A DNA stretch of 64,000 bases from Agrococcus lahaulensis DSM 17612 (GTDB lineage: Bacteria; Actinomycetota; Actinomycetes; Actinomycetales; Microbacteriaceae), in contig NZ_AULD01000006.1 of the NCBI RefSeq assembly GCF_000425105.1, positions 372,001 through 436,000 of the forward strand, in the 5' to 3' direction. This document shows positions 1 to 64,000 of the stretch, in pieces. Under the pieces are notes generated by a model, which saw only the letters and a program-made list of their open reading frames with translations, was not told the origin of the DNA and made no database searches. Numbering within the stretch: the stretch's first letter is position 1; each line of letters starts with the position of its first letter. A program made the translations under genes and the position numbers.

Positions 1-2067
1 GTCGATCGCGCGACCGACCATGCCCGCCTTCGTGTCGAGCAGCTCGGCGATGCGCGTGTCGATCGTCTGCGCGGCGAGGATGCGCCACACGGTGACGGGC
101 ATCGACTGGCCGATGCGGTGGATGCGGTCGATCGCCTGGGTCTGCTCGGCGTCGGTCCACGAGAGCTCGGCGAGCACCATGTCGGCCGCCGCCTGCAGGT
201 TGACGCCGACGCCCGCGGCCATGAGCGAGCAGACGATGACCCGCACCGACTCGTCGTTCGTGAACGCGTCGATCGCGGCCTGGCGCTGCGTCGGCGACTG
301 GTCGCCGCGGATCGAGACCGTCTTGATGCCGGCCTTCGCGAGCGTCTGCTCGGCGGCGTCGAGGACGTCGATGTGCTTGGCGAAGAAGACGACCTTGCCG
401 ACCGAGTGCGCGAGCTGCGCGGCGTAGTCGGCGGCGAGCTCGGCCTTCGCGCGGCCGATGCGGCGCGCGAGCGCGAAGACGTTCTCACCCGTGCCGCCCT
501 CCTGCGCCTCGACCTCGCTGCGCGCGATGCGGCGCACGAGCTCGTCGTCGACGCGGCTGTCGTCGCGCGCGTCGGCGGAGCGCTGCTCGATCGCGGCGTC
601 GTAGCGGCGCAGCATGCGCTCGACGAGCTCGCGCTCGGCGGCGCGGATCGACCGCACGGATGCCTCGTCGAGCTCAACCGGGATGTCGGCGATGCGGCGG
701 GCCGGGATGTCGGAGGCGACGTCGATCTTGCGGCGCCGGACGATGCCCATGTCGATCACGGCGCGCCTGGCTGCCGGGTAGAACGCCCGGTCCATCGGCG
801 TGAGGCCGATCTCCTCGAGGTGGTCGGTGAGCTCGGCGTTCGGCTCCTTGTGGTCGATCCAGCCGAGGAAGCGCCAGATCGCCCCGAAGTCCTCGATGTC
901 GTTGATGAGCGGCGTGCCGGTGAGGGCCATGAGCAGCGGGTTGCCGATGCGCTCGCGCATCGCCGCCGAGATCTGCAGCACGTGCCGCGAGCGCTTCGAG
1001 CGCGTGTTCTTGATGAAGTGCGCCTCGTCGACGACCATGCCGCGGAACCCGAACCGCTCGAGCCAGCCGATGTGGCGGTCGAGCACCTCGTAGTTCACGA
1101 CCACGACGTCGGCGAAGGCGTCGAGCGTGTCGCCGTCGCCCTGCAGCACCGCGGCGCGGCGCCCGGGCAGCCAGCGCTCGGTCTCGCGCGCCCAGTTGAT
1201 CTTCACGACGCTCGGCGCGACCACGAGCAGCGGGAACGCATCGGCCGCCTGCGCGGCGAGCAGCGCTTGCGCGGTCTTGCCGAGACCCGGCTCGTCGGCG
1301 AGCAGGAACGTGCGGTGCCCGTCGCGGGCGGCCTGCACGAGCTCGGCCTGGTGGTGCATGAGCTCCTTGCCGCCCGGCGCGATGTGCCGCTTCGGCTCGG
1401 GCAGCGGCATGCACGCGGGACGGCCGTCGGCCGCGACCTCGAACGAGAGGTAGAGCGGCGAGAGCAGGTCGAAGCCCGCGAGGCGGTCGCGCTCGGGCTT
1501 GCGGCGCACGTGCGTGAGGTCGGGCTCGAGGAAGGGGTTCGCGAGCGCGACCCGGCGCACCGACGGCGGCACGACCTGCGGCGCCTGCGGCTCGGTCACC
1601 TCGGGCTCGGGAGCCGACTGCGGCTCGGGCGCCTCCTCGATGCCGGCGGCCTGCAGCATCTCGCGCTTGCGCTCGCGCACGGCGTCGGTGATCGGCGCGC
1701 CGTCGCCGAGCAGCGGCAGCAGCGTGGGCTCGCGGCTCGCGGCCTTCGCGAGGATGACGGCGATGCCGTCGAGTCGCTTGAGGTCCTCGGCGCGCTGGGC
1801 GTCGGTGAGCGTCTTGTCGGCGCGCACTCGGGCGCGCTCCTCGCGCGCGAGCATCGCGACGACCTGCAGCTTCACGCGCGTCGAGCGGGAGGCGGCGCCG
1901 CGCTTGACGGCCGCCTCGACCTGGCGCACGGCGCGGGCGAGCTGCGGGATGAGCGCGTCGCGCTCCCGGGTGGCGGGCCGCTCGGCGGCCGCCTCGTCGA
2001 CGACGATCGCGTCGAGGTCTTGGGATGCGTCCGTGTCGGTCGCATCGATGGTTGCGGCGTCTGCCAC
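1..2067 (-). CDS. SNF2-family DEAD/DEAH-box helicase, 3' end outside the window
   Basis: ATP-dependent SF2/SNF2 translocase; 689 codons are visible and the frame is still open at base 1, so the extreme C-terminus is missing. Read directly: Walker A DEPGLGKT near residue 260, Walker B DEAH in VVDEAHFIKN near residue 346, a GTPL motif III, and the helicase-C motif RIHRIGQ near residue 647, which is diagnostic of Snf2-type proteins. The N-terminal ~240 residues are charged and unassigned. I chose GTG at 2065-2067 because GGAGGA lies 3 nt upstream; the ATG at 2076-2078 is out of frame. Role in chromatin-like remodelling, repair or replication-fork metabolism cannot be decided from sequence. Confidence 0.93.
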   Translation of the reverse strand, partial: MADAATIDATDTDASQDLDAIVVDEAAAERPATRERDALIPQLARAVRQVEAAVKRGAASRSTRVKLQVVAMLAREERARVRADKTLTDAQRAEDLKRLDGIAVILAKAASREPTLLPLLGDGAPITDAVRERKREMLQAAGIEEAPEPQSAPEPEVTEPQAPQVVPPSVRRVALANPFLEPDLTHVRRKPERDRLAGFDLLSPLYLSFEVAADGRPACMPLPEPKRHIAPGGKELMHHQAELVQAARDGHRTFLLADEPGLGKTAQALLAAQAADAFPLLVVAPSVVKINWARETERWLPGRRAAVLQGDGDTLDAFADVVVVNYEVLDRHIGWLERFGFRGMVVDEAHFIKNTRSKRSRHVLQISAAMRERIGNPLLMALTGTPLINDIEDFGAIWRFLGWIDHKEPNAELTDHLEEIGLTPMDRAFYPAARRAVIDMGIVRRRKIDVASDIPARRIADIPVELDEASVRSIRAAERELVERMLRRYDAAIEQRSADARDDSRVDDELVRRIARSEVEAQEGGTGENVFALARRIGRAKAELAADYAAQLAHSVGKVVFFAKHIDVLDAAEQTLAKAGIKTVSIRGDQSPTQRQAAIDAFTNDESVRVIVCSLMAAGVGVNLQAAADMVLAELSWTDAEQTQAIDRIHRIGQSMPVTVWRILAAQTIDTRIAELLDTKAGMVGRAID

Positions 2068-2391
2068 GTGTCCTCCATTCGAGGCGGGGCCGGCGGTGCG
2101 GGCCCCGGATTGACGGGCTTCGACGAGCACCGACAGATCGGTGCGTGACTCATCGAGCCGGCGGCTGCGGCTGCGGTGCACGGGCGGGGCCGCTTCGCGG
2201 CTCCGGCGGTGACCGGCGCTGTCGCCACGCCAATGCTACTAGGTCGAGCCCCGGATCCGCTCGGTCGCCCCGCCGGCGCGTGCGACGGGCGCCCCGATCC
2301 GTCTCGCGACGGGCGCGCGCTCGCGCCGCCTGGGCCTCCGGATGGGTGGCAGGAGCGTGCGGGTGGCGCGCCAGGATGCCGCGGTGGGGGC
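2068..2391. other. Intergenic region without a supported gene
   Basis: About 320 bases between the helicase start and the SRPBCC gene. The frames here have no convincing start, family motif or continuity, and I see no RNA gene. The helicase promoter should lie in it; a possible -10 on the minus strand is the CCTAGTAGCATTGG stretch near 2232-2245, but no matching -35 is clear. Confidence 0.5.
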
Positions 2392-2838
2392 TCAGCCCTC
2401 GAGCAGCGCCTTCAGCCGGTCGATCGAGGCGAGCAGCTGCGGCTCCTGCGTGCGCCGCGCGCGGTCGAGGCGCGACTCGTCGCGCAGCTGCGTCCAGTCG
2501 TAGGTCTGGGTGACGAGCGTGCCGCCGTCCGCCGGCTCGAGCTCCCACCGCCAGAGGTGCCCGATCGGCGGCTTGCCCTCCTCGGCGGGCTTCCACGCGA
2601 TGCGGCGGCCCTCCTCGAACTCCACGACGTGGTTCTCGCGCACCGCGCCGCTGCCGAGCGTCATCGAGAACACCTCGCCGGTGGCACGCACGCGCTGCCC
2701 CTCGGGCGCCGAGCCGAGGTTGTCGTTGCCGTCCCACGCCGGCTGGCGCGAGGGGTCGGCGATCTGCTCGAAGATGACGTCCGCGGGGGCGGCGATCACG
2801 CGGCTCGCGCGCACCACTCGGGATTCGCTCTCGCTCAT
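2392..2838 (-). CDS. SRPBCC-family (START/Bet v 1-like) protein, 148 aa
   Basis: Small cytosolic protein of the polyketide-cyclase/START superfamily, whose members bind hydrophobic ligands in a helix-grip cavity. The N-terminal pattern of a Ser/Arg strand, then APADVIFEQIADPSRQPAWDG and later HLWRWELEPADGGTLVTQ, is typical of this fold, and the length matches the single-domain family. Start is the ATG at 2836-2838 (MSESES); the open frame continues upstream into unlikely sequence. It stands alone, divergent from the hsp20 gene. Ligand unknown. Confidence 0.82.
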   Translation of the reverse strand: MSESESRVVRASRVIAAPADVIFEQIADPSRQPAWDGNDNLGSAPEGQRVRATGEVFSMTLGSGAVRENHVVEFEEGRRIAWKPAEEGKPPIGHLWRWELEPADGGTLVTQTYDWTQLRDESRLDRARRTQEPQLLASIDRLKALLEG

Positions 2839-2904
2839 GGCTCGATCGAACCACGCGCGCGCCTCGCGCCGCCACCGGTGCGCGACCCGACGCATCCGCC
2901 CCCA

Positions 2905-2933
2905 TTGAGACCGCAGCGGAAGCGGAGTAGACA
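2905..2933 (+). promoter_or_regulatory. Candidate promoter of the hsp20 gene
   Basis: TTGAGA at 2905-2910, a 17-bp spacer, then TAGACA at 2928-2933, 35 bases before the hsp20 ATG. A clear GGAGGGAG ribosome site follows at 2956-2963. No HspR (HAIR) or CIRCE inverted repeat is visible. Confidence 0.45.
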
Positions 2934-2968
2934 CGAGGCACGCGACCGACGCGACGGAGGGAGCAGCC

Positions 2969-3415
2969 ATGAGCACGGACGCCGCCCGCAAGTACCCGGT
3001 CTTCCCGCCGTTCACGGAGTGGGTGGATGCGTTCGCCCTGCTGGGCGGGTGGGATGGCCGAGGGCCGCTCCCCGGCATCCGCGTCGAGGAGCTCGTGCAC
3101 GACGACGAGTTCATCGTGCACGCCGAGCTCCCCGGCCTCGACCCGGAGCGCGACATCGACGTGACCGTCGAGCACGGCACGCTCACGATCCACGCCGAGC
3201 GGCACCCCGACAAGCGCGAGAAGCAGCGCTCGGAGTTCCGCTACGGCGCGCTCGCCCGTGCCGTGCGACTGCCGCAGGGCGCGAAGGACGACGACATCAC
3301 CGCCGTCTACGAGGACGGCGTGCTCACCGTGCGCGTCGGGCTCGATCCGGTGCCGACGAAGGCGCGGCACATCCCGATCGAGCATCGGTCGAGCGCGCGG
3401 CGCGGGCGCCGGTGA
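2969..3415 (+). CDS. Hsp20/alpha-crystallin small heat-shock protein, 148 aa
   Basis: ATP-independent holdase that binds unfolding proteins. The central alpha-crystallin domain runs about residues 35-135: VEELVHDDEFIVHAELPGLD is the standard opening and the GVLTVRVGL stretch near residue 122 is the conserved A-x-x-x-n-G-v-L strand. A basic tail (ARRGRR) follows. Strong SD before the ATG. The stop overlaps the start of the next small gene by 4 bases (GTGA), so the two are translationally coupled. Confidence 0.93.
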   Translation: MSTDAARKYPVFPPFTEWVDAFALLGGWDGRGPLPGIRVEELVHDDEFIVHAELPGLDPERDIDVTVEHGTLTIHAERHPDKREKQRSEFRYGALARAVRLPQGAKDDDITAVYEDGVLTVRVGLDPVPTKARHIPIEHRSSARRGRR

Positions 3416-3723
3416 CAGCACCGGAGCGCACGGACGACGGCCGCTGGATCGTCGTCGACGGCCGGCGGTGGCGCGCGGAGGACCCGTCGCTCGACCCCGA
3501 CGTCGCGCGGCGGCTGCGCTCGCACCTGGGCCGCGCGCGCTCGGCCGTGCGCAGCGCGCCGGACGACGCGAGCCGGCGGCGCGTGCGCGACCGCGTGCAG
3601 CTCGCGAAGGAGGGCCTCGGCGAGCGCGGCACCGCGTGGTGGGAGCTCACGGAGGCCGAGCGGGCCGAGCGCGCGGCAGAGCGGCTCTCGAGCCTCGACG
3701 AGCTCGCCCCGCCGGAGCGCTGA
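3412..3723 (+). CDS. Small conserved actinobacterial protein, 103 aa, coupled to hsp20
   Basis: Begins WIVVDGRRWRAEDPSLDPD and is otherwise helical and highly charged. I recognise the pattern from a family of about 100-aa proteins in Microbacteriaceae and relatives, sometimes labelled 'biopolymer transporter Tol', a label I do not trust since no transmembrane segment is present. Starts at GTG inside the hsp20 stop (GTGA). Function unknown; coupling suggests a stress role. Confidence 0.72.
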   Translation: MTAPERTDDGRWIVVDGRRWRAEDPSLDPDVARRLRSHLGRARSAVRSAPDDASRRRVRDRVQLAKEGLGERGTAWWELTEAERAERAAERLSSLDELAPPER

Positions 3724-3772
3724 CGGCAGGGCGCGCGCGAGCACGGGCGACACGGCCACGAGCGGGATCGTC

Positions 3773-4345
3773 GTGCACCCGGCGACGCACGACCGCTTCG
3801 ACGACCTCGCCGCCGTCATCGGTCCGAAGCGGCCCGACGCATCCGTCTGCTGGTGCCTCAGCCACCGCATCGACGCGAAGACGAACGCGGCGCTGCGCGG
3901 CGTCGAGCGCGGCGCCTTCGTCGAGCGGCTCACGCGCGAGCCGGTCGCGCCGGGCGTGCTCGGCTACGACGGCGACGAGGTCGTCGGGTGGGCCGCGGTC
4001 GCGCCGCGCGCGCAGCTGCCGTTCGAGCGCTCGCGGAAGATCCCGCACGTCGACGACCAGCCGGTGTGGTCGATCTGGTGCATCCGCGTGCGGCCGGGCC
4101 GGCGCGGCCGCGGCATCTCGCACGCGATGCTCGCGGGCGCGGTCGACTTCGCCGCCGCGCACGGGGCGCCGGCCGTCGAGGGGTACCCCGTCGACAACGG
4201 CGGCGAGCGCGTCGACCTCACGATGGCCTACGTGGGCACGCGAGCGCTCTTCGAGCGCGCGCGCTTCGAGCTCGCGGCGCCGACGGACGCGGTCTCGGGC
4301 GGCTTCCCGCGCGTCGTGATGCGCAAGCAGCTCGCGCCGCGCTGA
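3773..4345 (+). CDS. GNAT-family N-acetyltransferase, 190 aa
   Basis: Acetyl-CoA-dependent acetyltransferase. The pyrophosphate-binding loop is RPGRRGRGISHAML (about residues 101-114), preceded by the beta4 strand WSIWCIRV. The open start is GTG at 3773; there is no SD and no upstream ATG in frame, so the first residues are uncertain. The cysteine pair CWC near residue 27 is characteristic of a subgroup of small GNATs. Substrate unknown. Confidence 0.83.
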   Translation: MHPATHDRFDDLAAVIGPKRPDASVCWCLSHRIDAKTNAALRGVERGAFVERLTREPVAPGVLGYDGDEVVGWAAVAPRAQLPFERSRKIPHVDDQPVWSIWCIRVRPGRRGRGISHAMLAGAVDFAAAHGAPAVEGYPVDNGGERVDLTMAYVGTRALFERARFELAAPTDAVSGGFPRVVMRKQLAPR

Positions 4346-4393
4346 GCGCGCTGCGCACACCGCGCGCTCGGCCTCGCGCTCTACCGTGGGCGG

Positions 4394-4945
4394 ATGGGTC
4401 GGCGGATGTTCGCGGCGGTCGTGCCGCCCGAGGACGTGCGGGAGGACCTCGCCGACTTCCTCGACGTGCGCGAGGGGCTGCGCTGGACGCAGCCCGACCG
4501 GATGCACCTGACGCTCGCCTTCCTCGCCGACGTCCCGGAGCGCATCCTGGAGCCGCTCGAGGAGCGGCTCGCGAGCGCCGCCGCGGGCGTCGAGCCGTTC
4601 GCGTGCTCGCTCGCGGGCGCCGGCGCGTTCCCGCACCCCGACCGGCCGGCCGTGCTGTGGCTCGGCGTCGGCGAGGGCGGCGACGAGCTCGAGCGGCTCG
4701 CCCGCCGGGTGCGCGACGGCGCGAACGCCGCTGGCGCGCCGCCCGACGGCAAGCGCTTCACGCCCCACCTCACGCTCGCGCGGCCGCCGCGCGACCGCAG
4801 CGCCCTGCGCTGGCTGCGCGTGCTCGACACCTACCGCTCCCGCCCCTGGACCGTCGACGAGGTCGAGCTGATCGACTCGCAGCTGCTCGGCCACGGCCGG
4901 CGGCCGCTGCACGAGACCGTCGCGCGGCTGCCGCTCGGCGGCTGA
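4394..4945 (+). CDS. thpR: RNA 2',3'-cyclic phosphodiesterase (2H family)
   Basis: Hydrolyses RNA 2',3'-cyclic phosphate ends to 2'-phosphates. Both catalytic H-x-T-x motifs are present as HLTL (about residues 37 and 127), with the family opening RMFAAVVPPE and the closing strand IDSQL. 183 aa, normal length. No SD; TACCGT at 4382-4387 sits exactly 6 nt before the ATG, so the message is probably leaderless. Convergent with the next gene. Confidence 0.93.
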   Translation: MGRRMFAAVVPPEDVREDLADFLDVREGLRWTQPDRMHLTLAFLADVPERILEPLEERLASAAAGVEPFACSLAGAGAFPHPDRPAVLWLGVGEGGDELERLARRVRDGANAAGAPPDGKRFTPHLTLARPPRDRSALRWLRVLDTYRSRPWTVDEVELIDSQLLGHGRRPLHETVARLPLGG

Positions 4946-4948
4946 GCG

Positions 4949-6187
4949 TCACTCCTTCGCCGCGACCTCCATCTGCCCCCACGGCGAGCCGTACTCGCCG
5001 AGCAGGTCGAGGAACGGCTTGGGCGGCATGGTCTCGGGGCCGAGCACGCCGGCGCCCGACCAGTCGCCGCGCGCGAGCAGCTCGAGCGCGATCACCGGGT
5101 TGATCGCCGTCTGCCACACGACGCACTGGTGGCCGTACTCGGCCATCGACCACTCGTTGTCGACCACGTGGTAGAGGTACGTCGAGCGCGGCTGCCCGTC
5201 CTTGCCGGTGCCGCGCACCCACACGCCCGCGCACGTCTTGCCCGTCATGATCGGCCCGATCGTCGCGGGGTCGGGCAGCACCGCCGCGACGACGTCGCGC
5301 GGGGCGACCTCGACGCCGCCGACCCTCACCTTGTCGGTGCGGTCGAGCCCGAGCGTGTTGAGCGTGCGCAGCACGCCGATGAACTCCTCGCCGAGCCCGT
5401 ACTTGAAGGTGACCCGATCGGCCTCGAGCCAGCGCGGCATCATGAGCACCTCCTCGTGCTCGACGTTGACGCACTCGACCGGCCCGATGCCCTCGGGGAA
5501 GTCGAACACCTCCGGCTCGCTGAACGGCTCGGTCGTGAACCAGCCGCCGTCGACGTCCTGCCGCGAGCGCTCCCAGATCACCGGCGGGTTGAGGCACTCC
5601 TCGATCGTCGTCCAGATCGAGAACGAGGGCGCGAAGATCTCGTTCCCGTGCTCGTCGTGCACCGCGAGGTTCGCGCCGTCGCGCGTGCCGAGCTCGTCGA
5701 TGTGGTCGAAGAGCTCGTCGGCGGCGTAGCGCGCGAGCACGTTCGAGAGCCCCGGCTCGACGCCGATCCCGACGAGCGCGAGCCGCCCGGCCGCCTCCCA
5801 CTCCCCCGACTTCGCGAACTGCTCGTCGCCGAGCTTGAGCCCGACCTTGCGGTAGGGGTCCTCGGGGTGGCGCTGCGACAGGCTCATCGCCATGTCGAGG
5901 TAGTCGGCGCCGGCCGCGAGCGCGCCGTCGAAGATCGGCATGACGAAGCGCGGGTCGACCGCGTTCATCACGTGGGTGATGCGGTGCTCCCGGCAGAGCG
6001 CGGCGACCGACGCGGGGTCGGATGCGTCCACGCGCGCGGCCGTGAAGCGCGCGTCGACCGCGGCGGCGCGCTCCGCGCGCGCGGCGTCGTAGTCGGCGAT
6101 CACGATCGCCTCGAAGAAGTCGCGCCGAGCCGCGATCGCGGCGAACGCGCCGCCGACCCCTCCGGCTCCGATCAGCAGGATCCGCAT
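4949..6187 (-). CDS. Saccharopine dehydrogenase-family NAD(P)-dependent enzyme, 412 aa
   Basis: Opens with a Rossmann loop, MRILLIGAGGVGG, followed by IADYD and a second strand ending DASDP, then THVMNAVDPRFVMPIFDGA, as in saccharopine and carboxy(nor)spermidine dehydrogenases. The C-terminal half is the catalytic dimerisation domain. ATG at 6185-6187 with AGAGGTGAG upstream. It is divergent from the permease-aminotransferase operon, which suggests both act on the same amine or amino acid. Real substrate (lysine, polyamine or other) is inference. Confidence 0.85.
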   Translation of the reverse strand: MRILLIGAGGVGGAFAAIAARRDFFEAIVIADYDAARAERAAAVDARFTAARVDASDPASVAALCREHRITHVMNAVDPRFVMPIFDGALAAGADYLDMAMSLSQRHPEDPYRKVGLKLGDEQFAKSGEWEAAGRLALVGIGVEPGLSNVLARYAADELFDHIDELGTRDGANLAVHDEHGNEIFAPSFSIWTTIEECLNPPVIWERSRQDVDGGWFTTEPFSEPEVFDFPEGIGPVECVNVEHEEVLMMPRWLEADRVTFKYGLGEEFIGVLRTLNTLGLDRTDKVRVGGVEVAPRDVVAAVLPDPATIGPIMTGKTCAGVWVRGTGKDGQPRSTYLYHVVDNEWSMAEYGHQCVVWQTAINPVIALELLARGDWSGAGVLGPETMPPKPFLDLLGEYGSPWGQMEVAAKE

Positions 6188-6346
6188 GGACTCACCTCTC
6201 CGCCGGCATCGCCCGCGGATCCCGGCTGGGCCAGACTGTAGCGCAAGCGCGACGGAATCAGTATCGTCTGCGAGCAGAAGGTGCGGATGCGTCACCCAAG
6301 ACGGGTGAAGGGCACGGTATCCGCCGAGGCGCGACGAGGAGCCCCA

Positions 6347-7876
6347 GTGAGCGAAGACACCATCGCGGCGCGGCCGCCCGCCCAGCAGACGAGCCTGAAG
6401 CCCAACGCCATCGGCTTCCTCGACGCCATGGTCATCGGGCTCGCGTCGACCTCGCCGGCGTACACGATCGCGGCGATCATCGGCGGGCTCGTGGCCTTCA
6501 GCGGCGTGCACGCCCCGGGCATCATGCTCGCGAGCTTCATCCCGATGCTGCTCATCGCATCCGCCTTCTACTACTTGAACACCGTCGACCAGGACTGCGG
6601 CACGACCTTCTCGTGGGTCACGCGCGCGATGGGGCCGTGGCTCGGCTGGATCGGCGGCTGGGCGATCGCGATGACGGGCGTGCTCATCGTCGGCTCGCTC
6701 GCCGAGGTGGGCGTGCGCTACTCGCTGCTGACCTTCGGCCTCGAGGACGCCGCCTACGACCCGGTGCTCATCCGCGTGCTGACGGTCGTGCTCATCCTCG
6801 TGATGACCGCGATCTGCGTCTGGGGCACCGAGATCTCGGCACGGCTGCAGAACGTGCTCATCGTCTTCCAGGTGCTCTCGCTGCTCGCCTTCGCGGTGTT
6901 CGCCCTCGTGCTCGTCTTCTCGGGCGACTCGCCCTTCGACTCGCTCACCCCCTCGTGGGAGTGGCTCAACCCCTTCGGCGGCGGCTGGGAGGGCGTGACG
7001 GCCGGCCTGCTGCTCGGCGTCTTCGCCTACTGGGGCTGGGAATCGGCCGTCAACCTCACCGAGGAGACGACGAACTCCTCGCAAGCGCCCGGCAAGGCGG
7101 CGATCTGGTCGACGATCGTGCTGCTCGCGACGTACCTCTCGGTGACGATCGCGGTCGTCGCGCTCGCCGGCGAGTCGTTCCTCGCCGAGAACGCCGACGA
7201 GGAGGACGCGATCTTCCAGATCCTCGCGAGCGAGACCATGGGCCCGTGGGCGTGGGTCGTCATGCTCTCGGTCGCGACCTCGGCGATCGCCTCGACGCAG
7301 ACGACGATCATCCCCGCGTCGCGCACGGGCCTGAGCATGGCCCGCCGCGGCGCCCTGCCGAAGACCTTCGGGCACATCCACCCGCGCTTCCGCACCCCCG
7401 ACGTCTCGACGTGGTGGGTCGCCGGCATCGCGATCGCCTATTACCTCGTCGTCGGCCTGCTGAGCGAGACCGCGCTGTGGGACACGCTCACCGCGCTCGG
7501 CCTGCTCATCGCCTTCTACTACGCGCTCACCGGCATCGCGTGCGCCGTCTACTTCCGCAAGCGGCTCACGCGCAGCGTCAAGAGCTTCCTGCTCATCGGC
7601 GTCGGGCCCGTGCTCGGCTCGCTCATGCTCCTGTGGCTGCTCGTCGCCGCGATCATCGACTACGGCAACCCCGAGAACTCCTACACCGAGACGCCGTGGT
7701 TCGGCGTCGGCCCGCCGCTCGTGATCGGCGTCGGCATCTTCCTCACCGGCATCGTGCTCATGATCGTCTGGTACTTCCGCGACCGCCGCTTCTGGGCCGA
7801 GCGGCCGAGCACCGCTGAGCAACCCCTCGTCCGCATCGACGCGACCACGGGCCGCAGGGAGGGGACGGACGCATGA
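6347..7876 (+). CDS. APC-family amino acid/polyamine permease, 509 aa
   Basis: Integral membrane importer with about twelve hydrophobic segments; the first contains GLASTSPAYTIAA, the unwound TM1 motif of the LeuT-fold APC superfamily. I place the start at GTG 6347 because GAGGAG precedes it by 5 nt; the longer frame to 6281 has no SD. First gene of a four-gene chain with 4-bp overlaps (permease, stress protein) and short gaps. The gap to the divergent dehydrogenase is 159 bp and must hold both promoters. Confidence 0.9.
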   Translation: MSEDTIAARPPAQQTSLKPNAIGFLDAMVIGLASTSPAYTIAAIIGGLVAFSGVHAPGIMLASFIPMLLIASAFYYLNTVDQDCGTTFSWVTRAMGPWLGWIGGWAIAMTGVLIVGSLAEVGVRYSLLTFGLEDAAYDPVLIRVLTVVLILVMTAICVWGTEISARLQNVLIVFQVLSLLAFAVFALVLVFSGDSPFDSLTPSWEWLNPFGGGWEGVTAGLLLGVFAYWGWESAVNLTEETTNSSQAPGKAAIWSTIVLLATYLSVTIAVVALAGESFLAENADEEDAIFQILASETMGPWAWVVMLSVATSAIASTQTTIIPASRTGLSMARRGALPKTFGHIHPRFRTPDVSTWWVAGIAIAYYLVVGLLSETALWDTLTALGLLIAFYYALTGIACAVYFRKRLTRSVKSFLLIGVGPVLGSLMLLWLLVAAIIDYGNPENSYTETPWFGVGPPLVIGVGIFLTGIVLMIVWYFRDRRFWAERPSTAEQPLVRIDATTGRREGTDA

Positions 7877-8289
7877 CGATCGCGCTCGGCTACGACGAGT
7901 CGCCCGGGGCGCGCGCCGCGCTCCCCGTCGCGATCGACATCGCGCGTCGCTTCGGCGAGCGGCTCGTGATCGTCTACGGCACCGCGCCGCCGGGATCGCT
8001 CGGCGAGGAGGCGCGCAGCCACGAGGCCGCGCTGCGCCAGGCGGGCGACGAGGCCGCGGGCCACGCGCTCGCCGAGGCGCAGGCGGCGGGAGTGGATGCG
8101 GTGGTCGAGCTGGTCTCGGAGCGCCCGGCCCCCGCCCTCCTCGATGCAGCCGACCGGCACGGCGCCCGGCTCATCGTCGTCGGCACGTGGGGCGAGAGCC
8201 CCATGCGCGGTGCGATCCTCGGGTCGACGCCGCACAAGCTGCTGCACCTCAGCACCCGCCCGGTGCTGTGCGTGCCCGCGCTCGACTGA
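7873..8289 (+). CDS. Universal stress protein (UspA domain), 138 aa
   Basis: Single USP domain. The ATP-binding signature G-2x-G-9x-G(S/T) is seen as GTWGESPMRG...GSTPHKLLHLS at the C-terminus, and the first strand is IALGYDES. Starts by ATGA overlap with the permease stop, as in several bacteria where a USP is coupled to a transporter; a regulatory role on the permease is inferred. Confidence 0.9.
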   Translation: MTIALGYDESPGARAALPVAIDIARRFGERLVIVYGTAPPGSLGEEARSHEAALRQAGDEAAGHALAEAQAAGVDAVVELVSERPAPALLDAADRHGARLIVVGTWGESPMRGAILGSTPHKLLHLSTRPVLCVPALD

Positions 8290-8325
8290 CCGAGCCCATC
8301 CGCCCGTCGCCACCCGACGCATCCG

Positions 8326-8392
8326 CCGACACCGACCGACACCGACACCGAACCGACCGACACCGACTCGACACCGACGAAGGACCGACACG
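8326..8392 (+). repeat. Degenerate ACCGAC/GACACC short repeats in the 5' leader
   Basis: Between the stress-protein stop and the aminotransferase ATG the sequence is almost entirely built of ACCGAC and GACACC units with irregular junctions. It contains the weak SD AAGGA near 8380. It may be slipped-strand expansion in a leader; no hairpin is evident because the units are purine/pyrimidine biased and not self-complementary. Confidence 0.6.
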
Positions 8393-8393
8393 C

Positions 8394-9734
8394 ATGAGCA
8401 CGCCCGCCGACCACCTGTGGATGCACTTCACCCGGATGGCGGACGCCGACCGGGCGCCCGTCATCGTGCGCGGCGAGGGCGCGTACATCTGGGACGACCG
8501 CGGCAAGCGCTACCTCGACGGACTCGCCGGCCTGTTCGTCAACCAGCTCGGGCACGGGCGCGCCGACCTCGCGGCGGTCGCGGCGAAGCAGGCGGAGACG
8601 CTCGCCTTCTTCCCCGTCTGGTCGTACGCGCACCCGAGCGCGATCGAGCTCGCCGACAAGCTGGCCTCGCTCACCCCCGGCGATCTGAACCGCATCTTCT
8701 TCACCTCGGGCGGCGGCGAGGCGGTCGAGAGCGCGTGGAAGCTCGCGAAGAACTACTTCCGCCTCACGGGCAAGCCGCAGAAGCACAAGGTCATCAGCCG
8801 CGCGATCGCCTACCACGGCACGACGCACGGGGCGCTGTCGATCACGGGGCTCCCGGGTCTCAAGCAGATGTTCGAGCCGCTCGTGCCCTCGACCTTCCGG
8901 GTGCCGAGCACGAACCTCTACCGCGCGCCCGTGCACCGCGACGACCCCGAGGCGTTCGGCCGCTGGGCCGCCGACCAGATCGCGGTCGCGATCGAGCAGG
9001 AGGGGCCCGAGACGGTCGCGGCCGTCTTCCTCGAGCCGGTGCAGAACTCGGGCGGCTGCTTCCCGCCGCCGCCTGGGTACTTCCAGCGCGTGCGCGAGAT
9101 CTGCGACGAGTACGACGTGCTGCTCGTCTCGGACGAGGTGATCTGCGCGTTCGGCCGGCTCGGCACGATGTTCGGTGCGGAGCGCTACGGCTACCAGCCC
9201 GACATCATCACGTGCGCGAAGGGCCTCACGTCTGGCTACGCGCCGCTCGGCGCGATGATCGCGAGCGACCGGCTCTTCGAGCCCTTCGCCGAGCCCGGCG
9301 CGATGTTCGCGCACGGCTACACGTTCGGCGGCCACCCGGTCGCGACCGCGGTCGGCCTCGCCAACCTCGAGGCCTTCGAGCGCGAGGGCGTGCTCGAGCA
9401 CGTGCGGGCGAACGAGGGCGCGTTCCGCGCGACGCTCGAGGGCCTCACCGATCTGCCGATCGTCGGCGACGTGCGCGGCGACGGCTACTTCTTTGGGCTC
9501 GAGCTCGTGAAGGACAAGGAGTCGCGCGAGACCTTCGACGACGACGAGGCGGAGCGGCTGCTGCGCGGCTTCCTCTCGACCGCGCTGTTCGACGCCGGCC
9601 TCTACTGCCGCGCCGACGATCGCGGCGACCCCGTCATCCAGCTCTCTCCGCCGCTCATCTGCGACCAGTCGCACTTCGACGAGATGGGGCAGATCCTCAG
9701 GGGCGTGCTCTCGGAGGCGTGGTCGCACCTGTGA
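8394..9734 (+). CDS. Class III PLP-dependent aminotransferase, 446 aa
   Basis: Omega-amino-acid/diamine-type transaminase. Landmarks: GLAGLFVNQLGHG near the N-terminus, TSGGGEAVESAWKLA (PLP phosphate site), YHGTTHGALS, the Asp of DEVICAFGRLG, and the PLP lysine in CAKGLTSGYAPLGA (Lys276). ATG 8394 chosen since the frame upstream of it is the repeat leader. Overlaps the Lrp gene by 3 bases. With the permease and the divergent dehydrogenase it suggests uptake and catabolism of an amine or omega-amino acid. Confidence 0.92.
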   Translation: MSTPADHLWMHFTRMADADRAPVIVRGEGAYIWDDRGKRYLDGLAGLFVNQLGHGRADLAAVAAKQAETLAFFPVWSYAHPSAIELADKLASLTPGDLNRIFFTSGGGEAVESAWKLAKNYFRLTGKPQKHKVISRAIAYHGTTHGALSITGLPGLKQMFEPLVPSTFRVPSTNLYRAPVHRDDPEAFGRWAADQIAVAIEQEGPETVAAVFLEPVQNSGGCFPPPPGYFQRVREICDEYDVLLVSDEVICAFGRLGTMFGAERYGYQPDIITCAKGLTSGYAPLGAMIASDRLFEPFAEPGAMFAHGYTFGGHPVATAVGLANLEAFEREGVLEHVRANEGAFRATLEGLTDLPIVGDVRGDGYFFGLELVKDKESRETFDDDEAERLLRGFLSTALFDAGLYCRADDRGDPVIQLSPPLICDQSHFDEMGQILRGVLSEAWSHL

Positions 9735-10180
9735 GCCTCCCCGACGGCCACGACAAGGCGATCATCGCCGAGCTGCAGCGCGACGGCCGCGCCTCGTACG
9801 CGGCGATCGGGCACGCCGTCGGGCTGAGCGAGACCGCGGTGCGCAACCGCGTGAAGCGGTTGACGGATGCGGGGGTCATGCAGATCGTGGCCGTCACCGA
9901 TCCGACGCAGCTCGGCTTCGCGCGCCAGGCGATGATCGGCATCCGCGCGTCCGGGGCGCTCGAGCCCGTCGCGGAGGCGCTCGCGGCGCTGCCGGAGGTC
10001 GACTACGTCGTCATCACGGCGGGCAGCTACGACGTGCTCGCCGAGGTCGTGTGCGAGAGCGACGCCCACCTGCTCGAGCTCGTCTCGGGCCGCATCCGCC
10101 AGATCGACGGCGTGCGCGAGACCGACACGCTCATGTACTTGAAGCTGCAGCAGCAGACGTACGCGTGGGGCGTGCGCTGA
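9731..10180 (+). CDS. Lrp/AsnC-family transcriptional regulator, 149 aa
   Basis: N-terminal winged helix (IIAELQRDGRASYAAIGHAVGLSETAVRNRVKRL) and C-terminal RAM/ligand domain (VDYVVITAGSYDVLAEVV). GTG start overlaps the aminotransferase stop. Probably the local sensor of the pathway's substrate, controlling this operon and possibly the divergent dehydrogenase. Confidence 0.92.
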   Translation: MSLPDGHDKAIIAELQRDGRASYAAIGHAVGLSETAVRNRVKRLTDAGVMQIVAVTDPTQLGFARQAMIGIRASGALEPVAEALAALPEVDYVVITAGSYDVLAEVVCESDAHLLELVSGRIRQIDGVRETDTLMYLKLQQQTYAWGVR

Positions 10181-10524
10181 GGCGAGTGCGTCGTTCCGCG
10201 GTCCGCTTGCCTGTTGAGCGAGGTCGACGATCCAGCGCGGCGAAGCCCGGCGAGGTAGCGGTCGTCCTCGGGGTAGTAGACCGCGCGCTCGGGGTCGTCT
10301 CCGGCGAACGCGATGACAGCCGCCATCGAATCCCACCGCGACACCGTCGTGATCTCGGTGTGCCCCTCGCCGAGGTCGCGCGTGAGGAGCCACGCGCCGA
10401 GGCTGCCGGGCGTCGAGCGGTAGGCGTCGATGCCCGTGCGATCGACGTAGTCGGCGGAGGCCTCCCGGGCCTGCGTGCGCACGACACCGGTCCAGACGCG
10501 CACGATCGGCCGCTGCTCGCTCAT
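10027..10524 (-). CDS. Antibiotic biosynthesis monooxygenase (ABM)-like protein with an odd C-terminus
   Basis: The first ~100 residues (IVRVWTGVVRTQ..., PGSLGAWLLTRDLGEGHTEITTVSRWDS, YYPEDDRYL) look like a dimeric alpha/beta-barrel ABM protein, normally about 100-110 aa. In this frame no stop occurs until 10027, so the reading runs 154 bases antisense into the Lrp gene and the tail (NRQADRGTTH...) looks non-coding. Either the gene has lost its proper 3' end through a small deletion or frameshift, or it truly overlaps its neighbour. ATG at 10522-10524. Confidence 0.6.
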   Translation of the reverse strand: MSEQRPIVRVWTGVVRTQAREASADYVDRTGIDAYRSTPGSLGAWLLTRDLGEGHTEITTVSRWDSMAAVIAFAGDDPERAVYYPEDDRYLAGLRRAGSSTSLNRQADRGTTHSPQRTPHAYVCCCSFKYMSVSVSRTPSIWRMRPETSSSRWASLSHTTSASTS

Positions 10525-10556
10525 GCCTCGACGCTGCTCCGCCCCGACCGCACGAC

Positions 10557-12518
10557 CTACCGCGTCGGCCGCTCGGGCGACGGCGCCTCGGCGAACGGAC
10601 TCGCGGCAGCCGGCGCGGGCCGCACCGCCGCGCGCCGGGGCGCAGCCGCCCCCGGGCTGCGACGCAGCAGCCGCATCGCGTTCACGATCACGACGAGCAC
10701 CGACGCCTCGTGCACGAGCATCCCCACGGCCATCGTCACCCCGCCGAAGAAGACCCCCGCGAGCAGGGCGGCGACGGTGAGCAGCGCGATGACGATGTTC
10801 TGCCTCATGACGGCGACGGTGCGCTTCGCGAGCGCGATCGCCTCCGGGAGCCGCAGCAGGTTGTCGCCCATGAGTGCGAGGTCGGCGGTCTCGACCGCGA
10901 CCGCCGACCCCGCGGCCCCCATGGCGACGCCGATGTCGGCGGTCGCGAGCGCCGGCGCGTCGTTGACGCCGTCGCCGACCATCGCGACGGTGTGCCCGGC
11001 GCGCTGCAGCTCGCGCACCGCGTCGAGCTTGTCCTCCGGCAGCAGTCCGGCCCGCACGTCGTCGATCCCGGTCGCGTCCGCGATCGCCTCGGCGACGAAC
11101 CGCACGTCGCCCGTGAGCATCACGACGCGCTCGATGCCCGTCGCGTGCAGCTGCTCGACCATCTCCCGGGCATCCGTGCGCACCGTGTCGGCGACGGCGA
11201 CCACTCCGGCGACCTCCGCGTCGACCGCCACGATCATCGGCGTGCGACCCAGCCGGGCCAGCTCCTCCGCGGCTCGCGCGGCGGAGCCGTCGTCGACGAC
11301 GCCGAACTGCTCGAGGAGCGCGGCGTTGCCGACGAGCACGCGGCGCGAGTCGGCCGCCGCGACGATCCCCTTGCCGACGACCGGCTCGACCCGCTCGGGG
11401 AGGGCGTACGCGACGCCCTCGGAGTCCGCGGCCTCGAGGATCGGGCGGGCGAGCGGGTGCTCCGAGCCGGCCTCGGCGCGCGCGGCCCAGTGCAGCACGC
11501 TCGCCCGGTCGAAGCCCTCGCCGAGCACGACGACGTCGGTGAGCTGCGGTCGGCCCTCGGTGAGGGTGCCGGTCTTGTCGACGGCGACGACATCGATCCT
11601 CGCCGACGCCTCGAGGAACTCGCCGCCCTTGATGAGGATGCCGTCCTTGGCCGCGCGGCCGATGCCGGCGACGATCGCGACGGGGATCGAGATGACGAGC
11701 GCACCCGGGCAGCCGATGACGAGCAGCGTGAGCGCGAGCACGACATCGCCGCTCGCGATGCCCGCGACGAGCGCGAGCACCATGACGGCGGGCGTGTACC
11801 ACCGGGCGAAGCGGTCGATGAAGCTCTGCGTCTTGGCCTTCGCGTCCTGCGCCTCCTCGACGCGGTGGATGATGCGCGCGAGCGTCGTGTCGGCGCCGAT
11901 GCCGGTCGCGCGCACCTGCAGGAAGCCGCTGCGCGAGATCGTGCCGGCGAACACCCGATCGCGCTCGGTCTTCTCGACCGGGATCGATTCGCCGGTGATC
12001 GATGCCTCGTCGATGCTGCCGGCACCGTCGATGACGACGCCGTCGACCGGCACCTTCGCACCGTGCTTCACGAGCACGGTCTCGCCGGGCGTCACGTCGG
12101 CGGCCGAGACCTCGACCTGCCGGCCCCCGCGCAGCACCACCGCGACATCGGGCGCGACGGCGACGAGCTCGGCGAGCGCCGAGCGAGTGCGGTTGAGCGT
12201 CGCCGACTCGAGCGCGCCGCCGATCGCGAACAGGAAGGTGACGGCCGCCGCCTCCCAGTAGTTGCCGATGATGATCGCGCCGATCGCCGCGACCGAGACG
12301 AGCAGGTCGATGCCGATGTCCTTCACCACGAGCGCCCGCACGGCCTTGACCACGATGCCCCAGCCTGCGACGACGGCCGCGGCGATCATGGCGAGGTTCG
12401 CCGCGAGCGTCAGCTCCGCGAGCCCGTCGAGTGCGAACGAGAGCACGATGAGCGCGCCGGCCGCTGCCGGCACAGCCCATCGCCCTCGGATGGACGCGCG
12501 AAGCTTCTGCATGGTCAT
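10557..12518 (-). CDS. Heavy-metal translocating P1B-type ATPase with CPG motif, 653 aa
   Basis: Metal-exporting P-type ATPase lacking an N-terminal metal-binding domain. Motifs seen: TGES (actuator), DKTGTLTEG (phosphorylation Asp), GDGVNDAPA, and in the metal-site helix GCPGALVIS, i.e. CPG rather than the CPC of copper/zinc pumps. ATG 12518 has AGGGGAG 3-9 nt upstream. A separate CxxC chaperone lies upstream in the same orientation and presumably replaces the missing domain. Metal specificity cannot be assigned from CPG alone. Confidence 0.92.
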   Translation of the reverse strand: MTMQKLRASIRGRWAVPAAAGALIVLSFALDGLAELTLAANLAMIAAAVVAGWGIVVKAVRALVVKDIGIDLLVSVAAIGAIIIGNYWEAAAVTFLFAIGGALESATLNRTRSALAELVAVAPDVAVVLRGGRQVEVSAADVTPGETVLVKHGAKVPVDGVVIDGAGSIDEASITGESIPVEKTERDRVFAGTISRSGFLQVRATGIGADTTLARIIHRVEEAQDAKAKTQSFIDRFARWYTPAVMVLALVAGIASGDVVLALTLLVIGCPGALVISIPVAIVAGIGRAAKDGILIKGGEFLEASARIDVVAVDKTGTLTEGRPQLTDVVVLGEGFDRASVLHWAARAEAGSEHPLARPILEAADSEGVAYALPERVEPVVGKGIVAAADSRRVLVGNAALLEQFGVVDDGSAARAAEELARLGRTPMIVAVDAEVAGVVAVADTVRTDAREMVEQLHATGIERVVMLTGDVRFVAEAIADATGIDDVRAGLLPEDKLDAVRELQRAGHTVAMVGDGVNDAPALATADIGVAMGAAGSAVAVETADLALMGDNLLRLPEAIALAKRTVAVMRQNIVIALLTVAALLAGVFFGGVTMAVGMLVHEASVLVVIVNAMRLLRRSPGAAAPRRAAVRPAPAAASPFAEAPSPERPTR

Positions 12519-12546
12519 GCTCCCCTTGAGCTCTGGAGTCGACGAA

Positions 12547-12574
12547 CCGCCGCGCAGCGGTGCCTGCGCGGCGG
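12547..12574 (-). terminator. Intercistronic hairpin between chaperone and ATPase
   Basis: Perfect 11-bp arms CCGCCGCGCAG (12547-12557) and CTGCGCGGCGG (12564-12574) with a 6-base loop, in the 76-bp gap. No U-run follows, so it may be an attenuator, mRNA stabiliser or weak terminator that lets the small chaperone be made in excess of the pump. Confidence 0.55.
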
Positions 12575-12594
12575 TGATGGTCAGTGGCTGAAGA

Positions 12595-12834
12595 TCAGAA
12601 CGCCGATTGCTTCGCGGTGTACCCGGCCTTGGCTACCTCGTCGATCAGGCGGTCGACGCTCACCTTCGTGGCGTCGTGGTCGATCTCGATGCGGCTCGAC
12701 GCGAAGTGCACCGTGACGTCGTCGACGCCGTCGAGCCGGCCGACGCGCTTCTCGATCTTCGAGACGCACGAGGGGCAGGAGAAGCCCTCGGCGCGGAGCT
12801 TCGTGCGGGTGGTGGCTGTGGTGGTCATGGCCAT
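12595..12834 (-). CDS. Heavy-metal-associated (HMA) domain chaperone, 79 aa
   Basis: Single ferredoxin-like HMA domain with the metal site GFSCPSCVSKIEKRVG. Two ATGs (12834 and 12828) both sit suitably behind GAGAGGAAGAGG, so the product is 79 or 77 aa. Likely delivers metal to the adjacent P-type ATPase that lacks its own HMA domain. Confidence 0.9.
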   Translation of the reverse strand: MAMTTTATTRTKLRAEGFSCPSCVSKIEKRVGRLDGVDDVTVHFASSRIEIDHDATKVSVDRLIDEVAKAGYTAKQSAF

Positions 12835-12956
12835 CCTCTTCCTCTCGGTCGGCCCTCTATCTGAAGGCTCACCTGCAGGCTACGAGCGTCACGAAGGGCC
12901 GACCATGACGCGCGTCATGCTGCTGCAGTCGGGTGCAGAAGAGCGGATGCGTCGGT

Positions 12957-13736
12957 TCAGTCGTCGGCGGAGGCCGCGGCAGCGAGACCGGCAGCGTCGA
13001 TGATCCGCGTCCACCGCCGGCCCGACTCCACGAGCCCGGCCCGACGCATCCGACTCATCGCGCGCGAGACCGATTCGGGCGTCGAACCGGTGAGGCCCGC
13101 GAGATCGGCGCGAGTGAGCGGCATCTGGATGAGGATGCCGCCCTCGGCGGGCTCGCCGAACTTCTCCGCCAGGCGCAGGAGCGTCGCCGCGACGCGCTGC
13201 GTGACGGCCGTCGAGCGCTGGGTCATCGCCTCACGGGTCTCGATGAGCTGCGCCGAGAGGTCGTCGATGAGCCGCAGCGCGACGCTCGGGAACGCGCGCA
13301 GGATGCGGTGGAAGCCCTCCGCGTCGATGCGCAGCATGCACGTCGAGGTCAGTGCGGTGACGGTCTCGCCGTACTCGGTGCGGCCGAACGTGTCGATGCC
13401 GCCGAAGGCGTCGCCGGAGCCGAGCAGGTCGACGACGACCCGCTGGCCGTCCGCGCTCGAGCGCACCGCCTTGAGCCGGCCGGCGGCGAGGACGTGGAAG
13501 TAGCGGGCCGGCTCGCCCTGGCGGTGGATGTCGTCGCCGGCGGCGGTGTGGAAGTTCACCATCCGCGCGTCGATCTCGCGCAGCGCCTCAGCGTCGAGCC
13601 CCGCGAACAGCGGTGTGCGCGAGAGCACGCGCATCCGCACCGCCGGCGAGCACGAGTGGGTCGGGGCATACGCGGTCTGCACGGGGATGACCCGCCGGCC
13701 GCTGGGCTCGAACGCCTCGTTCACGTCACTCGACAC
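12957..13736 (-). CDS. Crp/Fnr-family transcriptional regulator, about 259 aa
   Basis: cNMP-binding-like beta-roll (LFAGLDAEALREIDARM..., GEPARYFHVLAAGRLKAVR) and a C-terminal winged helix with TRADLAGLTGSTPESVSRAMS. Two GTG starts are possible (13736 or 13724); both have weak SDs. One cysteine near residue 31 (THSCS) is available but no FNR-type four-cysteine cluster exists, so it is not an iron-sulfur FNR. Likely controls the neighbouring metal-export genes or the divergent SDR gene. Confidence 0.87.
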   Translation of the reverse strand: MSSDVNEAFEPSGRRVIPVQTAYAPTHSCSPAVRMRVLSRTPLFAGLDAEALREIDARMVNFHTAAGDDIHRQGEPARYFHVLAAGRLKAVRSSADGQRVVVDLLGSGDAFGGIDTFGRTEYGETVTALTSTCMLRIDAEGFHRILRAFPSVALRLIDDLSAQLIETREAMTQRSTAVTQRVAATLLRLAEKFGEPAEGGILIQMPLTRADLAGLTGSTPESVSRAMSRMRRAGLVESGRRWTRIIDAAGLAAAASADD

Positions 13737-13843
13737 GACTCCACTCTGGCGCATCGAAGCATCGACGAGAGTCGCCACCGTTGACCACCGCGTGCTGCGC
13801 GAGGGAGCGCCCAGTGGAATAGCCGACACTTCCGACGGGTTGT

Positions 13844-13853
13844 TCAATATTGA
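13844..13853. promoter_or_regulatory. AT-rich perfect palindrome in the divergent intergenic region
   Basis: TCAATATTGA, a 10-bp perfect palindrome inside an AT-rich patch that stands out in this GC-rich region, between the Crp/Fnr gene and the SDR gene. It could be an operator; it does not match the classical TTGAT-N4-ATCAA FNR box. Confidence 0.35.
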
Positions 13854-13940
13854 GAGACATGCGGATCGCATGTCGCGACGGTTCGGACCGCGCGCCGATG
13901 GGCGCCCGCTGGACCGGCCCCATAGAGAGGAGCAACCACC

Positions 13941-14702
13941 ATGGCTGCAGATCTTGACTTCACCGGACGCACTGTCCTGATCACCGGCGCCGCGACAGGC
14001 ATCGGGCGCGCGACCGCGCTCGCCTTCGGCGAGCATGGCGCGAACGTCGTCATCGGCGACATCGATGATCGCGGTGCCCAGACCGCCGAGGCCATCCGGG
14101 CCGCGGGCGGCAAATCCGTCTTCCAGAAGACCGACGTCACCAACCCGGAGCAGCAGGAGTCGCTCGTCGCCCTCGCGGTCTCGGAGTTCGGCGGTCTCGA
14201 CATCGCCTTCAACAATGCGGGCCTCCTGCCGCCCACCGCTCCGCTCGCCGAGCAGACGGTCGAGGACTTCCGCCGCACGCTCGACGTCGACGTCACCGGC
14301 GTGTTCCTCGGGCTCAAGTACCAGCTCGCGCACATGGCCGAGCAGGGCCGCGGCTCGATCATCAACACCGCGTCGGTCGCGGGCCTCCGCGCCGACCCCT
14401 TCATGGCGCCCTACGTCGCCGCGAAGCACGCGGTCGCGGGCCTCACGAAGGCCGCCGCGCTCGACTACGCCGCCCAGGGCATCCGCGTCAACGCCATCGC
14501 TCCCGGACTCGTGCGCTCGCCCATGACGCAGCGCTGGCTCGACGACCCCGAGACGCGCGAGCGCGTGCTCGCGGACTCGCCGATCGGTCGAGCGGTCGAG
14601 CCGGAGGAGATCGCGGGGCTTGTGCTGTTCCTCGCCGCCGACATCACGACCGCCATCACGGGCGCCGTGTACCCGATCGACGGCGCGCGCACGACGCACT
14701 GA
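13941..14702 (+). CDS. Short-chain dehydrogenase/reductase (SDR), 253 aa
   Basis: Classical SDR: cofactor loop TGAATGIG (TGxxxGxG), NNAG, catalytic Ser in INTASVAG, and YVAAK (YxxxK), with IRVNAIAPG and the C-terminal PIDGA. Asp in IGDIDD after strand 2 favours NAD(H). GAGAGGAG ribosome site 9 nt before the ATG. Monocistronic and followed by a strong terminator. Substrate unknown. Confidence 0.93.
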   Translation: MAADLDFTGRTVLITGAATGIGRATALAFGEHGANVVIGDIDDRGAQTAEAIRAAGGKSVFQKTDVTNPEQQESLVALAVSEFGGLDIAFNNAGLLPPTAPLAEQTVEDFRRTLDVDVTGVFLGLKYQLAHMAEQGRGSIINTASVAGLRADPFMAPYVAAKHAVAGLTKAAALDYAAQGIRVNAIAPGLVRSPMTQRWLDDPETRERVLADSPIGRAVEPEEIAGLVLFLAADITTAITGAVYPIDGARTTH

Positions 14703-14718
14703 TCGTTGCAGCCGCACC

Positions 14719-14754
14719 GCTGAGGGCGCCGGGCTGAGGCTCGGCGCCCTCAGC
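14719..14754. terminator. Strong hairpin terminator after the SDR gene
   Basis: Perfect 13-bp inverted repeat GCTGAGGGCGCCG (14719-14731) and CGGCGCCCTCAGC (14742-14754) around a 10-base loop. It overlaps the end of the duplicated ABC-F 3' segment, so it probably was the original terminator of the ABC-F gene too and works in both directions. Confidence 0.75.
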
Positions 14755-14755
14755 G

Positions 14756-14840
14756 CTCGGTGACGACCCCCGACTCGACGCTCCAGTGCCGGTCGAGCGT
14801 GACTGCCTCCAGCATCCGCCGGTCGTTCGTGACGAGCAAG
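14756..14840 (-). repeat. Distal copy of the ABC-F gene 3' end (direct repeat with 15521-15605)
   Basis: 85 bases matching 15521-15605 with three mismatches, in the same orientation. On the minus strand it still reads the ABC-F C-terminus, ...TNDRRMLEAVTLDRHWS..., then VESGVVTER and a stop at 14750. It is detached from any complete gene. The unit between the copies carries one ORF, so the pair flanks an insertion that left the ABC-F gene with an intact 3' end. Confidence 0.88.
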
Positions 14841-14907
14841 CGGTCTCGACGTCGAGCCCCGCGGCAGCCGCCCCGACTTCCCTGTTCGCGTCCCTGCTCG
14901 AGTCTCT

Positions 14908-15498
14908 TCAGCTGTCGCGTCGCTCGTCGAGCACGCGTCTGATGGCCTCTCGAGCCAGCTCGTACGCCGTGGCACCGTCGATCCGCGCTGCGGGCACGCG
15001 AACGAGCCCCCATCCGTGCTCCGGCGCCAGCAGGTCGCGCAGCAAGTCGTTGTACGCACGCTGGCGCCCGCGCGAACACGCACCGGGGAAACCCTTGGCC
15101 GCCTTGGACGCGCGGTACGCATCCGCCTTCACGGCCCAGGTGCCGCACAGCGATGCGTATCCCGCGTGGTCGAGCGTCGAGCGATCGTCGAGGTACCGCA
15201 GCGTCTGCAGCCGGAACGACGTGAAGTGCTGGAGCTCGTCCACTTCCACCATCGTGCGCGTCGGCAAGTGGACGAGGTCGTTGGGCAGCGGCCGCAGCTG
15301 CTTGGCCGCTTGCGCTTCGGCATCCCCGCCGAGCGCGGCGAACGCCAACGCGAGCCGGTCGAGCACACCCTGCGGCACCCCGGACACCGCGAGGTGACCG
15401 CGAGTCGTCAGCCAAGGAACGTGCGACATGGGCACGAGCTCGATCCCGTCAGCGGCGGCGGCAGCCCCGACGGCTCGCTCGACATCTCCGACCGGCAT
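14908..15498 (-). CDS. Unknown 196-aa protein with a nuclease-like VEVDELQHF motif (cargo between duplicated 3' ends)
   Basis: No family recognised with confidence. The centre contains VEVDELQHF followed by TSFRLQTLRYLDD; an acidic E-x-D strand followed by Q-H resembles the core of Vsr/DUF559-like and other PD-(D/E)XK nucleases, but this is a resemblance, not an assignment. The C-terminal half is helical and basic, with KADAYRASKAAKGFPG. Start ATG 15498 has GGAGAG upstream and lies 17 bases after the ABC-F stop, so it is probably co-transcribed with it. It is flanked by an 85-bp direct repeat of the ABC-F 3' end, a sign of acquisition. Confidence 0.68.
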   Translation of the reverse strand: MPVGDVERAVGAAAAADGIELVPMSHVPWLTTRGHLAVSGVPQGVLDRLALAFAALGGDAEAQAAKQLRPLPNDLVHLPTRTMVEVDELQHFTSFRLQTLRYLDDRSTLDHAGYASLCGTWAVKADAYRASKAAKGFPGACSRGRQRAYNDLLRDLLAPEHGWGLVRVPAARIDGATAYELAREAIRRVLDERRDS

Positions 15499-15514
15499 CC
15501 GACTCTCCGTCCGC

Positions 15515-17179
15515 TCAATACTCGGTGACGACCCCCGACTCGACGCTCCAGTGCCGGTCGAGCGTGACCGCCTCGAGCATCCGCCGGTCGTGCGTGACGA
15601 GCAAGAGGGTGCCGTCGTAGGTCTCGAGCGCCTGCTCGAGCTGCTCGATCGCCGGCAGGTCGAGGTGGTTCGTGGGCTCGTCGAGCACGAGCAGGTTGAC
15701 GCCGCGCGCCTGCAGCAGCGCCATCGCGGCACGCGTGCGCTCACCGGGCGAGAGCTCGTCGACCGGCCGGCCGACGTGGTCGGCGCGCAGCCCGAACTTC
15801 GCGAGCAGGGTGCGCACCTCGCCCGACGCCAGCTCCGGCACGAGCGACTCGAACGCATCCGCGAGCGGTGTCGGGCCCGCGAGCAGCGACCGCGCCTGGT
15901 CGATCTCGCCGATCGCGACGCTCGCGCCGAGGCTCGCCGAGCCCTCGTCGGGGTCGCGGCGGCCGAGCAGGGCGCGCAGCAGCGTCGACTTCCCGGCGCC
16001 GTTCGGCCCGGTGATGCCGATCCGCTCCCCTGCGCTCACCTGCAGCGACACGGGCCCGAGCGTGAAGGCGCCCTGCCGCACGACCGCGCCGTTCAAGGTC
16101 GCGACGACCGAGCTCGAGCGGGGCGCTGCACCGATCTCGAACTGCAGCTGCCACTCCTTGCGCGGCTCATCGACCTCCTCGAGCCGCGCGATGCGGCTCT
16201 CCATCTGCCGCACCTTCTGCGCTTGCTTCTCGCTCGACTCGGTCATCGCGCGGCGGCGGTTCTTGTCGTTGTCGGGCGCCTTCTTCATCGCGTTGCGCAC
16301 GCCCTGGCTCGACCACTCGCGCGTGCGGCGCGCGCGGGCGACGAGATCGGCCCTCTGCTCGGCGAACTCGTCGTACTGCTCGCGCGCGTGGCGGCGGAGC
16401 GTCGCCCGCTCCTCGAGGTACGAGTCGTAGCCGCCGCCGTAGACGCGGTTCGACGACTGCGCGAGGTCGAGCTCGAGCACGCGGGTCACGCAGCGCGCGA
16501 GGAACTCGCGGTCGTGGCTCACGAGCACGACGCCGCCGCGGAGGCCCTGCACGAAGGCCTCGAGCCGCTCGAGCCCGTCGAGGTCGAGGTCGTTCGTCGG
16601 CTCGTCGAGCAGCACGATGTCGAAGCGGCTCAGCAGCAGCGCCGCGAGCCCGACGCGCGCCGCTTGCCCGCCGGAGAGCGACGTCATGAGCGCCCGCTCG
16701 ATCGGCTCGCCCTCGAGCTCGAGGCCGAGCTCGGCGAGCACGATCGGGGTGCGCTCGTCGAGATCCGCGGCGCCGCTCGCGAGCCAGCGCTCGAGGGCGG
16801 ATGCGTAGGTGTCGGCGGGGTCGGTGCCGGCGGGCGCGAGCGAGGGGTCGCCGAGCGCTTCGGCGGCGTCGTCCATCTCGCGAGTCGCGGCGGCGCAGCC
16901 GGTGCGACGCGCGATGTGCTCGACGACGGTCTCGCCCGGGACGCGCTCGTGCTCCTGCGGCAGCCAGCCGACGAAGGCGTCCGCCGGCGCGAGCGACACC
17001 GTGCCGGTCTGCGGCTCGTCGACGCCCGCGAGGATGCGGAGCAGGGTCGACTTGCCCGCGCCGTTCGCCCCCACCACGCCGACGACGTCGCCCGGCGCGA
17101 CCGTGAGGTCGAGCGAGTCGAAGAGCGTGCGGTGGCCGTGGCCACCGGCGAGTCCCTGGGCGACGAGCGTTGCGGTCAT
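15515..17179 (-). CDS. ABC-F family ATPase, 554 aa
   Basis: Soluble protein with two ABC domains and no membrane part. First domain: Walker A GANGAGKST, signature LSGGQ, LLDEPTNDLD; second: GPNGAGKST, LSPGE, LLVLDEPTNHLDLP, with a charged helical linker (about residues 255-335). ABC-F proteins act on the ribosome as translation factors or antibiotic-resistance proteins. ATG at 17177-17179, AGGA upstream. The last 85 bases exist twice in the window. Confidence 0.94.
   Translation of the reverse strand: MTATLVAQGLAGGHGHRTLFDSLDLTVAPGDVVGVVGANGAGKSTLLRILAGVDEPQTGTVSLAPADAFVGWLPQEHERVPGETVVEHIARRTGCAAATREMDDAAEALGDPSLAPAGTDPADTYASALERWLASGAADLDERTPIVLAELGLELEGEPIERALMTSLSGGQAARVGLAALLLSRFDIVLLDEPTNDLDLDGLERLEAFVQGLRGGVVLVSHDREFLARCVTRVLELDLAQSSNRVYGGGYDSYLEERATLRRHAREQYDEFAEQRADLVARARRTREWSSQGVRNAMKKAPDNDKNRRRAMTESSEKQAQKVRQMESRIARLEEVDEPRKEWQLQFEIGAAPRSSSVVATLNGAVVRQGAFTLGPVSLQVSAGERIGITGPNGAGKSTLLRALLGRRDPDEGSASLGASVAIGEIDQARSLLAGPTPLADAFESLVPELASGEVRTLLAKFGLRADHVGRPVDELSPGERTRAAMALLQARGVNLLVLDEPTNHLDLPAIEQLEQALETYDGTLLLVTHDRRMLEAVTLDRHWSVESGVVTEY
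15521..15605 (-). repeat. Proximal copy of the ABC-F 3' end (direct repeat with 14756-14840)
   Basis: This copy is the functional 3' end of the ABC-F gene. It differs from the distal copy at three of 85 positions. Downstream of both copies the sequences diverge at once (TAT versus CGC as the last sense codon). Confidence 0.88.
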
Positions 17180-17253
17180 CCCGCCATCCTCCCAGCCGCA
17201 GGCACGCGGCGCTCATCCACAGGCATCGCCGCAGCTCGCTCCTGCGCTCGCGA

Positions 17254-17273
17254 GACCGGGCACAGTCCCGGTC
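17254..17273. promoter_or_regulatory. Palindrome abutting the start codon
   Basis: GACCGGG (17254-17260) and CCCGGTC (17267-17273) with a 6-base spacer, ending directly at the ATG of the next gene. There is no SD, so if the message is leaderless this would be a DNA operator over the promoter rather than an RNA hairpin. Confidence 0.4.
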
Positions 17274-17852
17274 ATGACGAACATCACGCGCGACGACCTC
17301 GTCGCCCATCTCCCCGGAGATCCCCTGCCACGGCGCCACGGCAAGCCGTGGACGGAGGAGGACTACCGCGCCGTCATGCGCGCCATCCGCGACGGCGGTT
17401 CGCTCGAGGAGATCGCCGCGCGCGTCGGCCGCACCGAGCAGGGCCTGCGCGGTCAGCTGCACCGCATCCTGCCCGTCGACGAGCGGCACTTGGCCGCCGA
17501 TCTCGTGCTGCCGAGGCTGCGCCAGCTCGACGCGGACGGCGACTACGACTGGCTCGCGGCGCTCGCGCAGCGCTCGCCATACCCGTGGGAGACGCAGCGC
17601 GAGGCCGAGACGCGCGCTGAGCGCGGCATCCCAGCTTTCGAGGATGAGGAGCTCCTCGCACTAGCCTTCGCAGTCGCCGTCTGCCGGAGCAGCGACACGG
17701 TTCTCGCGGCCGTGCGCCGGCAGCTCGGTCGAGAGCTGCACCGGCGCGGCATCGACGCTCGCTTCCGGCAGCGCGTCGCCGCCGAGATCGACAGCGCGAG
17801 CGATCTCCTCGGCGACGCAGATCCATACGGCTGGCCAGAGCGCTACTACTGA
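17274..17852 (+). CDS. Hypothetical protein with Myb/SANT-like HTH, 192 aa
   Basis: Residues about 20-60 (KPWTEEDYRAVMRAIRDGG followed by SLEEIAARVGRTEQGLRGQL) form a trihelical SANT/HTH-like module with Trp at the first helix and a GRTEQGLRGQL third helix, as in bacterial proteins that recognise DNA. The rest is helical without known motifs, ending PYGWPERYY. Divergent from the ABC-F gene by 94 bases. Function unknown. Confidence 0.72.
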   Translation: MTNITRDDLVAHLPGDPLPRRHGKPWTEEDYRAVMRAIRDGGSLEEIAARVGRTEQGLRGQLHRILPVDERHLAADLVLPRLRQLDADGDYDWLAALAQRSPYPWETQREAETRAERGIPAFEDEELLALAFAVAVCRSSDTVLAAVRRQLGRELHRRGIDARFRQRVAAEIDSASDLLGDADPYGWPERYY

Positions 17853-17877
17853 CGGCCCATGGGCTGAGGTCGCGCGC

Positions 17878-18539
17878 TCACGCCGCCTCGATCGGCAACC
17901 AGTACTCGCACGTCGCGTGCGACCCCGTGAGCTCGAGGTACCGCAGGATCGACGGGCCGGGGCGCAGCCGCCACGGGTTCGACGGGAACCAGTCGGTCGC
18001 GGTCGCGGCCATCATCGACTGCAGCGCCTCGGGGAACGGTCCGCTCGAGCGGAAGACGGCCCACGTGCCAGCGTCCGCGCGTACGACGTCGAGATCGTCG
18101 GGCACAGCCGAATCGGCGCGCATCGCGACGCCGTGCAGGTAGGTGAGCGGCGAGCCCTCCGGAGCGTCGGGCTCGATGCCGGCCATGACGGCGAGGATGC
18201 CGGCCGGCTCGGTGTCGCTCAGGCCCTTGAGCCGCGCGCTTCCGCCGGCCCCGTGCCGTGCACGGAGCGGAACGCGCGGCCGAACGCCTCGACGGAGCCG
18301 TATCCGTAGCGCACGGCGACGTCGAGCAGGCTCGGCGCTCCGCGCACGAGCTCCGCGGCTGCCAGCGTCATCCGCCGCCGTCGCACGTACTCCGACAGCG
18401 GCATCCCCGCGAGCGCCGAGAACATCCGGCGCACGTGATACTCGGTCGTCGCGTGCTCTCGAGCGAAGCGGGCGGCGTCGATCGGCTCCGCCGGATCCCG
18501 CTCGACGAGTTCGACGATGGCGTTCAGCGTGCCGATCAC
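17878..18539 (-). pseudogene. Broken AraC-type regulator with GyrI-like effector domain
   Basis: The N-terminal part (18219-18539) is a normal AraC double HTH: ATTEYHVRRMFSALAGMPLS, RRRRMTLAAAELV and DVAVRYGYGSVEAFGRAFRSVHG, starting at GTG 18539 with AAGGAGG upstream. It hits TGA at 18219. The C-terminal part of a GyrI-like ligand domain (LKGLSDTEPAGILAVMAGIEP ... TATDWFPSNPWRLRPGPSI) continues in another frame to 17878. From memory of the family, about 50-60 residues between HTH and effector domain are also missing, so an internal out-of-frame deletion is the simplest explanation. A sequencing error alone would not explain the lost length. Confidence 0.75.
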
Positions 18540-18665
18540 GGTCCTCCTTCCGCACTCCATCGTCGTCGCGAGCCCGTCGGCGCACCCGATGATCCATGCA
18601 GGGCTCGATCGCCGCTCGCGACAGTCGTGCGCGCGCAGCGACGGGCCACCGGGCACACTCGAGGC

Positions 18666-19106
18666 ATGGACGATCTGCTCGTGCTGCCCGGCCCGGGCGC
18701 CCCGCGCGGGCTGCGGGTGCCCTCGGCCGAGCTCGTCGAGCAGTTCTCCCGCTCGTCCGGCCCCGGCGGTCAGGGCGTCAACACCTCCGACTCCCGTGCG
18801 CAGCTGAGCCTCGACCTCGGCTCGACGACGGCGCTCGACGACGACCAGCGCCGACGGGCGCTCGACCGACTCGCACCGCGCCTCACCGGCACGGTGCTGA
18901 CGATCAACGCCTCGGAGCACCGCTCGCAGCTCGACAACCGCGTCGCCGCCAGGCGCCGCCTCGCGGCCCTGCTCCGCGACGCCGTCGTGCCGCAGCGGGC
19001 GCGCCGCGCGACCCGCCCGACGCGCGGCTCGCAGCGGCGGCGAGTCGAGGCGAAGCTCCGGCGCTCCGCGACCAAGCAGCACCGCCGCCCTCCGCGGCCC
19101 GAGTGA
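18666..19106 (+). CDS. arfB: Alternative ribosome-rescue peptidyl-tRNA hydrolase (ArfB/YaeJ type), 146 aa
   Basis: Release-factor domain with the catalytic GGQ in FSRSSGPGGQGVNTSDSRAQL and a long arginine/lysine-rich C-terminal tail (KLRRSATKQHRRPPR) which in this family enters the mRNA channel of stalled ribosomes. Length is typical; no codon-recognition domain is present. ATG 18666 has no SD. Confidence 0.92.
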   Translation: MDDLLVLPGPGAPRGLRVPSAELVEQFSRSSGPGGQGVNTSDSRAQLSLDLGSTTALDDDQRRRALDRLAPRLTGTVLTINASEHRSQLDNRVAARRRLAALLRDAVVPQRARRATRPTRGSQRRRVEAKLRRSATKQHRRPPRPE

Positions 19107-19144
19107 CGAGCGGCAGCGTCGGCGGCCGCGGCTACCCTGGCCCC

Positions 19145-19495
19145 ATGCAGCCATCGCGCGCCGACAGCATCGCCGAGCGCCGCCGCGAGGTGCTCGAGCG
19201 GCTCGAGGAGGTCGAGCGCGAGCTCGTGGAGCTGCGACGGATGCGCGAGGGCCTCAACGACGACGACGAGCACGACCCCGACGGCGTCTCGCTCTCCTCC
19301 GAGTGGTCACGGCTCGAAGGGCTCCGGCAGACGCAGCTCGACGCCCTCGCCGCGATCGACGAAGCCAGTGCGCGGCACGAGCGAGGCGAGGACTCGCTCT
19401 GCAGCGTCTGCGGCCGGCCGATCGCTCCCGAGCGGCTCGAGGCGCGACCGCAGGCCACGACCTGCATCGACTGCGCCCGCCGCCTCGAAGCCTGA
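19145..19495 (+). CDS. TraR/DksA-type C4 zinc-finger protein, 116 aa
   Basis: N-terminal coiled coil (RRREVLERLEEVERELVELR) and a C-terminal four-cysteine finger CSVCGRPI...TTCIDC. Related proteins bind RNA polymerase through the secondary channel. Leaderless: TACCCT at 19133-19138 lies 6 nt before the ATG. Confidence 0.88.
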   Translation: MQPSRADSIAERRREVLERLEEVERELVELRRMREGLNDDDEHDPDGVSLSSEWSRLEGLRQTQLDALAAIDEASARHERGEDSLCSVCGRPIAPERLEARPQATTCIDCARRLEA

Positions 19496-19554
19496 GCGTG
19501 CGACAGCGCCCGCGCCCCGGGTCGCCGCAGCGCGGCTGGCTGTAGCCTGGCTCC

Positions 19555-19650
19555 ATGCGACGCAACGCGAGCTCGGGATCGCCCGACGGTCATAGTCCGC
19601 GCGCCCAGGTGACCCTGGGCGCGCCCCAGCCCGCGGAGGCCCGCCGATGA
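19555..19650 (+). CDS. Candidate 31-aa leader peptide (uORF) of the CNNM/CorC gene
   Basis: Starts MRRNASSGSPDGHS and ends at a TGA that overlaps the downstream ATG by four bases (ATGA). It has its own promoter-like TAGCCT at 19543-19548, 6 nt before its ATG, matching the leaderless pattern of neighbouring genes. A perfect hairpin lies inside it. Arg- and Pro-containing leader ORFs control magnesium transporters in enterobacteria, so a regulatory role is plausible but inferred; it could instead simply load ribosomes for coupled translation. Confidence 0.5.
   Translation: MRRNASSGSPDGHSPRAQVTLGAPQPAEARR
19599..19624 (+). promoter_or_regulatory. Hairpin inside the leader ORF
   Basis: Perfect 11-bp arms GCGCGCCCAGG (19599-19609) and CCTGGGCGCGC (19614-19624) with a TGAC loop, 22 bases before the CNNM start. 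Ribosome position on the leader ORF would decide whether it forms. Confidence 0.6.
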
Positions 19651-20960
19651 GCGCGGATCTCGCGACGAACATCGCCCTCGTCGTGGCGTTCGTCCTGATC
19701 GGCGGCGTGTTCGCTGCGACGGAGATGGCGCTCGTCACCCTCCGCGAAGGCCAGATCAATGCGCTCGCCGCGCGAGGCAAGCGCGGCGAGAAGGTGGCGG
19801 GGCTCGCCCGGAACCCCAACACCTTCCTCTCCGCCGTGCAGATCGGCGTCACCGTCGCCGGCTTCGCCTCGGCGGCCTTCGGCGCCTCGTCGATCGCGCC
19901 GTATGTGACGCCGCTGCTCACCGGGATCGGACTGAGCGAGCAGGTGGCCGGCACCGTCGCGACTGTCGTGCTGACGCTCGCGATCGCCTACCTCTCGCTC
20001 GTGCTCGGCGAGCTCGCGCCCAAGCGGCTCGCGATCCAGCGCAACACGGCGTTCGCCTACGCCGTCGCACCGATCCTCAACGGCTTCGCGATCGTGATGA
20101 AGCCCGTCATCTGGTTCCTGTCGATCTCGACGAACCTCGTCGTCCGCCTCCTCGGGGGCGACCCGCACAAGACCGGTGAGGAGATGACGGAGGAGGAGCT
20201 GCGCGACATGGTCTCGAGCCACGCGGGCTTCCCCGACGAGGAGCGGCGGATCCTCGATGACGTGCTGTCGCTGCGCGACCGCCAGCTGAGCGAGGTCATG
20301 CGCCCTCGGCCCGAGGTCGCCGCGCTCGACGGCACCGCGACGATCGAGCAGGCGGCGGCCTTCGTGCGCGAGCAGCCGTACTCGCGCTACCCGCTCATCG
20401 ATCGGAGCATCGACGACATCACCGCGTTCGTCCACGTGCGCGACCTCTTCGACGCGGTGCAGGACCGTTCGGCCGCGACCGTCGGCGAGATCGGTCGCCC
20501 GATCCCCTACTTCCCGGCGACGGCGCGCGTGCTGCCGACGCTCGCGTCGATGCGGGCCGAGGGGCACCACATCGCGGTCATCATCGACGAGTACGGCGGC
20601 ACCGACGGCATCGTCACGCTCGAGGATCTCCTGGAGGAGGTCGTCGGCGAGATCTTCGACGAGTACGACACCGAGACCGGGCCGAGCGAGCTCTCGACGG
20701 AGGGCGGCGCGGTCGACGGCCGGCTGAACTTCCAGGACTTCGAGGAGGCGACCGGGGTGCGGCTGCCGAGCAGCTCCGCCGACACGGTCGCAGGCTTCGT
20801 GCTCGAGCGGCTCGGCCGCCTCGCGAAAGTCGGCGACGTCGTCGCAGTCGACGGTGCGCTGCTCAGGGTGGATGCCCTCGACCGCCACCGGATCGCCGAG
20901 CTGTTCGTCACCCCGGTCGCCGAACCCACCGGGGACGGCGAGGCGCCTCCCGAGCACTGA
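19647..20960 (+). CDS. CNNM/HlyC-CorC family membrane protein with CBS domains, 437 aa
   Basis: DUF21 transmembrane domain (about residues 1-190; EMALVTLREGQINALA and the GELAPKRLAIQ motif), a CBS pair (about 205-335, starting with MRPRPEVAALDG), and a C-terminal CorC/HlyC domain (IIDEYGGTDGIVTLEDLLEEVVGEI belongs to CBS2, then GRLNFQDFEEATG onward). The family handles Mg2+/Co2+ efflux or regulation in the cytoplasmic membrane. Translation is coupled to the leader ORF. Confidence 0.92.
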   Translation: MSADLATNIALVVAFVLIGGVFAATEMALVTLREGQINALAARGKRGEKVAGLARNPNTFLSAVQIGVTVAGFASAAFGASSIAPYVTPLLTGIGLSEQVAGTVATVVLTLAIAYLSLVLGELAPKRLAIQRNTAFAYAVAPILNGFAIVMKPVIWFLSISTNLVVRLLGGDPHKTGEEMTEEELRDMVSSHAGFPDEERRILDDVLSLRDRQLSEVMRPRPEVAALDGTATIEQAAAFVREQPYSRYPLIDRSIDDITAFVHVRDLFDAVQDRSAATVGEIGRPIPYFPATARVLPTLASMRAEGHHIAVIIDEYGGTDGIVTLEDLLEEVVGEIFDEYDTETGPSELSTEGGAVDGRLNFQDFEEATGVRLPSSSADTVAGFVLERLGRLAKVGDVVAVDGALLRVDALDRHRIAELFVTPVAEPTGDGEAPPEH

Positions 20961-21010
20961 CGTCGCCGGCGGTCTGGCGCAGCGCCCGCGAGCGCCGCTA
21001 CGCTCGCGCC

Positions 21011-21340
21011 ATGCTGCGGGCAGCGACGGCCCACGACGCCTGGGTTCCGGCGGTGATCGCCGTCGCGCTCGCCGCGCTCGGCGCCGTGCTGCTCCAGCTC
21101 AGCGCGCTGCTGAGCGTCGTGCCGGAGGCGCCGATGGAGCTCGCATGGCTGCTCGGCTGGGTGCTGCTGACCTGGGCGGTCATCGCGGCCGCCGTCACCC
21201 TCATCGCGACCTGGCGCTCGCGGCTCGCGCCGCGCGCTCCCGTCGCGCCGAGCATCGTCCTCGCGGCCGCGGCCGTCGCCATCATGGTGCTCGCGGCGGC
21301 GCTGCACCCGCCGTTCGGCGTGGGCGGCGGCGTCGGCTGA
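21011..21340 (+). CDS. Hypothetical small membrane protein, 109 aa
   Basis: Three hydrophobic helices: about residues 13-35, 44-66 and 80-98. No known motif. Leaderless start with TACGCT at 20999-21004. Followed by a terminator. Function unknown. Confidence 0.68.
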   Translation: MLRAATAHDAWVPAVIAVALAALGAVLLQLSALLSVVPEAPMELAWLLGWVLLTWAVIAAAVTLIATWRSRLAPRAPVAPSIVLAAAAVAIMVLAAALHPPFGVGGGVG

Positions 21341-21372
21341 CGCCGTGCTCCCGGGACGCGAGAGACGCGAGA

Positions 21373-21401
21373 GCCCCTCTCGCAGCTCGCTGCCGAGGGG
21401 C
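21373..21401. terminator. Two-step hairpin terminator
   Basis: Outer arms GCCCCTC (21373-21379) and GAGGGGC (21395-21401) with an inner GCAGC/GCTGC stem, between two convergent genes. The remaining 21402-21583 shows no gene or RNA I can support. Confidence 0.6.
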
Positions 21402-21583
21402 ATTCACGTGGCCTTCGTCCAAGGCATCGGGCGCCCCAGGAGTTCCGAGAACGATGATGTCCGGCGAGGCTGGGAGGGGCCCGAGCGGTGCCTGAGACGT
21501 CTGCTCGGTCGAATGGGCTACCGGGCCCGCCCGTTCGACCGGATCGCACGCATCCGCCTGGATCGTGACGCCTCCGCCCTCGG

Positions 21584-22426
21584 TCACGCCGCCTGCTCCT
21601 CCGCCGTCTCGAGCGGGATGGAGCCGGCGCGGATGCCGCGCAGCACGCGGAGCGTCCGCGCGACGCGCGGCAGCGAGATGATCAGCAGCCCGCCGAGCAT
21701 GTTGCACGGGATGACGATCGCGAACCACTGCGCGAAGTCGCCGATCGAGATTTCTGCGCCCGCGAGCATCGCGCCGAAGATGATGATGGCGTTGAGCGCG
21801 CCGTGCAGCATGCCGAAGCCGATCACCAGCAGGCCGGAGATCGTGCACGTGACCACCGCGACGACGTCGTCCGACGAGCCCTGCTGCATCCGCGTCGACA
21901 GCGTGATCGTCGCGCCCGCGAGGAGCGCGAGCGCGATCATCACCGGCAGCGAGGGCTGGTCGATGTAGCCGAGGGCCGAGTCGATCATCGTCTGGCGGTA
22001 GCCGGGCAGGCCGACGACGACGATCGCCATGAACGCGAGCCCGCCGAGCAGGTTGGTGACGAGCGTGACCGCCCAGAGGCGCAGCATCTGCAGCCACGTG
22101 CCCTGCCCGGCGATGACGGCGTTCAGCGGCAGGAGGAACTCCTCCGTGAAGAGCTCCGAGTGCGCGAGCTTGAGCGCGAGCAGCCCCACGCCGAACGCCA
22201 TGCCGGCGAGGATGTCGGAGCCCGTCGCCTGCTTGACGAGCACCATCGCGAGGATGCCGAGGCCCACGTCGAAGCCGCCGAAGACGCCCGTGATGACGAG
22301 CTCGGGCCACTTGCGGTTCAGCCGCTCCGCGCCCTTGACGACAGTCGTGACGGCTTCGTCGAGCAGCGCGTCCTCGATGTCGAAGTCGCTGTCGCCGAGG
22401 TTCCGGCGCTGCTCACGCTCTTCCAT
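21584..22426 (-). CDS. Formate/nitrite transporter (FNT)-family channel, 280 aa
   Basis: Six hydrophobic segments with the FNT-type half-helix patterns (GLLALKLAHSELFTEEFLLP, LWAVTLVTNLLGG, WFAIVIPCNMLGG). It has an acidic N-terminal extension of about 40 residues. I take the ATG at 22426, two codons after the GTG that the open frame allows. Members of this subgroup are often stress- or acid-related; substrate unknown. Confidence 0.88.
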   Translation of the reverse strand: MEEREQRRNLGDSDFDIEDALLDEAVTTVVKGAERLNRKWPELVITGVFGGFDVGLGILAMVLVKQATGSDILAGMAFGVGLLALKLAHSELFTEEFLLPLNAVIAGQGTWLQMLRLWAVTLVTNLLGGLAFMAIVVVGLPGYRQTMIDSALGYIDQPSLPVMIALALLAGATITLSTRMQQGSSDDVVAVVTCTISGLLVIGFGMLHGALNAIIIFGAMLAGAEISIGDFAQWFAIVIPCNMLGGLLIISLPRVARTLRVLRGIRAGSIPLETAEEQAA

Positions 22427-22459
22427 GCGCACAGCGTACGGATGCGGTGCCGAGCGCCG

Positions 22460-22717
22460 TCACCCGTACCTGACGAACATTCCGTGCGCGACCGCCGCCT
22501 CTGACTCCGGCGTGTCGCCGCCAGCTGCCCTGCGCGACGACCCTGCCGTCCGCTCGATGATCCAGACGGCCTGGGCGCCGATGCGCCTCGAGTGCTCGAC
22601 TATGACGACGTTGCTAGCGCCGTCGGTGATGCCGGTGCCGCATGAGCCGATCGACGTCGGCCACGTCGATCCCGAAGCGGAGTGGTCAAGTTCTCCCTTG
22701 CCGATCGACACCTGCAC
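22460..22717 (-). CDS. Possible small protein, 85 aa, weak support
   Basis: GTG-started frame in the otherwise empty stretch between the FNT gene and the methylase island. The middle (NVVIVEHSRRIGAQAVWIIERTAG) reads like a genuine strand-helix segment, but there is no SD, no known motif and no conserved neighbour. The surrounding 22433-22786 holds nothing else I can support. Confidence 0.25.
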   Translation of the reverse strand: MQVSIGKGELDHSASGSTWPTSIGSCGTGITDGASNVVIVEHSRRIGAQAVWIIERTAGSSRRAAGGDTPESEAAVAHGMFVRYG

Positions 22718-22786
22718 GCATGCGGCGCACTGCGGCCTAGGTAAACAGGCGAGCGCAGGAGCGTGCGGCTCGCTCGTTACGAGGCG

Positions 22787-23116
22787 CTAGATCGACTGCA
22801 GGAACGCAACACCGAATGCCAGGAGGCAGAAGCCTCCGCTCGCGACGATTCCAACCAAGTCTGACTTCGTCAATGCGTCCTCGCGCGCCGTGGCAATCGG
22901 AATGCGGGAAGCCGCTGACAAAGTGCGCCCATTCTCATCTACTCGCCTACCGATATCCGCGAGGAACATGAGCGCCGAAAAAGCCGCCAGGAGCGCCCAT
23001 AATCCCACCTCTTCGGGGAACGAAGCGACACGCGAAGCAAACACCCCGATCGCGACTGAGCTCGCAACGAGCAGAAAGCGGTGCAATGACGAGATAGTTC
23101 CGGCGACTCGTCTCAC
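22787..23116 (-). CDS. Small membrane protein, last gene of the Dam-ParB operon, 109 aa
   Basis: Three hydrophobic helices (about residues 13-30, 36-53, 86-106) with a polar loop between the second and third (ADIGRRVDENGRTL). ATG overlaps the preceding stop by 4 bases, so expression depends on the upstream genes. No family recognised. In gene clusters of this shape a terminal small membrane protein is often the effector or a membrane anchor; here that is only inference. Codon third positions are clearly less GC-rich than in the flanking core genes. Confidence 0.75.
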   Translation of the reverse strand: MRRVAGTISSLHRFLLVASSVAIGVFASRVASFPEEVGLWALLAAFSALMFLADIGRRVDENGRTLSAASRIPIATAREDALTKSDLVGIVASGGFCLLAFGVAFLQSI

Positions 23117-23823
23117 GCGGATCCAGACTCCTTCGGCCCAGCTGAGATCAGTTCAGCGACCTTATCAATATCCGCTGCGGAAGACGACCCGCCGAGTCCG
23201 TCGAGCCTCTGCGACATAGACATTCCCCAATCGTCCAGCGAGCGGAACTCGGATTCGAATCTATTCTTGTAACGCTCAGCTGCATCGAACTCCATCGTCG
23301 CGATAATACCCGCGGACTGCGCATAGCGAGACTCGATGTCAGTCCGCGCCATCTCAACGCGACGTTCCATTTGACGCCTGAGTTCGGTGATCCGCTCCTC
23401 GACCGCTGCTTCGACCGCCTTCGGGGAAGTCTCCGAGTAATCGACCACTACCTCGAAGGACGACGCAGCGGTGAGTCGAAGCAGTCCAGCACCATTCTCA
23501 CGACACGAGGCGGCGAAACTATCGTGGTAGTCCCGCACAACGATATAGAACGGACCTGCTTTCAGCGAGTGCGAAGCTCGTGCAAGATTCCCGAGCCACT
23601 TCGGCACAGCCTTGTCTTTGACGGGTCGAAGGTAGTAGAAGGTTCTCTGTCCCTCAGCGTCGAGGCTTTGAAGGTCACCGGAGATTGATCCCACTAACTT
23701 CAGATCGGCAGGAATCTCAATCTGCTGCAACTCATCCACCAAGGAGAAACCTGCTTGGTCGATGGCCACCTCAGCGAGAGCTCGCATCTCAGCCTTCGCC
23801 GGCTCTTCATAAGGGACTATCAC
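23113..23823 (-). CDS. Unknown 236-aa protein of the Dam-ParB operon
   Basis: Soluble alpha/beta N-terminal half (VDELQQIEIPADLKLVGSIS, FYIVVRDYHDSFAASCREN) and a long helical, probably coiled-coil C-terminal half (residues about 140-200, ERITELRRQMERRVEMARTD). No motif I recognise. ATGA overlaps on both sides tie it to the ParB-like and membrane proteins; the coiled coil suggests it bridges them or oligomerises. Confidence 0.72.
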   Translation of the reverse strand: MIVPYEEPAKAEMRALAEVAIDQAGFSLVDELQQIEIPADLKLVGSISGDLQSLDAEGQRTFYYLRPVKDKAVPKWLGNLARASHSLKAGPFYIVVRDYHDSFAASCRENGAGLLRLTAASSFEVVVDYSETSPKAVEAAVEERITELRRQMERRVEMARTDIESRYAQSAGIIATMEFDAAERYKNRFESEFRSLDDWGMSMSQRLDGLGGSSSAADIDKVAELISAGPKESGSA

Positions 23824-24788
23824 CGAGCAACCTCTAGAATCTGGTCGATAAGCTGGCGCAAGGTGAGCAGCCGCTCGGATAGGGCGGCGGAGACAACGCC
23901 CTCGTCACGGAGGCTCGTCAAGTCATCCGCCAGCACCTCGGCCTTCTTTATCAGCGTTTGCTGTCGATACCCTTCAGCCGCGAAGTTCTCAAAAACCTCT
24001 TGGGGAGTGACCCTTACGTCGGTCACCAACTCGTCAAGCGCGTAGTCGACAAGATCAGCATCGACAGGGTTATTCTCGAGCGCCTTCGTGAGCCGGCCGA
24101 GTAGACGGAAGTCGGTCACCGCTCGAAGAGTCTTTTCCTCCGCCTTGCGGGCGAACGCCCGGATTACCTCCGCTCTGGTGTGCTTCGCAGCAAAACTCGG
24201 AACAGCGCTGCGAAGAACGGACTCCGCGGCTTCGATTTCCAGGTAAAGGTCTTCTCGATGCACCTGATCGTTCCGATCAAGATGAGCCTCATCCAGAATC
24301 AGTTCAATCTCTTCCTCGGGCAGCGAAAGCAGCCGACGAGCCCTACGAACCGTGGAACGCGTGACCCCGGTCATTTCCGAAAGGCGCTTCTCTCCACGCT
24401 CGCCGGAGATCTGCATAACCTCGCGTAGAGAGAGGGCAACGCTGATCAGGGGCCAGTCCTCGCGGACATTGTGGATGTTGAACATCCGCAATAGATTCTC
24501 GAGGGGATCCGGAACCGGTATGACATTCGTTGGAACGGCACGCAAGCCCAAGTCGATCGAGCACCGCCATCGCCTCTCCCCGTCCATCAGGACGAAGGTG
24601 CCGGGGTTCTCAGGATCCTCGTAGACGATCAGCGGTACGAGGATACCGACCTCCTGAATGGAGGTCCTTAGAAGATCAAGACGCTCTTCGTTGAAGTAAC
24701 GGCGTGGATTGTTCGGGTTGGGCTTGATTGATGCGGGATTGAGTTCCGCCTGCCGGCTGGACGACAGCATCTCCGGGGGCTGCGTCAC
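23820..24788 (-). CDS. ParB/Spo0J-type nuclease-domain protein, 322 aa
   Basis: N-terminal ParB/sulfiredoxin fold with LNPASIKPNPNNPRRYF and the nucleotide-binding box DGERRWR (near residue 69), then a helix-turn-helix (RLSEMTGVTRSTVRRARRLL, about residues 135-155). The C-terminal ~150 residues are helical and unlike chromosomal ParB. No parA or parS site is next to it, so it is not an obvious partition gene; stand-alone ParB-fold proteins occur in phage, plasmids and DNA-modification clusters. Confidence 0.88.
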   Translation of the reverse strand: MTQPPEMLSSSRQAELNPASIKPNPNNPRRYFNEERLDLLRTSIQEVGILVPLIVYEDPENPGTFVLMDGERRWRCSIDLGLRAVPTNVIPVPDPLENLLRMFNIHNVREDWPLISVALSLREVMQISGERGEKRLSEMTGVTRSTVRRARRLLSLPEEEIELILDEAHLDRNDQVHREDLYLEIEAAESVLRSAVPSFAAKHTRAEVIRAFARKAEEKTLRAVTDFRLLGRLTKALENNPVDADLVDYALDELVTDVRVTPQEVFENFAAEGYRQQTLIKKAEVLADDLTSLRDEGVVSAALSERLLTLRQLIDQILEVAR

Positions 24789-25762
24789 GAGACCAGAACG
24801 CTTTCCGCTACTGGTCGACGCCGTCGGGTGTCGCTCGCAAGTGAACTGCGCCTCACTAGTGCATGTTCGCGGAAGCCTGGATAAAGCGCACGAATCGCAG
24901 TGTTATAGGCGTTTGTGACGATGACGTGAGCGCCCGCTGAGCTCAACCGGTCCGCGACACGAGCCAGTCGCTCCTGATCCTCCCAAGTGAACAACGTCGC
25001 GTTGTAGTCTACGAATCCTTCTCGCCGTTTGCTTGAGGCGTATGGCGGATCAAGGAACACAAGATCCCCTTCGCCCGCGCCCTCGAGCGCATCTTCGAAG
25101 TCGAGCGTCGTAAGACGAGTATCGCCACGTCGAAGCTGGCTTGCAGCGTCCACCAAGTGTTGCCGCTCGACAATGACCGGGGACTTCGGTCGGCCATAAG
25201 GCACGTTGAATTGCCCGCGGGCGTTGACTCGGTACAGTCCGTTCCAGGAGGCGCGGTTCAGGTAAAGGAATCTGGCGGCCTCCTCGACACGATCGCCAGA
25301 CTGGGAGGCTCGGACTCGATAGTAATATTCGCGGTCAAGCACGTCCATTCCGTCCAATGCATCTAGCACGCGCTCAGGCGCGCTGCGGACGGTTTCATAC
25401 ATTGCCATCAGGGGGGCGCACGAGTCGTTCAAGCGAGCGCGTTCTGGTTGCAACAAAAAGTACATCGATCCTGCGCCGAGAAATGGCTCGTAGTAGGTCT
25501 TGAAGCGAACCGGGAGGTGCTCGACCAGTTGCGATAGCAGTCGTTGCTTGGAACCCGCCCAGCGCACGAACGGCCGAGGCGACGCGCTCAGCGTCCGAGC
25601 AGCCCTGCCCGCCAACTCTGCTCGATTCAATACACTCCATGGCACATCTGCGGCATCCGGGTCGCCTGGATGCCGATTCGCCTGGGCGACGATTGTCGAT
25701 CGCAAAGTTCCTCCGACTGTCTTTCCCGGATGGTAGCTGAATCGTCGCCGTTCGGACTCCAT
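24785..25762 (-). CDS. Dam-type (D12 class) DNA adenine methyltransferase, first gene of the operon
   Basis: S-adenosylmethionine-dependent N6-adenine methylase. Motif X FVRWAGSKQRLL, motif I YYEPFLGAGSMYF and catalytic motif IV VFLDPPYAS in the D12/alpha order, with NRASWNGLYRVN in the target-recognition region. About 325 aa; the ~60-residue N-terminal extension before motif X is unusual and the start (ATG 25762, no clear SD) is uncertain. No restriction endonuclease gene is adjacent; instead it leads an operon with a ParB-like protein. Confidence 0.93.
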   Translation of the reverse strand: MESERRRFSYHPGKTVGGTLRSTIVAQANRHPGDPDAADVPWSVLNRAELAGRAARTLSASPRPFVRWAGSKQRLLSQLVEHLPVRFKTYYEPFLGAGSMYFLLQPERARLNDSCAPLMAMYETVRSAPERVLDALDGMDVLDREYYYRVRASQSGDRVEEAARFLYLNRASWNGLYRVNARGQFNVPYGRPKSPVIVERQHLVDAASQLRRGDTRLTTLDFEDALEGAGEGDLVFLDPPYASSKRREGFVDYNATLFTWEDQERLARVADRLSSAGAHVIVTNAYNTAIRALYPGFREHALVRRSSLASDTRRRRPVAESVLVS

Positions 25763-26082
25763 CACCGCACGAACACGCCGCGGCTTGAGTGCGCAGGTCG
25801 TGATCCCTGTCCTTCAACACGAGGAGGCCGTAGGTCCGAACTACAGGTCGGACGCGCTGCAACAGTGGCGAACGCAGACGAGACGAGCGGTCGCGCCGGC
25901 GCAGCAACGAGCCGATGGCGATAGCGCCAGGCGCGGCTGGGGTCGTCTGGGTCAGTGTGGAGATGCGGTCGTGCAACGGTTGGTCGCCCACTGCACCGGT
26001 CGATGCGCCTTCGCCCGCTCAGAGACCGCCGAACGTTACGTCCGACGCCAGCTCGCCCGAATCGGCTACTGAAGCCCCGCCC
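25763..26082. other. Intergenic region upstream of the methylase operon
   Basis: About 320 bases between the methylase start and the UvrA-like stop. It must contain the operon promoter. A plus-strand frame ending at 26072 with ...AERYVRRQLARIGY looks protein-like over its last 30 codons and may be the remnant of a lost gene, but it has no supported start. Confidence 0.4.
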
Positions 26083-28635
26083 TCATCGGAACAGCGCCGC
26101 CGCGAGGTAGGGGGCGGTGCGGCTCGTCGCGCTCGCCGCCACCCGCTCGGGCGTGCCCTCCGCGACCACCTGGCCGCCCGCATCCCCCGACCCTGGCCCG
26201 AGGTCGATGACCCAGTCGGCCTCGGCGACGATGCGCATGTCGTGCTCGACCATGATGACGGTGCTGCCGCCGTCTACGAGGCGGTGGAGGTGCGCGAGCA
26301 GCCGGTCGGCATCGGCCGCGTGGAGGCCCGAGGTCGGCTCATCGAGCAGGTAGAGGGTGTCGCCGCGCTGGCCGCGCTGCAGCTCGGCGGCGAGCTTGAC
26401 GCGCTGCGCCTCGCCGCCTGAGAGCTCGGTCGCGGGCTGGCCGAGCGCGACGTAGCCGAGCCCGACGTCGAGGAGCGCGTCGAGGTGCCGGTTGACCTCG
26501 GCGTCGTCGGTGAGGGATGCGCGGGCGTCGCGCACGCTCATCGCCAACACATCCGCGATCGAGCGGCCGTCGAGCTCGATCTCGAGCGTCTCGGCGTTGT
26601 AGCGGGCGCCGCCGCAGGTGGTGCACGGCGCGTGGACCGTCGGCAGGAAGAGGAGCTCGACCTCCATCGTGCCCTCGCCCTTGCACGTCGGGCAGCGGCC
26701 GGCGGGCATGTTGAACGAGAAGCGGCTCGCGGCGTAGCGGCGTCGCCTCGCCTCGGGCGTCGCGGCGAACAGCGCCCGCACGCGGTCGAACAGGCCGGTG
26801 TAGGTCGCGACGTTCGAGCGGGAGGTGCGGCCGATGGGCCGCTGGCTCACCTGCACGACGCGGCGCAGGCGCCCCGCCGGCCCGTGGGCGCGACCGGCGG
26901 TCTCGGCCTCGACGCGCTGCGTCAGCGGGTCGGCGGGCGCCGCGCCGTCGTCGGCCGCGGAGGCGTCGTCGACCTCGCTCGCGAGGCTCGCGCGCAGCAG
27001 CTCCGGGAGGGCCTGCACGACGAGCGTCGACTTGCCGGAGCCGGAGACGCCGGTCACCGCGGTGAGCGCGCCGAGCGGGAACGCGACCGAGAGGTCGCGC
27101 ACGTTGTGCCGCGAGACGCCGCTCAGCTCGAGCGCACCGTCGCCCTCGCGCCGCGCTCGCCGCTCGCGGCTCGGCTGCGGCGCATCGAACAGGTAGCGGC
27201 GGGTGACCGACTCCTCCGCGTCGCGGAGGCCCTCGAGCGGCCCCGAGTAGACGACGGAGCCGCCCTCGGCACCGGCGCCGGGCCCGATGTCGACGATCCA
27301 GTCGGCCTCGCGGATGACGTCGAGCGAGTGCTCGACGAAGAAGACGGAGTTGCCCGAGTCGCGCAGTCGCCGCAGGATGCCCAGCAACGACTCCGTATCG
27401 GCGGGGTGCAGGCCGGCGGAGGGCTCGTCGAGCACGAAGACGACGCCGAAGAGCTGCGAGAGCACCTGCGTGGCGAGGCGCATGCGCTGGAGCTCTCCGG
27501 AGGAGAGGGATGCGGTGGTGCGGTCGAGCGAGAGCGAGCCGAGCCCGAGGTCGATGATCGGCGCGAGGCGCGCGAGCAGATCGGTCACGAGGCGCCGAGC
27601 CGCGAGCAGCTGCTCGGGGTGGTCGTCGCCGCCGCTCGGCCGCCAGCCCGGTTCGAGCACGCCCCGCAGCAGCGCCCCGACGTCGTCGAGCGGCATCGCC
27701 GCGAGCTCGGTGATCGCGAGCCCCTCGAACGTGACCGCGAGCGCCTCGCCCTTCAGCCGGCGACCCCCGCACTCGGGGCACGCGACGCTCACGATGAACG
27801 ACGCGGCCCGCTCGCGCATCCGGGCGCTCTTCGAGCCCGCGAACGTGCCCAGCACGTAGCGGCGCACGCCCTGGAAGGTGCTCATGTAGCGCGGCGGGGT
27901 GCCGTCGGCGATCGCCTGCCGCACCTCGGCGGGGCCGCGGTCGGTGTAGATCGGCACCTGTGGCGACTCGTCGGTGTAGAGCGCCCAGTCGCGCTGCTCG
28001 CGTGGCAGCTCGCGCCACGGCACGTCGATGTCGTAGCCGAGCGAGATGAGGCTGTCGCGCAGCTGCTTGCCGTGCCACGCGGTCGGCCAGGCGGCGAGCG
28101 CGCCCTCGCGGATCGTGAGGGATGCGTCGGGCACCATGAGCGACTCCGGCACGTCGTGCACCTGGCCGAGTCCGTGGCACGTGGGGCACGCGCCCTGCAC
28201 GGTGTTGGTCGAGAAGTCCTCCGCGTAGAGCATCGGCGCGCCGGGCGGGTACGTGCCGACGCGCGAGTAGAGCATGCGCACGACGTTCGAGATGGAGGTG
28301 GCGCTGCCGACGGTCGAGCGCGCCGAGCCGCCGGAGCGCTGCTGCGGCAGCGCGACGGCCGGCGGCAAGCCGTCGATCGCGTCGACGTCGGGCACCCCGA
28401 CCTGGCTCATGAGCCGGCGCGCGTAGGGCGCGACCGACTCGAAGTAGCGGCGCTGCGACTCGGCGTAGATCGTGCCGAACGCGAGCGAGCTCTTGCCGGA
28501 GCCGGAGATCCCCGTGAACGCGACGAGCGCGTCGCGCGGGATGTCGAGGTCGACGCTGCGCAGGTTGTGCTCGCGGGCGCCGCGCACGCGCACGCGATCC
28601 AAGCCGTCCTGCGTACCGCTCCCCAGTGCATCCAT
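26083..28635 (-). CDS. UvrA-like ABC ATPase (excinuclease A paralogue), 850 aa
   Basis: Two UvrA-type ABC modules: Walker A GISGSGKSS near residue 37 and GVSGSGKST in the second half, with signature motifs LSSGELQR and LSGGEAQRVKLA, and zinc-binding pairs CPTCHGLG, CPECGG, CPTCKGEG and CTTCGG. At 850 aa it is about 100 residues shorter than canonical UvrA, as in the UvrA2/drug-resistance (DrrC-like) class, which lacks the UvrB-binding region. Isolated gene; role in tolerance to DNA-binding drugs is inferred. ATG 28635. Confidence 0.9.
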   Translation of the reverse strand: MDALGSGTQDGLDRVRVRGAREHNLRSVDLDIPRDALVAFTGISGSGKSSLAFGTIYAESQRRYFESVAPYARRLMSQVGVPDVDAIDGLPPAVALPQQRSGGSARSTVGSATSISNVVRMLYSRVGTYPPGAPMLYAEDFSTNTVQGACPTCHGLGQVHDVPESLMVPDASLTIREGALAAWPTAWHGKQLRDSLISLGYDIDVPWRELPREQRDWALYTDESPQVPIYTDRGPAEVRQAIADGTPPRYMSTFQGVRRYVLGTFAGSKSARMRERAASFIVSVACPECGGRRLKGEALAVTFEGLAITELAAMPLDDVGALLRGVLEPGWRPSGGDDHPEQLLAARRLVTDLLARLAPIIDLGLGSLSLDRTTASLSSGELQRMRLATQVLSQLFGVVFVLDEPSAGLHPADTESLLGILRRLRDSGNSVFFVEHSLDVIREADWIVDIGPGAGAEGGSVVYSGPLEGLRDAEESVTRRYLFDAPQPSRERRARREGDGALELSGVSRHNVRDLSVAFPLGALTAVTGVSGSGKSTLVVQALPELLRASLASEVDDASAADDGAAPADPLTQRVEAETAGRAHGPAGRLRRVVQVSQRPIGRTSRSNVATYTGLFDRVRALFAATPEARRRRYAASRFSFNMPAGRCPTCKGEGTMEVELLFLPTVHAPCTTCGGARYNAETLEIELDGRSIADVLAMSVRDARASLTDDAEVNRHLDALLDVGLGYVALGQPATELSGGEAQRVKLAAELQRGQRGDTLYLLDEPTSGLHAADADRLLAHLHRLVDGGSTVIMVEHDMRIVAEADWVIDLGPGSGDAGGQVVAEGTPERVAASATSRTAPYLAAALFR

Positions 28636-28690
28636 CACGCCAGCCTCTCGCGAGGCCGGTGCGAGCACCCTGAGGAAGGCGGGGCGGTGC

Positions 28691-29416
28691 TCAGCCGACC
28701 GCGTCGCGGATCGCGCGGAGGCGCTCGATCGCGACGCGCACGCGCGCCGGGTCGGTGCCGCGCACGACGATGTTGGTGCCGTAGACGCCGGCGTCGTGGA
28801 ACGGGTAGGAGCCGATGCTGAGCTCGGGCATCACGGCGGCGAGGTCGCGCAGCGGCTCGGCGATGCGGCCCTCCCCCACCTCGAAGCGCAGCTCGTCGGA
28901 GACGACCGGCAGCCCCGACTCGAGCCCCGGCAGGACCGCGTCGAGCATCGCGACGAAGATCGCGGGCACGCCGGCCATGACGTGCACGTTGCCGATGCGG
29001 AAGCCGGGCGCTCCGCTGATGCGGTTGTCGATGAGCGCCGCGCCGTGCGGGATGCGCGCCATCCGCAGGTGCGCGTCGGTGAGCGTACGCCCCGGCCCGA
29101 CGGCCGCCTGCAGCGCGGCGCGCGCATCGTCGCGCACCTCGACGCCGACGCCGAACGCATCCGCCACGGCGTCGGCCGTGATGTCGTCGTGCGTCGGGCC
29201 GATGCCGCCGGAGGTGAAGACGTGGGTGTGGGCAGCGCTGAGCGCGCGCACCGCGCCGACGATCACGGCATGGTCGTCAGGGACGACGCGGATCTCGCGC
29301 AGATCGATGCCGACCTCTCCGAGCCGCCCGGCCAGGTGGTAGGCGTTCGCCTCGCGGGTGCGCCCGGAGAGGATCTCGTCGCCAATCACGAGCATGGCGG
29401 CAGTCGGGTTCGTCAT
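28691..29416 (-). CDS. CinA N-terminal (MoCF/molybdopterin-binding) domain protein, 241 aa
   Basis: Contains AAMLVIGDEILSGRTREANAY and TSGGIGPTHDDITADAVA, the hallmark loops of the CinA/MoeA MoCF domain. It stops at the end of that domain, without the C-terminal nicotinamide-nucleotide amidase, as in the stand-alone competence/damage-inducible A family. ATG 29416 with AGGGGC upstream. Confidence 0.9.
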   Translation of the reverse strand: MTNPTAAMLVIGDEILSGRTREANAYHLAGRLGEVGIDLREIRVVPDDHAVIVGAVRALSAAHTHVFTSGGIGPTHDDITADAVADAFGVGVEVRDDARAALQAAVGPGRTLTDAHLRMARIPHGAALIDNRISGAPGFRIGNVHVMAGVPAIFVAMLDAVLPGLESGLPVVSDELRFEVGEGRIAEPLRDLAAVMPELSIGSYPFHDAGVYGTNIVVRGTDPARVRVAIERLRAIRDAVG

Positions 29417-29464
29417 GCCCCTAGCGTGCCGTGGCCACCTGGGTAGAACCGGCGACACCGGCTC

Positions 29465-29497
29465 TTACACGTTGAAACGAGATTCCACGGCGTTCCG
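29465..29497 (-). repeat. Possible third, degenerate copy of the ychF 3' end
   Basis: On the minus strand this reads ...NAVESRFNV followed by TAA; ychF ends DVVEFRFNV and stop. Twenty-one of 33 bases match ychF (34855-34887), so similarity is modest, but it lies in the right orientation at the outer edge of the first TIR-like gene, where a third boundary would be expected. Confidence 0.4.
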
Positions 29498-29636
29498 TAT
29501 CCGGACCACCTCTGCGCGGATGACGCCTCGAGACGCTCGCTCTCCGCTGAGGTTCATCTGTCACTTAGACCCCTCACACCTTCCAAGCGCCGTGCCCGCA
29601 TCCTGCTGAGTGCGCGCCAACCCGTACGGTCGAGCT

Positions 29637-30617
29637 ATGGCATTCAACGCGCTCGTCGTTCAGGTGATGATCTCGGCACCTGGCGACTTTCCTGAGACTC
29701 ACCGCGGCGTGATCCATCGCGCGATGCGCCGGTGGAACGTGGATCACGGGAAGCTCCGGTCGATCATCTTCGTCCCGACCGACTGGACAGAGGGCTCGAC
29801 CCCAGGCGTCGCAGACGACTACGCGCAGCAGATGATCAACGAGCAGCTCATCGACGCATCCGACGTGGCGATCGTCGTGTATACCGATCGGCTCGGTACA
29901 CCGACGCCCGAACATGAGTCGGGCACGGCAGAAGAAACTGACGAGTTTATCCAGACCGGAAAGGAGGTCTTGATCTACCGCAACATGACCGACCGCAGAC
30001 CGGTTTCCGGAATCGAAGCGACGGCTGAGAAGGCGAGACTCGAGACTTACCTCAGCCACGTCCGCAAGCGCGCTCTGGTAGGCGAGTACAATCAGGCGCA
30101 CGACTTGGAACTGAAGCTCATGACCGATCTGACGAGGATCGCCACGAAGTTCAAGGCTTCGCTTCAGCCGGTCAAGTCCGACTACGAGGCCGTACCGAGT
30201 GCAGTAGAGCTTGGTCGCCGGTACATCGAAGAGAACACTGCACTGTGGGACGCGACCAAGGTGGAGGACCTTACTGAGCTGGGCATCTGGCCGCGAGTCG
30301 AGACCAAGGACAGCTCCGTACGTAAAGCCCGGCTCACACTCGGGCCGACGAGGACCTACGAACTGGTGTTCGAAAGCAACATCCCCTACTCGGTGACAGA
30401 CGTCGAGTATCGCTTCGAGAACTTCGACGGCGAGGAGGAGCAGTCGCTCTACGTCGGCACCGGTGAACGACGCATCCCAAGCCTCCGGCCGAAGGGCACG
30501 TTCTCGGTCCCGCTCCCGCTGACGTTCGACTCCCCCGACATGGTTGAGTGCATCGTGACCTTCCTGGACCGAAACGGCGTCGAGCGTGAGACTCGCACCA
30601 CCTTGAAGCTGCGATGA
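29637..30617 (+). CDS. DUF4062/TIR-like protein with C-terminal beta domain (paralogue 1), 326 aa
   Basis: N-terminal ~150 residues resemble TIR/DUF4062-type nucleotide-associated domains: VMISAPGDFPETHRGV, then RWNVDHGKLRSIIFVPTDW, ASDVAIVVYTDRLGTPTPE and SGTAEETDEFI (conserved Glu pair). The C-terminal ~100 residues (WPRVETKDSS... to TTLKLR) look all-beta. Start ATG 29637 is set by alignment with paralogue 2, which begins at the same residue. Related proteins are often NAD-consuming or signalling parts of antiphage systems; this is inference. Lower-GC codon use than neighbours. Confidence 0.75.
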   Translation: MAFNALVVQVMISAPGDFPETHRGVIHRAMRRWNVDHGKLRSIIFVPTDWTEGSTPGVADDYAQQMINEQLIDASDVAIVVYTDRLGTPTPEHESGTAEETDEFIQTGKEVLIYRNMTDRRPVSGIEATAEKARLETYLSHVRKRALVGEYNQAHDLELKLMTDLTRIATKFKASLQPVKSDYEAVPSAVELGRRYIEENTALWDATKVEDLTELGIWPRVETKDSSVRKARLTLGPTRTYELVFESNIPYSVTDVEYRFENFDGEEEQSLYVGTGERRIPSLRPKGTFSVPLPLTFDSPDMVECIVTFLDRNGVERETRTTLKLR

Positions 30618-30798
30618 ACTATGAAGGCATCCTCGCCACTACTTAGGGGTCAACAGATTTCACCCTTTCCGCGCTGACGGCTGGCACGACCGCGCGCAAC
30701 CGATGCACGCGCCTGACTGTCATTGGGTGTCGGTCGCTTCGCGGGTTGCTCGTCTCACCAGCCTGGGCTCGAAGTCTCGAAAACTGGCCGCGAGCCCC

Positions 30799-30849
30799 GG
30801 CTCCGGCTCCGGCTTCGGCTCCGGCTTCGGCTCCGGCTTTGGCTCCGGA
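30799..30849 (+). repeat. 12-bp tandem repeat (GGCTTCGGCTCC type)
   Basis: About four and a half units of GGCTTCGGCTCC with small changes, in a non-coding gap between the two convergent TIR-like genes; read on + it gives GSGFGSGFGSG. The rest of 30618-30959 has no gene I can support besides this and the ychF-like segment. Confidence 0.75.
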
Positions 30850-30913
30850 GCTCTTCGTTCAGAAACCATCGCAAAGAGCGTCGTGGCCGCACCGCACCGC
30901 TCACCGTCAGAGG

Positions 30914-30946
30914 TTAGACCGCAAAGCGGAACTCAACCACGTCGCC
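30914..30946 (-). repeat. Second copy of the ychF 3' end
   Basis: On the minus strand: GDVVEFRFAV followed by TAA. The true ychF end (34855-34887) is GDVVEFRFNV and stop. 27 of 33 bases match, in direct orientation, 3.9 kb apart, and the segment is not part of any gene here. Mismatches are mostly third-position, as if the two ends came from different strains. Confidence 0.7.
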
Positions 30947-30959
30947 GCGGCTAGGACCG

Positions 30960-31853
30960 TCAGCTCCTGACCGTCGCCCTCGTCTCACGGGCGTTCCCCG
31001 AGGCGTCGGTCCACGTGACCACGCAGTCGACCGCATCGGGCGACCCCGCGGCGAGCAGCAGGGGGAACCGCGCTTCCTGGCCGGGCGGGATGGTTCCGAG
31101 AGGACCGTCCTCGCGATAGACGCGGAACAGCGCTCCCTCCGGCATGTCCACGAACTTGAAGTCGACGTCAGCGGCTGGCCCGCGCGAGGTGTTGTGGAGG
31201 ACGAGCGACCAGTGTCGCTCGGTCTTCACCCGGCCTTTGCTGTCGGTCTTCACGCTCTCGCGCACCTCCGCCCGCGGCCAGACGCCCTCAGAAGGGTCTG
31301 GCCCCTCCGGCTGCGCGTCCTTCGAGGACTCGACCGACTGCTGGAACTGCGCCGTCGCTCGGCTGAGGAAGTTGTTGAGGTGACCGATGAGGACCCCGTC
31401 ATTGCCGTACTCGAGGACAAGCGCGGATTTGCGCAGCTCGTCCAGGTAGGCGTTGAGCCTCTGCCGCTCGTACAGCGCAGCGCCGCTCAGGGGCGGGCGC
31501 GGAGCGGAGTTCACGAGGACCGCCACCGACTTCCCCGCCTCGAGAAGGACCTTGATCTCCTCAGCCGTGCCCGACTCGGCCTCGCCGGTCGGCGTCCCGA
31601 GGCGATCGTGAAAGAGCGCCACCGCGAGATCGGCCTCCCCAACGATCTGATGGTTGAGGATTTCCTGCGGCCGTTCGCCGAACTCGGCGACGGCGTGCTC
31701 GGTCCAGGACACGGGCAGAACTGTCAGGCCGACATGGCGGCCGAGGTTGAGGTTCCACTGGCTGATCGTCTTGCGCATGACGGCCATGTCCTCGAGCGGA
31801 ACGTCGCCTGGTGCCGAGATAAGCAGGTGCAGAGCGAGCGTGGGATAGGCCAT
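30960..31853 (-). CDS. DUF4062/TIR-like protein with C-terminal beta domain (paralogue 2), 297 aa
   Basis: Same architecture as the gene at 29637: LLISAPGDVPLEDMAVMRK, WNLNLGRHVGLTVLPVSW, EADLAVALFHDRLGTPTGEA, SGTAEEIKVLLEAGK, then a WPRAEVRES linker and a beta-rich tail ending CVVTWTDASGNARETRATV, which aligns with CIVTFLDRNGVERETRTTL in paralogue 1. It follows the XRE-ImmA gene by 77 bases and is convergent with paralogue 1. The two have diverged strongly, so they are not a recent tandem duplication. Confidence 0.77.
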   Translation of the reverse strand: MAYPTLALHLLISAPGDVPLEDMAVMRKTISQWNLNLGRHVGLTVLPVSWTEHAVAEFGERPQEILNHQIVGEADLAVALFHDRLGTPTGEAESGTAEEIKVLLEAGKSVAVLVNSAPRPPLSGAALYERQRLNAYLDELRKSALVLEYGNDGVLIGHLNNFLSRATAQFQQSVESSKDAQPEGPDPSEGVWPRAEVRESVKTDSKGRVKTERHWSLVLHNTSRGPAADVDFKFVDMPEGALFRVYREDGPLGTIPPGQEARFPLLLAAGSPDAVDCVVTWTDASGNARETRATVRS

Positions 31854-31930
31854 CCGAGAGGATCCTTCTTCGTGGGTCGTGATCGGTACGGTCGGGCGGC
31901 ATCCGTCGCCGCCCGGCAGGAACGAGGTCG

Positions 31931-33052
31931 TCAGTCGCTGCCGACGAGGCGCAGCACCGGGCGCTCGTCGCCCTCCCCCAGCAGATCGCGGACCTGGGTA
32001 GGGCTAATCTTCAGCGATTCGGCGAGCACAGGCACGGGCGCGCCGTGATGACCGGCGAGGTCAGCGGCCTTCCGGAGAAGCGTCGGCACCTCGCCCGGAT
32101 AGGCGCTCGTCGGGTCGGCCTTGGGATCATAGACGGCCGAGAGACGCTGGTAGGCCCGACGTGCCGAAGACTCGGTGGTACGCCCCCGCTCGACCATTCG
32201 GCGGATCAAGGAGGTCGGCGAGACGCCCCATGTCCTGCCGAGGCGGTCGAGGGCAGCGAGGTCGAGCCGCTGCGGCAACGCCGCGTCCATGGACGCCGCC
32301 GGGGTGAGGAATGCCGCCGCGAACTCGTCGGCCTCCTTCTCGACGGCCGCACTGTGCTCTCCGAAGTCGGAGTGGAGCAGCAGGTGCCCGATCTCGTGCG
32401 CGATCGAGAACCGGTGCCTGAACACGTTCTCCGTCCGGCGCGGCGTTGTGATTACGATCGGCCGGTCGACGATGACGACGGAGAAGGCGTCGACGGCGTC
32501 GATCTCGGCGAGCGGGCGCACTGCGACCACGATGCCGCGGGACTCGGCCGTGGCGACCAGGTGCTTGACCGGGCCGTCGGGCAGGCCCCAATGTCGGCGC
32601 AGGAGGGCCGCCGCCTCGGAGGGCGAGCTCCCGGCAGGAGCGACAGGGAGATCAGCTTCCGGAAGTCTGACGTGCCGCTCGAGCGCGAAGGTTAGTTCCC
32701 AGATTAGCGTCGCCGTGGCCAGCGCCTTCTGCCGATCGCTCACGCGGGCCGAGCGCAGGCTACGGAAGTGGGCGTTGACCGTGTCGATGCGCGCGAGCGG
32801 GCGACCGACACTGAAGAAGCCCGGCCGGACGTCCAGTGCCTTCGCCAAGCGCTCGACGACGTCCGCGCGAGGGGAGTTGACGCCTGCCTCGTACTGTCCG
32901 ATCGCCGTAGGGGAGACGCCGACCTTGGCGGCCAGCTCCGTCTTAGTCACCGACTTGCGGACTCGGGCCTGGGTCAGGCGCGCCGGCTCGAAGCGGCCGT
33001 GGGTTTGCCCGGAGCCAGAGAGGCCGAACAGGCTAGGAGTGTCACCGCGCAT
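31931..33052 (-). CDS. XRE-family regulator fused to ImmA/IrrE metallopeptidase domain, 373 aa
   Basis: N-terminal HTH (LTQARVRKSVTKTELAAKVGVSPTAIGQYE begins near residue 26), then an ImmA/IrrE zinc peptidase domain with HExxH in IAHEIGHLLLHSD and the third-ligand region EKEADEFAAAFLTP. Such proteins relieve repression by cleaving a repressor, as in ICEBs1 and IrrE/DdrO, and are common controllers of mobile or defence genes. Its start overlaps the previous gene by 11 bases. Confidence 0.92.
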   Translation of the reverse strand: MRGDTPSLFGLSGSGQTHGRFEPARLTQARVRKSVTKTELAAKVGVSPTAIGQYEAGVNSPRADVVERLAKALDVRPGFFSVGRPLARIDTVNAHFRSLRSARVSDRQKALATATLIWELTFALERHVRLPEADLPVAPAGSSPSEAAALLRRHWGLPDGPVKHLVATAESRGIVVAVRPLAEIDAVDAFSVVIVDRPIVITTPRRTENVFRHRFSIAHEIGHLLLHSDFGEHSAAVEKEADEFAAAFLTPAASMDAALPQRLDLAALDRLGRTWGVSPTSLIRRMVERGRTTESSARRAYQRLSAVYDPKADPTSAYPGEVPTLLRKAADLAGHHGAPVPVLAESLKISPTQVRDLLGEGDERPVLRLVGSD

Positions 33053-33737
33053 ATGGATCGATGCCCTCCTGCTTGCGCGGCTCGACGACGGGCTCGATCG
33101 GCTCGCCCTCGCTGAACGACTCCACGTTGGATGCCGCGTCGACCGAGACGCCCTCCGGCTCCCAGATGCTCTCCTGGCCGTGAAGCGTCACCTTGCCGGC
33201 CTCGTCAAGCTCGGCGACGGCCCACTCGATCGCTTGCAGCTGGCGCGGCGTTGACCAGACCATGACAAGCACCAAGGGCATCCCGTCACGGACGGCCTCG
33301 AGCATGACCTCCGTCTCTGCCACTCCGACGACATCCTCGTCCGCTTCGGCCTCATCGGAGAAGGTGGGATCGAACAGCATCGCAGGAGGCGGCGGTGCTG
33401 CGAAGCCCGACTGGCGCGTCGGGCTGGACGCGAACTTGCTCACGGCCTCGCGGTCGTCAGGCGCTCGCCAGACGTATACCAGGCAGCCGTTGACGACCGG
33501 CAACTTGTGCCCGCCGGGGGTCAGCGTATGCGACTGGAAGCCATGCCGCGTGATCGTGTCATGAGCCTCGTCCAGCAGATCGCGCCACTGGCTGCCAAAG
33601 CCCATCCCGTACCGCGACCGCGACACCGCGTGCGCCTCCGCGAACCGGTAGTGCACCGATCTCACGGCCTCCACGACCGCATCTCGGACGCCTTGCGCGT
33701 GGAGACCGAGAGCATCGGCCGGTGAATCTGAGCCCAT
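33042..33737 (-). CDS. Unknown 231-aa protein paired with the XRE-ImmA gene
   Basis: No family recognised with certainty. N-terminal half: HAQGVRDAVVEAVRSVHYRF and GSQWRDLLDEAHDT; the middle contains LPVVNGCLVYVWRAP; it ends with an acidic, disordered tail. ATG 33737 has a clear CAGGAGGTT site. A CATACT hexamer at 33793-33798 (minus strand) may be the -10. Overlap with the regulator suggests they work as a pair, for example as target and protease, but that is inference. Confidence 0.68.
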   Translation of the reverse strand: MGSDSPADALGLHAQGVRDAVVEAVRSVHYRFAEAHAVSRSRYGMGFGSQWRDLLDEAHDTITRHGFQSHTLTPGGHKLPVVNGCLVYVWRAPDDREAVSKFASSPTRQSGFAAPPPPAMLFDPTFSDEAEADEDVVGVAETEVMLEAVRDGMPLVLVMVWSTPRQLQAIEWAVAELDEAGKVTLHGQESIWEPEGVSVDAASNVESFSEGEPIEPVVEPRKQEGIDPYAR

Positions 33738-33931
33738 CGTGAACCTCCTGGAGTCGCGTCCGAGCCGCCGATACGGTCTGGACTGGAACTTCAGTATGAC
33801 ACACGATTCGAGCATGGCCGCTTCAGTCAATGACGGCGCGCTGTCCACCATTGTCGGCTCCTTGCGCACCGGCGCCCGACGGCTTGCGTGCCACCGTCAC
33901 TCGAGCCGCATGGTGCCCGCATGTCCGAGCC

Positions 33932-34402
33932 TCATGGCTCGGAGTAGGTCACGCGTTCGACACTCTTCAAGGTCGCCCGAGGGGGCTCATGCCTGATCCA
34001 GCCGATCCCGTCCCAGAACTTCCTCGACTCGACGCCGTCGTTCAGGGCAGTCAGGCGCGGTAGAGGGTGCCGGTCTCGGATCGCCTGTACGGTCGCGCGG
34101 CCGATGCCTTTCCCGCGTAGCGGGACCGCGACCTCGAACGCGAGAATGTCAAGCTGTCCGTGCGGAAGGTCCCCAAGAACAGGATCTACACGGGCACCTG
34201 TCATGACGTACTTGCTCCGCGCGACTTCTCGAGCGCCGAGCATGATCGACACCCAGTGATCTTCGGGCGGCGGCTCGTTCTCATACCTGTCCCGCCACCA
34301 CCGCATTTCGAAGTCGGAAGAACTCTCGAACGTGGGGTACCAGTACCGACGCTTGCGCCGGGGCGTCCTGCTAACGATCTGAAGGCGCTCATCACCGCTC
34401 AT
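33932..34402 (-). CDS. GNAT-family acetyltransferase-like protein, 156 aa
   Basis: Acetyl-CoA loop VAVPLRGKGIGRATVQAI near residue 92 and C-terminal ALNDGVESRKFWDGIGWIRH, which is the usual GNAT ending. Substrate unknown. Upstream-most recognisable gene of the ychF-proximal island. ATG 34402. Confidence 0.8.
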   Translation of the reverse strand: MSGDERLQIVSRTPRRKRRYWYPTFESSSDFEMRWWRDRYENEPPPEDHWVSIMLGAREVARSKYVMTGARVDPVLGDLPHGQLDILAFEVAVPLRGKGIGRATVQAIRDRHPLPRLTALNDGVESRKFWDGIGWIRHEPPRATLKSVERVTYSEP

Positions 34403-34562
34403 TGTGCGACTTTAGTAGTTCCTGCGCTGAGCACCTCAAGCAGACTGCAGAGAGAACGCGCACCCGCCACCAGAGTTCGATCGTGACAAACGGCTTGACG
34501 CTGCTACCGCCGACGGTGCTGGGTGTGGCGCCTTAGAGGGCTCTCAAATGGTGATCGCATAG

Positions 34563-34853
34563 AACCGATCGGCAACGGCCCGCCGGCCTACCCCGCATGG
34601 CGCGCACCTGTCCTTCAATCGAGACCCAGCCATTCTCAGTCAGCGGCCTGCCCTCTCACGACCGCTTCGAGGCCGTGCGGATGCGGCCGAGCGCTCGAGA
34701 AGGACGTCACCCAGTGGGGAGCAGTTCGCGGTCGATATTGCTCGACTCGAACACACAAGATCCCACAGCGTCGGGCTTGCGGGGCAGCTCGAAGACGCCA
34801 AAGCGGCACTTGGCATCGTCATCCGAAGAGCTAGACCCCCGGTCGGAAGTTGA
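34563..34853 (+). pseudogene. Probable 3' fragment of a lost gene
   Basis: An open frame without any ATG or GTG start, closed by TAG at 34560 upstream and TGA at 34851-34853. The last ~50 codons read like a helical protein end (GEQFAVDIARLEHTRSHS, then AGQLEDAKAALGIVIRRA). It finishes 2 bases before the ychF stop on the other strand. Probably a decayed passenger gene; family not recognised. Nothing else is visible in 34403-34854. Confidence 0.35.
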
Positions 34854-34854
34854 A

Positions 34855-34887
34855 TCAGACATTGAAGCGGAACTCCACCACGTCGCC
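34855..34887 (-). repeat. ychF 3' end: reference copy of the flanking repeat
   Basis: Codes for the last ten residues GDVVEFRFNV and the stop of ychF. Matching segments are at 30914-30946 (27/33) and, weakly, 29465-29497 (21/33), all in the same orientation, bracketing lower-GC cargo. Confidence 0.7.
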
Positions 34888-35928
34888 GTCGGCCATCACG
34901 TAGTCCTTGCCCTCGATCCGCACGCGGCCGGCAGCCTTCGCCTCCGCCATCGAGCCGTACTGGTCGAGGTCGGCGAACGAGACGACCTCCGCCTTGATGA
35001 AGCCGCGCTCGAAGTCGGTGTGGATGACGCCCGCCGCCTGCGGCGCGGTCCAGCCCTTGCGGATCGTCCAGGCGCGCGACTCCTTCGGCCCGGCCGTCAG
35101 GTAGGTCTGCAGGCCGAGGGTGTCGAATCCGATGCGGGCGAGCTGGTCGAGGCCCGACTCCTCCTGGCCGAGCGACTGCAGCAGCTCGAGCGCCTCGTCC
35201 TGGTCGAGGTCGATGAGCTCCGACTCGACCTGCGCGTCGAGGAAGACGGCCTTCGCCGGTGCGACGAGCGCCGCGAGCTCGGCCTTCTTCGCCTCGTCCG
35301 AGAGCACGGCCTCGTCGACGTTGAAGACGAACAGCTGCGGCTTCGCCGTCAGGAGGCCGAGCTCCTTGATGGGCGCGACGTCGAAGCCGGCCTGCGAGAG
35401 CGTCGTGCCGGCGTTGAGGATCCCCTGCGCCTCGACCGCGGCCGCGAGCACGGCCGGGTCGGCCTTCTTGCCGCGCACGTCCTTCTCGAGGCGCGGCACC
35501 GCCTTCTCGAGCGTCTGCAGGTCGGCGAGGATGAGCTCGGTGTTGATCGTCTCCATGTCGGAGGCCGGGTCGACCTTGCCGTCGACGTGCACGACATCCG
35601 AGTCGCTGAAGCCGCGCACGACCTGCGCGATCGCGTCGGCCTCGCGGATGTTCGCGAGGAACTGGTTGCCGAGCCCCTCGCCCTCGCTCGCGCCCTTCAC
35701 GATGCCGGCGATGTCGACGAACGAGACGGTCGCGGGCAGGATCTTGGCCGAGCCGAAGATCTCGGCGAGGCGCGTGAGGCGCTCGTCCGGCAGCTCGACC
35801 ACCCCGATGTTCGGCTCGATCGTCGCGAACGGGTAGTTCGCCGCGAGCACGGTGTTCTTGGTGAGAGCGTTGAAGAGGGTCGACTTGCCCACGTTGGGGA
35901 GTCCGACGATGCCGATCGTGAGTGCCAC
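34855..35928 (-). CDS. ychF: Redox-regulated GTPase/ATPase of the Obg-HflX superfamily
   Basis: 357 aa, full length. G1 GIVGLPNVGKST at the N-terminus, G3 DIAGIVKGAS, the NxxE-type (NVDE) replacement of NKxD that makes YchF prefer ATP, and a C-terminal TGS-like domain ending HTDFERGFIKAEVVSF ... VEFRFNV. Binds ribosomes and affects stress responses. Start ATG 35928. Its 3' end appears to have served as an insertion point for the island at 29.5-34.9 kb. Confidence 0.95.
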   Translation of the reverse strand: MALTIGIVGLPNVGKSTLFNALTKNTVLAANYPFATIEPNIGVVELPDERLTRLAEIFGSAKILPATVSFVDIAGIVKGASEGEGLGNQFLANIREADAIAQVVRGFSDSDVVHVDGKVDPASDMETINTELILADLQTLEKAVPRLEKDVRGKKADPAVLAAAVEAQGILNAGTTLSQAGFDVAPIKELGLLTAKPQLFVFNVDEAVLSDEAKKAELAALVAPAKAVFLDAQVESELIDLDQDEALELLQSLGQEESGLDQLARIGFDTLGLQTYLTAGPKESRAWTIRKGWTAPQAAGVIHTDFERGFIKAEVVSFADLDQYGSMAEAKAAGRVRIEGKDYVMADGDVVEFRFNV

Positions 35929-35996
35929 GACAGACCAGCCTACCGGCGCGCATCCGCCGCCCGGGCCCGACGGGCGGCCGCACTAGCCTCGGGATC

Positions 35997-36779
35997 ATGG
36001 ATGCGTCACCGGGGCCGGGCGGGCGGGCCGCGCCCCTCGTCGCGTACCTCCGGGGCATCGCCGGCCCGGACCGCTCGCCGCGCTGGAACCGCGACCTCGC
36101 GGTGCTGCTCGCGCTCACGGCGGGCATCCTCAACTCCGTCGGCTTCATGGCGATCGCGCTCTACACCTCGCACATGACGGGCCTCACCGCGATGCTCGCC
36201 GACAGCCTCGTGCTCGGCTCGCTCGACATCGCGCTGCTGTGCTTGACCGGTCTCACCTCGTTCGTCGTCGGCGCGGCGGTGTGCGCGCTGCTCTTCAACT
36301 GGGCGCGGCGTCGCGAGCTGCAGAGCCGCTTCGCGATCGTGCTGCTGCTCGAGGCGGCGCTCGCGCTCTTCATCGGCCTCGTCGCGCACGAGCTCACCGC
36401 CGACGCCGGGCGCGAGTGGGTGCTCATCGCCCTGCTCGGCTTCACGATGGGCCTGCAGAACGCCGTGATCACGAAGATCTCGGATGCGCAGATCCGCACG
36501 ACGCACGTGACCGGCATGGTCACCGACATCGGCATCGAGCTCGGCAAGCTCGTCTATCCGAAGCGCGCCGGCGACCCCGATCCCGTGCGACCGCGGCTCG
36601 GGCGGCTCGGCCTGCACGTGCTGCTCGTGAGCGCCTTCTTCGTCGGCGGCGTGACCGGCGCGCTCGCCTACCAGGCGATCGGCTTCCTCACCGTCGTGCC
36701 TACCGCCGTGCTGCTGCTCGCCTTCGCGAGCGTGCCGGTGATCGAGGATGCGCGCGGGCGCTCGCGACGCTCCGCGTGA
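35997..36779 (+). CDS. YoaK-family (DUF1275) membrane protein, 260 aa
   Basis: About six transmembrane helices; characteristic early motif AGILNSVGFMAIALYTSHMTG and, later, GFTMGLQNAVITKISDAQIRTTHVTG, which define the YoaK/DUF1275 family. Function of the family is not established. Leaderless: TAGCCT at 35984-35989, 7 nt before the ATG. Confidence 0.9.
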   Translation: MDASPGPGGRAAPLVAYLRGIAGPDRSPRWNRDLAVLLALTAGILNSVGFMAIALYTSHMTGLTAMLADSLVLGSLDIALLCLTGLTSFVVGAAVCALLFNWARRRELQSRFAIVLLLEAALALFIGLVAHELTADAGREWVLIALLGFTMGLQNAVITKISDAQIRTTHVTGMVTDIGIELGKLVYPKRAGDPDPVRPRLGRLGLHVLLVSAFFVGGVTGALAYQAIGFLTVVPTAVLLLAFASVPVIEDARGRSRRSA

Positions 36780-36805
36780 GCGCGACGCGGCCCTCCCCTT
36801 TCCCA

Positions 36806-36824
36806 GGCTGCGCGCGTAGCGTCG
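36806..36824 (+). promoter_or_regulatory. Shared promoter-like motif, copy 1
   Basis: Ends in GCGCGTAGCGTCG, the same 13-mer found upstream of two other genes in this window (37514-37536 and 39616-39636), here 50 bases before the ATG of the 109-aa hydrophilic protein. TAGCGT may be the -10; the shared spacing suggests a common sigma factor or regulator. Confidence 0.5.
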
Positions 36825-36874
36825 TGTCCACAGCGCAGCCGACGGCTGCCGCAGGACCGCGGAGGAGAGCGATC

Positions 36875-37204
36875 ATGGCGAACTGGAACGATCCGACGTA
36901 CGACTCGCGCGAGGGCGACCCGGTCTACCACGAGGCACCGCCGGCGGACAGCGGCTCGGCGAGCTCCTTCGACGCCCGCCACAACGAGTTCGTGCCCGAG
37001 GAGGGCCAGTCCGGCGCGGGCGTCGACGCTCGCACGGGCGAGACGGTGCACGGCGACGGTCAGGCCAAGGAGGCGCCGAACGACGACTTCTCTGGCGGCC
37101 GCGACGCCGAGCAGCCCGAGGAGCTCGACGGCAGCGACCAGCGCGACCTCGAGGACGCCGCGCGCCGCACGGACGCCCCGAGCCTCGAGGGCGACGGGCG
37201 CTGA
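36875..37204 (+). CDS. Hydrophilic, probably disordered protein, 109 aa
   Basis: Composition dominated by Asp, Glu, Gly, Ala, Ser; opens MANWNDPTYDSREGDPVYHE and has no hydrophobic core. Strong SD (GGAGGAG). Resembles desiccation/stress hydrophilins in character only. Shares the GCGCGTAGCGTCG upstream motif with two nearby genes. Its stop overlaps the acylphosphatase start. Confidence 0.72.
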   Translation: MANWNDPTYDSREGDPVYHEAPPADSGSASSFDARHNEFVPEEGQSGAGVDARTGETVHGDGQAKEAPNDDFSGGRDAEQPEELDGSDQRDLEDAARRTDAPSLEGDGR

Positions 37205-37476
37205 CCGAGCGCATCCGACGCCGCTTCGTCGTGCACGGCACCGTGCAGGGCGTCGGCTTCCGCATGGCCGCGCGCCGCGAGGCGGAGCGGCTCGGGCTCG
37301 CGGGCTCGGTGCGCAACCGCTTCGACGGCACCGTCGAGGCGGAGGCCGAGGGTGCGACGGATGCGGTGGCGGCGTTCGGCGCGTGGCTCGCGCACGGGCC
37401 CGACACGGCGCGCGTCGATCGCGTCGACGCCACCTCGATCGAGGCGCGCGGCGAAGCGGGCTTCGCCGTGCGCTGA
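37201..37476 (+). CDS. acyP: Acylphosphatase, likely CTG start, 91 aa
   Basis: Hydrolyses acyl phosphates. Signature VVHGTVQGVGFRMAARREA with catalytic Arg and, later, GSVRNRFDGTVEAEAEG containing the catalytic Asn. The first canonical start (GTG 37231) would cut into strand 1; reading from CTG 37201 gives the usual N-terminus TERIRRRFVVHG and overlaps the previous stop as CTGA. So I propose a CTG start. Confidence 0.85.
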   Translation: MTERIRRRFVVHGTVQGVGFRMAARREAERLGLAGSVRNRFDGTVEAEAEGATDAVAAFGAWLAHGPDTARVDRVDATSIEARGEAGFAVR

Positions 37477-37513
37477 CGGGCGGCGCGGATCGGGAGCCGG
37501 CTGTCACGGGCTG

Positions 37514-37536
37514 CTCAGGATGCGCGCGTAGCGTCG
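37514..37536 (+). promoter_or_regulatory. Shared promoter-like motif, copy 2
   Basis: CTCAGGATGC followed by GCGCGTAGCGTCG, 63 bases before the GTG of the PRC-barrel gene. Same 13-mer as copies 1 and 3. Confidence 0.5.
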
Positions 37537-37599
37537 CGGCCAGGCGACAGCCGCCCTCGCCGGCGGAGCTCGGCGCGGACCCGAACCGTTGGAGGCATC

Positions 37600-38307
37600 G
37601 TGACATTCCAGGGCAACATCGACCGGCTGGTCGGCCGCGAGGTGGTCGGCAGCGACGGCGAGCGCATCGGCGACGTGGGGCAGGTCTTCGTGCTCGAGGG
37701 CACGGACGAGCCGACCTGGATCACCGTCAGGACCGGGCTGTTCGGCATGCACGAGTCGTTCATCCCGGTCGCCGGCGCGACCGAGCGCGGCGACGGGCTC
37801 GTCGTGCCCTTCGAGAAGTCGTTCGTGAAGGATGCGCCGCGCATCGACGACGCGAGCGAGCTCTCCGTCGAGCAGGAGGCCGAGCTCTACCGCTACTACG
37901 GGGTCGAGCCGCCGATGCAGCAGCGGGCCGTCATCGGCGAGCACGAGCGCGACGCGCGGGACCGCCACGACGAGGACCGCGATCGCGGTGTCGGCGGCCA
38001 CTTGCAGCACACGGATGAGCGCCACCCCGGCGACGCCGACGACTCCGGACCCTCGACGGCGCACGCGGATCGCACGCCCTACGGCGGCGGGCACGACGCC
38101 GGGAGCGCCGACTCGAGCGGCAGCGGCTCCGACGACGAGCGCGGCGTGCGCGGCCGCGGCTCCGACGACGCGCAGCCCTCCGCCGGCGGGCCGCGCTTGC
38201 GGCGCCGCATCGTGACCGAGATGCAGACGATCCAGGTGCCGGTGCAGCGCGAGGAGATCGTCGTCGAGGGGGACGGCATCGAGCCGGACGGCGACGACCG
38301 CCGCTGA
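37600..38307 (+). CDS. PRC-barrel domain protein with DUF2382-like tail, 235 aa
   Basis: N-terminal PRC-barrel (RLVGREVVGSDGERIGDVGQ, about residues 8-85), a low-complexity acidic middle (residues 120-195), and a C-terminal LRRRIVTEMQTIQVPVQREE stretch like the conserved strand of DUF2382, the usual partner of PRC-barrels in general-stress proteins. GTG start with TTGGAGG 5 nt upstream. Confidence 0.88.
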   Translation: MTFQGNIDRLVGREVVGSDGERIGDVGQVFVLEGTDEPTWITVRTGLFGMHESFIPVAGATERGDGLVVPFEKSFVKDAPRIDDASELSVEQEAELYRYYGVEPPMQQRAVIGEHERDARDRHDEDRDRGVGGHLQHTDERHPGDADDSGPSTAHADRTPYGGGHDAGSADSSGSGSDDERGVRGRGSDDAQPSAGGPRLRRRIVTEMQTIQVPVQREEIVVEGDGIEPDGDDRR

Positions 38308-38401
38308 GGGCAGGCTGCGCAGTCCAGACGCCTCCCGGGGTGCCCCGCTGCGCATGGCGCGCAACCGCGACCGACGCGCTTGCGCGCACCGCGCATCCGC
38401 A

Positions 38402-38413
38402 CCACCATGGTGG
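38402..38413. promoter_or_regulatory. Perfect palindrome upstream of the amino acid dehydrogenase
   Basis: CCACCATGGTGG, 12-bp perfect palindrome, 72 bases before the ATG. Candidate operator; regulator unknown. Confidence 0.35.
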
Positions 38414-38484
38414 CAAGCCGCGCGATCCGCGGCCCCGACCCACGGCGCCGAAGCCGGCGCCGGCACTCAATGAGGAGAGCCGCC

Positions 38485-39567
38485 ATGAGCGCAATCCCTG
38501 AGTTCTCGCACGAGCGCGTCCTGACCTCCATGGGCGCCCGCAGCGGACTCGTCATCACCGTCGCACTCCACTCGAGCGCACTCGGACCCGCCCTCGGCGG
38601 GTGCCGCATGTGGAGCTACCCGACCTGGGCCGACGGCCAGGCCGACGCCCTCCGACTCTCGGCGGCGATGACGCTCAAGAACGCCGCAGCCAGCCTCGAC
38701 GCGGGCGGCGGCAAGTCGGTCATCGCCCTGCCGATGGGCGAGGCGCTCGACCCCGACCGCCGCCGCGCCGCGCTGCTCGACCTCGGCGACCTCGTGGAGG
38801 CGCTCGAGGGCCGCTACCGCACCGCCGAGGACGTCGGCACGACCGAGCACGACATGCTCGTCGTCCGCGAGCGCACGGAGCACGTCGTCGGCCTGCCCGC
38901 GGAGAGCGGTGGCGCCGGCGAGCCCGCCGGGGCGACCGCGCTCGGCGTCTTCTCGGCGATCGCGCCCACGCTCGGCGAGGCGTTCGGCTCGGAGCAGATC
39001 GAGGGCCGCTCGTTCGTCATCTCGGGCCTCGGCCAGGTCGGCGGCCGCCTCGCGCGCATGCTCGCGGGCCACGGCGCGGAGCTCATCGTCACCGACATCG
39101 ACGAGCGCAAGCGCCAGCTCGCCGACGAGCTCGGCGCCCGCTGGATCGCGCCGGAGATGGCGCTCTCCACCCCCGCCGACGTGCTCGTGCCCGCGGGCCT
39201 CGGGGGCATCCTCACCGACGAGGCGATCGACGCGCTGCCCGTGCGGGCGGTCGTCGGCCCCGCCAACAACCCGCTCGCCGACCGCTCGGGCGCCGAGCGG
39301 CTGCAGGAGCGCGGCATCGTCTACGCGCCCGACTTCGTCGTGAACGCGGGCGGTGTCATCCACCTCGAGGGCATGGCCCACGGCCAGGAGTGGCCCACGA
39401 TCGCCGAGCGGCTGACGGGCATCGCCGACACGGTGCGCGGCGTCATGGCGAGCGCGCGCGAGCGCGGCACCACGCCGCTCGCCGCCGCCGAGGCGCTCGC
39501 CGCGGCGCGCATCGAGGCCGCCCGCGGCTCGCGCGCCGCGACGGCCCGCACCGCCGTCGCGGTCTGA
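38485..39567 (+). CDS. Leu/Val/Phe-type amino acid dehydrogenase (Glu/Leu/Phe/Val family), 360 aa
   Basis: Oxidative deamination of a branched-chain or aromatic amino acid with NAD+. Substrate-binding GPALGGCRMW, the catalytic Lys in AMTLKNAAASLDAGGGKSV, TAEDVGTTEHDM, and a Rossmann loop ISGLGQVGGRLA. The 360-aa length and short N-terminus fit leucine/valine dehydrogenase rather than glutamate dehydrogenase. ATG with GAGGAGAG SD. Confidence 0.9.
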   Translation: MSAIPEFSHERVLTSMGARSGLVITVALHSSALGPALGGCRMWSYPTWADGQADALRLSAAMTLKNAAASLDAGGGKSVIALPMGEALDPDRRRAALLDLGDLVEALEGRYRTAEDVGTTEHDMLVVRERTEHVVGLPAESGGAGEPAGATALGVFSAIAPTLGEAFGSEQIEGRSFVISGLGQVGGRLARMLAGHGAELIVTDIDERKRQLADELGARWIAPEMALSTPADVLVPAGLGGILTDEAIDALPVRAVVGPANNPLADRSGAERLQERGIVYAPDFVVNAGGVIHLEGMAHGQEWPTIAERLTGIADTVRGVMASARERGTTPLAAAEALAAARIEAARGSRAATARTAVAV

Positions 39568-39615
39568 GGGCTCGCTGAGCCGGGCGGTGCCCACCCGCCC
39601 GGCTCGGCGCTCCCC

Positions 39616-39636
39616 CAGCCTCGGCGCGTAGCGTCG
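39616..39636 (+). promoter_or_regulatory. Shared promoter-like motif, copy 3
   Basis: CAGCCTCG then GCGCGTAGCGTCG, about 40 bases before the ATG of a 67-aa hydrophilic protein. Confidence 0.5.
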
Positions 39637-39676
39637 GCCTCGAGCGGCCAGCGACGCCGCGGATGAGGAGAGCACC

Positions 39677-39880
39677 ATGCACGACGAGCAGCGGTCCGAC
39701 GCCCCCGGCGAGCAGGTCGACCCGGCGCAGCGCTCGAGCCACTCGCCCGACGAGGCGGTCGTCGACGAGGGCATCGACACAGGGCAGACGCACACGAGCG
39801 AGCCCGACCCGGCGATCGGCGAGAGCATCGAGGAGAGCCCGGCGGAGGGCTTCGACCCCGACGCGCCCAGCGGCACCTGA
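39677..39880 (+). CDS. Small acidic hydrophilic protein, 67 aa
   Basis: No hydrophobic stretch; opens MHDEQRSDAPGEQVDPAQRS. Good SD (GAGGAGAGC) and the shared upstream motif support that it is real. Function unknown, probably stress-linked. Confidence 0.68.
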   Translation: MHDEQRSDAPGEQVDPAQRSSHSPDEAVVDEGIDTGQTHTSEPDPAIGESIEESPAEGFDPDAPSGT

Positions 39881-40059
39881 CCGGGGGTCGATCCGCTCGC
39901 GCTCGCGGTGCGGCGGGGCGCCCGAGTTGACATCGCGGGGGCCGGGATGGTCGACTCGACCCACCCTGTCCCCCGATCCGCGCGACGTCTCGGCGCGCGA
40001 ACCCCGATCCGCTCCGCCCCGCCGGGCGCCGCCGGCTCGGCACCCGGAGCACCCTGGCA

Positions 40060-40848
40060 ATGACCGCCTTCCCCGAAGCCCACCGGCCGTCGGTCGCGAG
40101 CACCCACCGGCCGGTCGTGCTCCTGCACGCCGGGAGCGCCGGGAACTGGATGTGGGAGCCGCAGCTGCCGGCGGTGCGCGATCGCCTCGCCCTCACGCCG
40201 CACCTCCCCGGGTTCGGGCCGCGCGTCGACGAGGAGTGGCCGGGGCTCGCGGCCGCGGCGGACGACGTCGCCCGACGCATCCGCGATCTCGGCGCGGAGG
40301 GCGCGGTCGACGTCGTCGGCGTCTCGCTCGGGGGCGTGCTCGCGCTGCACCTCGCGGCGCGGCACCCGCAGCTCGCCGCGTCGGTGCTCACGAGCGGCAC
40401 CGCGGTGCTGCCGGTGATCGGCGTCGCGCGCACGGCCTCGGCGCTGCAGCTGCTGCTGTGGAACCGCCGCGCGCTCTGGCGCGCGCAGGCGAGCAGCCTC
40501 GGCCTCTCGCCCGAGGGCGTCGGCCGCTTCGTCGAGCACGGGCTCTCGGTGCGCCGCGCGACCGCGCGCGCGATGCTCGACGAGATCTGGGCCGGCGCGA
40601 TGCCGGAGGGGCTCGAGCGCTACCGGGGGCGGATGCTGCTGGTCGCGGGAGAGTTCGACCCTCCCGTGATGGCCCAGTCGCTCGACGCCCTGCTCGAGGT
40701 CGCGCCGCACGCCGAGACGCGCACCGCGCCGGGCATGCGCCACATCTGGAACCTCGACCACGCGAAGCGCTTCAACGCGATGCTGCGCGACTGGCTGCGC
40801 GGCGGGGTCGACCACTGGCTGCTCGAGCCGACGCACGTGCTGCTCTGA
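40060..40848 (+). CDS. Alpha/beta hydrolase, 262 aa
   Basis: Oxyanion region LLHAGSAGNWMWEPQL, nucleophile elbow VGVSLGG (Ser at about residue 91), acid in AGEFDPPV, and catalytic His in GMRHIWNLDH. Typical AB-hydrolase-1 size. An isolated consensus TTGACA lies at 39927-39932 but no good -10 follows. Substrate unknown. Confidence 0.9.
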   Translation: MTAFPEAHRPSVASTHRPVVLLHAGSAGNWMWEPQLPAVRDRLALTPHLPGFGPRVDEEWPGLAAAADDVARRIRDLGAEGAVDVVGVSLGGVLALHLAARHPQLAASVLTSGTAVLPVIGVARTASALQLLLWNRRALWRAQASSLGLSPEGVGRFVEHGLSVRRATARAMLDEIWAGAMPEGLERYRGRMLLVAGEFDPPVMAQSLDALLEVAPHAETRTAPGMRHIWNLDHAKRFNAMLRDWLRGGVDHWLLEPTHVLL

Positions 40849-40924
40849 AGCGCTGGCGGGATCTCGACGGAGCTCGGCAGGGTCGCCGCTCGTCGGCGCG
40901 GGCGGCCGCGCCTAGGCTCGCCGC

Positions 40925-41851
40925 ATGACCCTCCCGGCGCGCGACCGACTGCTCGTCATCGGCGCGGTCGTCGTGCCGCTCCTCGCGTGGGCCTCCGCGT
41001 TCCTCGTCATCCGCGCGCTCGCGGGCGCCTTCGACCCGGGCTCGCTCACGCTCGGACGGCTCGCGGTCGCCGCGGTCGTGCTCGGCGGCGTGCAGCTCGC
41101 GCGCGGCGGCTGGGTGCGCCCCACGCGGCGCGAGTGGCTGCTGCTGGGCGCCTTCGGCCTCTCGTGGTTCCTCATCTACAACCTCGCCCTCAACGCCGCG
41201 GAGCACGAGCTCGACGCCGGCACCGCGGCGCTGCTCGTGAACGTCGCACCGCTCATCGTCGCGCTCGTCGCGGGCGGGCTGCTCGGCGAGGGCTTCCCGC
41301 GCTGGCTCATGGTCGGCGCGCTCGTCGCGTTCGGCGGCGTCGCGCTCATCGGCGCCGCGACCGCGACCGGTGCGCTGAGCGTCACCGGCGTGCTGCTCGC
41401 GCTGCTCGCCGCCGTGACCTACGCGATCGCGGTGCTGCTGCAGAAGCCGCTGCTGCGCCGCCTGCCGGGCCTGCAGATGACCTTCATCGGCGTGGCGATC
41501 GGCACGGTCGGCAGCCTGCCGTGGGCCGGGCCGCTCGTCGCCCAGGTCGGCGCCGCGACGGCGGCCGAGATCGCGGGCGTCGCCTACCTCGGCGTCGTGC
41601 CGACCGCGATCGCGTTCCTCGCGTGGGCGTACGCGCTGGGCCGGATGCCCGCGGGCAGGCTCATCACGACGACCTACCTCGTGCCCGTGCTCGCGACCGC
41701 CGCGGCGTGGCCGCTGCTGGGCGAGGTGCCGCCGCCGCTCGCGCTCATCGGCGGGCTCGTGTGCCTCGTCGGCGTCGCACTCACGCGGCTGCCCGATCGC
41801 GCGCTCAGCCGGCGCCCGGCACCGGCGGCCACTGCAGCGCCCCGTCCCTGA
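40925..41851 (+). CDS. EamA-family DMT transporter, 308 aa
   Basis: Ten hydrophobic segments in two EamA repeats (second repeat starts around TGVLLALLAAVTYAIAVLLQ). Metabolite exporter or permease; substrate unknown. Leaderless: TAGGCT at 40913-40918. Its 3' end overlaps the convergent DUF488 gene by 47 bases. Confidence 0.9.
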   Translation: MTLPARDRLLVIGAVVVPLLAWASAFLVIRALAGAFDPGSLTLGRLAVAAVVLGGVQLARGGWVRPTRREWLLLGAFGLSWFLIYNLALNAAEHELDAGTAALLVNVAPLIVALVAGGLLGEGFPRWLMVGALVAFGGVALIGAATATGALSVTGVLLALLAAVTYAIAVLLQKPLLRRLPGLQMTFIGVAIGTVGSLPWAGPLVAQVGAATAAEIAGVAYLGVVPTAIAFLAWAYALGRMPAGRLITTTYLVPVLATAAAWPLLGEVPPPLALIGGLVCLVGVALTRLPDRALSRRPAPAATAAPRP

Positions 41852-42425
41852 CGGTCGCGGTCTCGCTCGGCTCGTGCGGCCGCAGCGAGCCGTCGTGCAT
41901 GAGGTGCTCGACCGGCACGCCGTGCAGCCGCGCCGCGACGTCGGCGACCACCCGCCGATGGCATCGCCACCACACCGCCTCCGAGCACATGACCGCCGTG
42001 CGCCGCGCCGACGCATCCTCGAGCACCGACGCCATGCCGGCCTCGAACTCGGGCGTCCGCGTCCAGGCGGCGTAGGCGCGGAACGCGTCGACGCGCCACC
42101 AGCCGTCGGGTGAGGCGGCGTCCTGCTCGGCCGTCAGCCGGCGCCGGCCGCCGAGCCGCTCCTCCCAGCGCCACGCGATGCCGCCCGCCGCGAGCTCGCC
42201 CTCGATGGCGTCGCGAGCGGCGGCGGGGTTCGTGCGGCTGCCGGGGAAGCGCCGGATGTCGACGACGAGCTCGACGCCCGCGCCCGTCAGGAGCGAGCGC
42301 AGGCCGTCGCCGTCGAGCCGGCCGTGGCCGACCGTGAGCAGCGGGCCGGCTACCGCTCCTCCCCGAGCCCGAGCTCGATGAGCTCGGTGATGAGGTCGGT
42401 GTAGGCGATGCCGCTCGCCTGCCAC
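41805..42425 (-). CDS. DUF488 family protein
   Basis: LLTVGHGRLDGDGLRSLL and VELVVDIRRFPGSRTNP followed by the conserved CHRRVVADV and, before it, MCSEAVWWRCH give a clear DUF488 assignment. The start is doubtful: family members begin 3-6 residues before LLTVGHG, but the only standard start in frame is ATG 42425, inside ddl. A non-standard start near 42353, right behind the ddl GGAGGAG, is also possible. Last gene of the leuC-ddl chain. Confidence 0.82.
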   Translation of the reverse strand: MAGERHRLHRPHHRAHRARARGGAVAGPLLTVGHGRLDGDGLRSLLTGAGVELVVDIRRFPGSRTNPAAARDAIEGELAAGGIAWRWEERLGGRRRLTAEQDAASPDGWWRVDAFRAYAAWTRTPEFEAGMASVLEDASARRTAVMCSEAVWWRCHRRVVADVAARLHGVPVEHLMHDGSLRPHEPSETATVRDGALQWPPVPGAG

Positions 42426-43441
42426 ACGACGGGGAACATCGAGATGGAGGTGAAGCCGGGCATCGTGTTGATCTCGTTCACGACGATGCCGTGCTCGGGC
42501 GAGAGGAAGAAGTCGACGCGCGCGAGGCCCGCGCCCTCGATCGCCTCGAAGGCGCGGACGGCCGTCTCCTGCAGCTCGCGCACCGTCGCGTCATCGAGGT
42601 CGGCCGGGCACTCGGTGCGCGCGGTCGGGGTGCCGCGGTACTTCGCGTCGAAGTCGTAGTACGTGCCCTCGTCGAGCACGATCTCGCCGGGCAGCGAGGC
42701 GCGCGGCCGCGCGCCGTCGCGGCCGCCGAGCACGCCGACCTCGATCTCGCGGCCCGCGATCCCCACCTCGACGAGCGCGCGCGAGTCCTCGGCGAGCGCG
42801 AGCTCCATCGCGCGATCGAGATCGGCGGGCGCGTCGACGCGCGTGACGCCGACCGACGAGCCGGCGCGGGCCGGCTTGACGAACACCGGGAGCGGGAAGT
42901 CGGCGAGGCGCGCGCGCACGCCCTCCGCGTCGCGTCGCCACTCGCCGCGCGAGACGGTCATCCACGGCGCGACGGCGATGCCGACGTGCTCGAGCACCGT
43001 CTTGGCGAAGTGCTTGTCCATCGCGACGGCGCTCGAGAGCACGCCGTTGCCCACGTAGGGGATGTCGATGAGGTCGAGCATGCCCTGCACGGTGCCGTCC
43101 TCGCCGAAGCGCCCGTGCAGGATGGGGAAGACGACGTCGACGTCGCCGAGCTCGCGGATCGCGCCCGCTGCGTCGACCGCGGTGAGCGTGCGCGAGTCGC
43201 TCGTGGTCGGCATGAGCACGGCGTCGCCGCCGACGACCTCGGGCGAGCGCTCGAGCGCGAGCGGCGCCGGGTCGTCGGCCTGCAGCACGAAGCGGCCGTC
43301 GCGCGCGATGCCGATCGGCACGACGTCGTAGCGGTCGCGGTCGATGTGCGCGAGCACGCTCCCGGCGGTCGCGCACGAGATGAGGTGCTCGCTCGAGCGA
43401 CCTCCGAACAGCAGCGCGACGCGCGTCTTCCCCTCGGCCAC
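42350..43441 (-). CDS. ddl: D-alanine--D-alanine ligase, 363 aa
   Basis: Makes D-Ala-D-Ala for peptidoglycan. FGGRSSEHLISCATAGS (N-terminal ligand loop), PILHGRFGEDGTVQG, AMDKHFAKTVLEHVGI, VKPARAGSSVGVTRV, and the ATP-grasp end GLARVDFFLSPEHG ... VNEINTMPGFTSISMFP. GTG 43441 has AGGAG 5 nt upstream; GTG 43447 is possible too. Sits directly after gpsA. Confidence 0.95.
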   Translation of the reverse strand: MAEGKTRVALLFGGRSSEHLISCATAGSVLAHIDRDRYDVVPIGIARDGRFVLQADDPAPLALERSPEVVGGDAVLMPTTSDSRTLTAVDAAGAIRELGDVDVVFPILHGRFGEDGTVQGMLDLIDIPYVGNGVLSSAVAMDKHFAKTVLEHVGIAVAPWMTVSRGEWRRDAEGVRARLADFPLPVFVKPARAGSSVGVTRVDAPADLDRAMELALAEDSRALVEVGIAGREIEVGVLGGRDGARPRASLPGEIVLDEGTYYDFDAKYRGTPTARTECPADLDDATVRELQETAVRAFEAIEGAGLARVDFFLSPEHGIVVNEINTMPGFTSISMFPVVWQASGIAYTDLITELIELGLGEER

Positions 43442-43443
43442 GG

Positions 43444-44442
43444 TCACTCCTGGATCGGCTCGTCGTCGGTCGTCAGATGCGGTGCGATGTCGCGCGGGTC
43501 CATCTCGCCGTCGAGCACGAGCCGCACCTGCTCGAGGATCGGCATGCGCACGCCCGCCGCGGCCGCGAGCTGCGCGACCGGCTCGACCGAGGCGAGGCCC
43601 TCGGCGACCTGCTCCATGCGGGCGACGACGTCGGTGCGCGAGTAGCCCATGCCGAGCAGCCGGCCGGCCGTGAAGTTGCGCGAGAGCGGCGACCCGCACG
43701 TCGCGATGAGGTCGCCGAGGCCCGCGAGCCCGCTCATCGTCTCGCGCTCGGCGCCGTGGGCGACCGCGAAGTCGGTCACCTCGGCGAGGCCGCGCGTGAT
43801 GATCGACGCCTTCGTGTTCTCGCCGTAGCCGACGCCGTCGACGATGCCGATCGCGAGCGCGACGAGGTTCTTCAGCACGCCGCCGAACTCGGTGCCGACG
43901 ACGTCGGTGTTGATGAAGGAGTGGAAGTAGTCGTTGCGGGCGCGCTTGGCGACCTCGCGCGCCGTCTCGGGGCTCGACGACGAGACGACCGCGGCAGTCG
44001 GGTGCTCCTGGGCGATCTCGAGCGCGAGGTTCGGGCCCGACACGACCGCGATGCGGCCGGCGTCGATCGCGAGCTCCTCGGCGATCACCTCGCTCATGCG
44101 CAGCCGCGAGCCCGCCTCGACCCCCTTGATGAGGCTCACGATGGGCGCGTCGGGCCCGATCGCGCCGCCGTGCTCGCGCAGCAGCTCGCGCAGCTGCTGG
44201 CTCGGCACGGCGAGGTAGACCTGGGATGCGCCCTCGAGTGCCGCGCGGATGTCGCTCGTCGCGTGCAGGGTCGCCGGGAGCGTGATGCCCGGCAGGTAGC
44301 GCGTGTTGCGGCGCGACTCGTCGATCTCGCGCGCCGCCTCGGGCCGCCTCGCCCACAGCACCGTGTCGGTGCCGCCGTCGGCGAGCGCCTTCGCGAACGT
44401 CGTGCCCCAGCTCCCCGCGCCGAGCACCGCGACGTCAGCCAT
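43444..44442 (-). CDS. gpsA: Glycerol-3-phosphate dehydrogenase [NAD(P)+], 332 aa
   Basis: Makes sn-glycerol-3-phosphate for phospholipids. VLGAGSWGTTFAKALAD at the N-terminus, catalytic Lys in SLIKGVEAGS, GGVLKNLVALAIGIVDG, and GLGDLIATCGSPLSRN. ATG 44442; overlaps plsC by 8 bases. The gene is embedded between lipid and wall genes. Confidence 0.95.
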   Translation of the reverse strand: MADVAVLGAGSWGTTFAKALADGGTDTVLWARRPEAAREIDESRRNTRYLPGITLPATLHATSDIRAALEGASQVYLAVPSQQLRELLREHGGAIGPDAPIVSLIKGVEAGSRLRMSEVIAEELAIDAGRIAVVSGPNLALEIAQEHPTAAVVSSSSPETAREVAKRARNDYFHSFINTDVVGTEFGGVLKNLVALAIGIVDGVGYGENTKASIITRGLAEVTDFAVAHGAERETMSGLAGLGDLIATCGSPLSRNFTAGRLLGMGYSRTDVVARMEQVAEGLASVEPVAQLAAAAGVRMPILEQVRLVLDGEMDPRDIAPHLTTDDEPIQE

Positions 44443-45250
44443 CCGCGCGCCCGTCCTCGTCCCGCGCGTCGCCGGCCGACGCATCCGGCCCCTGCGTGCC
44501 CGGCTCGAAGCGGCCCGTCTCGGCCTGCCCGTAGTGGGCGGGGTCGTAGCGCACGGCGGGCGGCTCCTCGCCGCGCAGCTCGCCGAGCAGACCGGCGATC
44601 GCGCCCATGACGCGGTCGGTCGCGGCGGTCATCGAGGCCTGGTCGGTCTTGCCCTCGAAGTCGGAGAGGTCGACGGGCGGGCCGAAGAGGATGTCGATCG
44701 TCTTCCGCGGGAACGGGCGGATCGCCTTGCCGTAGCGCGGCATGAGGTGCTGCGTGCCCCAGTGCGCGGCGGGGATGAGCGGCACGCCCGCCTCGAGCGC
44801 CATGCGCACGGCGCCGGTCTTGCCGCGCATGGGCCACAGGTCGGGCTCGCGCGTGAGCGAGCCCTCGGGGTAGATGATGACGCCGAGCTCGTCGCGCACG
44901 AGCGTGCGGGCGGCCTCCATCGGCGCCGACTGGGCCGATCGGCCCGCGCGGTCGACCGGGATCTGGCCCGCGGCGCGCAGGATCGCGCCGACGACGGGGA
45001 TCCTGAACAGGCTCGCCTTCGCCATGAAGCGCGGCACGCGGCCGGCCTTCCACACCGCCATCGCCATGACGATCGGGTCGATCTCGCTGTAGTGGTTGGG
45101 CGAGAGCACGAACGCGCCGCGCGCGGGCAGGTGCTCGTGCCCGCGGATGCGGAGCTTCGCCATCGCGGTCATCGCCGGGATGACCGCGGCGGCGATCCCG
45201 ACGTAGACGGACGTGCGCTCCGGCTTCGGCGGGCGGCCGGGCAGCGCCAT
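44435..45250 (-). CDS. 1-acyl-glycerol-3-phosphate acyltransferase (PlsC-like), 271 aa
   Basis: Acyltransferase motif I NHYSEID (HxxxxD), motif III IIYPEGSLTRE, and motif IV VPLIPAAHWGTQ. N-terminal hydrophobic segment near residues 16-30. Probably uses the product chain of gpsA for phosphatidate synthesis. Start ATG 45250 overlaps the murA stop. Confidence 0.92.
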   Translation of the reverse strand: MALPGRPPKPERTSVYVGIAAAVIPAMTAMAKLRIRGHEHLPARGAFVLSPNHYSEIDPIVMAMAVWKAGRVPRFMAKASLFRIPVVGAILRAAGQIPVDRAGRSAQSAPMEAARTLVRDELGVIIYPEGSLTREPDLWPMRGKTGAVRMALEAGVPLIPAAHWGTQHLMPRYGKAIRPFPRKTIDILFGPPVDLSDFEGKTDQASMTAATDRVMGAIAGLLGELRGEEPPAVRYDPAHYGQAETGRFEPGTQGPDASAGDARDEDGRADG

Positions 45251-46611
45251 CAGCCCTCCACGTCGAAGTCCGCGCCGAGGGTCTCGAGCTTCTCGATGAA
45301 GCGCTCGTAGCCCCGGGCGATGATCCCGACGTTCGAGATGCGGCTCGTGCCCTCGGCGGTCAGCGCGGCCACGAGGTGGCTGAAGCCGCCGCGCAGGTCG
45401 GGCACCACGACATCCGCGCCGTGCAGCTCGACGGGGCCCGCGATGACGGCGGAGTGCTCGTAGTTGCGCTGCCCGAAGCGGCACGCGTGGCTGCCGAGGC
45501 AATCGGTGTGGATCTGGATGCGCGCGCCCATCTCGACGAGCGCCTCGGTGAAGCCGAAGCGCTGCTCGTAGACGGTCTCGTGCACGATCGAGATGCCGTT
45601 GGCCTTCGCGAGCGCCACGACGAGCGGCTGCTGCCAATCGGTCATGAAGCCGGGGTGCACGTCGGTCTCGACGACGACGGGCTTGAGGTCGCCGCCGGGG
45701 TGCCAGAAGCGGATGCCGTCGTCCTCGATCTCGAAGGCGCCGCCCGCCTTGCGGAAGACGTTGAGGAAGGTCGTCATCTCGGGCTGGCGCGCGCCCTCGA
45801 GGAAGACGTCGCCGCCGGTCGCGAGCGCCGCGCACGCCCACGAGGCTGCCTCGTTGCGGTCGAAGAGCGCCGTGTGGCGGTAGCCGACGAGCTTGTCGAC
45901 GCCCTCGATGCGGATCGTGCGGTCGGTGTCGACCTGGATCTCGGCGCCCATCTTCTGCAGGATCGCGATGAGGTCCATGATCTCGGGCTCGACCGCGGCG
46001 CCCGTGAGCTCGGTGCGGCCCTTCGCGCGCACGGCGCCGAGCAGCACCTGCTCGGTCGCGCCGACCGAGGGGTAGGGCAGGTGGATCTTCGCGCCGTGCA
46101 GCCCGTTGGGGGCCGACATGCGGATGCCGCTCGGCAGCTTCTCGACGACGGCGCCGAAGTTGCGGAGCACCTCGAGGTGGTAGTCGATCGGCCGGTCGCC
46201 GATGTGGCAGCCGCCGAGGTCGGGGATGAACGCCTCGCCGAGCTGGTGCAGCAGCGGGCCGCAGAACAGGATCGGGATGCGCGAGGAGCCCGCGTGCGCG
46301 TTGATCGACGTCTCGTGCGCCGTGCGCACGTTCGCCGGGTCGAGCCGCAGCGTGTCGCCGTCGCGCTCGACCGTCACGCCGTGGAGCTCGAGCAGGCCCT
46401 GCACGACGCGCACGTCGCTGATCTCGGGCACGCTGCGCAGCTCGCTCGGCGACTCGCCGAGCAGCGCCGCGACCATCGCCTTCGTGACGAGGTTCTTCGC
46501 GCCCTTCATCTGGATGCGGCCCTGGAGCGGCTTGCCGCCCCGCACGGTGATGCGGTCGACGTTCATGCCGACGGCGGCTCCGGCGCTCTTGCTGAACTCG
46601 GTGAGGTTCAC
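45250..46611 (-). CDS. murA: UDP-N-acetylglucosamine 1-carboxyvinyltransferase, 453 aa
   Basis: First committed step of peptidoglycan synthesis. [16 protein letters not shown] holds the Lys22/Asn23 pair, and the loop [14 protein letters not shown] keeps the catalytic cysteine (fosfomycin target), not Asp. Start GTG 46611 overlaps the leuD stop (GTGA) behind AGGAG; an internal ATG at 46566 is the alternative. Confidence 0.94.
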
Positions 46612-47231
46612 GAGGCTCCTTGCGTTCGTGCCTGGGGCGTCCGATCCTGCGTCGTGGGCATCCACGACGGACGCTTGGCCTCGAACGCGGAGATCGCGGC
46701 TTCGTCGCGCAGGGTGAGCGCGATGTCGTCGAGGCCCTCGAGCAGGCGCCAGCGAGTGTAGTCATCGATCTCGAAGGGATGGCTGACACCGGCTGCGGTC
46801 GCGGTGCGAGCCTCGAGGTCGACCGTCACGGGCTCGCCCGGGTTCGCGCGCGCGACGGCCCACAGGGCCTCCGTCGCCTCCTCCGTGATCTTGCCGACGA
46901 GCAGGCCCTGCTTGCCGGCGTTGCCGCGGAAGATCTCGCCGAAGCGCGGCCCGAGCACGGCGGTGATGCCGAAGTCGCGGAGGGCCCACACGGCGTGCTC
47001 GCGGCTCGAGCCGGTGCCGAAGTCGTTGCCGACGACGAGGATGCCGCCGTGCCGGTAGGGCTCCTGGTTGAGCACGAACGCGGGATCCTGCCGCCACGAG
47101 TGGAAGAGCGCGTCGTCGTAGCCGGTCTTCGTGACCCGCTTGAGGAACACGGCGGGGATGATCTGGTCGGTGTCGACGTTCGAGCGCTCGAGCGGCACGA
47201 TCGGGCCCGTCAGCGTGCTGATCTTCTCCAT
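46608..47231 (-). CDS. leuD: 3-isopropylmalate dehydratase small subunit, 207 aa
   Basis: LeuD swivel domain: [35 protein letters not shown] and the C-terminal [14 protein letters not shown]. Partner of the LeuC gene just upstream. Start ATG 47231 overlaps the leuC stop by one base. Confidence 0.96.
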
Positions 47232-48670
47232 CAGGCGACTCCGTCCTTCACGAGCTCCGCCTCGGCGGCCTCCAGGTCCCACGGGCTCGAGAGCGTGCCG
47301 CGGATCGCGGTCGCCGCGGCGACGAGCGGCGAGACGAGGTGCGTGCGACCGCCCTTGCCCTGCCGGCCCTCGAAGTTGCGGTTCGAGGTCGACGCGCAGC
47401 GCTCCCCCGGTGCGAGCTGGTCAGGATTCATGCCGAGGCACATCGAGCAGCCGGCGAAGCGCCACTCGGCGCCGAAGTCCGTGAAGACCTTGTCGAGCCC
47501 GGCGGCCTCGGCCTCGAGCCGCACCCGTGCCGAGCCCGGCACGACCAGCACGCGCACCCCATCCGCCTTCTTCCGACCGCGGATGATCTCGGCCGCCGCC
47601 GTGAGGTCCTCCATGCGCGAGTTCGTGCACGAGCCGATGAAGACGGTGTCGACGGCGATGTCCTTGAGCCGCGTGCCGGGCTTGAGGTCCATGTACTCGA
47701 GCGCCCGCTCGGCGGCCGCGCGGTCGGTCGGGTCGTGGAACGACTCGGGCGCCGGCACCTCGCCCGAGAGCGAGACGCCCTGGCCGGGGTTCGTGCCCCA
47801 CGTGACGAAGGGCTCGAGCTCGGATGCGTCGATGAAGATCTCGGCGTCGAAGACGGCGTCGTCGTCGGTCGGGAGCGTCTTCCAGTACTCGAGCGCCGCA
47901 TCCCAGTCGGCGCCCTTGGGCGCGTGCGGCTTGTCCTTCACGTAGGCGAAGGTCGTCTCATCGGGCGCGACCATGCCCGCGCGGGCGCCGGCCTCGATCG
48001 ACATGTTGCAGATCGTCATGCGGCCCTCGATCGAGAGCGAGCGGATCGCGCTGCCGCGGTACTCGAAGACGTAGCCGGCGCCGCCGCCGGTGCCGATCTT
48101 GGCGATGACCGCGAGGATGATGTCCTTCGCCGTCACGCCGGGGCGCAGCTCGCCCTCGACGTTGATCGCCATGGTCTTGAAGGGCTTGAGCGGGAGCGTC
48201 TGCGTCGCCATGACGTGCTCGACCTCGCTCGTGCCGATGCCGAACGCCATCGCGCCGAACGCGCCGTGCGTCGAGGTGTGCGAGTCGCCGCAGACGACGG
48301 TCACGCCCGGGAGTGTGAGGCCGAGCTGCGGGCCGACGAGGTGCACGATGCCCTGCTCCTTGTCGCCGAGCGAGTGGATGCGCACGCCGAACTCGGCCGC
48401 GTTCTGCCGCAGGGTCTCGATCTGCTTGCGGCTCGTCGGGTCCTGGATGGGCTTGTCGATGTCGAGCGTCGGCGTGTTGTGGTCCTCGGTCGCGACCGTG
48501 AGGTCGGTGCGACGGAGGCCGCGGCCGGCCTGGCGGAGGCCGTCGAAGGCCTGCGGGCTCGTCACCTCGTGCACGAGGTGGAGGTCGATGTAGATGAGGT
48601 CGGGGGCGCCGTCCTCGCCCTTCACCACGACGTGGTCGTCCCACACCTTCTCAGCGAGCGTCTTGCCCAT
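47231..48670 (-). CDS. leuC: 3-isopropylmalate dehydratase large subunit, 479 aa
   Basis: Aconitase-family enzyme of leucine synthesis. [20 protein letters not shown], the iron-sulfur cysteines in FIGSCTNSR and in [10 protein letters not shown], and [13 protein letters not shown] 48670 with GGGAGGG 3 nt before. First gene of a seven-gene chain in which leucine synthesis, wall and lipid genes overlap. Confidence 0.97.
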
Positions 48671-48777
48671 CTGCCCTCCCAGCACTTGCGCGACCGCGAT
48701 CGGCCATCCGATCAGTCTACGCGGGGGCCGGTGCCGCTCCTCTGTCGGCGAACACGCCGCGGCCGTACATTGCTCGC

Positions 48778-49794
48778 ATGGCCATCGCCGACGCATCCGT
48801 CTGGGCCGAGGGCACGCGCGTCGACGGCGCGGTGCCGTTCGATCGAGTGCTCGAGACGGCCGCCGAGCGCGGAGGCTTCGCGTGGGTCGACCTCGTCGAC
48901 CCCGACGAGCCCGAGCTGCTCGCCGTGACGGCGGAGCTCGAGCTGCACCGGCTCGTCATCGAGGACGTGCTGCAGCGCGGGCAGCGCCCGAAGCTCGAGC
49001 CCTACGACGGCGTGAGCTACTGCGTGCTGCATCGGCTCGAGCAGCTCGGCGAGCGGCTCGTCGCCCACGAGGTGCACGCGATCGTCGCGCCGCGCTGCGT
49101 CGTGACGATCTCGTGGGATCGCCGCGAGGGGCTCGCCGATGTGCGCGAGCGGCTCGGGTCGGGCCGCGACGGGCTCGAGGTCTCGCCGGCGACGGTGCTC
49201 TACGCGCTGCTCGACGAGACGGCGGACCAGCACGCGGCTCTCGCCGACGCGATGCGGGAGCGCATCGCCGAGATCGAGGAGTCCTTCTTCGGGGAGGGCG
49301 ATCCGGGCACCGTCGACGTGTACCGCGCGCTCCGCCGGGTGGTGGCGATCGAGCGCGCCGCGGAGCCGGTGAGCGGCATCGTCGAGCGGTTCGCGGCGCG
49401 CCTCGCGCGAGAGCCCGAGCGCGAGGCCGACGAGCTGCGCAGGCACCTCCGCGACGTCGACGACCACGCGCAGCAGACGGCTGCCAGGCTCGAGGCCGCG
49501 CAACGGCTGCTCACCTCGCTGCTGCAGCTCGCGTCCGCTCGCGTCGCCGAGCGGCAGAACGACGAGATGCGCGCGCTCACGGCGCTGCAGGTCGAGCAGA
49601 ACGAGCAGACGAAGAAGGTCACGTCGTGGGCCGCGATCCTCTTCGCCCCGACCCTCATCGCCAGCATCTACGGCATGAACTTCCGCACGCTGCCCGAGCT
49701 GCACTGGGGTCTCGGCTACCCCTTCGCGCTGCTGCTCATGGTGCTGCTCGCGGGCGGCCTCTACCTCGCGTTCCGGCGGCGGGGCTGGCTCTAG
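48778..49794 (+). CDS. corA: CorA-family magnesium/cobalt channel, 338 aa
   Basis: Pentameric Mg2+ channel type: large cytoplasmic N-domain, long helix around residues 190-290, and two C-terminal transmembrane helices, the first ending in the selectivity signature YGMNF. Leaderless, with TACATT at 48766-48771. Confidence 0.94.
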
Positions 49795-49827
49795 CGACGT
49801 CCAGGGAGCGCACGGCACGATGGGCGC

Positions 49828-50814
49828 ATGCGCGCTCCCATCACCGTCGCCGTCACGGGCGGCGCAGGCCAGATCGGCTACCAGCTGCTGTTCCGCATCG
49901 CCGCGGGCGACATGCTCGGGCCAGACCAGCCCGTGCGGCTGCGGATCCTCGAGATCCCGGATGCGCTGCCGGCGCTCGAGGGCGTCGTCATGGAGCTGCA
50001 CGACTCGGCCTTCCCGCTGCTGCACTCGGTCGACACGACGGCGGATGCGTCGGTCGCCTTCGAGGGCGCCGGCCACGCGCTGCTCGTGGGCGCGCGGCCG
50101 CGCGGGCCGGGCATGGAGCGCTCCGACCTGCTCGCCGCGAACGGCGCGATCTTCAGCGCGCAGGGACGCGCGATCCAGGAGCACGCGAGCCAGGACATCC
50201 GCATCACCGTGACGGGGAACCCGGCGAACACGAACGCGCTCATCGCGGCCGCCGCCGCGCCCGACATCCCGCGCGAGCGCTTCTCGGCGCTCACGCGGCT
50301 CGACCACAACCGCGCGATCGCGCAGCTCGCTGCGCGGACGGGCGAGCCGGTCGCCGGCATCCGGCGCATGATCGTGTGGGGCAACCACTCGACGACGCAA
50401 GTGCCCGACCTCACGCACGCGATCGTGGGCGAGTCGCTCGCGACCGACCTCGTCGAGCGCGAGTGGGTGCGCGACGAGTTCGCGCCGACGGTCGCGAACC
50501 GCGGCGCGGCGGTCATCGCGGCGCGCGGCGCCTCGTCGGCCGCGTCGGCCGCGTCGGCGACGATCGACCACGTGCGGTCGTGGATGCTCGGCACGGCGCC
50601 CGATGACTGGACGTCGATGTCGGTCATCTCGCGCGGCGAGTACGACGTGCCCGAGGGGCTCGTCTCGTCGTTCCCGGTGACGACCGCCGAGGGCGAGTGG
50701 TCGATCGTCGACGACCTCGAGCTCGAGCCGGAGGTCGCGGAGCAGCTGCGCGCCTCGGTCGCGGAGCTCGAGCAGGAGCGCGAGCAGGTGCGGGCGCTCG
50801 GCTACCTGGGCTGA
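49828..50814 (+). CDS. mdh: Malate dehydrogenase, 328 aa
   Basis: [19 protein letters not shown] (NAD loop), [16 protein letters not shown] (Arg loop), [20 protein letters not shown], and the catalytic His in [12 protein letters not shown]. This is the actinobacterial/mitochondrial-cytosolic-like NAD-MDH class. Leaderless-type CACGAT at 49816-49821. Followed by the nested palindrome. Confidence 0.96.
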
Positions 50815-50827
50815 GGCGGGCGAGGCG

Positions 50828-50909
50828 TCACGCAGGGAGTCGCGATTCGAGATCCGTCACGGAGGGAGTCGATCGTCGACTCCCTCCGTGACATCGACTC
50901 CCTGCGTGA
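50828..50909. repeat. Nested palindrome: four copies of a 15-bp unit
   Basis: Units TCACGCAGGGAGTCG (50828-50842) and the same with G for C inside GTCACGGAGGGAGTCGA (50856-50872) face their reverse complements at 50876-50892 and 50895-50909. The inner pair is a perfect 17-bp stem with a 3-base loop; the outer pair is a perfect 15-bp stem. The layout is unit-unit-inverse-inverse. It may terminate mdh, but its doubled structure resembles a REP/REPIN element. Confidence 0.8.
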
Positions 50910-51005
50910 TGCACTGTCGCATCGGATCGACCGCGGCGTCCGCCGCTCTCCACAGCGCGACGCCGCGTCGGCATGCCGTGGCGTCGGAGCAGGCACGCTT
51001 CGTCG

Positions 51006-51854
51006 ATGCGCAGCATCATGGCCGACGTCCTCGCGGCGCAGGGCGCGACGACGCGCGCCGCGCTGCACGCCCTCGGCCATCCGTACCGGTCGATCCGAGC
51101 TGAGGTCGCGAGCGGACGGCTCGTCGCCATCGGCAGGTGGTGGGTCGTCACGCCTGACGCGAATCCGGCGATCGGAGCAGCGCTTCGGAGCGGCGGGGTC
51201 CTCGGCGGAGCCAGCGCTCTGCGCTCCTACGGCGTCTGGGTGACGGAGCTGCGCGTGGTGCAGATCGCCACCCGCCCGCACTCCAGTCCGCCGAACGTGC
51301 TCGAAGGCGAACGCATCTGGAGCGACTTCACGGTCGACGACAAGCTGTGGCGCGTGAGCCTCGTCGATGCGCTCGCGCAGCATGCCCGGCGGGTGGAGCG
51401 GGACGACGCGATCGCCTCGATCGACAGCGCGCTGCACAAGGGGCTCCTCGGTGAGGATGGGCTCGACCGGCTCTTCGGGATGCTGCCGCTCCGGTGCCGG
51501 CCATGGCGGCGCGAGCTCGACGCGAGCGCGGAGTCGGGGCTCGAGTCGCTGCTGCGCGTGCCGTGCCGCGACCGCGGATGGCGCGTCGAGACGCAGATGC
51601 CCGCACCGGGCGGCGGTCGCGGTGACCTGCTGATCGATGGCTGGCTGTGGGTGGAGACCGACGGCGACGAGTGGCACGACAACGAGAAGCAGGCGGCGAA
51701 GGACCGGAGACGGGGCACCGCGATCACGGCAGCCGGCGGCCGCTGGCTGCGCTTCGGCTACGCCGATGTCATGCACGAGCGGCCGCGCACGATGTCGGTC
51801 ATCGAGCTCGTGATGGCGCAGGGACGACCGGCGCCCGTCCGGCTCGCGGGGTGA
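51006..51854 (+). CDS. DUF559/Vsr-like endonuclease-domain protein with AbiEi-like N-terminus, 282 aa
   Basis: N-terminal ~90 residues (AAQGATTRAALHALGHPYRSIRAEVASGRL, GGASALRSYGVW) look like the winged-helix region of type IV toxin-antitoxin AbiEi-like proteins. The C-terminus has the Vsr/DUF559 PD-(D/E)XK core GDLLIDGWLWVETDGDEWH with later RRGTAITAAGGRWLRFGY. Starts ATG 51006 or 51018. Family members are scattered and multicopy in actinobacteria; function unknown. Confidence 0.8.
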   Translation: MRSIMADVLAAQGATTRAALHALGHPYRSIRAEVASGRLVAIGRWWVVTPDANPAIGAALRSGGVLGGASALRSYGVWVTELRVVQIATRPHSSPPNVLEGERIWSDFTVDDKLWRVSLVDALAQHARRVERDDAIASIDSALHKGLLGEDGLDRLFGMLPLRCRPWRRELDASAESGLESLLRVPCRDRGWRVETQMPAPGGGRGDLLIDGWLWVETDGDEWHDNEKQAAKDRRRGTAITAAGGRWLRFGYADVMHERPRTMSVIELVMAQGRPAPVRLAG

Positions 51855-51886
51855 GCGGGCTGCGAGGTCGGGCCGGGAACGGCGAA

Positions 51887-51912
51887 GCGCCCCGGTCGTG
51901 AGACCGGGGCGC
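51887..51912. terminator. Hairpin terminator between the DUF559 gene and tRNA-Glu
   Basis: Perfect 11-bp arms GCGCCCCGGTC (51887-51897) and GACCGGGGCGC (51902-51912), GTGA loop. Serves convergent transcription units. Confidence 0.75.
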
Positions 51913-51920
51913 TCCTGGTG

Positions 51921-51993
51921 TGACCCCAGCGGGATTCGAACCCGCGTTACCGCCGTGAGAGGGCGGCGTACTAGGCCGCTATACGATGGGGCC
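51921..51993 (-). tRNA. tRNA-Glu(CTC)
   Basis: 73 nt on the minus strand. Acceptor GGCCCCA pairs with TGGGGTC (one G-T wobble), anticodon stem CCGCC/GGCGG with loop CTCTCAC giving anticodon CTC (anticodon bases at about 51957-51959), T-arm GCGGG-TTCGAAT-CCCGC. CCA is not encoded. Standard isoacceptor for GAG codons. Confidence 0.95.
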
Positions 51994-52076
51994 GTGCTGC
52001 TCTCGCTCGCGAAAGCAACCTGGATAGTGTGCCACACGAATCGGGCGTGCGCCAAATCGGCGCCGGCGGCGGCCCG

Positions 52077-52964
52077 TCACGGAGCTCGGAGCACCTGCAG
52101 CGCGCCCGGCATCGCGGTGCAGCGCACCGGCAGCCTCCCCACCATCTCCCCGTCTGCGCACACCGTCACCGGGTCGTCGCTCGCGATCTCGACCGACTCG
52201 CAGTCGCGGACGTGCAGGCGGCGATCGGCCTCGTGGCGACCGCGCAGCACCTTCGCGAGCGTGAGCAGGAACCGCGGGTACGACACCTCGTCGGCGAGCA
52301 CCGCCGTGAGCCGGCCGTCGTGCAGCGACGCGCTCGGCGCGATCGGCACCCCGCCGCCGAACGTGCCGTTGTTGGCGATCGCCGCGATGAGCGTGCGCCA
52401 CGACCGCTCCTCGCCGCCGTCGAAGCGCATCCGGAACGTGCGGTGCCGCGGCCGCAGGAGCGTCGCGGCGATCGCGGCGCGGTAGCGCAACGCGCGCGGC
52501 ACGCGCGTGAACCGGTTCGAGCGCACCGTGACGTCGGCGTCGAAGCCGACCGAGACGACGCCCGCCGCGAGCTCGACCCCGTCGGGGTGCTCGATGCGCA
52601 CGAGGTCGAAGCGCTCGGGCGAGGCCGCGAGCGCCGCTTCGAGCCCATCCATCGCCTGCTCCCCGATGCGGATCCCGAGCGAGGCCGCGAAGTCGTTGCC
52701 GCTGCCTGCCGGCACGATCACGAGCCGCTTCGAGGTGCCGCCGACGATGTTGACGCCGAGGTGCACCATGCCGTCCCCGCCCACGACGACGAGCGCATCC
52801 GCCGTCGTCATCGCGAAGCGCGACTGCTCGAGCTGGCCGCGGTAGTCGGCGGCCGCGATGTGCCGCACGTCGTGCCCGAGCGCGGCGAGGCGCGCAGCGA
52901 CGCGCTCGCCGACAGCGCCCGCGCGGCCGGCGCTGGTCGGCTTCGACGCCACGACGATGCGCAC
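52077..52964 (-). CDS. Diacylglycerol kinase-family lipid kinase, 295 aa
   Basis: DAGK catalytic fold: VVVASKPTSAG opening, VVVGGDGMVHLGVN with GGDG, IVPAGSGNDFAASLGI, and a C-terminal beta domain with VCADGEMVG. Phosphorylates a lipid or sphingoid-like alcohol; substrate unknown. GTG 52964 lies 7 nt after TAGGCT (minus strand, 52972-52977), so leaderless. Confidence 0.92.
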   Translation of the reverse strand: MRIVVASKPTSAGRAGAVGERVAARLAALGHDVRHIAAADYRGQLEQSRFAMTTADALVVVGGDGMVHLGVNIVGGTSKRLVIVPAGSGNDFAASLGIRIGEQAMDGLEAALAASPERFDLVRIEHPDGVELAAGVVSVGFDADVTVRSNRFTRVPRALRYRAAIAATLLRPRHRTFRMRFDGGEERSWRTLIAAIANNGTFGGGVPIAPSASLHDGRLTAVLADEVSYPRFLLTLAKVLRGRHEADRRLHVRDCESVEIASDDPVTVCADGEMVGRLPVRCTAMPGALQVLRAP

Positions 52965-53040
52965 GGGAGCGAGCCTAGGCGAGCCGCAGGCGCGACCGGT
53001 GCACCTGCACCGGCCCGCCGCACCGCCTATCGTGGATGCC

Positions 53041-53682
53041 ATGCGAGTGACCAAGCGAGAGCACGCCTGCATGATCCTCGATGAGGACGGACGCCAGCTC
53101 GTCATCGACCCGGGCAACCAGACCGGCCCCGTCTCGGCCCCCGACCTCGTCGCGATCGTCATCACGCACGAGCACGCCGACCACTGGGACGCCGGCCGGC
53201 TGCGCGAGCTGCTCGCGGCCAATCCCGGCACGCCCATCTACGCGCCGGCGGGCGTCGCGGCCGCCGCGGAGGAGTTCGACGTCACGGTCGTGGAGGCGGG
53301 CGAGCGCGTGACCGCCGGCCCCTTCCGGCTCCGCTTCTTCGGCGGCACGCACGCCGAGATCCACCGCTCGATCCCGCTCGTCGACAACCTCGGCGTGCTC
53401 GTGAACGAGCGCTTCTACTACCCGGGCGACTCCTACGCGACGCCCGACGTCAAGGTGGAGGTGCTCGCGGCGCCCGCCGGCGCTCCGTGGCTCAAGATCG
53501 GCGAGGTGATGGACTTCGTGACCGCGGTCGCGCCGCGCGCGACCTTCGCGGTGCACGACGCGCCCCTCTCGCCCATGGGCCTCGGCATGGCGCACGCGCG
53601 CATCGAGGCGGCGGCCGCCGAGCACGGCGGCACGCACCACCGGCTCGAGAACGGCGACTCGCTCCGCATCGGCGAGCACTGA
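53041..53682 (+). CDS. MBL-fold metal-dependent hydrolase, 213 aa
   Basis: Metallo-beta-lactamase fold of the UlaG/YtnP-like kind: ITHEHADHWD (HxHxDH), a later GGTHAEIHRSI, YYPGDSYATPDV, and AVHDAPLSPMG. Leaderless-type TATCGT at 53028-53033. Divergent from the lipid kinase. Substrate unknown. Confidence 0.9.
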   Translation: MRVTKREHACMILDEDGRQLVIDPGNQTGPVSAPDLVAIVITHEHADHWDAGRLRELLAANPGTPIYAPAGVAAAAEEFDVTVVEAGERVTAGPFRLRFFGGTHAEIHRSIPLVDNLGVLVNERFYYPGDSYATPDVKVEVLAAPAGAPWLKIGEVMDFVTAVAPRATFAVHDAPLSPMGLGMAHARIEAAAAEHGGTHHRLENGDSLRIGEH

Positions 53683-53710
53683 TGACCGCGCGCCGCCCGG
53701 GCGCGCCGTC

Positions 53711-54472
53711 GTGATCGATCCGCTCACGCTGCTGCTCTACGCGGCGGCGATCTTCGTCGCGACGGTCGCCCAGCGCGTCGTCGGGCTCGGCTTCGGGCTC
53801 GTGATGGGCCCGGTGTCGACGATCGTCGCCGGCCCGATCGCGGCGGTGCCGCTCAACTGCATCTTCGCCGTCGTCGCGTGCTCGCTCATGCTGCCGGGCG
53901 TGTGGCGCGACGTCGACTGGCGACGGCTGACATGGCTGCTGCTGCCCGCGGTGCCCGCGAGCGTCGCGGGGCTGCTGCTGGCGCGCGTCGTGTCGGCGGA
54001 TGCGCTCCGCATCGCGGTCGGGATCCTCGCGATCGCGGGCGTGCTGATCTCCGTCGTCTTCACGCGCTCGCGCCACACGCTCGACGGCCCGGGCACGCGC
54101 ATCGGCTCCGGCCTCGCGATCGGCGGCTTCAACGCCGCGGTCGGCGTCGGCGCCCCGCTCGTCGGCATCTACGCGCTCGTGAGCCGCTGGGATCCGATCG
54201 TGCTCGCCGCGACGATGCAGCCCTTCTGGGTCGTGCTCAACCTCGTGACGCTCGGCCAGCGGGCGGTGCTCGTGCCCGAGGGCTTCCCCGAGTGGCCGTG
54301 GTGGGCGTGGGCTGGCGCCTCGGCCGCCGCTGCGCTCGGCACGCTGCTCGCCCACCGCATCGCCCACCGGGTGCCCGCGGGCCTCGCGCGCGCGGCAGTC
54401 ATCGTGCTCTCCATCGTCGGTGGCGTCGCCGTCATCGGCACCGGCATCGCGGGGCTCCTCGCGACCGCTTGA
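53711..54472 (+). CDS. TauE/SafE-family transporter (paralogue 1), 253 aa
   Basis: Eight hydrophobic segments; family features GLGFGLVMGPVSTIVAGP and IGGFNAAVGVGAPLVGIYAL. Members export sulfite or other sulfur anions. Closely resembles the gene at 55908 throughout (PLNCIFAVVACSLMLPGVWRD versus VNLYGALACLVILPSVWRD). GTG start. The two copies frame a dithiol flavoprotein and its MerR regulator. Confidence 0.9.
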   Translation: MIDPLTLLLYAAAIFVATVAQRVVGLGFGLVMGPVSTIVAGPIAAVPLNCIFAVVACSLMLPGVWRDVDWRRLTWLLLPAVPASVAGLLLARVVSADALRIAVGILAIAGVLISVVFTRSRHTLDGPGTRIGSGLAIGGFNAAVGVGAPLVGIYALVSRWDPIVLAATMQPFWVVLNLVTLGQRAVLVPEGFPEWPWWAWAGASAAAALGTLLAHRIAHRVPAGLARAAVIVLSIVGGVAVIGTGIAGLLATA

Positions 54473-54499
54473 GCCCGCGGCCCGTGCCGGGGGCGCGGC

Positions 54500-55426
54500 T
54501 CACGCGATGAGCTCCCGCACGATCCCCGCGGCCGCGAGCTGGCCGGCCGCCGCGGCCGCGATGACGGAGTGCCCGCCGGAGAGCGCCGCATCGCCCGCGG
54601 CGAGCACGCGCGGCACGCTCGTGCGGCCGAGCATGTCGACCTCGATCGTGCCGTCGGGCCGCATGGCGCAGCCGAGCACGTCGGGCAGCGTCGAGCCCTG
54701 CCGGAAGTCGCCGCCCGCGAGCACGCCGGTGCACGGCAGCGCCGTGCCGTCCTCGAGCTCGATCGCCGTCAGCCGGCCGCCGTCCTCGACGACACCGGTC
54801 GCGCACCGCTCGTCGACCTCGATGCCGCGGGCCGCGAGCGCCGCTCGCGCCTCCCGGTCGACGGGCAGCCCGTCGGTGAGCCACGTCACGTGCTCGGCCA
54901 CGCCCGCCATGATGCGCGCGACGTGCTCGCGCTGCGGCTCGCCGCCGAGCACGACGACCCGGTCGCCGAGCTCGTGGCCGTGGCAGAACGGGCAGTGGGC
55001 GACCTGGCCGCCCCAGTGCCGCGCGAGACCGAGCGGCAGCGGCACGTCGGCGACGCCCGTCGCGAGCAGCAGGAAGCGCGCCTCGAGCCGCTCCCCGCTG
55101 GCGAGCTCGACCGCAACGGCGCCGTCCCCGACCTCGGCGGCGGCGACCCGGCCGTCGACGAGCCGCACGGTCGCGTAGCCGGCGAGCTGCTCGCGCGCCA
55201 CGGCGCGGAACTCCGCGGGCGGCGTCCCGTCGCGCGAGACGACGTTGTGCATGTGCGCGGCGGATGCGTTGCGACCCGGACCGGCGTCGACGAGCGCGAC
55301 GGAGCGGTGCACCCGCGCGAGCGTGAGCGCGGCCTGCAGCCCCGCGGGGCCGCCGCCGACGACGATGCAGTCGAGCGGCTCGGAGCCGGCTCGCGAAGGG
55401 TCCTGGACGAGGTCGAGCGTTGCCAT
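54500..55426 (-). CDS. Thioredoxin-reductase-like FAD/NAD(P) oxidoreductase, 308 aa
   Basis: FAD loop VVGGGPAGLQAALTLARV, active dithiol HCPFCHG (CxxC), NADPH-binding VVVLGGEPQREHVARI, and C-terminal VLAAGDAALSGGHSV. Shorter and more divergent than TrxB, in the class of HTH-linked or bacilliredoxin-like reductases. I place the start at ATG 55426, since the promoter -10 ends 7 nt upstream; the upstream ATG 55438 overlaps the promoter. Confidence 0.9.
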   Translation of the reverse strand: MATLDLVQDPSRAGSEPLDCIVVGGGPAGLQAALTLARVHRSVALVDAGPGRNASAAHMHNVVSRDGTPPAEFRAVAREQLAGYATVRLVDGRVAAAEVGDGAVAVELASGERLEARFLLLATGVADVPLPLGLARHWGGQVAHCPFCHGHELGDRVVVLGGEPQREHVARIMAGVAEHVTWLTDGLPVDREARAALAARGIEVDERCATGVVEDGGRLTAIELEDGTALPCTGVLAGGDFRQGSTLPDVLGCAMRPDGTIEVDMLGRTSVPRVLAAGDAALSGGHSVIAAAAAGQLAAAGIVRELIA

Positions 55427-55433
55427 GCGCACC

Positions 55434-55464
55434 AGCATGTGACTTCATGTCGACATGAGGTCAA
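55434..55464 (-). promoter_or_regulatory. MerR-type promoter/operator with 19-bp spacer
   Basis: On the minus strand TTGACC (55459-55464), a 19-bp spacer, then CATGCT (55434-55439), 7 nt before the reductase ATG. The spacer contains the near-perfect dyad TGACTTCATGTC/GACATGAGGTCA (55440-55463, 11 of 12 pairs). A long spacer filled by a dyad is the hallmark of MerR-activated promoters. It also overlaps the merR start, so autoregulation is likely. Confidence 0.75.
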
Positions 55465-55889
55465 GTCTGCTGTCGATCGGCGAGCTCGCCGCCGAGTTCT
55501 CCCTCGCCCCGCACGTGCTGCGCCACTGGGAGGCCGAGGGCGTGCTCGAGCCCACGACGCGCGTGGGCGGCAAGCGCCGCTACGACGAGAGCGCGCGCAT
55601 GCGCATCGGCACGATCCTGCGCGCACAGGACGCGGGCATGTCGCTCGCCACCATCCGCTCCGTGCTCGCGACCGAGAGCGCCGCCGAGCGGCACGCGCTG
55701 CTCGCCGACCACGTCACCCGGCTCGAGCGCCAGCAGGCGGAGCTCGAGGCCGCGCTCGCCGTCATCCGCCACCTCCAGTCGTGCACCCACAGCGACTTCG
55801 CCCGGTGCCCGGGCTTCCGCGACCTCATCACCGCCGAGCCGCAGCCGATCGCGCACTCGGCGCGCCTGCACCGTCGCGCATCCCCCTGA
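55455..55889 (+). CDS. MerR-family transcriptional regulator, 144 aa
   Basis: Winged helix LLSIGELAAEFSLAPHVLRHWEAEG, RRYDESARMRIGTIL, then a dimerisation coiled coil (VTRLERQQAELEAALAVI) and a C-terminal CTHSDFARCPGF with two cysteines that could sense a thiol-reactive compound or metal. Acts on the divergent reductase promoter. Confidence 0.93.
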   Translation: MRSSLLSIGELAAEFSLAPHVLRHWEAEGVLEPTTRVGGKRRYDESARMRIGTILRAQDAGMSLATIRSVLATESAAERHALLADHVTRLERQQAELEAALAVIRHLQSCTHSDFARCPGFRDLITAEPQPIAHSARLHRRASP

Positions 55890-55907
55890 GCACCTACGCT
55901 GACGGCC

Positions 55908-56660
55908 GTGGACCTCCTCTCCCTCGCCGTCGCGGCCGTCGCCGTCTTCATCGGCGCGGCGGGGCAGCGCATGATCGGGATGGGCTGGGGGCTCGTCGTC
56001 ACGCCGGCGGTCGCGCTCGTGGCGGGCCCGCTCGCGGCGGTGCTCGTCGTCAACCTCTACGGCGCGCTCGCGTGCCTCGTGATCCTCCCGAGCGTCTGGC
56101 GCGACATCGACTGGCGGCGGCTCGCGTGGCTCGCCGTCCCCGCGGTCGCGATGATGGTGCCGGGGCTGCTGCTCGCGAGGGGTGCGGACACGGATGCGCT
56201 GCGCATCGTCGTCGGCGTCATCGCGGTCGTCGGGGTGGTCGTCTCGGTCGCCTTCACGAGCAGCGCGCGGGCGCTCGACGGCCCGCCGCTGCGCGTCGCC
56301 GCGGGGGCGACGATCGGCGTGCTCAACGCGAGCGTCGGCATGGGCGCGCCCGCGCTCGGCATCTACACGCTGCTCTCGGGCTGGCAGGACCGCACGTTCG
56401 TCGCGACGATGCAGCCGTTCTGGGTGATCGTGAGCGGCGTGATCGTCGCGATCCGCCCGGTCGTCGCCCCCGAGGGCGCTCCCGAGTGGCCCTGGTGGGG
56501 ATGGGCGCTCATCGTGGTCCCGGTCGTCGCGGGCGTGCTGCTCGGCAACCGGCTCGCGCACCTCGTGAACCGCACGGTCGTCAAGTGGTCGATCATCGCC
56601 CTCTCGCTCGCGGGCGGCCTCGCGCTCATCGTGACGGGCACGACCGCGCTGCTGGCCTAG
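55908..56660 (+). CDS. TauE/SafE-family transporter (paralogue 2), 250 aa
   Basis: Same family and clear similarity to the gene at 53711; eight hydrophobic segments, GMGWGLVVTPAVALVAGP, VLNASVGMGAPALGIYTL. GTG start, TACGCT at 55895-55900 supports leaderless expression. Probably exports sulfite or another organosulfur product of the redox system between the copies. Confidence 0.9.
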   Translation: MDLLSLAVAAVAVFIGAAGQRMIGMGWGLVVTPAVALVAGPLAAVLVVNLYGALACLVILPSVWRDIDWRRLAWLAVPAVAMMVPGLLLARGADTDALRIVVGVIAVVGVVVSVAFTSSARALDGPPLRVAAGATIGVLNASVGMGAPALGIYTLLSGWQDRTFVATMQPFWVIVSGVIVAIRPVVAPEGAPEWPWWGWALIVVPVVAGVLLGNRLAHLVNRTVVKWSIIALSLAGGLALIVTGTTALLA

Positions 56661-56729
56661 TGCGGCCCGACCGGCGCCGCGCTGCCGTTCGCGCCGACCG
56701 CCGGCGCTGCGCCACCAGCTGAGCCCGGC

Positions 56730-56790
56730 TCAACCGGACAGCCGACAGGGCGCGACAGCATTCGGCTCGCCCGCCCGACTATCCGGTTGA
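56730..56790. repeat. Long-range inverted repeat between convergent genes
   Basis: TCAACCGGA (56730-56738) and TCCGGTTGA (56782-56790), with an inner GCCGA/TCGGC pair. It could fold as a multi-branch terminator; the right arm lies in the last codons of the AstE-like gene. Confidence 0.4.
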
Positions 56791-57738
56791 AGATCCTTCA
56801 GGCTCAGCGAGGTGCGCGACCGCATCGCCCGCGTGCACGATCGGCGCGCGGGTGAGGCCGATGACGATGCCGGCGCGGTCGGCGCGCACGATCCGGCCGC
56901 CCGTGCCGAGCGCATCCGCCACCCGGCCGAGCCGCGCGCCCGACTCGACCCGGTCGCCGAGCTCGACGTCGAGGTGCAGGATCCCGGTGCCGCGAGCGCG
57001 CACCCAGCCGCTCGCGCGGCACTCGAGCGACGCATCCGCCGCCTCGTCGTCGTCGAGCATCCCGAGCGCGGCGAGCACGCGCAGCACGCCCGCGACGCCC
57101 ACCTCGATCGGCTCCTGCTCGAGCCGCAGCGCCTCGCCCGCCTCGTAGAGCAGCGCGATCGCGCCCGCCTCGCGCGCGGCCTGGCGGAGCGAGCCGTCGC
57201 GCAGCTTCGCGTGCAGCATGACGGGAGCACCGAACGCGGCAGCGAGCCGGCGCGTCTCGGGGTCGTCGAGGTCGGCGCGGATCTGCGGCAGGTTGTCGCG
57301 CCGGTCGGAGCCCGTGTGGAGGTCGATGCCGACGTCGCAGCGCGCGACGACCTCGGTCATGAGCAGGTGGGCGATGCGGCTCGCGAGCGAGCCGCGCGCC
57401 GAGCCGGGGAACGAGCGGTTGAGGTCGCGGCGATCGGGCAGGTAGCGGTCGCCGTTCAGGAACCCGAGCACGTTGACGACCGGCACGGCGATGAGGGTGC
57501 CGCGGAGCCGCTTGGGCGACACCTGCGCGAGCACCTGCCGGATGACCTCGACGCCCACGACCTCGTCGCCGTGGATGGCGGCGTCGATCCAGACGACCGG
57601 CCCCTCCTCGCGGCCGTGCAGCACGCGCACGGGGAGCGAGACGTCGCCGCCCGTCACGAGCCGGGCGATCGGCAGCTCGACGCCCTTCGCCTGGCCGGCG
57701 CGCACGCGCACGCCGCCGATCGCGAACGACTCACGCAC
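56779..57738 (-). CDS. AstE/aspartoacylase-type M14 zinc carboxypeptidase-like protein, 319 aa
   Basis: Zinc ligands in IHGDEVVG (HxxE) and the third His in GIDLHTGSDRR; NPRPD-type arginine stretch RRDLNRSFPG and acidic ALLYEAGEALRLE. Family cleaves amide bonds of N-acyl or glutamyl compounds. It overlaps the RimB-like gene by 8 bases and lies beside a RimK-like ligase, so it may trim glutamate or peptide tails added by RimK. Confidence 0.88.
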   Translation of the reverse strand: MRESFAIGGVRVRAGQAKGVELPIARLVTGGDVSLPVRVLHGREEGPVVWIDAAIHGDEVVGVEVIRQVLAQVSPKRLRGTLIAVPVVNVLGFLNGDRYLPDRRDLNRSFPGSARGSLASRIAHLLMTEVVARCDVGIDLHTGSDRRDNLPQIRADLDDPETRRLAAAFGAPVMLHAKLRDGSLRQAAREAGAIALLYEAGEALRLEQEPIEVGVAGVLRVLAALGMLDDDEAADASLECRASGWVRARGTGILHLDVELGDRVESGARLGRVADALGTGGRIVRADRAGIVIGLTRAPIVHAGDAVAHLAEPEGSSTG

Positions 57739-58219
57739 CGGCGCGGCCCCGGTTCTTGAGCCGCACGGTGCGCGCGGGACGGCCGCCGAGGTACGAGCGC
57801 GCCGAGTCGACCGCGAACCCCTGGCGGAGCGCCTCGCGCCCGACGAGCAGCCGGAAGCCCATCTCGTCGCGGCGCGCGAGCGTCACCTCGGTGAGCACCT
57901 CGCGCCCGAGCAGCGCGAGCGCCGTGCGGATGACGATGCGCTCCTGCTCGTGACCCGTCGAGGAGCGGACGAGCCGGCGGTCGTGCACGGGCACCTCGAC
58001 GACGACGGCATCGGCAGCCGAGCGCTGCCACGGGTGCACCGAGAAGCGCACCCAGTTGGCGCCGTCGCGCGTCGACTCGACGATGTCGAACGCGTGCAGG
58101 GCGCTCGTGCGCGCGCCGGTGTCGAGCTTGGCCTTCACGTGCGGCACGCCGAGGTGCGGCAGGCCGACCCATTCGCGCCAACCGGCGATCGCAGGCCTGC
58201 GAGGATGGTCATCGCCCAT
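57731..58219 (-). CDS. RimB-like retropepsin (ATP-dependent zinc protease family), 162 aa
   Basis: VKAKLDTGARTSALHAFD holds the catalytic D-T-G of the retropepsin-like domain, and the tail FRLLVGREALRQGFAVDS is the usual family end. In Pseudomonas and others RimB forms a pathway with RimK. ATG 58219. Confidence 0.88.
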   Translation of the reverse strand: MGDDHPRRPAIAGWREWVGLPHLGVPHVKAKLDTGARTSALHAFDIVESTRDGANWVRFSVHPWQRSAADAVVVEVPVHDRRLVRSSTGHEQERIVIRTALALLGREVLTEVTLARRDEMGFRLLVGREALRQGFAVDSARSYLGGRPARTVRLKNRGRAGA

Positions 58220-58256
58220 AGGCCCCCATCCAAGCAGGAAGGCAGGTCGACCTCGC

Positions 58257-59453
58257 ATGAGGCTCGCCATCCTCTCGCGCGCTCCGCGCGCCTACAGCAC
58301 CCGCAGGCTCCGCGCCGCGGCCGCCGAGCGCGGCCACGACGTCAAGGTGCTCAACACCCTGCGCTTCGCGATCGACCTCTCGGGCGAGGCGCCCGACCTG
58401 CAGTTCCGCGGCCGGCAGCTCACCGACTACGACGCGATCCTGCCGCGCATCGGCAACTCGATCACCTACTTCGGCACCGCGGTGGTGCGGCAGTTCGAGC
58501 AGATGGACGTCTACACACCCAACACCGCGAACGGCATCGCCAACTCGCGCGACAAGCTGCGGGCGACGCAGATCCTCGCGAGGCACGACATCGGGATGCC
58601 TCCCACGACGTTCGTGCGCGACCGCGCCGACGTGATCCCCGCGATCGAGCGCGTCGGCGGCGCACCGGTCGTGCTGAAGCTCCTCGAGGGCACGCAGGGC
58701 ATCGGCGTCATCCTCGCGCCCACGATCAAGGTCGCCGAGGCGATCATCGAGACGCTGCAGAGCACCAAGCAGCAAGTGCTCATCCAGCGCTTCGTCGCCG
58801 AGAGCAAGGGCCGCGACATCCGCGCGCTCGTCGTCGGCGACCGCGTCGTCGCCGCGATGCGGCGCAGCGCCCAGGGCGACGAGTTCCGCTCGAACGTGCA
58901 CCGCGGCGGCAGCGTCGAGCCGGTGACGCTCGACCCCGACTTCGAGCGCGTCGCGGTGCGCGCCGCGCAGATCATGGGCCTCAAGGTCGCGGGCGTCGAC
59001 ATGCTCGAGGGCAACGACGGCCCGCAGGTGATGGAGGTCAACTCCTCCCCCGGGCTCGAGGGCATCGAGCGCGCGACGCGGCTCGACGTCGCGGGCGCGA
59101 TCATCGACTACATCGACAACCAGGTCGCGTTCCCGCAGATCGACGTGCGCGAGCGGCTCGCCGTCTCGACGGGCTTCGGCGTCGCCGAGCTCGTGGTGCA
59201 CGGCGACGCCGACCTCGTCGGCAAGCCGCTCGACGCGTCGGGGCTCCGCGAGCGCGACATCACGGTGCTGACGCTGCACCGCGGCACGACCGTCATCCCG
59301 AACCCGAAGGGCACCGAGGTGCTGCACGCCGAGGACCGGCTGCTGTGCTTCGGCCGGCTCGAGGAGATGCGCTCGATGATCCCGGCGCGGCCGAAGCGCC
59401 GGGCGCGGGTCAAGAAGCTGCCGAAGGTGCCGCTGCCGCCGCAGGAGGACTGA
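58257..59453 (+). CDS. RimK-type ATP-grasp glutamate ligase with C-terminal RCK-C-like domain, 398 aa
   Basis: N-terminal RimK domain (LAILSRAPRAYSTRRL), ATP-grasp (PVVLKLLEGTQGIGVILAPT, GRDIRALVVGDRVVAAMRR, VAGVDMLEGNDGPQVMEVNSS) to about residue 290, then ~70 residues (ELVVHGDADLVGKPLDASGL ... LLCFGRLEEMRSM) that look like a TrkA-C/RCK-C ligand domain, then a basic tail. Divergent from RimB- and AstE-like genes by 37 bases. Target protein (S6 in classical RimK) unknown here. ATG 58257. Confidence 0.88.
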   Translation: MRLAILSRAPRAYSTRRLRAAAAERGHDVKVLNTLRFAIDLSGEAPDLQFRGRQLTDYDAILPRIGNSITYFGTAVVRQFEQMDVYTPNTANGIANSRDKLRATQILARHDIGMPPTTFVRDRADVIPAIERVGGAPVVLKLLEGTQGIGVILAPTIKVAEAIIETLQSTKQQVLIQRFVAESKGRDIRALVVGDRVVAAMRRSAQGDEFRSNVHRGGSVEPVTLDPDFERVAVRAAQIMGLKVAGVDMLEGNDGPQVMEVNSSPGLEGIERATRLDVAGAIIDYIDNQVAFPQIDVRERLAVSTGFGVAELVVHGDADLVGKPLDASGLRERDITVLTLHRGTTVIPNPKGTEVLHAEDRLLCFGRLEEMRSMIPARPKRRARVKKLPKVPLPPQED

Positions 59454-59472
59454 CGACGGCTCGGCCGGCGCG

Positions 59473-62427
59473 TCAGGCGACCGGCGCGGCCGCCTCGGCG
59501 AGCACCCCCTCGGCCCACTCGAGCGCAGCCTCGGTCGCGGGCACGGGCCCGCCGGCATCGTGCCGCCCGTACTCGCCGACGCGCTCGGCGCCGCACGCCG
59601 CGAGCGCCTCGGCGACGAGCTCGCTGCCGCGCGAGTACGTCTTCGCGTAGCTGCGGTCGCCCATCCCGAAGGCCGCGAAGCGCACGCCGCGGAGATCGGG
59701 GCGCTCCTCGACGAGCGCGCGGAGGAACGGCCGGGCGCTCGTCGGCACCTCGCCGTCGCCGTACGTCGAGCAGACGAGCAGGTGGAGGCGGCTCGCATCG
59801 AGGTCGCCCGGCGCGGCGTCGGCGATGTCGACGACCTCGACCGCCGCCCGGCCCGCGAGGCCGCGCCGCAGCTCGTCGGCGACGAGCTCGGCGCCGCCCG
59901 ACTCGGTGCCGAACAGCACCGTCACCGGCAGCCCCGCCCCCTCGGTCGCGGTCTCGAGGCGCTCGACCTCCGGCAGCGGGATCGTCGCGTCGCGCGCAGC
60001 CTCGAGCAGCGCGGCGCGCGAGCGCAGCTTCGACCGCGAGCGCCCGGGCGCCGCGCCGAGCTGCTCGCGCACGTCGATGCGCCGCCAGCCCTCGAAGTCG
60101 GTCTCCCCCTCGACCGGCGGCAGCCCGTCGCGGCCCGCCCCGATGGCGCCGGCCTCGAGGTCGTCGGCGATGAGGCGCGCGAGCTCTCGCGCGTCGGTGC
60201 GCTGGTCGGGGATCGTGCCGCGCGGCCCGCGCCGCAGCCAGCCGGCGGTGTAGAGCCCCGGCTCGACCCGGCCGCTCGCGTGCGCGCCCGGTTCGACGAG
60301 GCACTCGTCGTCGGCGGCGAAGCCGACGGCCGTCACGATCGCGTCGGCCCCGAGCTCGACCTCGCCGTCGGCACCGCGGAAGACGGCCCGCTCGACCCGG
60401 CCGTCGCCCTCGATGCGCGCGGGCGAGAGCCCGAACCACCAGTGCACCTCGACGCGCGGCTGGGAGGAGGGCTCCGCGACCAGACCCCGCACCGCATCCG
60501 CCCGCGCGTCCTTGCCCGGCTCGATGCCCTCGAGCCCGGCGCCGTGCACGCGATGCGCAACGCCCGGCAGGCCCGCGAGCTCGCGCACCATGACCGGGTC
60601 GAAGCGCGCGGCGCTCGGGGCGCTGCGGCCGACGACGTGGATCGTGCGCACGGCACCGGCGAGCCGCTCGTGCGCCTCGTCGTCGACGTCGGTGCCGCCG
60701 AGTCCCTCGGCGTCGCGCGCGAGCAGGCGCACGACGTCCATCGCGACGTTGCCGTGGCCGACGACCACGACGCGCTCGCCGAGTGACGGCGCCTCGCCCT
60801 CGTCGGCGTGCGCGTTGAGCAGCCGCGTGATGCGGCCGGCGCCGTGGACGCCCTCGAGCGCGTCGCCCGGCACGTCGAGCGGCCGATCGGCGCGCATGCC
60901 GGTCGCGAGCACGACGGCGTCGTAGGCGCCTCGGAGCGCGTCGAGCGGCACGTCGACGCCGACGCGCACGTTGCCGCGGAACCGCACGCGCTCGTGCTGG
61001 AAGAGCCGGTCGAACTGCCGCGCGACCGACTTCGTGCCGGGGTGGTCGGCGGCGACGCCGGAGCGCACGAGCCCGTACGGCACCGGCAGCGCGTCGAGCA
61101 CCTCGAGCTCCGCCGCCGGGAAGCGGCGGCGGAGCGCCTGGGCGGTGAAGCAGCCTGCGGGGCCGGCGCCGACGATCGCGATGCGCGGCGCGGCCGGTGC
61201 GGCGGCTGCCGGCGCGGCGACGACCGTCGCGGGCTCGGCGACCGAGCGCCACCGCACGGGCAGGCTCGTCATGCCGCGGAAGACCCAGCCGGTGATCGTC
61301 GGGGGCGCCTCGGGCACGACGTCGAGCCCGCGCAGCCGCTCGAAGAGCATGGGCAGCGCGACATCGGCGACCTCCGAGCGCGCGACCCACGCGCCGAGGC
61401 ACACGTGCACGCCCTTCCCGAAGGCGAGGTGCGGCTTGACCTCGCGGCGCACGTCGAAGCGTGCGGCGTCCTCCCACACGCGCTCGTCGCGGTTGGCGGA
61501 GAGGATGCAGATGCCCAAGCGCGCGCCGGCGGGCAGCCGCACGCCGGCGAGCTCGGTGTCGCGCGTGACCTGCCGCGAGTAGAGGCCGATCGGCGCGACC
61601 CAGCGGATCGTCTCGTCGAACGCGGCGTTCCAGAGCGAGGGGTCGGCCTCGACCGCGCGCCGCTGCTCGGGGTGCGTCAGCAGCGCCCACGCGGCCACGC
61701 CGAGCGCGTCGCGCGGCTCGTTGAGCCCGCCGCCGATCGTCATCTTGACGTTGGCGCGGATGCGCTCGATCGGCATCTCGTAGTCGGGGATGCGCAGGAG
61801 CTGCGACAGGAGCGACTCGTTCGGGTTCGCCGCGTGCCACGGCAGCACCTCGTCGAGCGCCGCGTCGACCTCGTCGAACGAGCGCATCCCCTTCGCCCAC
61901 ACCTCGGGATCGTCGGCGTAGTTGCCCGTCGCGTCGATCAGCGTCTGCGACCAGCGCTGCAGGTCCTCCTGCCGGGCGTTGGGGAGGCCGATGATCTCGC
62001 GCAGGCTCTCGGCGGCGTAGGGGGCGGCGAAGTCCCAGATGAGGTCGGCGCCCGGCCCCTTCTCGACGAGCTCGTCGAGGTAGCGCTCGGCGTTCCGCTC
62101 GAACGACGAGCGCCACACGCGCTGCACGACCCCGGGTCGCAGCGCCGGCTGCCAGGCCTTGCGCTCGAGGTAGTGCTCGGGGTCGTCGCGCCGCAGCATC
62201 GAGTGGCCCATCGCGCGGATCTGCAGCGAGCCGCGCTCGTTCGCCGAGAACACCTCCTGGTCGAACTCCGTCTCGTGCACCGCCTCGTAGGAGGTGACGA
62301 GGTAGCGCCCGACCGCGGGCACCCAGTGCACGCCGCCCTCGGCGCGCAGGCGCTCGTAGATCGGGAACGGGTCGCGGTCCAGGTCGGGGATCGTCACCCA
62401 GTCGGCGACGGGAGCTTCGGTCGGCAT
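59473..62427 (-). CDS. Single-chain cytochrome P450 - FprA-type reductase - flavodoxin, 984 aa
   Basis: Three complete modules in one frame. Residues 1-395: P450 with ExxR (ETIR, 272-275), I-helix GGGLNEPRD (232-240) and heme loop FGKGVHVCLG with Cys343. After a Pro/Ala linker, residues 414-770: adrenodoxin-reductase/FprA-type fold with FAD loop VGAGPAG (419-425), NADPH loop VVVGHGNVAMDV (555-566) and GWLRRGPRGTIPDQ. Residues 834-980: flavodoxin with FMN loops FGTESGGAELVADEL, CSTYGDGEVPTSARPFL and FGMGDRSYAKTYSRG. The expected chain is NADPH to FAD to FMN to heme. ATG 62427 has AGGA 8 nt upstream. Substrate unknown; a LysR regulator is divergent. Confidence 0.94.
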   Translation of the reverse strand: MPTEAPVADWVTIPDLDRDPFPIYERLRAEGGVHWVPAVGRYLVTSYEAVHETEFDQEVFSANERGSLQIRAMGHSMLRRDDPEHYLERKAWQPALRPGVVQRVWRSSFERNAERYLDELVEKGPGADLIWDFAAPYAAESLREIIGLPNARQEDLQRWSQTLIDATGNYADDPEVWAKGMRSFDEVDAALDEVLPWHAANPNESLLSQLLRIPDYEMPIERIRANVKMTIGGGLNEPRDALGVAAWALLTHPEQRRAVEADPSLWNAAFDETIRWVAPIGLYSRQVTRDTELAGVRLPAGARLGICILSANRDERVWEDAARFDVRREVKPHLAFGKGVHVCLGAWVARSEVADVALPMLFERLRGLDVVPEAPPTITGWVFRGMTSLPVRWRSVAEPATVVAAPAAAAPAAPRIAIVGAGPAGCFTAQALRRRFPAAELEVLDALPVPYGLVRSGVAADHPGTKSVARQFDRLFQHERVRFRGNVRVGVDVPLDALRGAYDAVVLATGMRADRPLDVPGDALEGVHGAGRITRLLNAHADEGEAPSLGERVVVVGHGNVAMDVVRLLARDAEGLGGTDVDDEAHERLAGAVRTIHVVGRSAPSAARFDPVMVRELAGLPGVAHRVHGAGLEGIEPGKDARADAVRGLVAEPSSQPRVEVHWWFGLSPARIEGDGRVERAVFRGADGEVELGADAIVTAVGFAADDECLVEPGAHASGRVEPGLYTAGWLRRGPRGTIPDQRTDARELARLIADDLEAGAIGAGRDGLPPVEGETDFEGWRRIDVREQLGAAPGRSRSKLRSRAALLEAARDATIPLPEVERLETATEGAGLPVTVLFGTESGGAELVADELRRGLAGRAAVEVVDIADAAPGDLDASRLHLLVCSTYGDGEVPTSARPFLRALVEERPDLRGVRFAAFGMGDRSYAKTYSRGSELVAEALAACGAERVGEYGRHDAGGPVPATEAALEWAEGVLAEAAAPVA

Positions 62428-62461
62428 GGAGCACATCCTCGTGATCGGTCCTGCCTCGATC

Positions 62462-62493
62462 ATCCGCCACCGACTACGTTGGCGAAAGCGGAT
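62462..62493. promoter_or_regulatory. Candidate LysR-type binding site in the P450/LysR intergenic region
   Basis: Two nested inverted repeats: ATCCGC/GCGGAT (62462-62467, 62488-62493) and CGCCA-N10-TGGCG (62465-62484). Position between the divergent regulator and P450 gene fits a recognition-plus-activation site. Confidence 0.5.
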
Positions 62494-62526
62494 CAATCGC
62501 ACGTTCTACCTCGGAGGAGCCGACGA

Positions 62527-63450
62527 ATGGATGCCCTCGACGCGCCAGCGTTCACGCTCCGGCAGCTCTCCTACCTCGTGTGCGCGGCCGACGAGGGGAC
62601 GATCGCGGCCGCCGCGGCTCGGCTGCACGTGTCGCCGTCGGCGATCTCGGAGGCGATCAGCGAGCTCGAGCGCGAGCTCGGCTCGCAGCTGGCGGTGCGC
62701 CGGCGGGCACGGGGCCTGACGCTCACGAGCACGGGGGCGGATGTCGTGGCTCGCGCGCGCGGGCTGCTCGCGACCTCCCGCGAGCTCGAGACCTCGCTGC
62801 GCGGCGCCCCCGGCGAGCTCGTCGGGCCGATCACGATCGGCTGCTACCCCACGCTCGCGCCGACGATCCTCCCGCCGCTCCTGGCCGGCTTCGGCCGAGC
62901 GCACCCGCGTGTCGAGCTCGACATCGTCGAGGCGACGCACGACCGGCTCGAGGGCCGGCTCGAATCGGGTCGCATCGACGTCGCCTTCGTCTACGACACG
63001 CTCGTGCCGGGCGAGCCGCGCCGCGCGAAGCTCTTCGAGCTGCCGGCGCACGTCGTCGTGGCGGGCGACGACCCGCTCGCGGCGGGCGGCTCGGTGCGCC
63101 TCGCCGAGCTCGCCGAGCGCGACCTCATCCTGCTCGACGCGCCGCCCTCGAGCGAGCACACCCTCTCGCTCTTCGCCGCCGCGGGCGTCACGCCGCGCGT
63201 GCGCCATCGGGTGCAGAGCTCCGAGGCCGTGCGCGCACTCGTGGGCCGCGGCCTCGGCTACGGCATCCTCGTGCAGCGGCCCGCGAACCCCGCGAGCTAC
63301 GAGGGCTACCCTGTCGCCATGCTCGAGATCGCGCCGCGCGTGCCGCCCGTCGGCATCGACGTGATCTGGCCCGCGTCGCCCGAGCCGACCGCCCGCACGC
63401 GCGCCCTCATCGACTTCGCGCGCTCGCTCCCCTGGCCGGGCCGGCGGTGA
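62527..63450 (+). CDS. LysR-family transcriptional regulator, 307 aa
   Basis: N-terminal HTH (FTLRQLSYLVCAADEGTIAAAAARLHVSPSAISEAI), then the two-lobed co-inducer domain (GPITIGCYPTLAPTILPPLL ... RVRHRVQSSEAVRALVGRGLGYGIL). CTCGGAGGAG ribosome site. Divergent from the P450 gene with 99 bases between, so it is the likely activator of it. Overlaps the next gene by 4 bases. Confidence 0.93.
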   Translation: MDALDAPAFTLRQLSYLVCAADEGTIAAAAARLHVSPSAISEAISELERELGSQLAVRRRARGLTLTSTGADVVARARGLLATSRELETSLRGAPGELVGPITIGCYPTLAPTILPPLLAGFGRAHPRVELDIVEATHDRLEGRLESGRIDVAFVYDTLVPGEPRRAKLFELPAHVVVAGDDPLAAGGSVRLAELAERDLILLDAPPSSEHTLSLFAAAGVTPRVRHRVQSSEAVRALVGRGLGYGILVQRPANPASYEGYPVAMLEIAPRVPPVGIDVIWPASPEPTARTRALIDFARSLPWPGRR

Positions 63451-63848
63451 CCGCGCTCGTCTGGGGCATCAAGGCGTCGCTCCTCGACTACGTGCGCGGC
63501 CGCGGCGCCGGCACCGTCGAGGCCGGCGACGGGGCGACGGCCGAGGGCGACGCCTTCCGCTTCCCCGGCGGCGACGACGGCGCGTTCCTCGGGTCCGTGA
63601 CGCTCACCGCGCACAGCGGCATGCTGCGCCTCGTCATCGCCGAGCCGGCGATCGTCCGGTCGCCGGACCGCTGGCGGCTCGAGATCGCCGACCCCCACGA
63701 GCCCGGCGCGCGCCTGGCCTTCGCGACCATCGCGGCGTTCGACGGCGAGCGCGCCACGGGCACCGCGCTCACGCAGGACGGCGCCGACCTCTTCTTCGGG
63801 CCCTACGAGCCGGGCACGCCGCTCGACGACCCGCGCGTCGAGCCCTGA
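63447..63848 (+). CDS. HtaA-like domain protein, cytosolic, 133 aa
   Basis: Begins VTALVWGIKASLLDYVRGRGAG; the W-x-I-K-x-S-x-x-x-Y-V pattern and GTVEAGDGATAEGDAFRFP are typical of HtaA domains (Pfam HtaA), known from heme uptake in corynebacteria. No signal peptide is present, so it is intracellular. GTG start in the LysR stop (GTGA). A role with heme or the P450 next door is inference. Confidence 0.68.
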   Translation: MTALVWGIKASLLDYVRGRGAGTVEAGDGATAEGDAFRFPGGDDGAFLGSVTLTAHSGMLRLVIAEPAIVRSPDRWRLEIADPHEPGARLAFATIAAFDGERATGTALTQDGADLFFGPYEPGTPLDDPRVEP

Positions 63849-63867
63849 TCCATCGCGGCGCGGACGC

Positions 63868-63900
63868 GGAACGGCCCCGCCACGAGAGCGGGGCCGTTCC
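63868..63900. terminator. Strong hairpin terminator
   Basis: Perfect 13-bp arms GGAACGGCCCCGC (63868-63880) and GCGGGGCCGTTCC (63888-63900) with a 7-base loop, between convergent genes. Confidence 0.8.
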
Positions 63901-63912
63901 GGTCTGGTCGGG

Positions 63913-64000
63913 TCAGCGGTCGACGGCCGCCTCGCGGTCGACCTCGGAGAGCGCGACGAACTCGTCGCCCTTCTTCCAGCCGGCCCACTTGCCCGACTTC
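63913..64000 (-). CDS. C-terminal end of an unidentified protein (cut by the window)
   Basis: Last 28 residues are visible, ending WKKGDEFVALSEVDREAAVDR-stop at 63913. Lys/Trp/Gly-rich (GKWAGWKKGDEF) then acidic. Too short to identify. Confidence 0.55.
   Translation of the reverse strand, partial: KSGKWAGWKKGDEFVALSEVDREAAVDR

Follow-up and report, generated by a model that had tools for sequence, protein, structure and literature searches.

A probable self-sufficient P450 of Agrococcus carrying an FprA-type reductase and a cindoxin-like flavodoxin in a single chain

Bacterial P450s that draw their electrons from flavodoxins are known in several arrangements. The P450cin system belongs to class III and the XplA/XplB system of RDX-degrading rhodococci to class VI, and we take cindoxin reductase to be of the adrenodoxin-reductase/FprA type. 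P450cin uses cindoxin reductase (FAD) and cindoxin (FMN), according to a review (PMC9687028), and XplA/XplB is described as combining a P450 and a flavodoxin domain with a flavodoxin reductase (PMC8081977). Interest in self-sufficient P450s stems from their working without added partners; a paper of 2025 gives classes VII and VIII (CYP116 and CYP102) as those with natural self-sufficient fusions (PMC12126322).

The locus described here joins such modules in one gene. We analyzed a 64,000-nucleotide stretch (the window) of a 2.68 Mb Agrococcus genome, in which a sequence-only reading had reported one uninterrupted 984-codon frame encoding a P450, a reductase and a flavodoxin, without naming its strand. 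The frame is present on the minus strand, from an ATG at 62427 to a stop at 59473-59475, with zero internal stops (Table 1). The Pfam domain search proposed in that reading returned the same module order, with p450 (54 bits), Pyr_redox_2 (47.5 bits) and Flavodoxin_1 (78.5 bits) all above cut-off. Because the frame is open upstream of the ATG too (1010 codons from stop to stop), the start codon is chosen, not established. The opposite strand holds an 880-aa frame overlapping the gene, so in this high-GC DNA the length of the fusion frame alone is little proof; we accept the frame as real because it is conserved across copies. The survey for proteins of the same order, also proposed earlier, yielded 40 distinct intact fusions, found in Agrococcus, in Microbacterium and in further families of the order; in Agrococcus pavilionensis RW1 the best-matching segment has 99% identity with the window's protein. 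An artefact of assembly or sequencing that joined separate genes could draw on two relatives that carry frameshift splits, but across several families of the order 40 distinct copies repeat the one-frame architecture; on this ground we rejected an assembly artefact and regard any such explanation as exceedingly improbable. A promoter/terminator scan gave 0 sites.

Table 1. Features of the fusion gene and its upstream neighbors (window coordinates)
Feature	Position	Strand	Basis
Fusion gene: P450, adrenodoxin-reductase/FprA-type reductase, flavodoxin	59473..62427	(-)	984 aa; 40 distinct intact copies including its own
P450 domain, residues 1-395	61243..62427	(-)	phmmer to 6g71, 555 bits; 61% identity to CYP1232A24
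Haem Cys343 codon	61399-61401	(-)	motif FGKGVHVCLG
Linker 1, residues 396-411, Ala-rich here	61195..61242	(-)	alignment; pLDDT <50 over 368-410
Adrenodoxin-reductase/FprA-type FAD-NAD(P)H domain, residues 412-800	60028..61194	(-)	phmmer, Foldseek, motif count
Segment between reductase core and flavodoxin, residues 801-832	59932..60027	(-)	alignment
Cindoxin-like flavodoxin (FMN) domain, residues 833-984	59476..59931	(-)	Flavodoxin_1, 78.5 bits; cindoxin 4oxx
Divergent LysR-type regulator (label by reading)	62527..63450	(+)	homologue beside 26/28 distinct fusion loci
Small conserved protein, downstream of regulator gene	63447..63848	(+)	neighborhood comparison
Metabolite/H+ symporter gene, 3' end, continues beyond the window (L126:11914-13593)	63913..64000	(-)	TIGR00883, 363.6 bits, below cut-off 443.45

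The P450 part, for which Cys343 had been read as the haem ligand, gives a p450 match above cut-off and holds that cysteine within FGKGVHVCLG. Its top structure match by phmmer is PDB 6g71, titled 'Structure of CYP1232A24 from Arthrobacter sp.' (555 bits), followed by the O-demethylase GcoA (~162 bits). A P450 is placed in a CYP subfamily when it is over 55% identical to one of the members; at 61% identity to 6g71 over 390 residues, and with 6g71 as the sister of the fused clade (see below), the domain falls within subfamily CYP1232A. The usual P450 I-helix motif includes an acid-Thr pair; the I helix here reads GGGLNEPRD, and Asn-Glu is found in 40/40 fusions and likewise in CYP1232A24. Since CYP1232A24 is reportedly active, Asn-Glu need not block oxygen activation in the fusion.

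The middle domain was confirmed as an FprA/adrenodoxin-reductase-type module, matching adrenodoxin reductase (1cjc, bovine-type, 168 bits) and FprA (1lqt, 167 bits) in phmmer; FprA 1lqt also ranks first for this part in a Foldseek search with an AlphaFold model (TM-score 0.78 by target length). It contains GAGPAG at residues 420-425 and GHGNVA at 557-562, and its R601-S602 align with Arg199-Arg200 of FprA, where Arg200 is presumably a ligand of the NADPH 2'-phosphate. Serine occupies the Arg200 position in every one of the 40 fusions, the first arginine being kept, and in 27 of 32 separate reductases; Arg-Arg occurs only in the three FprA-like ones. The NADPH specificity of the fusion is therefore uncertain, and NADH may serve as coenzyme. 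A preference for NADH, or no preference at all, in place of the NADPH-driven reaction first read here, would agree with this invariant serine and with XplB, which is listed with NADH as reductant (PMC8081977); retention of the first arginine speaks against it, as does cindoxin reductase, which is given as NADPH-dependent (PMC9687028). We consider such a coenzyme preference a serious possibility that falls somewhat short of probable.

The last 155 residues have cindoxin as their best PDB match (4oxx, 89.7 bits), ahead of MioC (63.8 bits) and the BM3 FMN domain (59.4 bits), and the Flavodoxin_1 match spans residues 837-968 of 984. Judged by these best matches, the C-terminal domain is probably a cindoxin/MioC/P450-reductase-like flavodoxin rather than a classical long-chain FldA, so that of the 'long flavodoxin' read here earlier the flavodoxin stands and the long-chain type does not. 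Between residues 393 and 413 the span is 19 residues in the window's protein and 15-39 across 28 aligned copies (31 fusion loci minus three exact duplicates), and the stretch from residue 770 to residue 834 measures 61-69 residues in 27 of these copies and 115 in L022. The AlphaFold model has a mean pLDDT of 71.3 and a pTM of 0.53, with residues 368-410, including linker 1, below 50; it was rejected for domain docking, being too weak for its domain placement to be trusted.

These modules suggest a P450cin-type chain contained in one polypeptide. NAD(P)H would deliver hydride to an FAD bound by the middle adrenodoxin-reductase-like domain, from which single electrons would pass to an FMN in the C-terminal cindoxin-like domain. 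The latter would swing on flexible parts of the chain, dock at the proximal face of the N-terminal P450 and reduce the haem twice per turnover. The most likely electron route through these modules is NAD(P)H-FAD-FMN-haem, which would make the fusion a complete monooxygenase.

All three domains are under purifying selection. For 8 pairs hand-picked from 17 loci, Nei-Gojobori dN/dS was 0.05-0.27 in the P450, 0.15-0.35 in the reductase and 0.11-0.38 in the flavodoxin; linker 1, which is short, is looser than the domains, at 0.26-2.4, with one of the 8 pairs not computable. In the 28-copy alignment, mean conservation is 0.83 in the P450, 0.71 in the reductase, 0.77 in the flavodoxin and 0.35 in linker 1, with pairwise identity as low as 54%; the most distant of all copies found still have 59% identity with the protein encoded in the window.

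Full-length fusions were present at 6 of 9 loci in one scan of named genomes, including Microbacterium radiodurans, and in 16 of the 24 Agrococcus genomes scanned (plus one split), at least 11 of 299 of the family, at least 10 of 396 of the order, and 15 of 60 of another family in the same order, f7 (plus one split). The genome samples of these scans overlap, and at most two candidates per genome were scored for nearly all genomes listed in the family, order, class and phylum scans. Beyond the order, the 296 genomes sampled from the class and the 296 from the phylum yielded no fusion except that of the own genome, with misses possible. Among plasmid records, 1281 gave some match, all below 60% identity (best 25 of 1281 listed); in 10 listed records one place covers more than 80% of the query, 8 of these being annotated as separate genes and 2 unannotated. 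The 40 intact fusions are the fused rows of the domain trees, with frameshifted L101 excluded and L146/L149, whose contigs have equal lengths, counted as L006/L008. Relatives split by frameshifts, which sequencing error or decay may explain, occur at L101 (genome G687) and L119/L123 (genome G1244); the breaks fall within the reductase part and close to linker 1.

The P450 tree, of 71 rows, unites the 40 fused domains and, besides them, only the P450 of frameshifted L119 in one clade (SH-aLRT 98), with CYP1232A24 as its sister (SH-aLRT 98). The fusions also group together in the reductase tree, with L119 (SH-aLRT 96), and in the flavodoxin tree (SH-aLRT 97). Tree rows leave out loci of genomes already included, P450 matches below 33% identity and matches covering less than 60% of domain length; all three are quick trees with long branches, which according to the tool's warning may meet. 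A single origin of the fusion is likely from these groupings. We also considered a separate origin of the f7 fusions, which is unsupported: the f7 copies lie inside the one clade.

Nine free-standing P450 relatives were examined, sharing 50-61% identity with the P450 domain encoded in the window. A 2Fe-2S ferredoxin gene adjoins all nine and a putidaredoxin-reductase-like gene eight of them (Pfam confirmed Fer2 at three loci and Reductase_C at four), and a neighbor search with one query each, from L090, at E 1e-6 found neither gene at any of 43 fusion loci, a count that includes frameshifted L101 and two duplicates (L146, L149). With ferredoxin neighbors at free-standing loci only, the fused line would use another type of partner. 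CYP1232A24 itself is reported, in a review, from a genomic cluster with a flavodoxin and a flavodoxin reductase (PMC9687028), and the partner switch would therefore predate the fusion.

Within the family, reductase and flavodoxin are repeatedly encoded as a pair of separate genes, often beside a P450 of ~25% identity. In the pairs closest in the reductase tree (L025/L164 and L029/L165) the flavodoxin gene comes first, near a P450 of 25% identity. We think it probable that the fusions constitute an undescribed natural class, with a cindoxin-type chain in one polypeptide and the module order P450, FprA-type FAD domain, flavodoxin. It would have been born once in this order of Actinomycetota, when a CYP1232 P450, the other relatives of which use 2Fe-2S ferredoxins, was joined to a reductase/flavodoxin module taken from the system of a different P450. 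The gene order of the nearest pairs is opposite to that of the fusion, and we count this against our explanation. Related separate pairs adjoining divergent P450s, together with a second P450 match in the own genome (27.4 bits), would also fit a fused reductase-flavodoxin that mainly serves other acceptors in trans, its tie to its own P450 being incidental; this is very unlikely, however, given three domains held in one frame in 40 copies of one clade under purifying selection.

Two further arrangements were seen. A Rhodococcus pyridinivorans plasmid (L163, NZ_CP113799.1 491544-494565) carries genes for a P450, an FAD-dependent oxidoreductase and a flavodoxin-domain protein in the order of the fusion; at the two junctions there is an overlap of 4 bases and a gap of 8. 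In genome G053, L100:5778-8747 (-) encodes a 989-aa fusion of an FprA-type reductase, a flavodoxin and then a distant P450; this type is full length in 1 of 299 family genomes, and three others have separate relatives at 53-67% identity. Though from one genome, L100 suggests that reductase/flavodoxin/P450 fusions arose more than once.

On its 5' side, the fusion gene diverges from the LysR-type regulator gene, by which it is probably controlled; homologues of the regulator also lie beside several free-standing relatives. Directly beyond the window's end, 2.9-8.0 kb upstream of the fusion's start and with the symporter gene between, is an hpa (homoprotocatechuate) cluster encoding a fumarylacetoacetate-hydrolase-family protein (NF009399, 724 bits, cut-off 444), HpaE (653 bits, cut-off 638) and HpaD (447 bits, cut-off 321). 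HpaG models fell below their cut-offs at this hydrolase, and beyond HpaD are genes labeled by eye as HpaH and HpaI. Together, hpaD and hpaE flank at least 16 of the 40 fusions (14 of the 16 in Agrococcus, plus those of M. radiodurans and genome G597; G033 has the hydrolase only), and they are absent from the examined flanks of the other 24, including all 15 of family f7. A symporter at least 50% identical lies near at least 31 of 40. The regulator, hpa and symporter counts were read from listings, and those for hpa and the symporter are lower bounds, as flanks were mostly 8-9 kb and shorter at contig ends (L012, L134, L141, L151), with almost nothing downstream of the fusion covered in L012 and L141. 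Of the nine free-standing relatives, two lie close to hpaE and the hydrolase gene, and for one of these hpaD is close by as well. In f7, hpaD is present in 15/15 genomes with an intact fusion, there outside the examined flanks, versus 28/45 without (one-sided Fisher p 0.003, relatedness ignored).

CYP1232A24 is said to demethylate 3,4-dimethoxyphenylacetate to 3,4-dihydroxyphenylacetate, the substrate of HpaD. Because of the kinship to CYP1232A24 and the hpa neighbors, we propose O-demethylation feeding homoprotocatechuate cleavage: the P450 would strip O-methyl groups off methoxylated phenylacetates, its likely substrates, probably to yield 3,4-dihydroxyphenylacetate, which the neighboring hpa enzymes would then cleave. 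The hpa neighbors point only to homoprotocatechuate, or a precursor of it, as the probable product, and so leave room for another P450 reaction, such as ring hydroxylation of phenylacetates feeding the same pathway. We consider this rather unlikely, however: the own genome already encodes, ~173 kb away from the fusion, a protein of the HpaB family, which comprises 4-hydroxyphenylacetate 3-hydroxylases, so that ordinary 4-hydroxyphenylacetate hydroxylation may not need the fusion P450, and the top P450 structure matches are CYP1232A24 and the O-demethylase GcoA. As a whole, a self-sufficient P450 with a P450cin-type chain in one polypeptide, probably acting in methoxyphenylacetate O-demethylation under probable LysR-type control, is an account that we hold quite likely.

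On the other side of the fusion, window positions 56779-59453 hold genes labeled by eye as an aspartoacylase/desuccinylase-like protein, a small retropepsin-like protease and an ATP-grasp ligase of RimK type; the ligase gene and the fusion gene are oriented toward each other. At 53711-56660, genes for a MerR-type regulator and a thioredoxin-reductase-like protein are enclosed by two genes for TauE/SafE-like permeases (also labeled by eye).

How does the fusion compare with described systems? It shares with P450cin the path from an FAD reductase through a cindoxin-type flavodoxin to a P450, cindoxin being the best solved match of its flavodoxin. An FprA-type FAD reductase and a cindoxin-type FMN carrier are thus both found here, but where P450cin is a system of three separate proteins with a P450 of another family, the fusion is one frame. 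In Rhodococcus DN22 the reductase gene adjoins the P450 gene; we take these genes to be XplB and XplA. XplA/XplB differs in having the flavodoxin at the N-terminus of the P450 and the reductase separate, whereas the fusion has its flavodoxin C-terminal. The 61% identical CYP1232A24 shares the I-helix motif and is the sister of the fused clade, but its structure is that of a 405-residue P450 chain, and the review mentions partners and no fusion (PMC9687028).

Among single-chain systems, CYP102/P450 BM3 (class VIII) likewise has haem, FMN and FAD domains in one polypeptide, but with FMN in the middle and an FNR-type FAD domain last; in the fusion the FAD domain is of FprA type and central, and the FMN domain closes the chain. 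CYP116B/P450 RhF (class VII) is also a self-sufficient single chain, with an FMN plus 2Fe-2S reductase domain, whereas the fusion chain gave no Pfam match to Fer2 (2Fe-2S ferredoxin) up to E 1. A BM3-like or RhF-like assignment was rejected, as both domain order and domain types differ. Among the papers listed in searches of the open-access literature (PMC), from which most subscription journals are absent, we found no description of a P450, FprA-type reductase and flavodoxin fusion; within that scope, the earlier suggestion that this architecture had gone undescribed as a P450 class holds. The modules, the partner set and the type of chain are already known, and the one-chain form and its order are likely new. 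The fusion family is a natural joining of flavodoxin and reductase with a reductase of FprA type, not FNR-like, and an FprA-type reductase driving a fused flavodoxin would represent a third self-sufficient design. If the proposed methoxyphenylacetate demethylation is true, the fusion is a candidate one-component biocatalyst. Related systems exist as separate proteins, as fusions and in other module orders, which opens the evolution of partner choice to testing.
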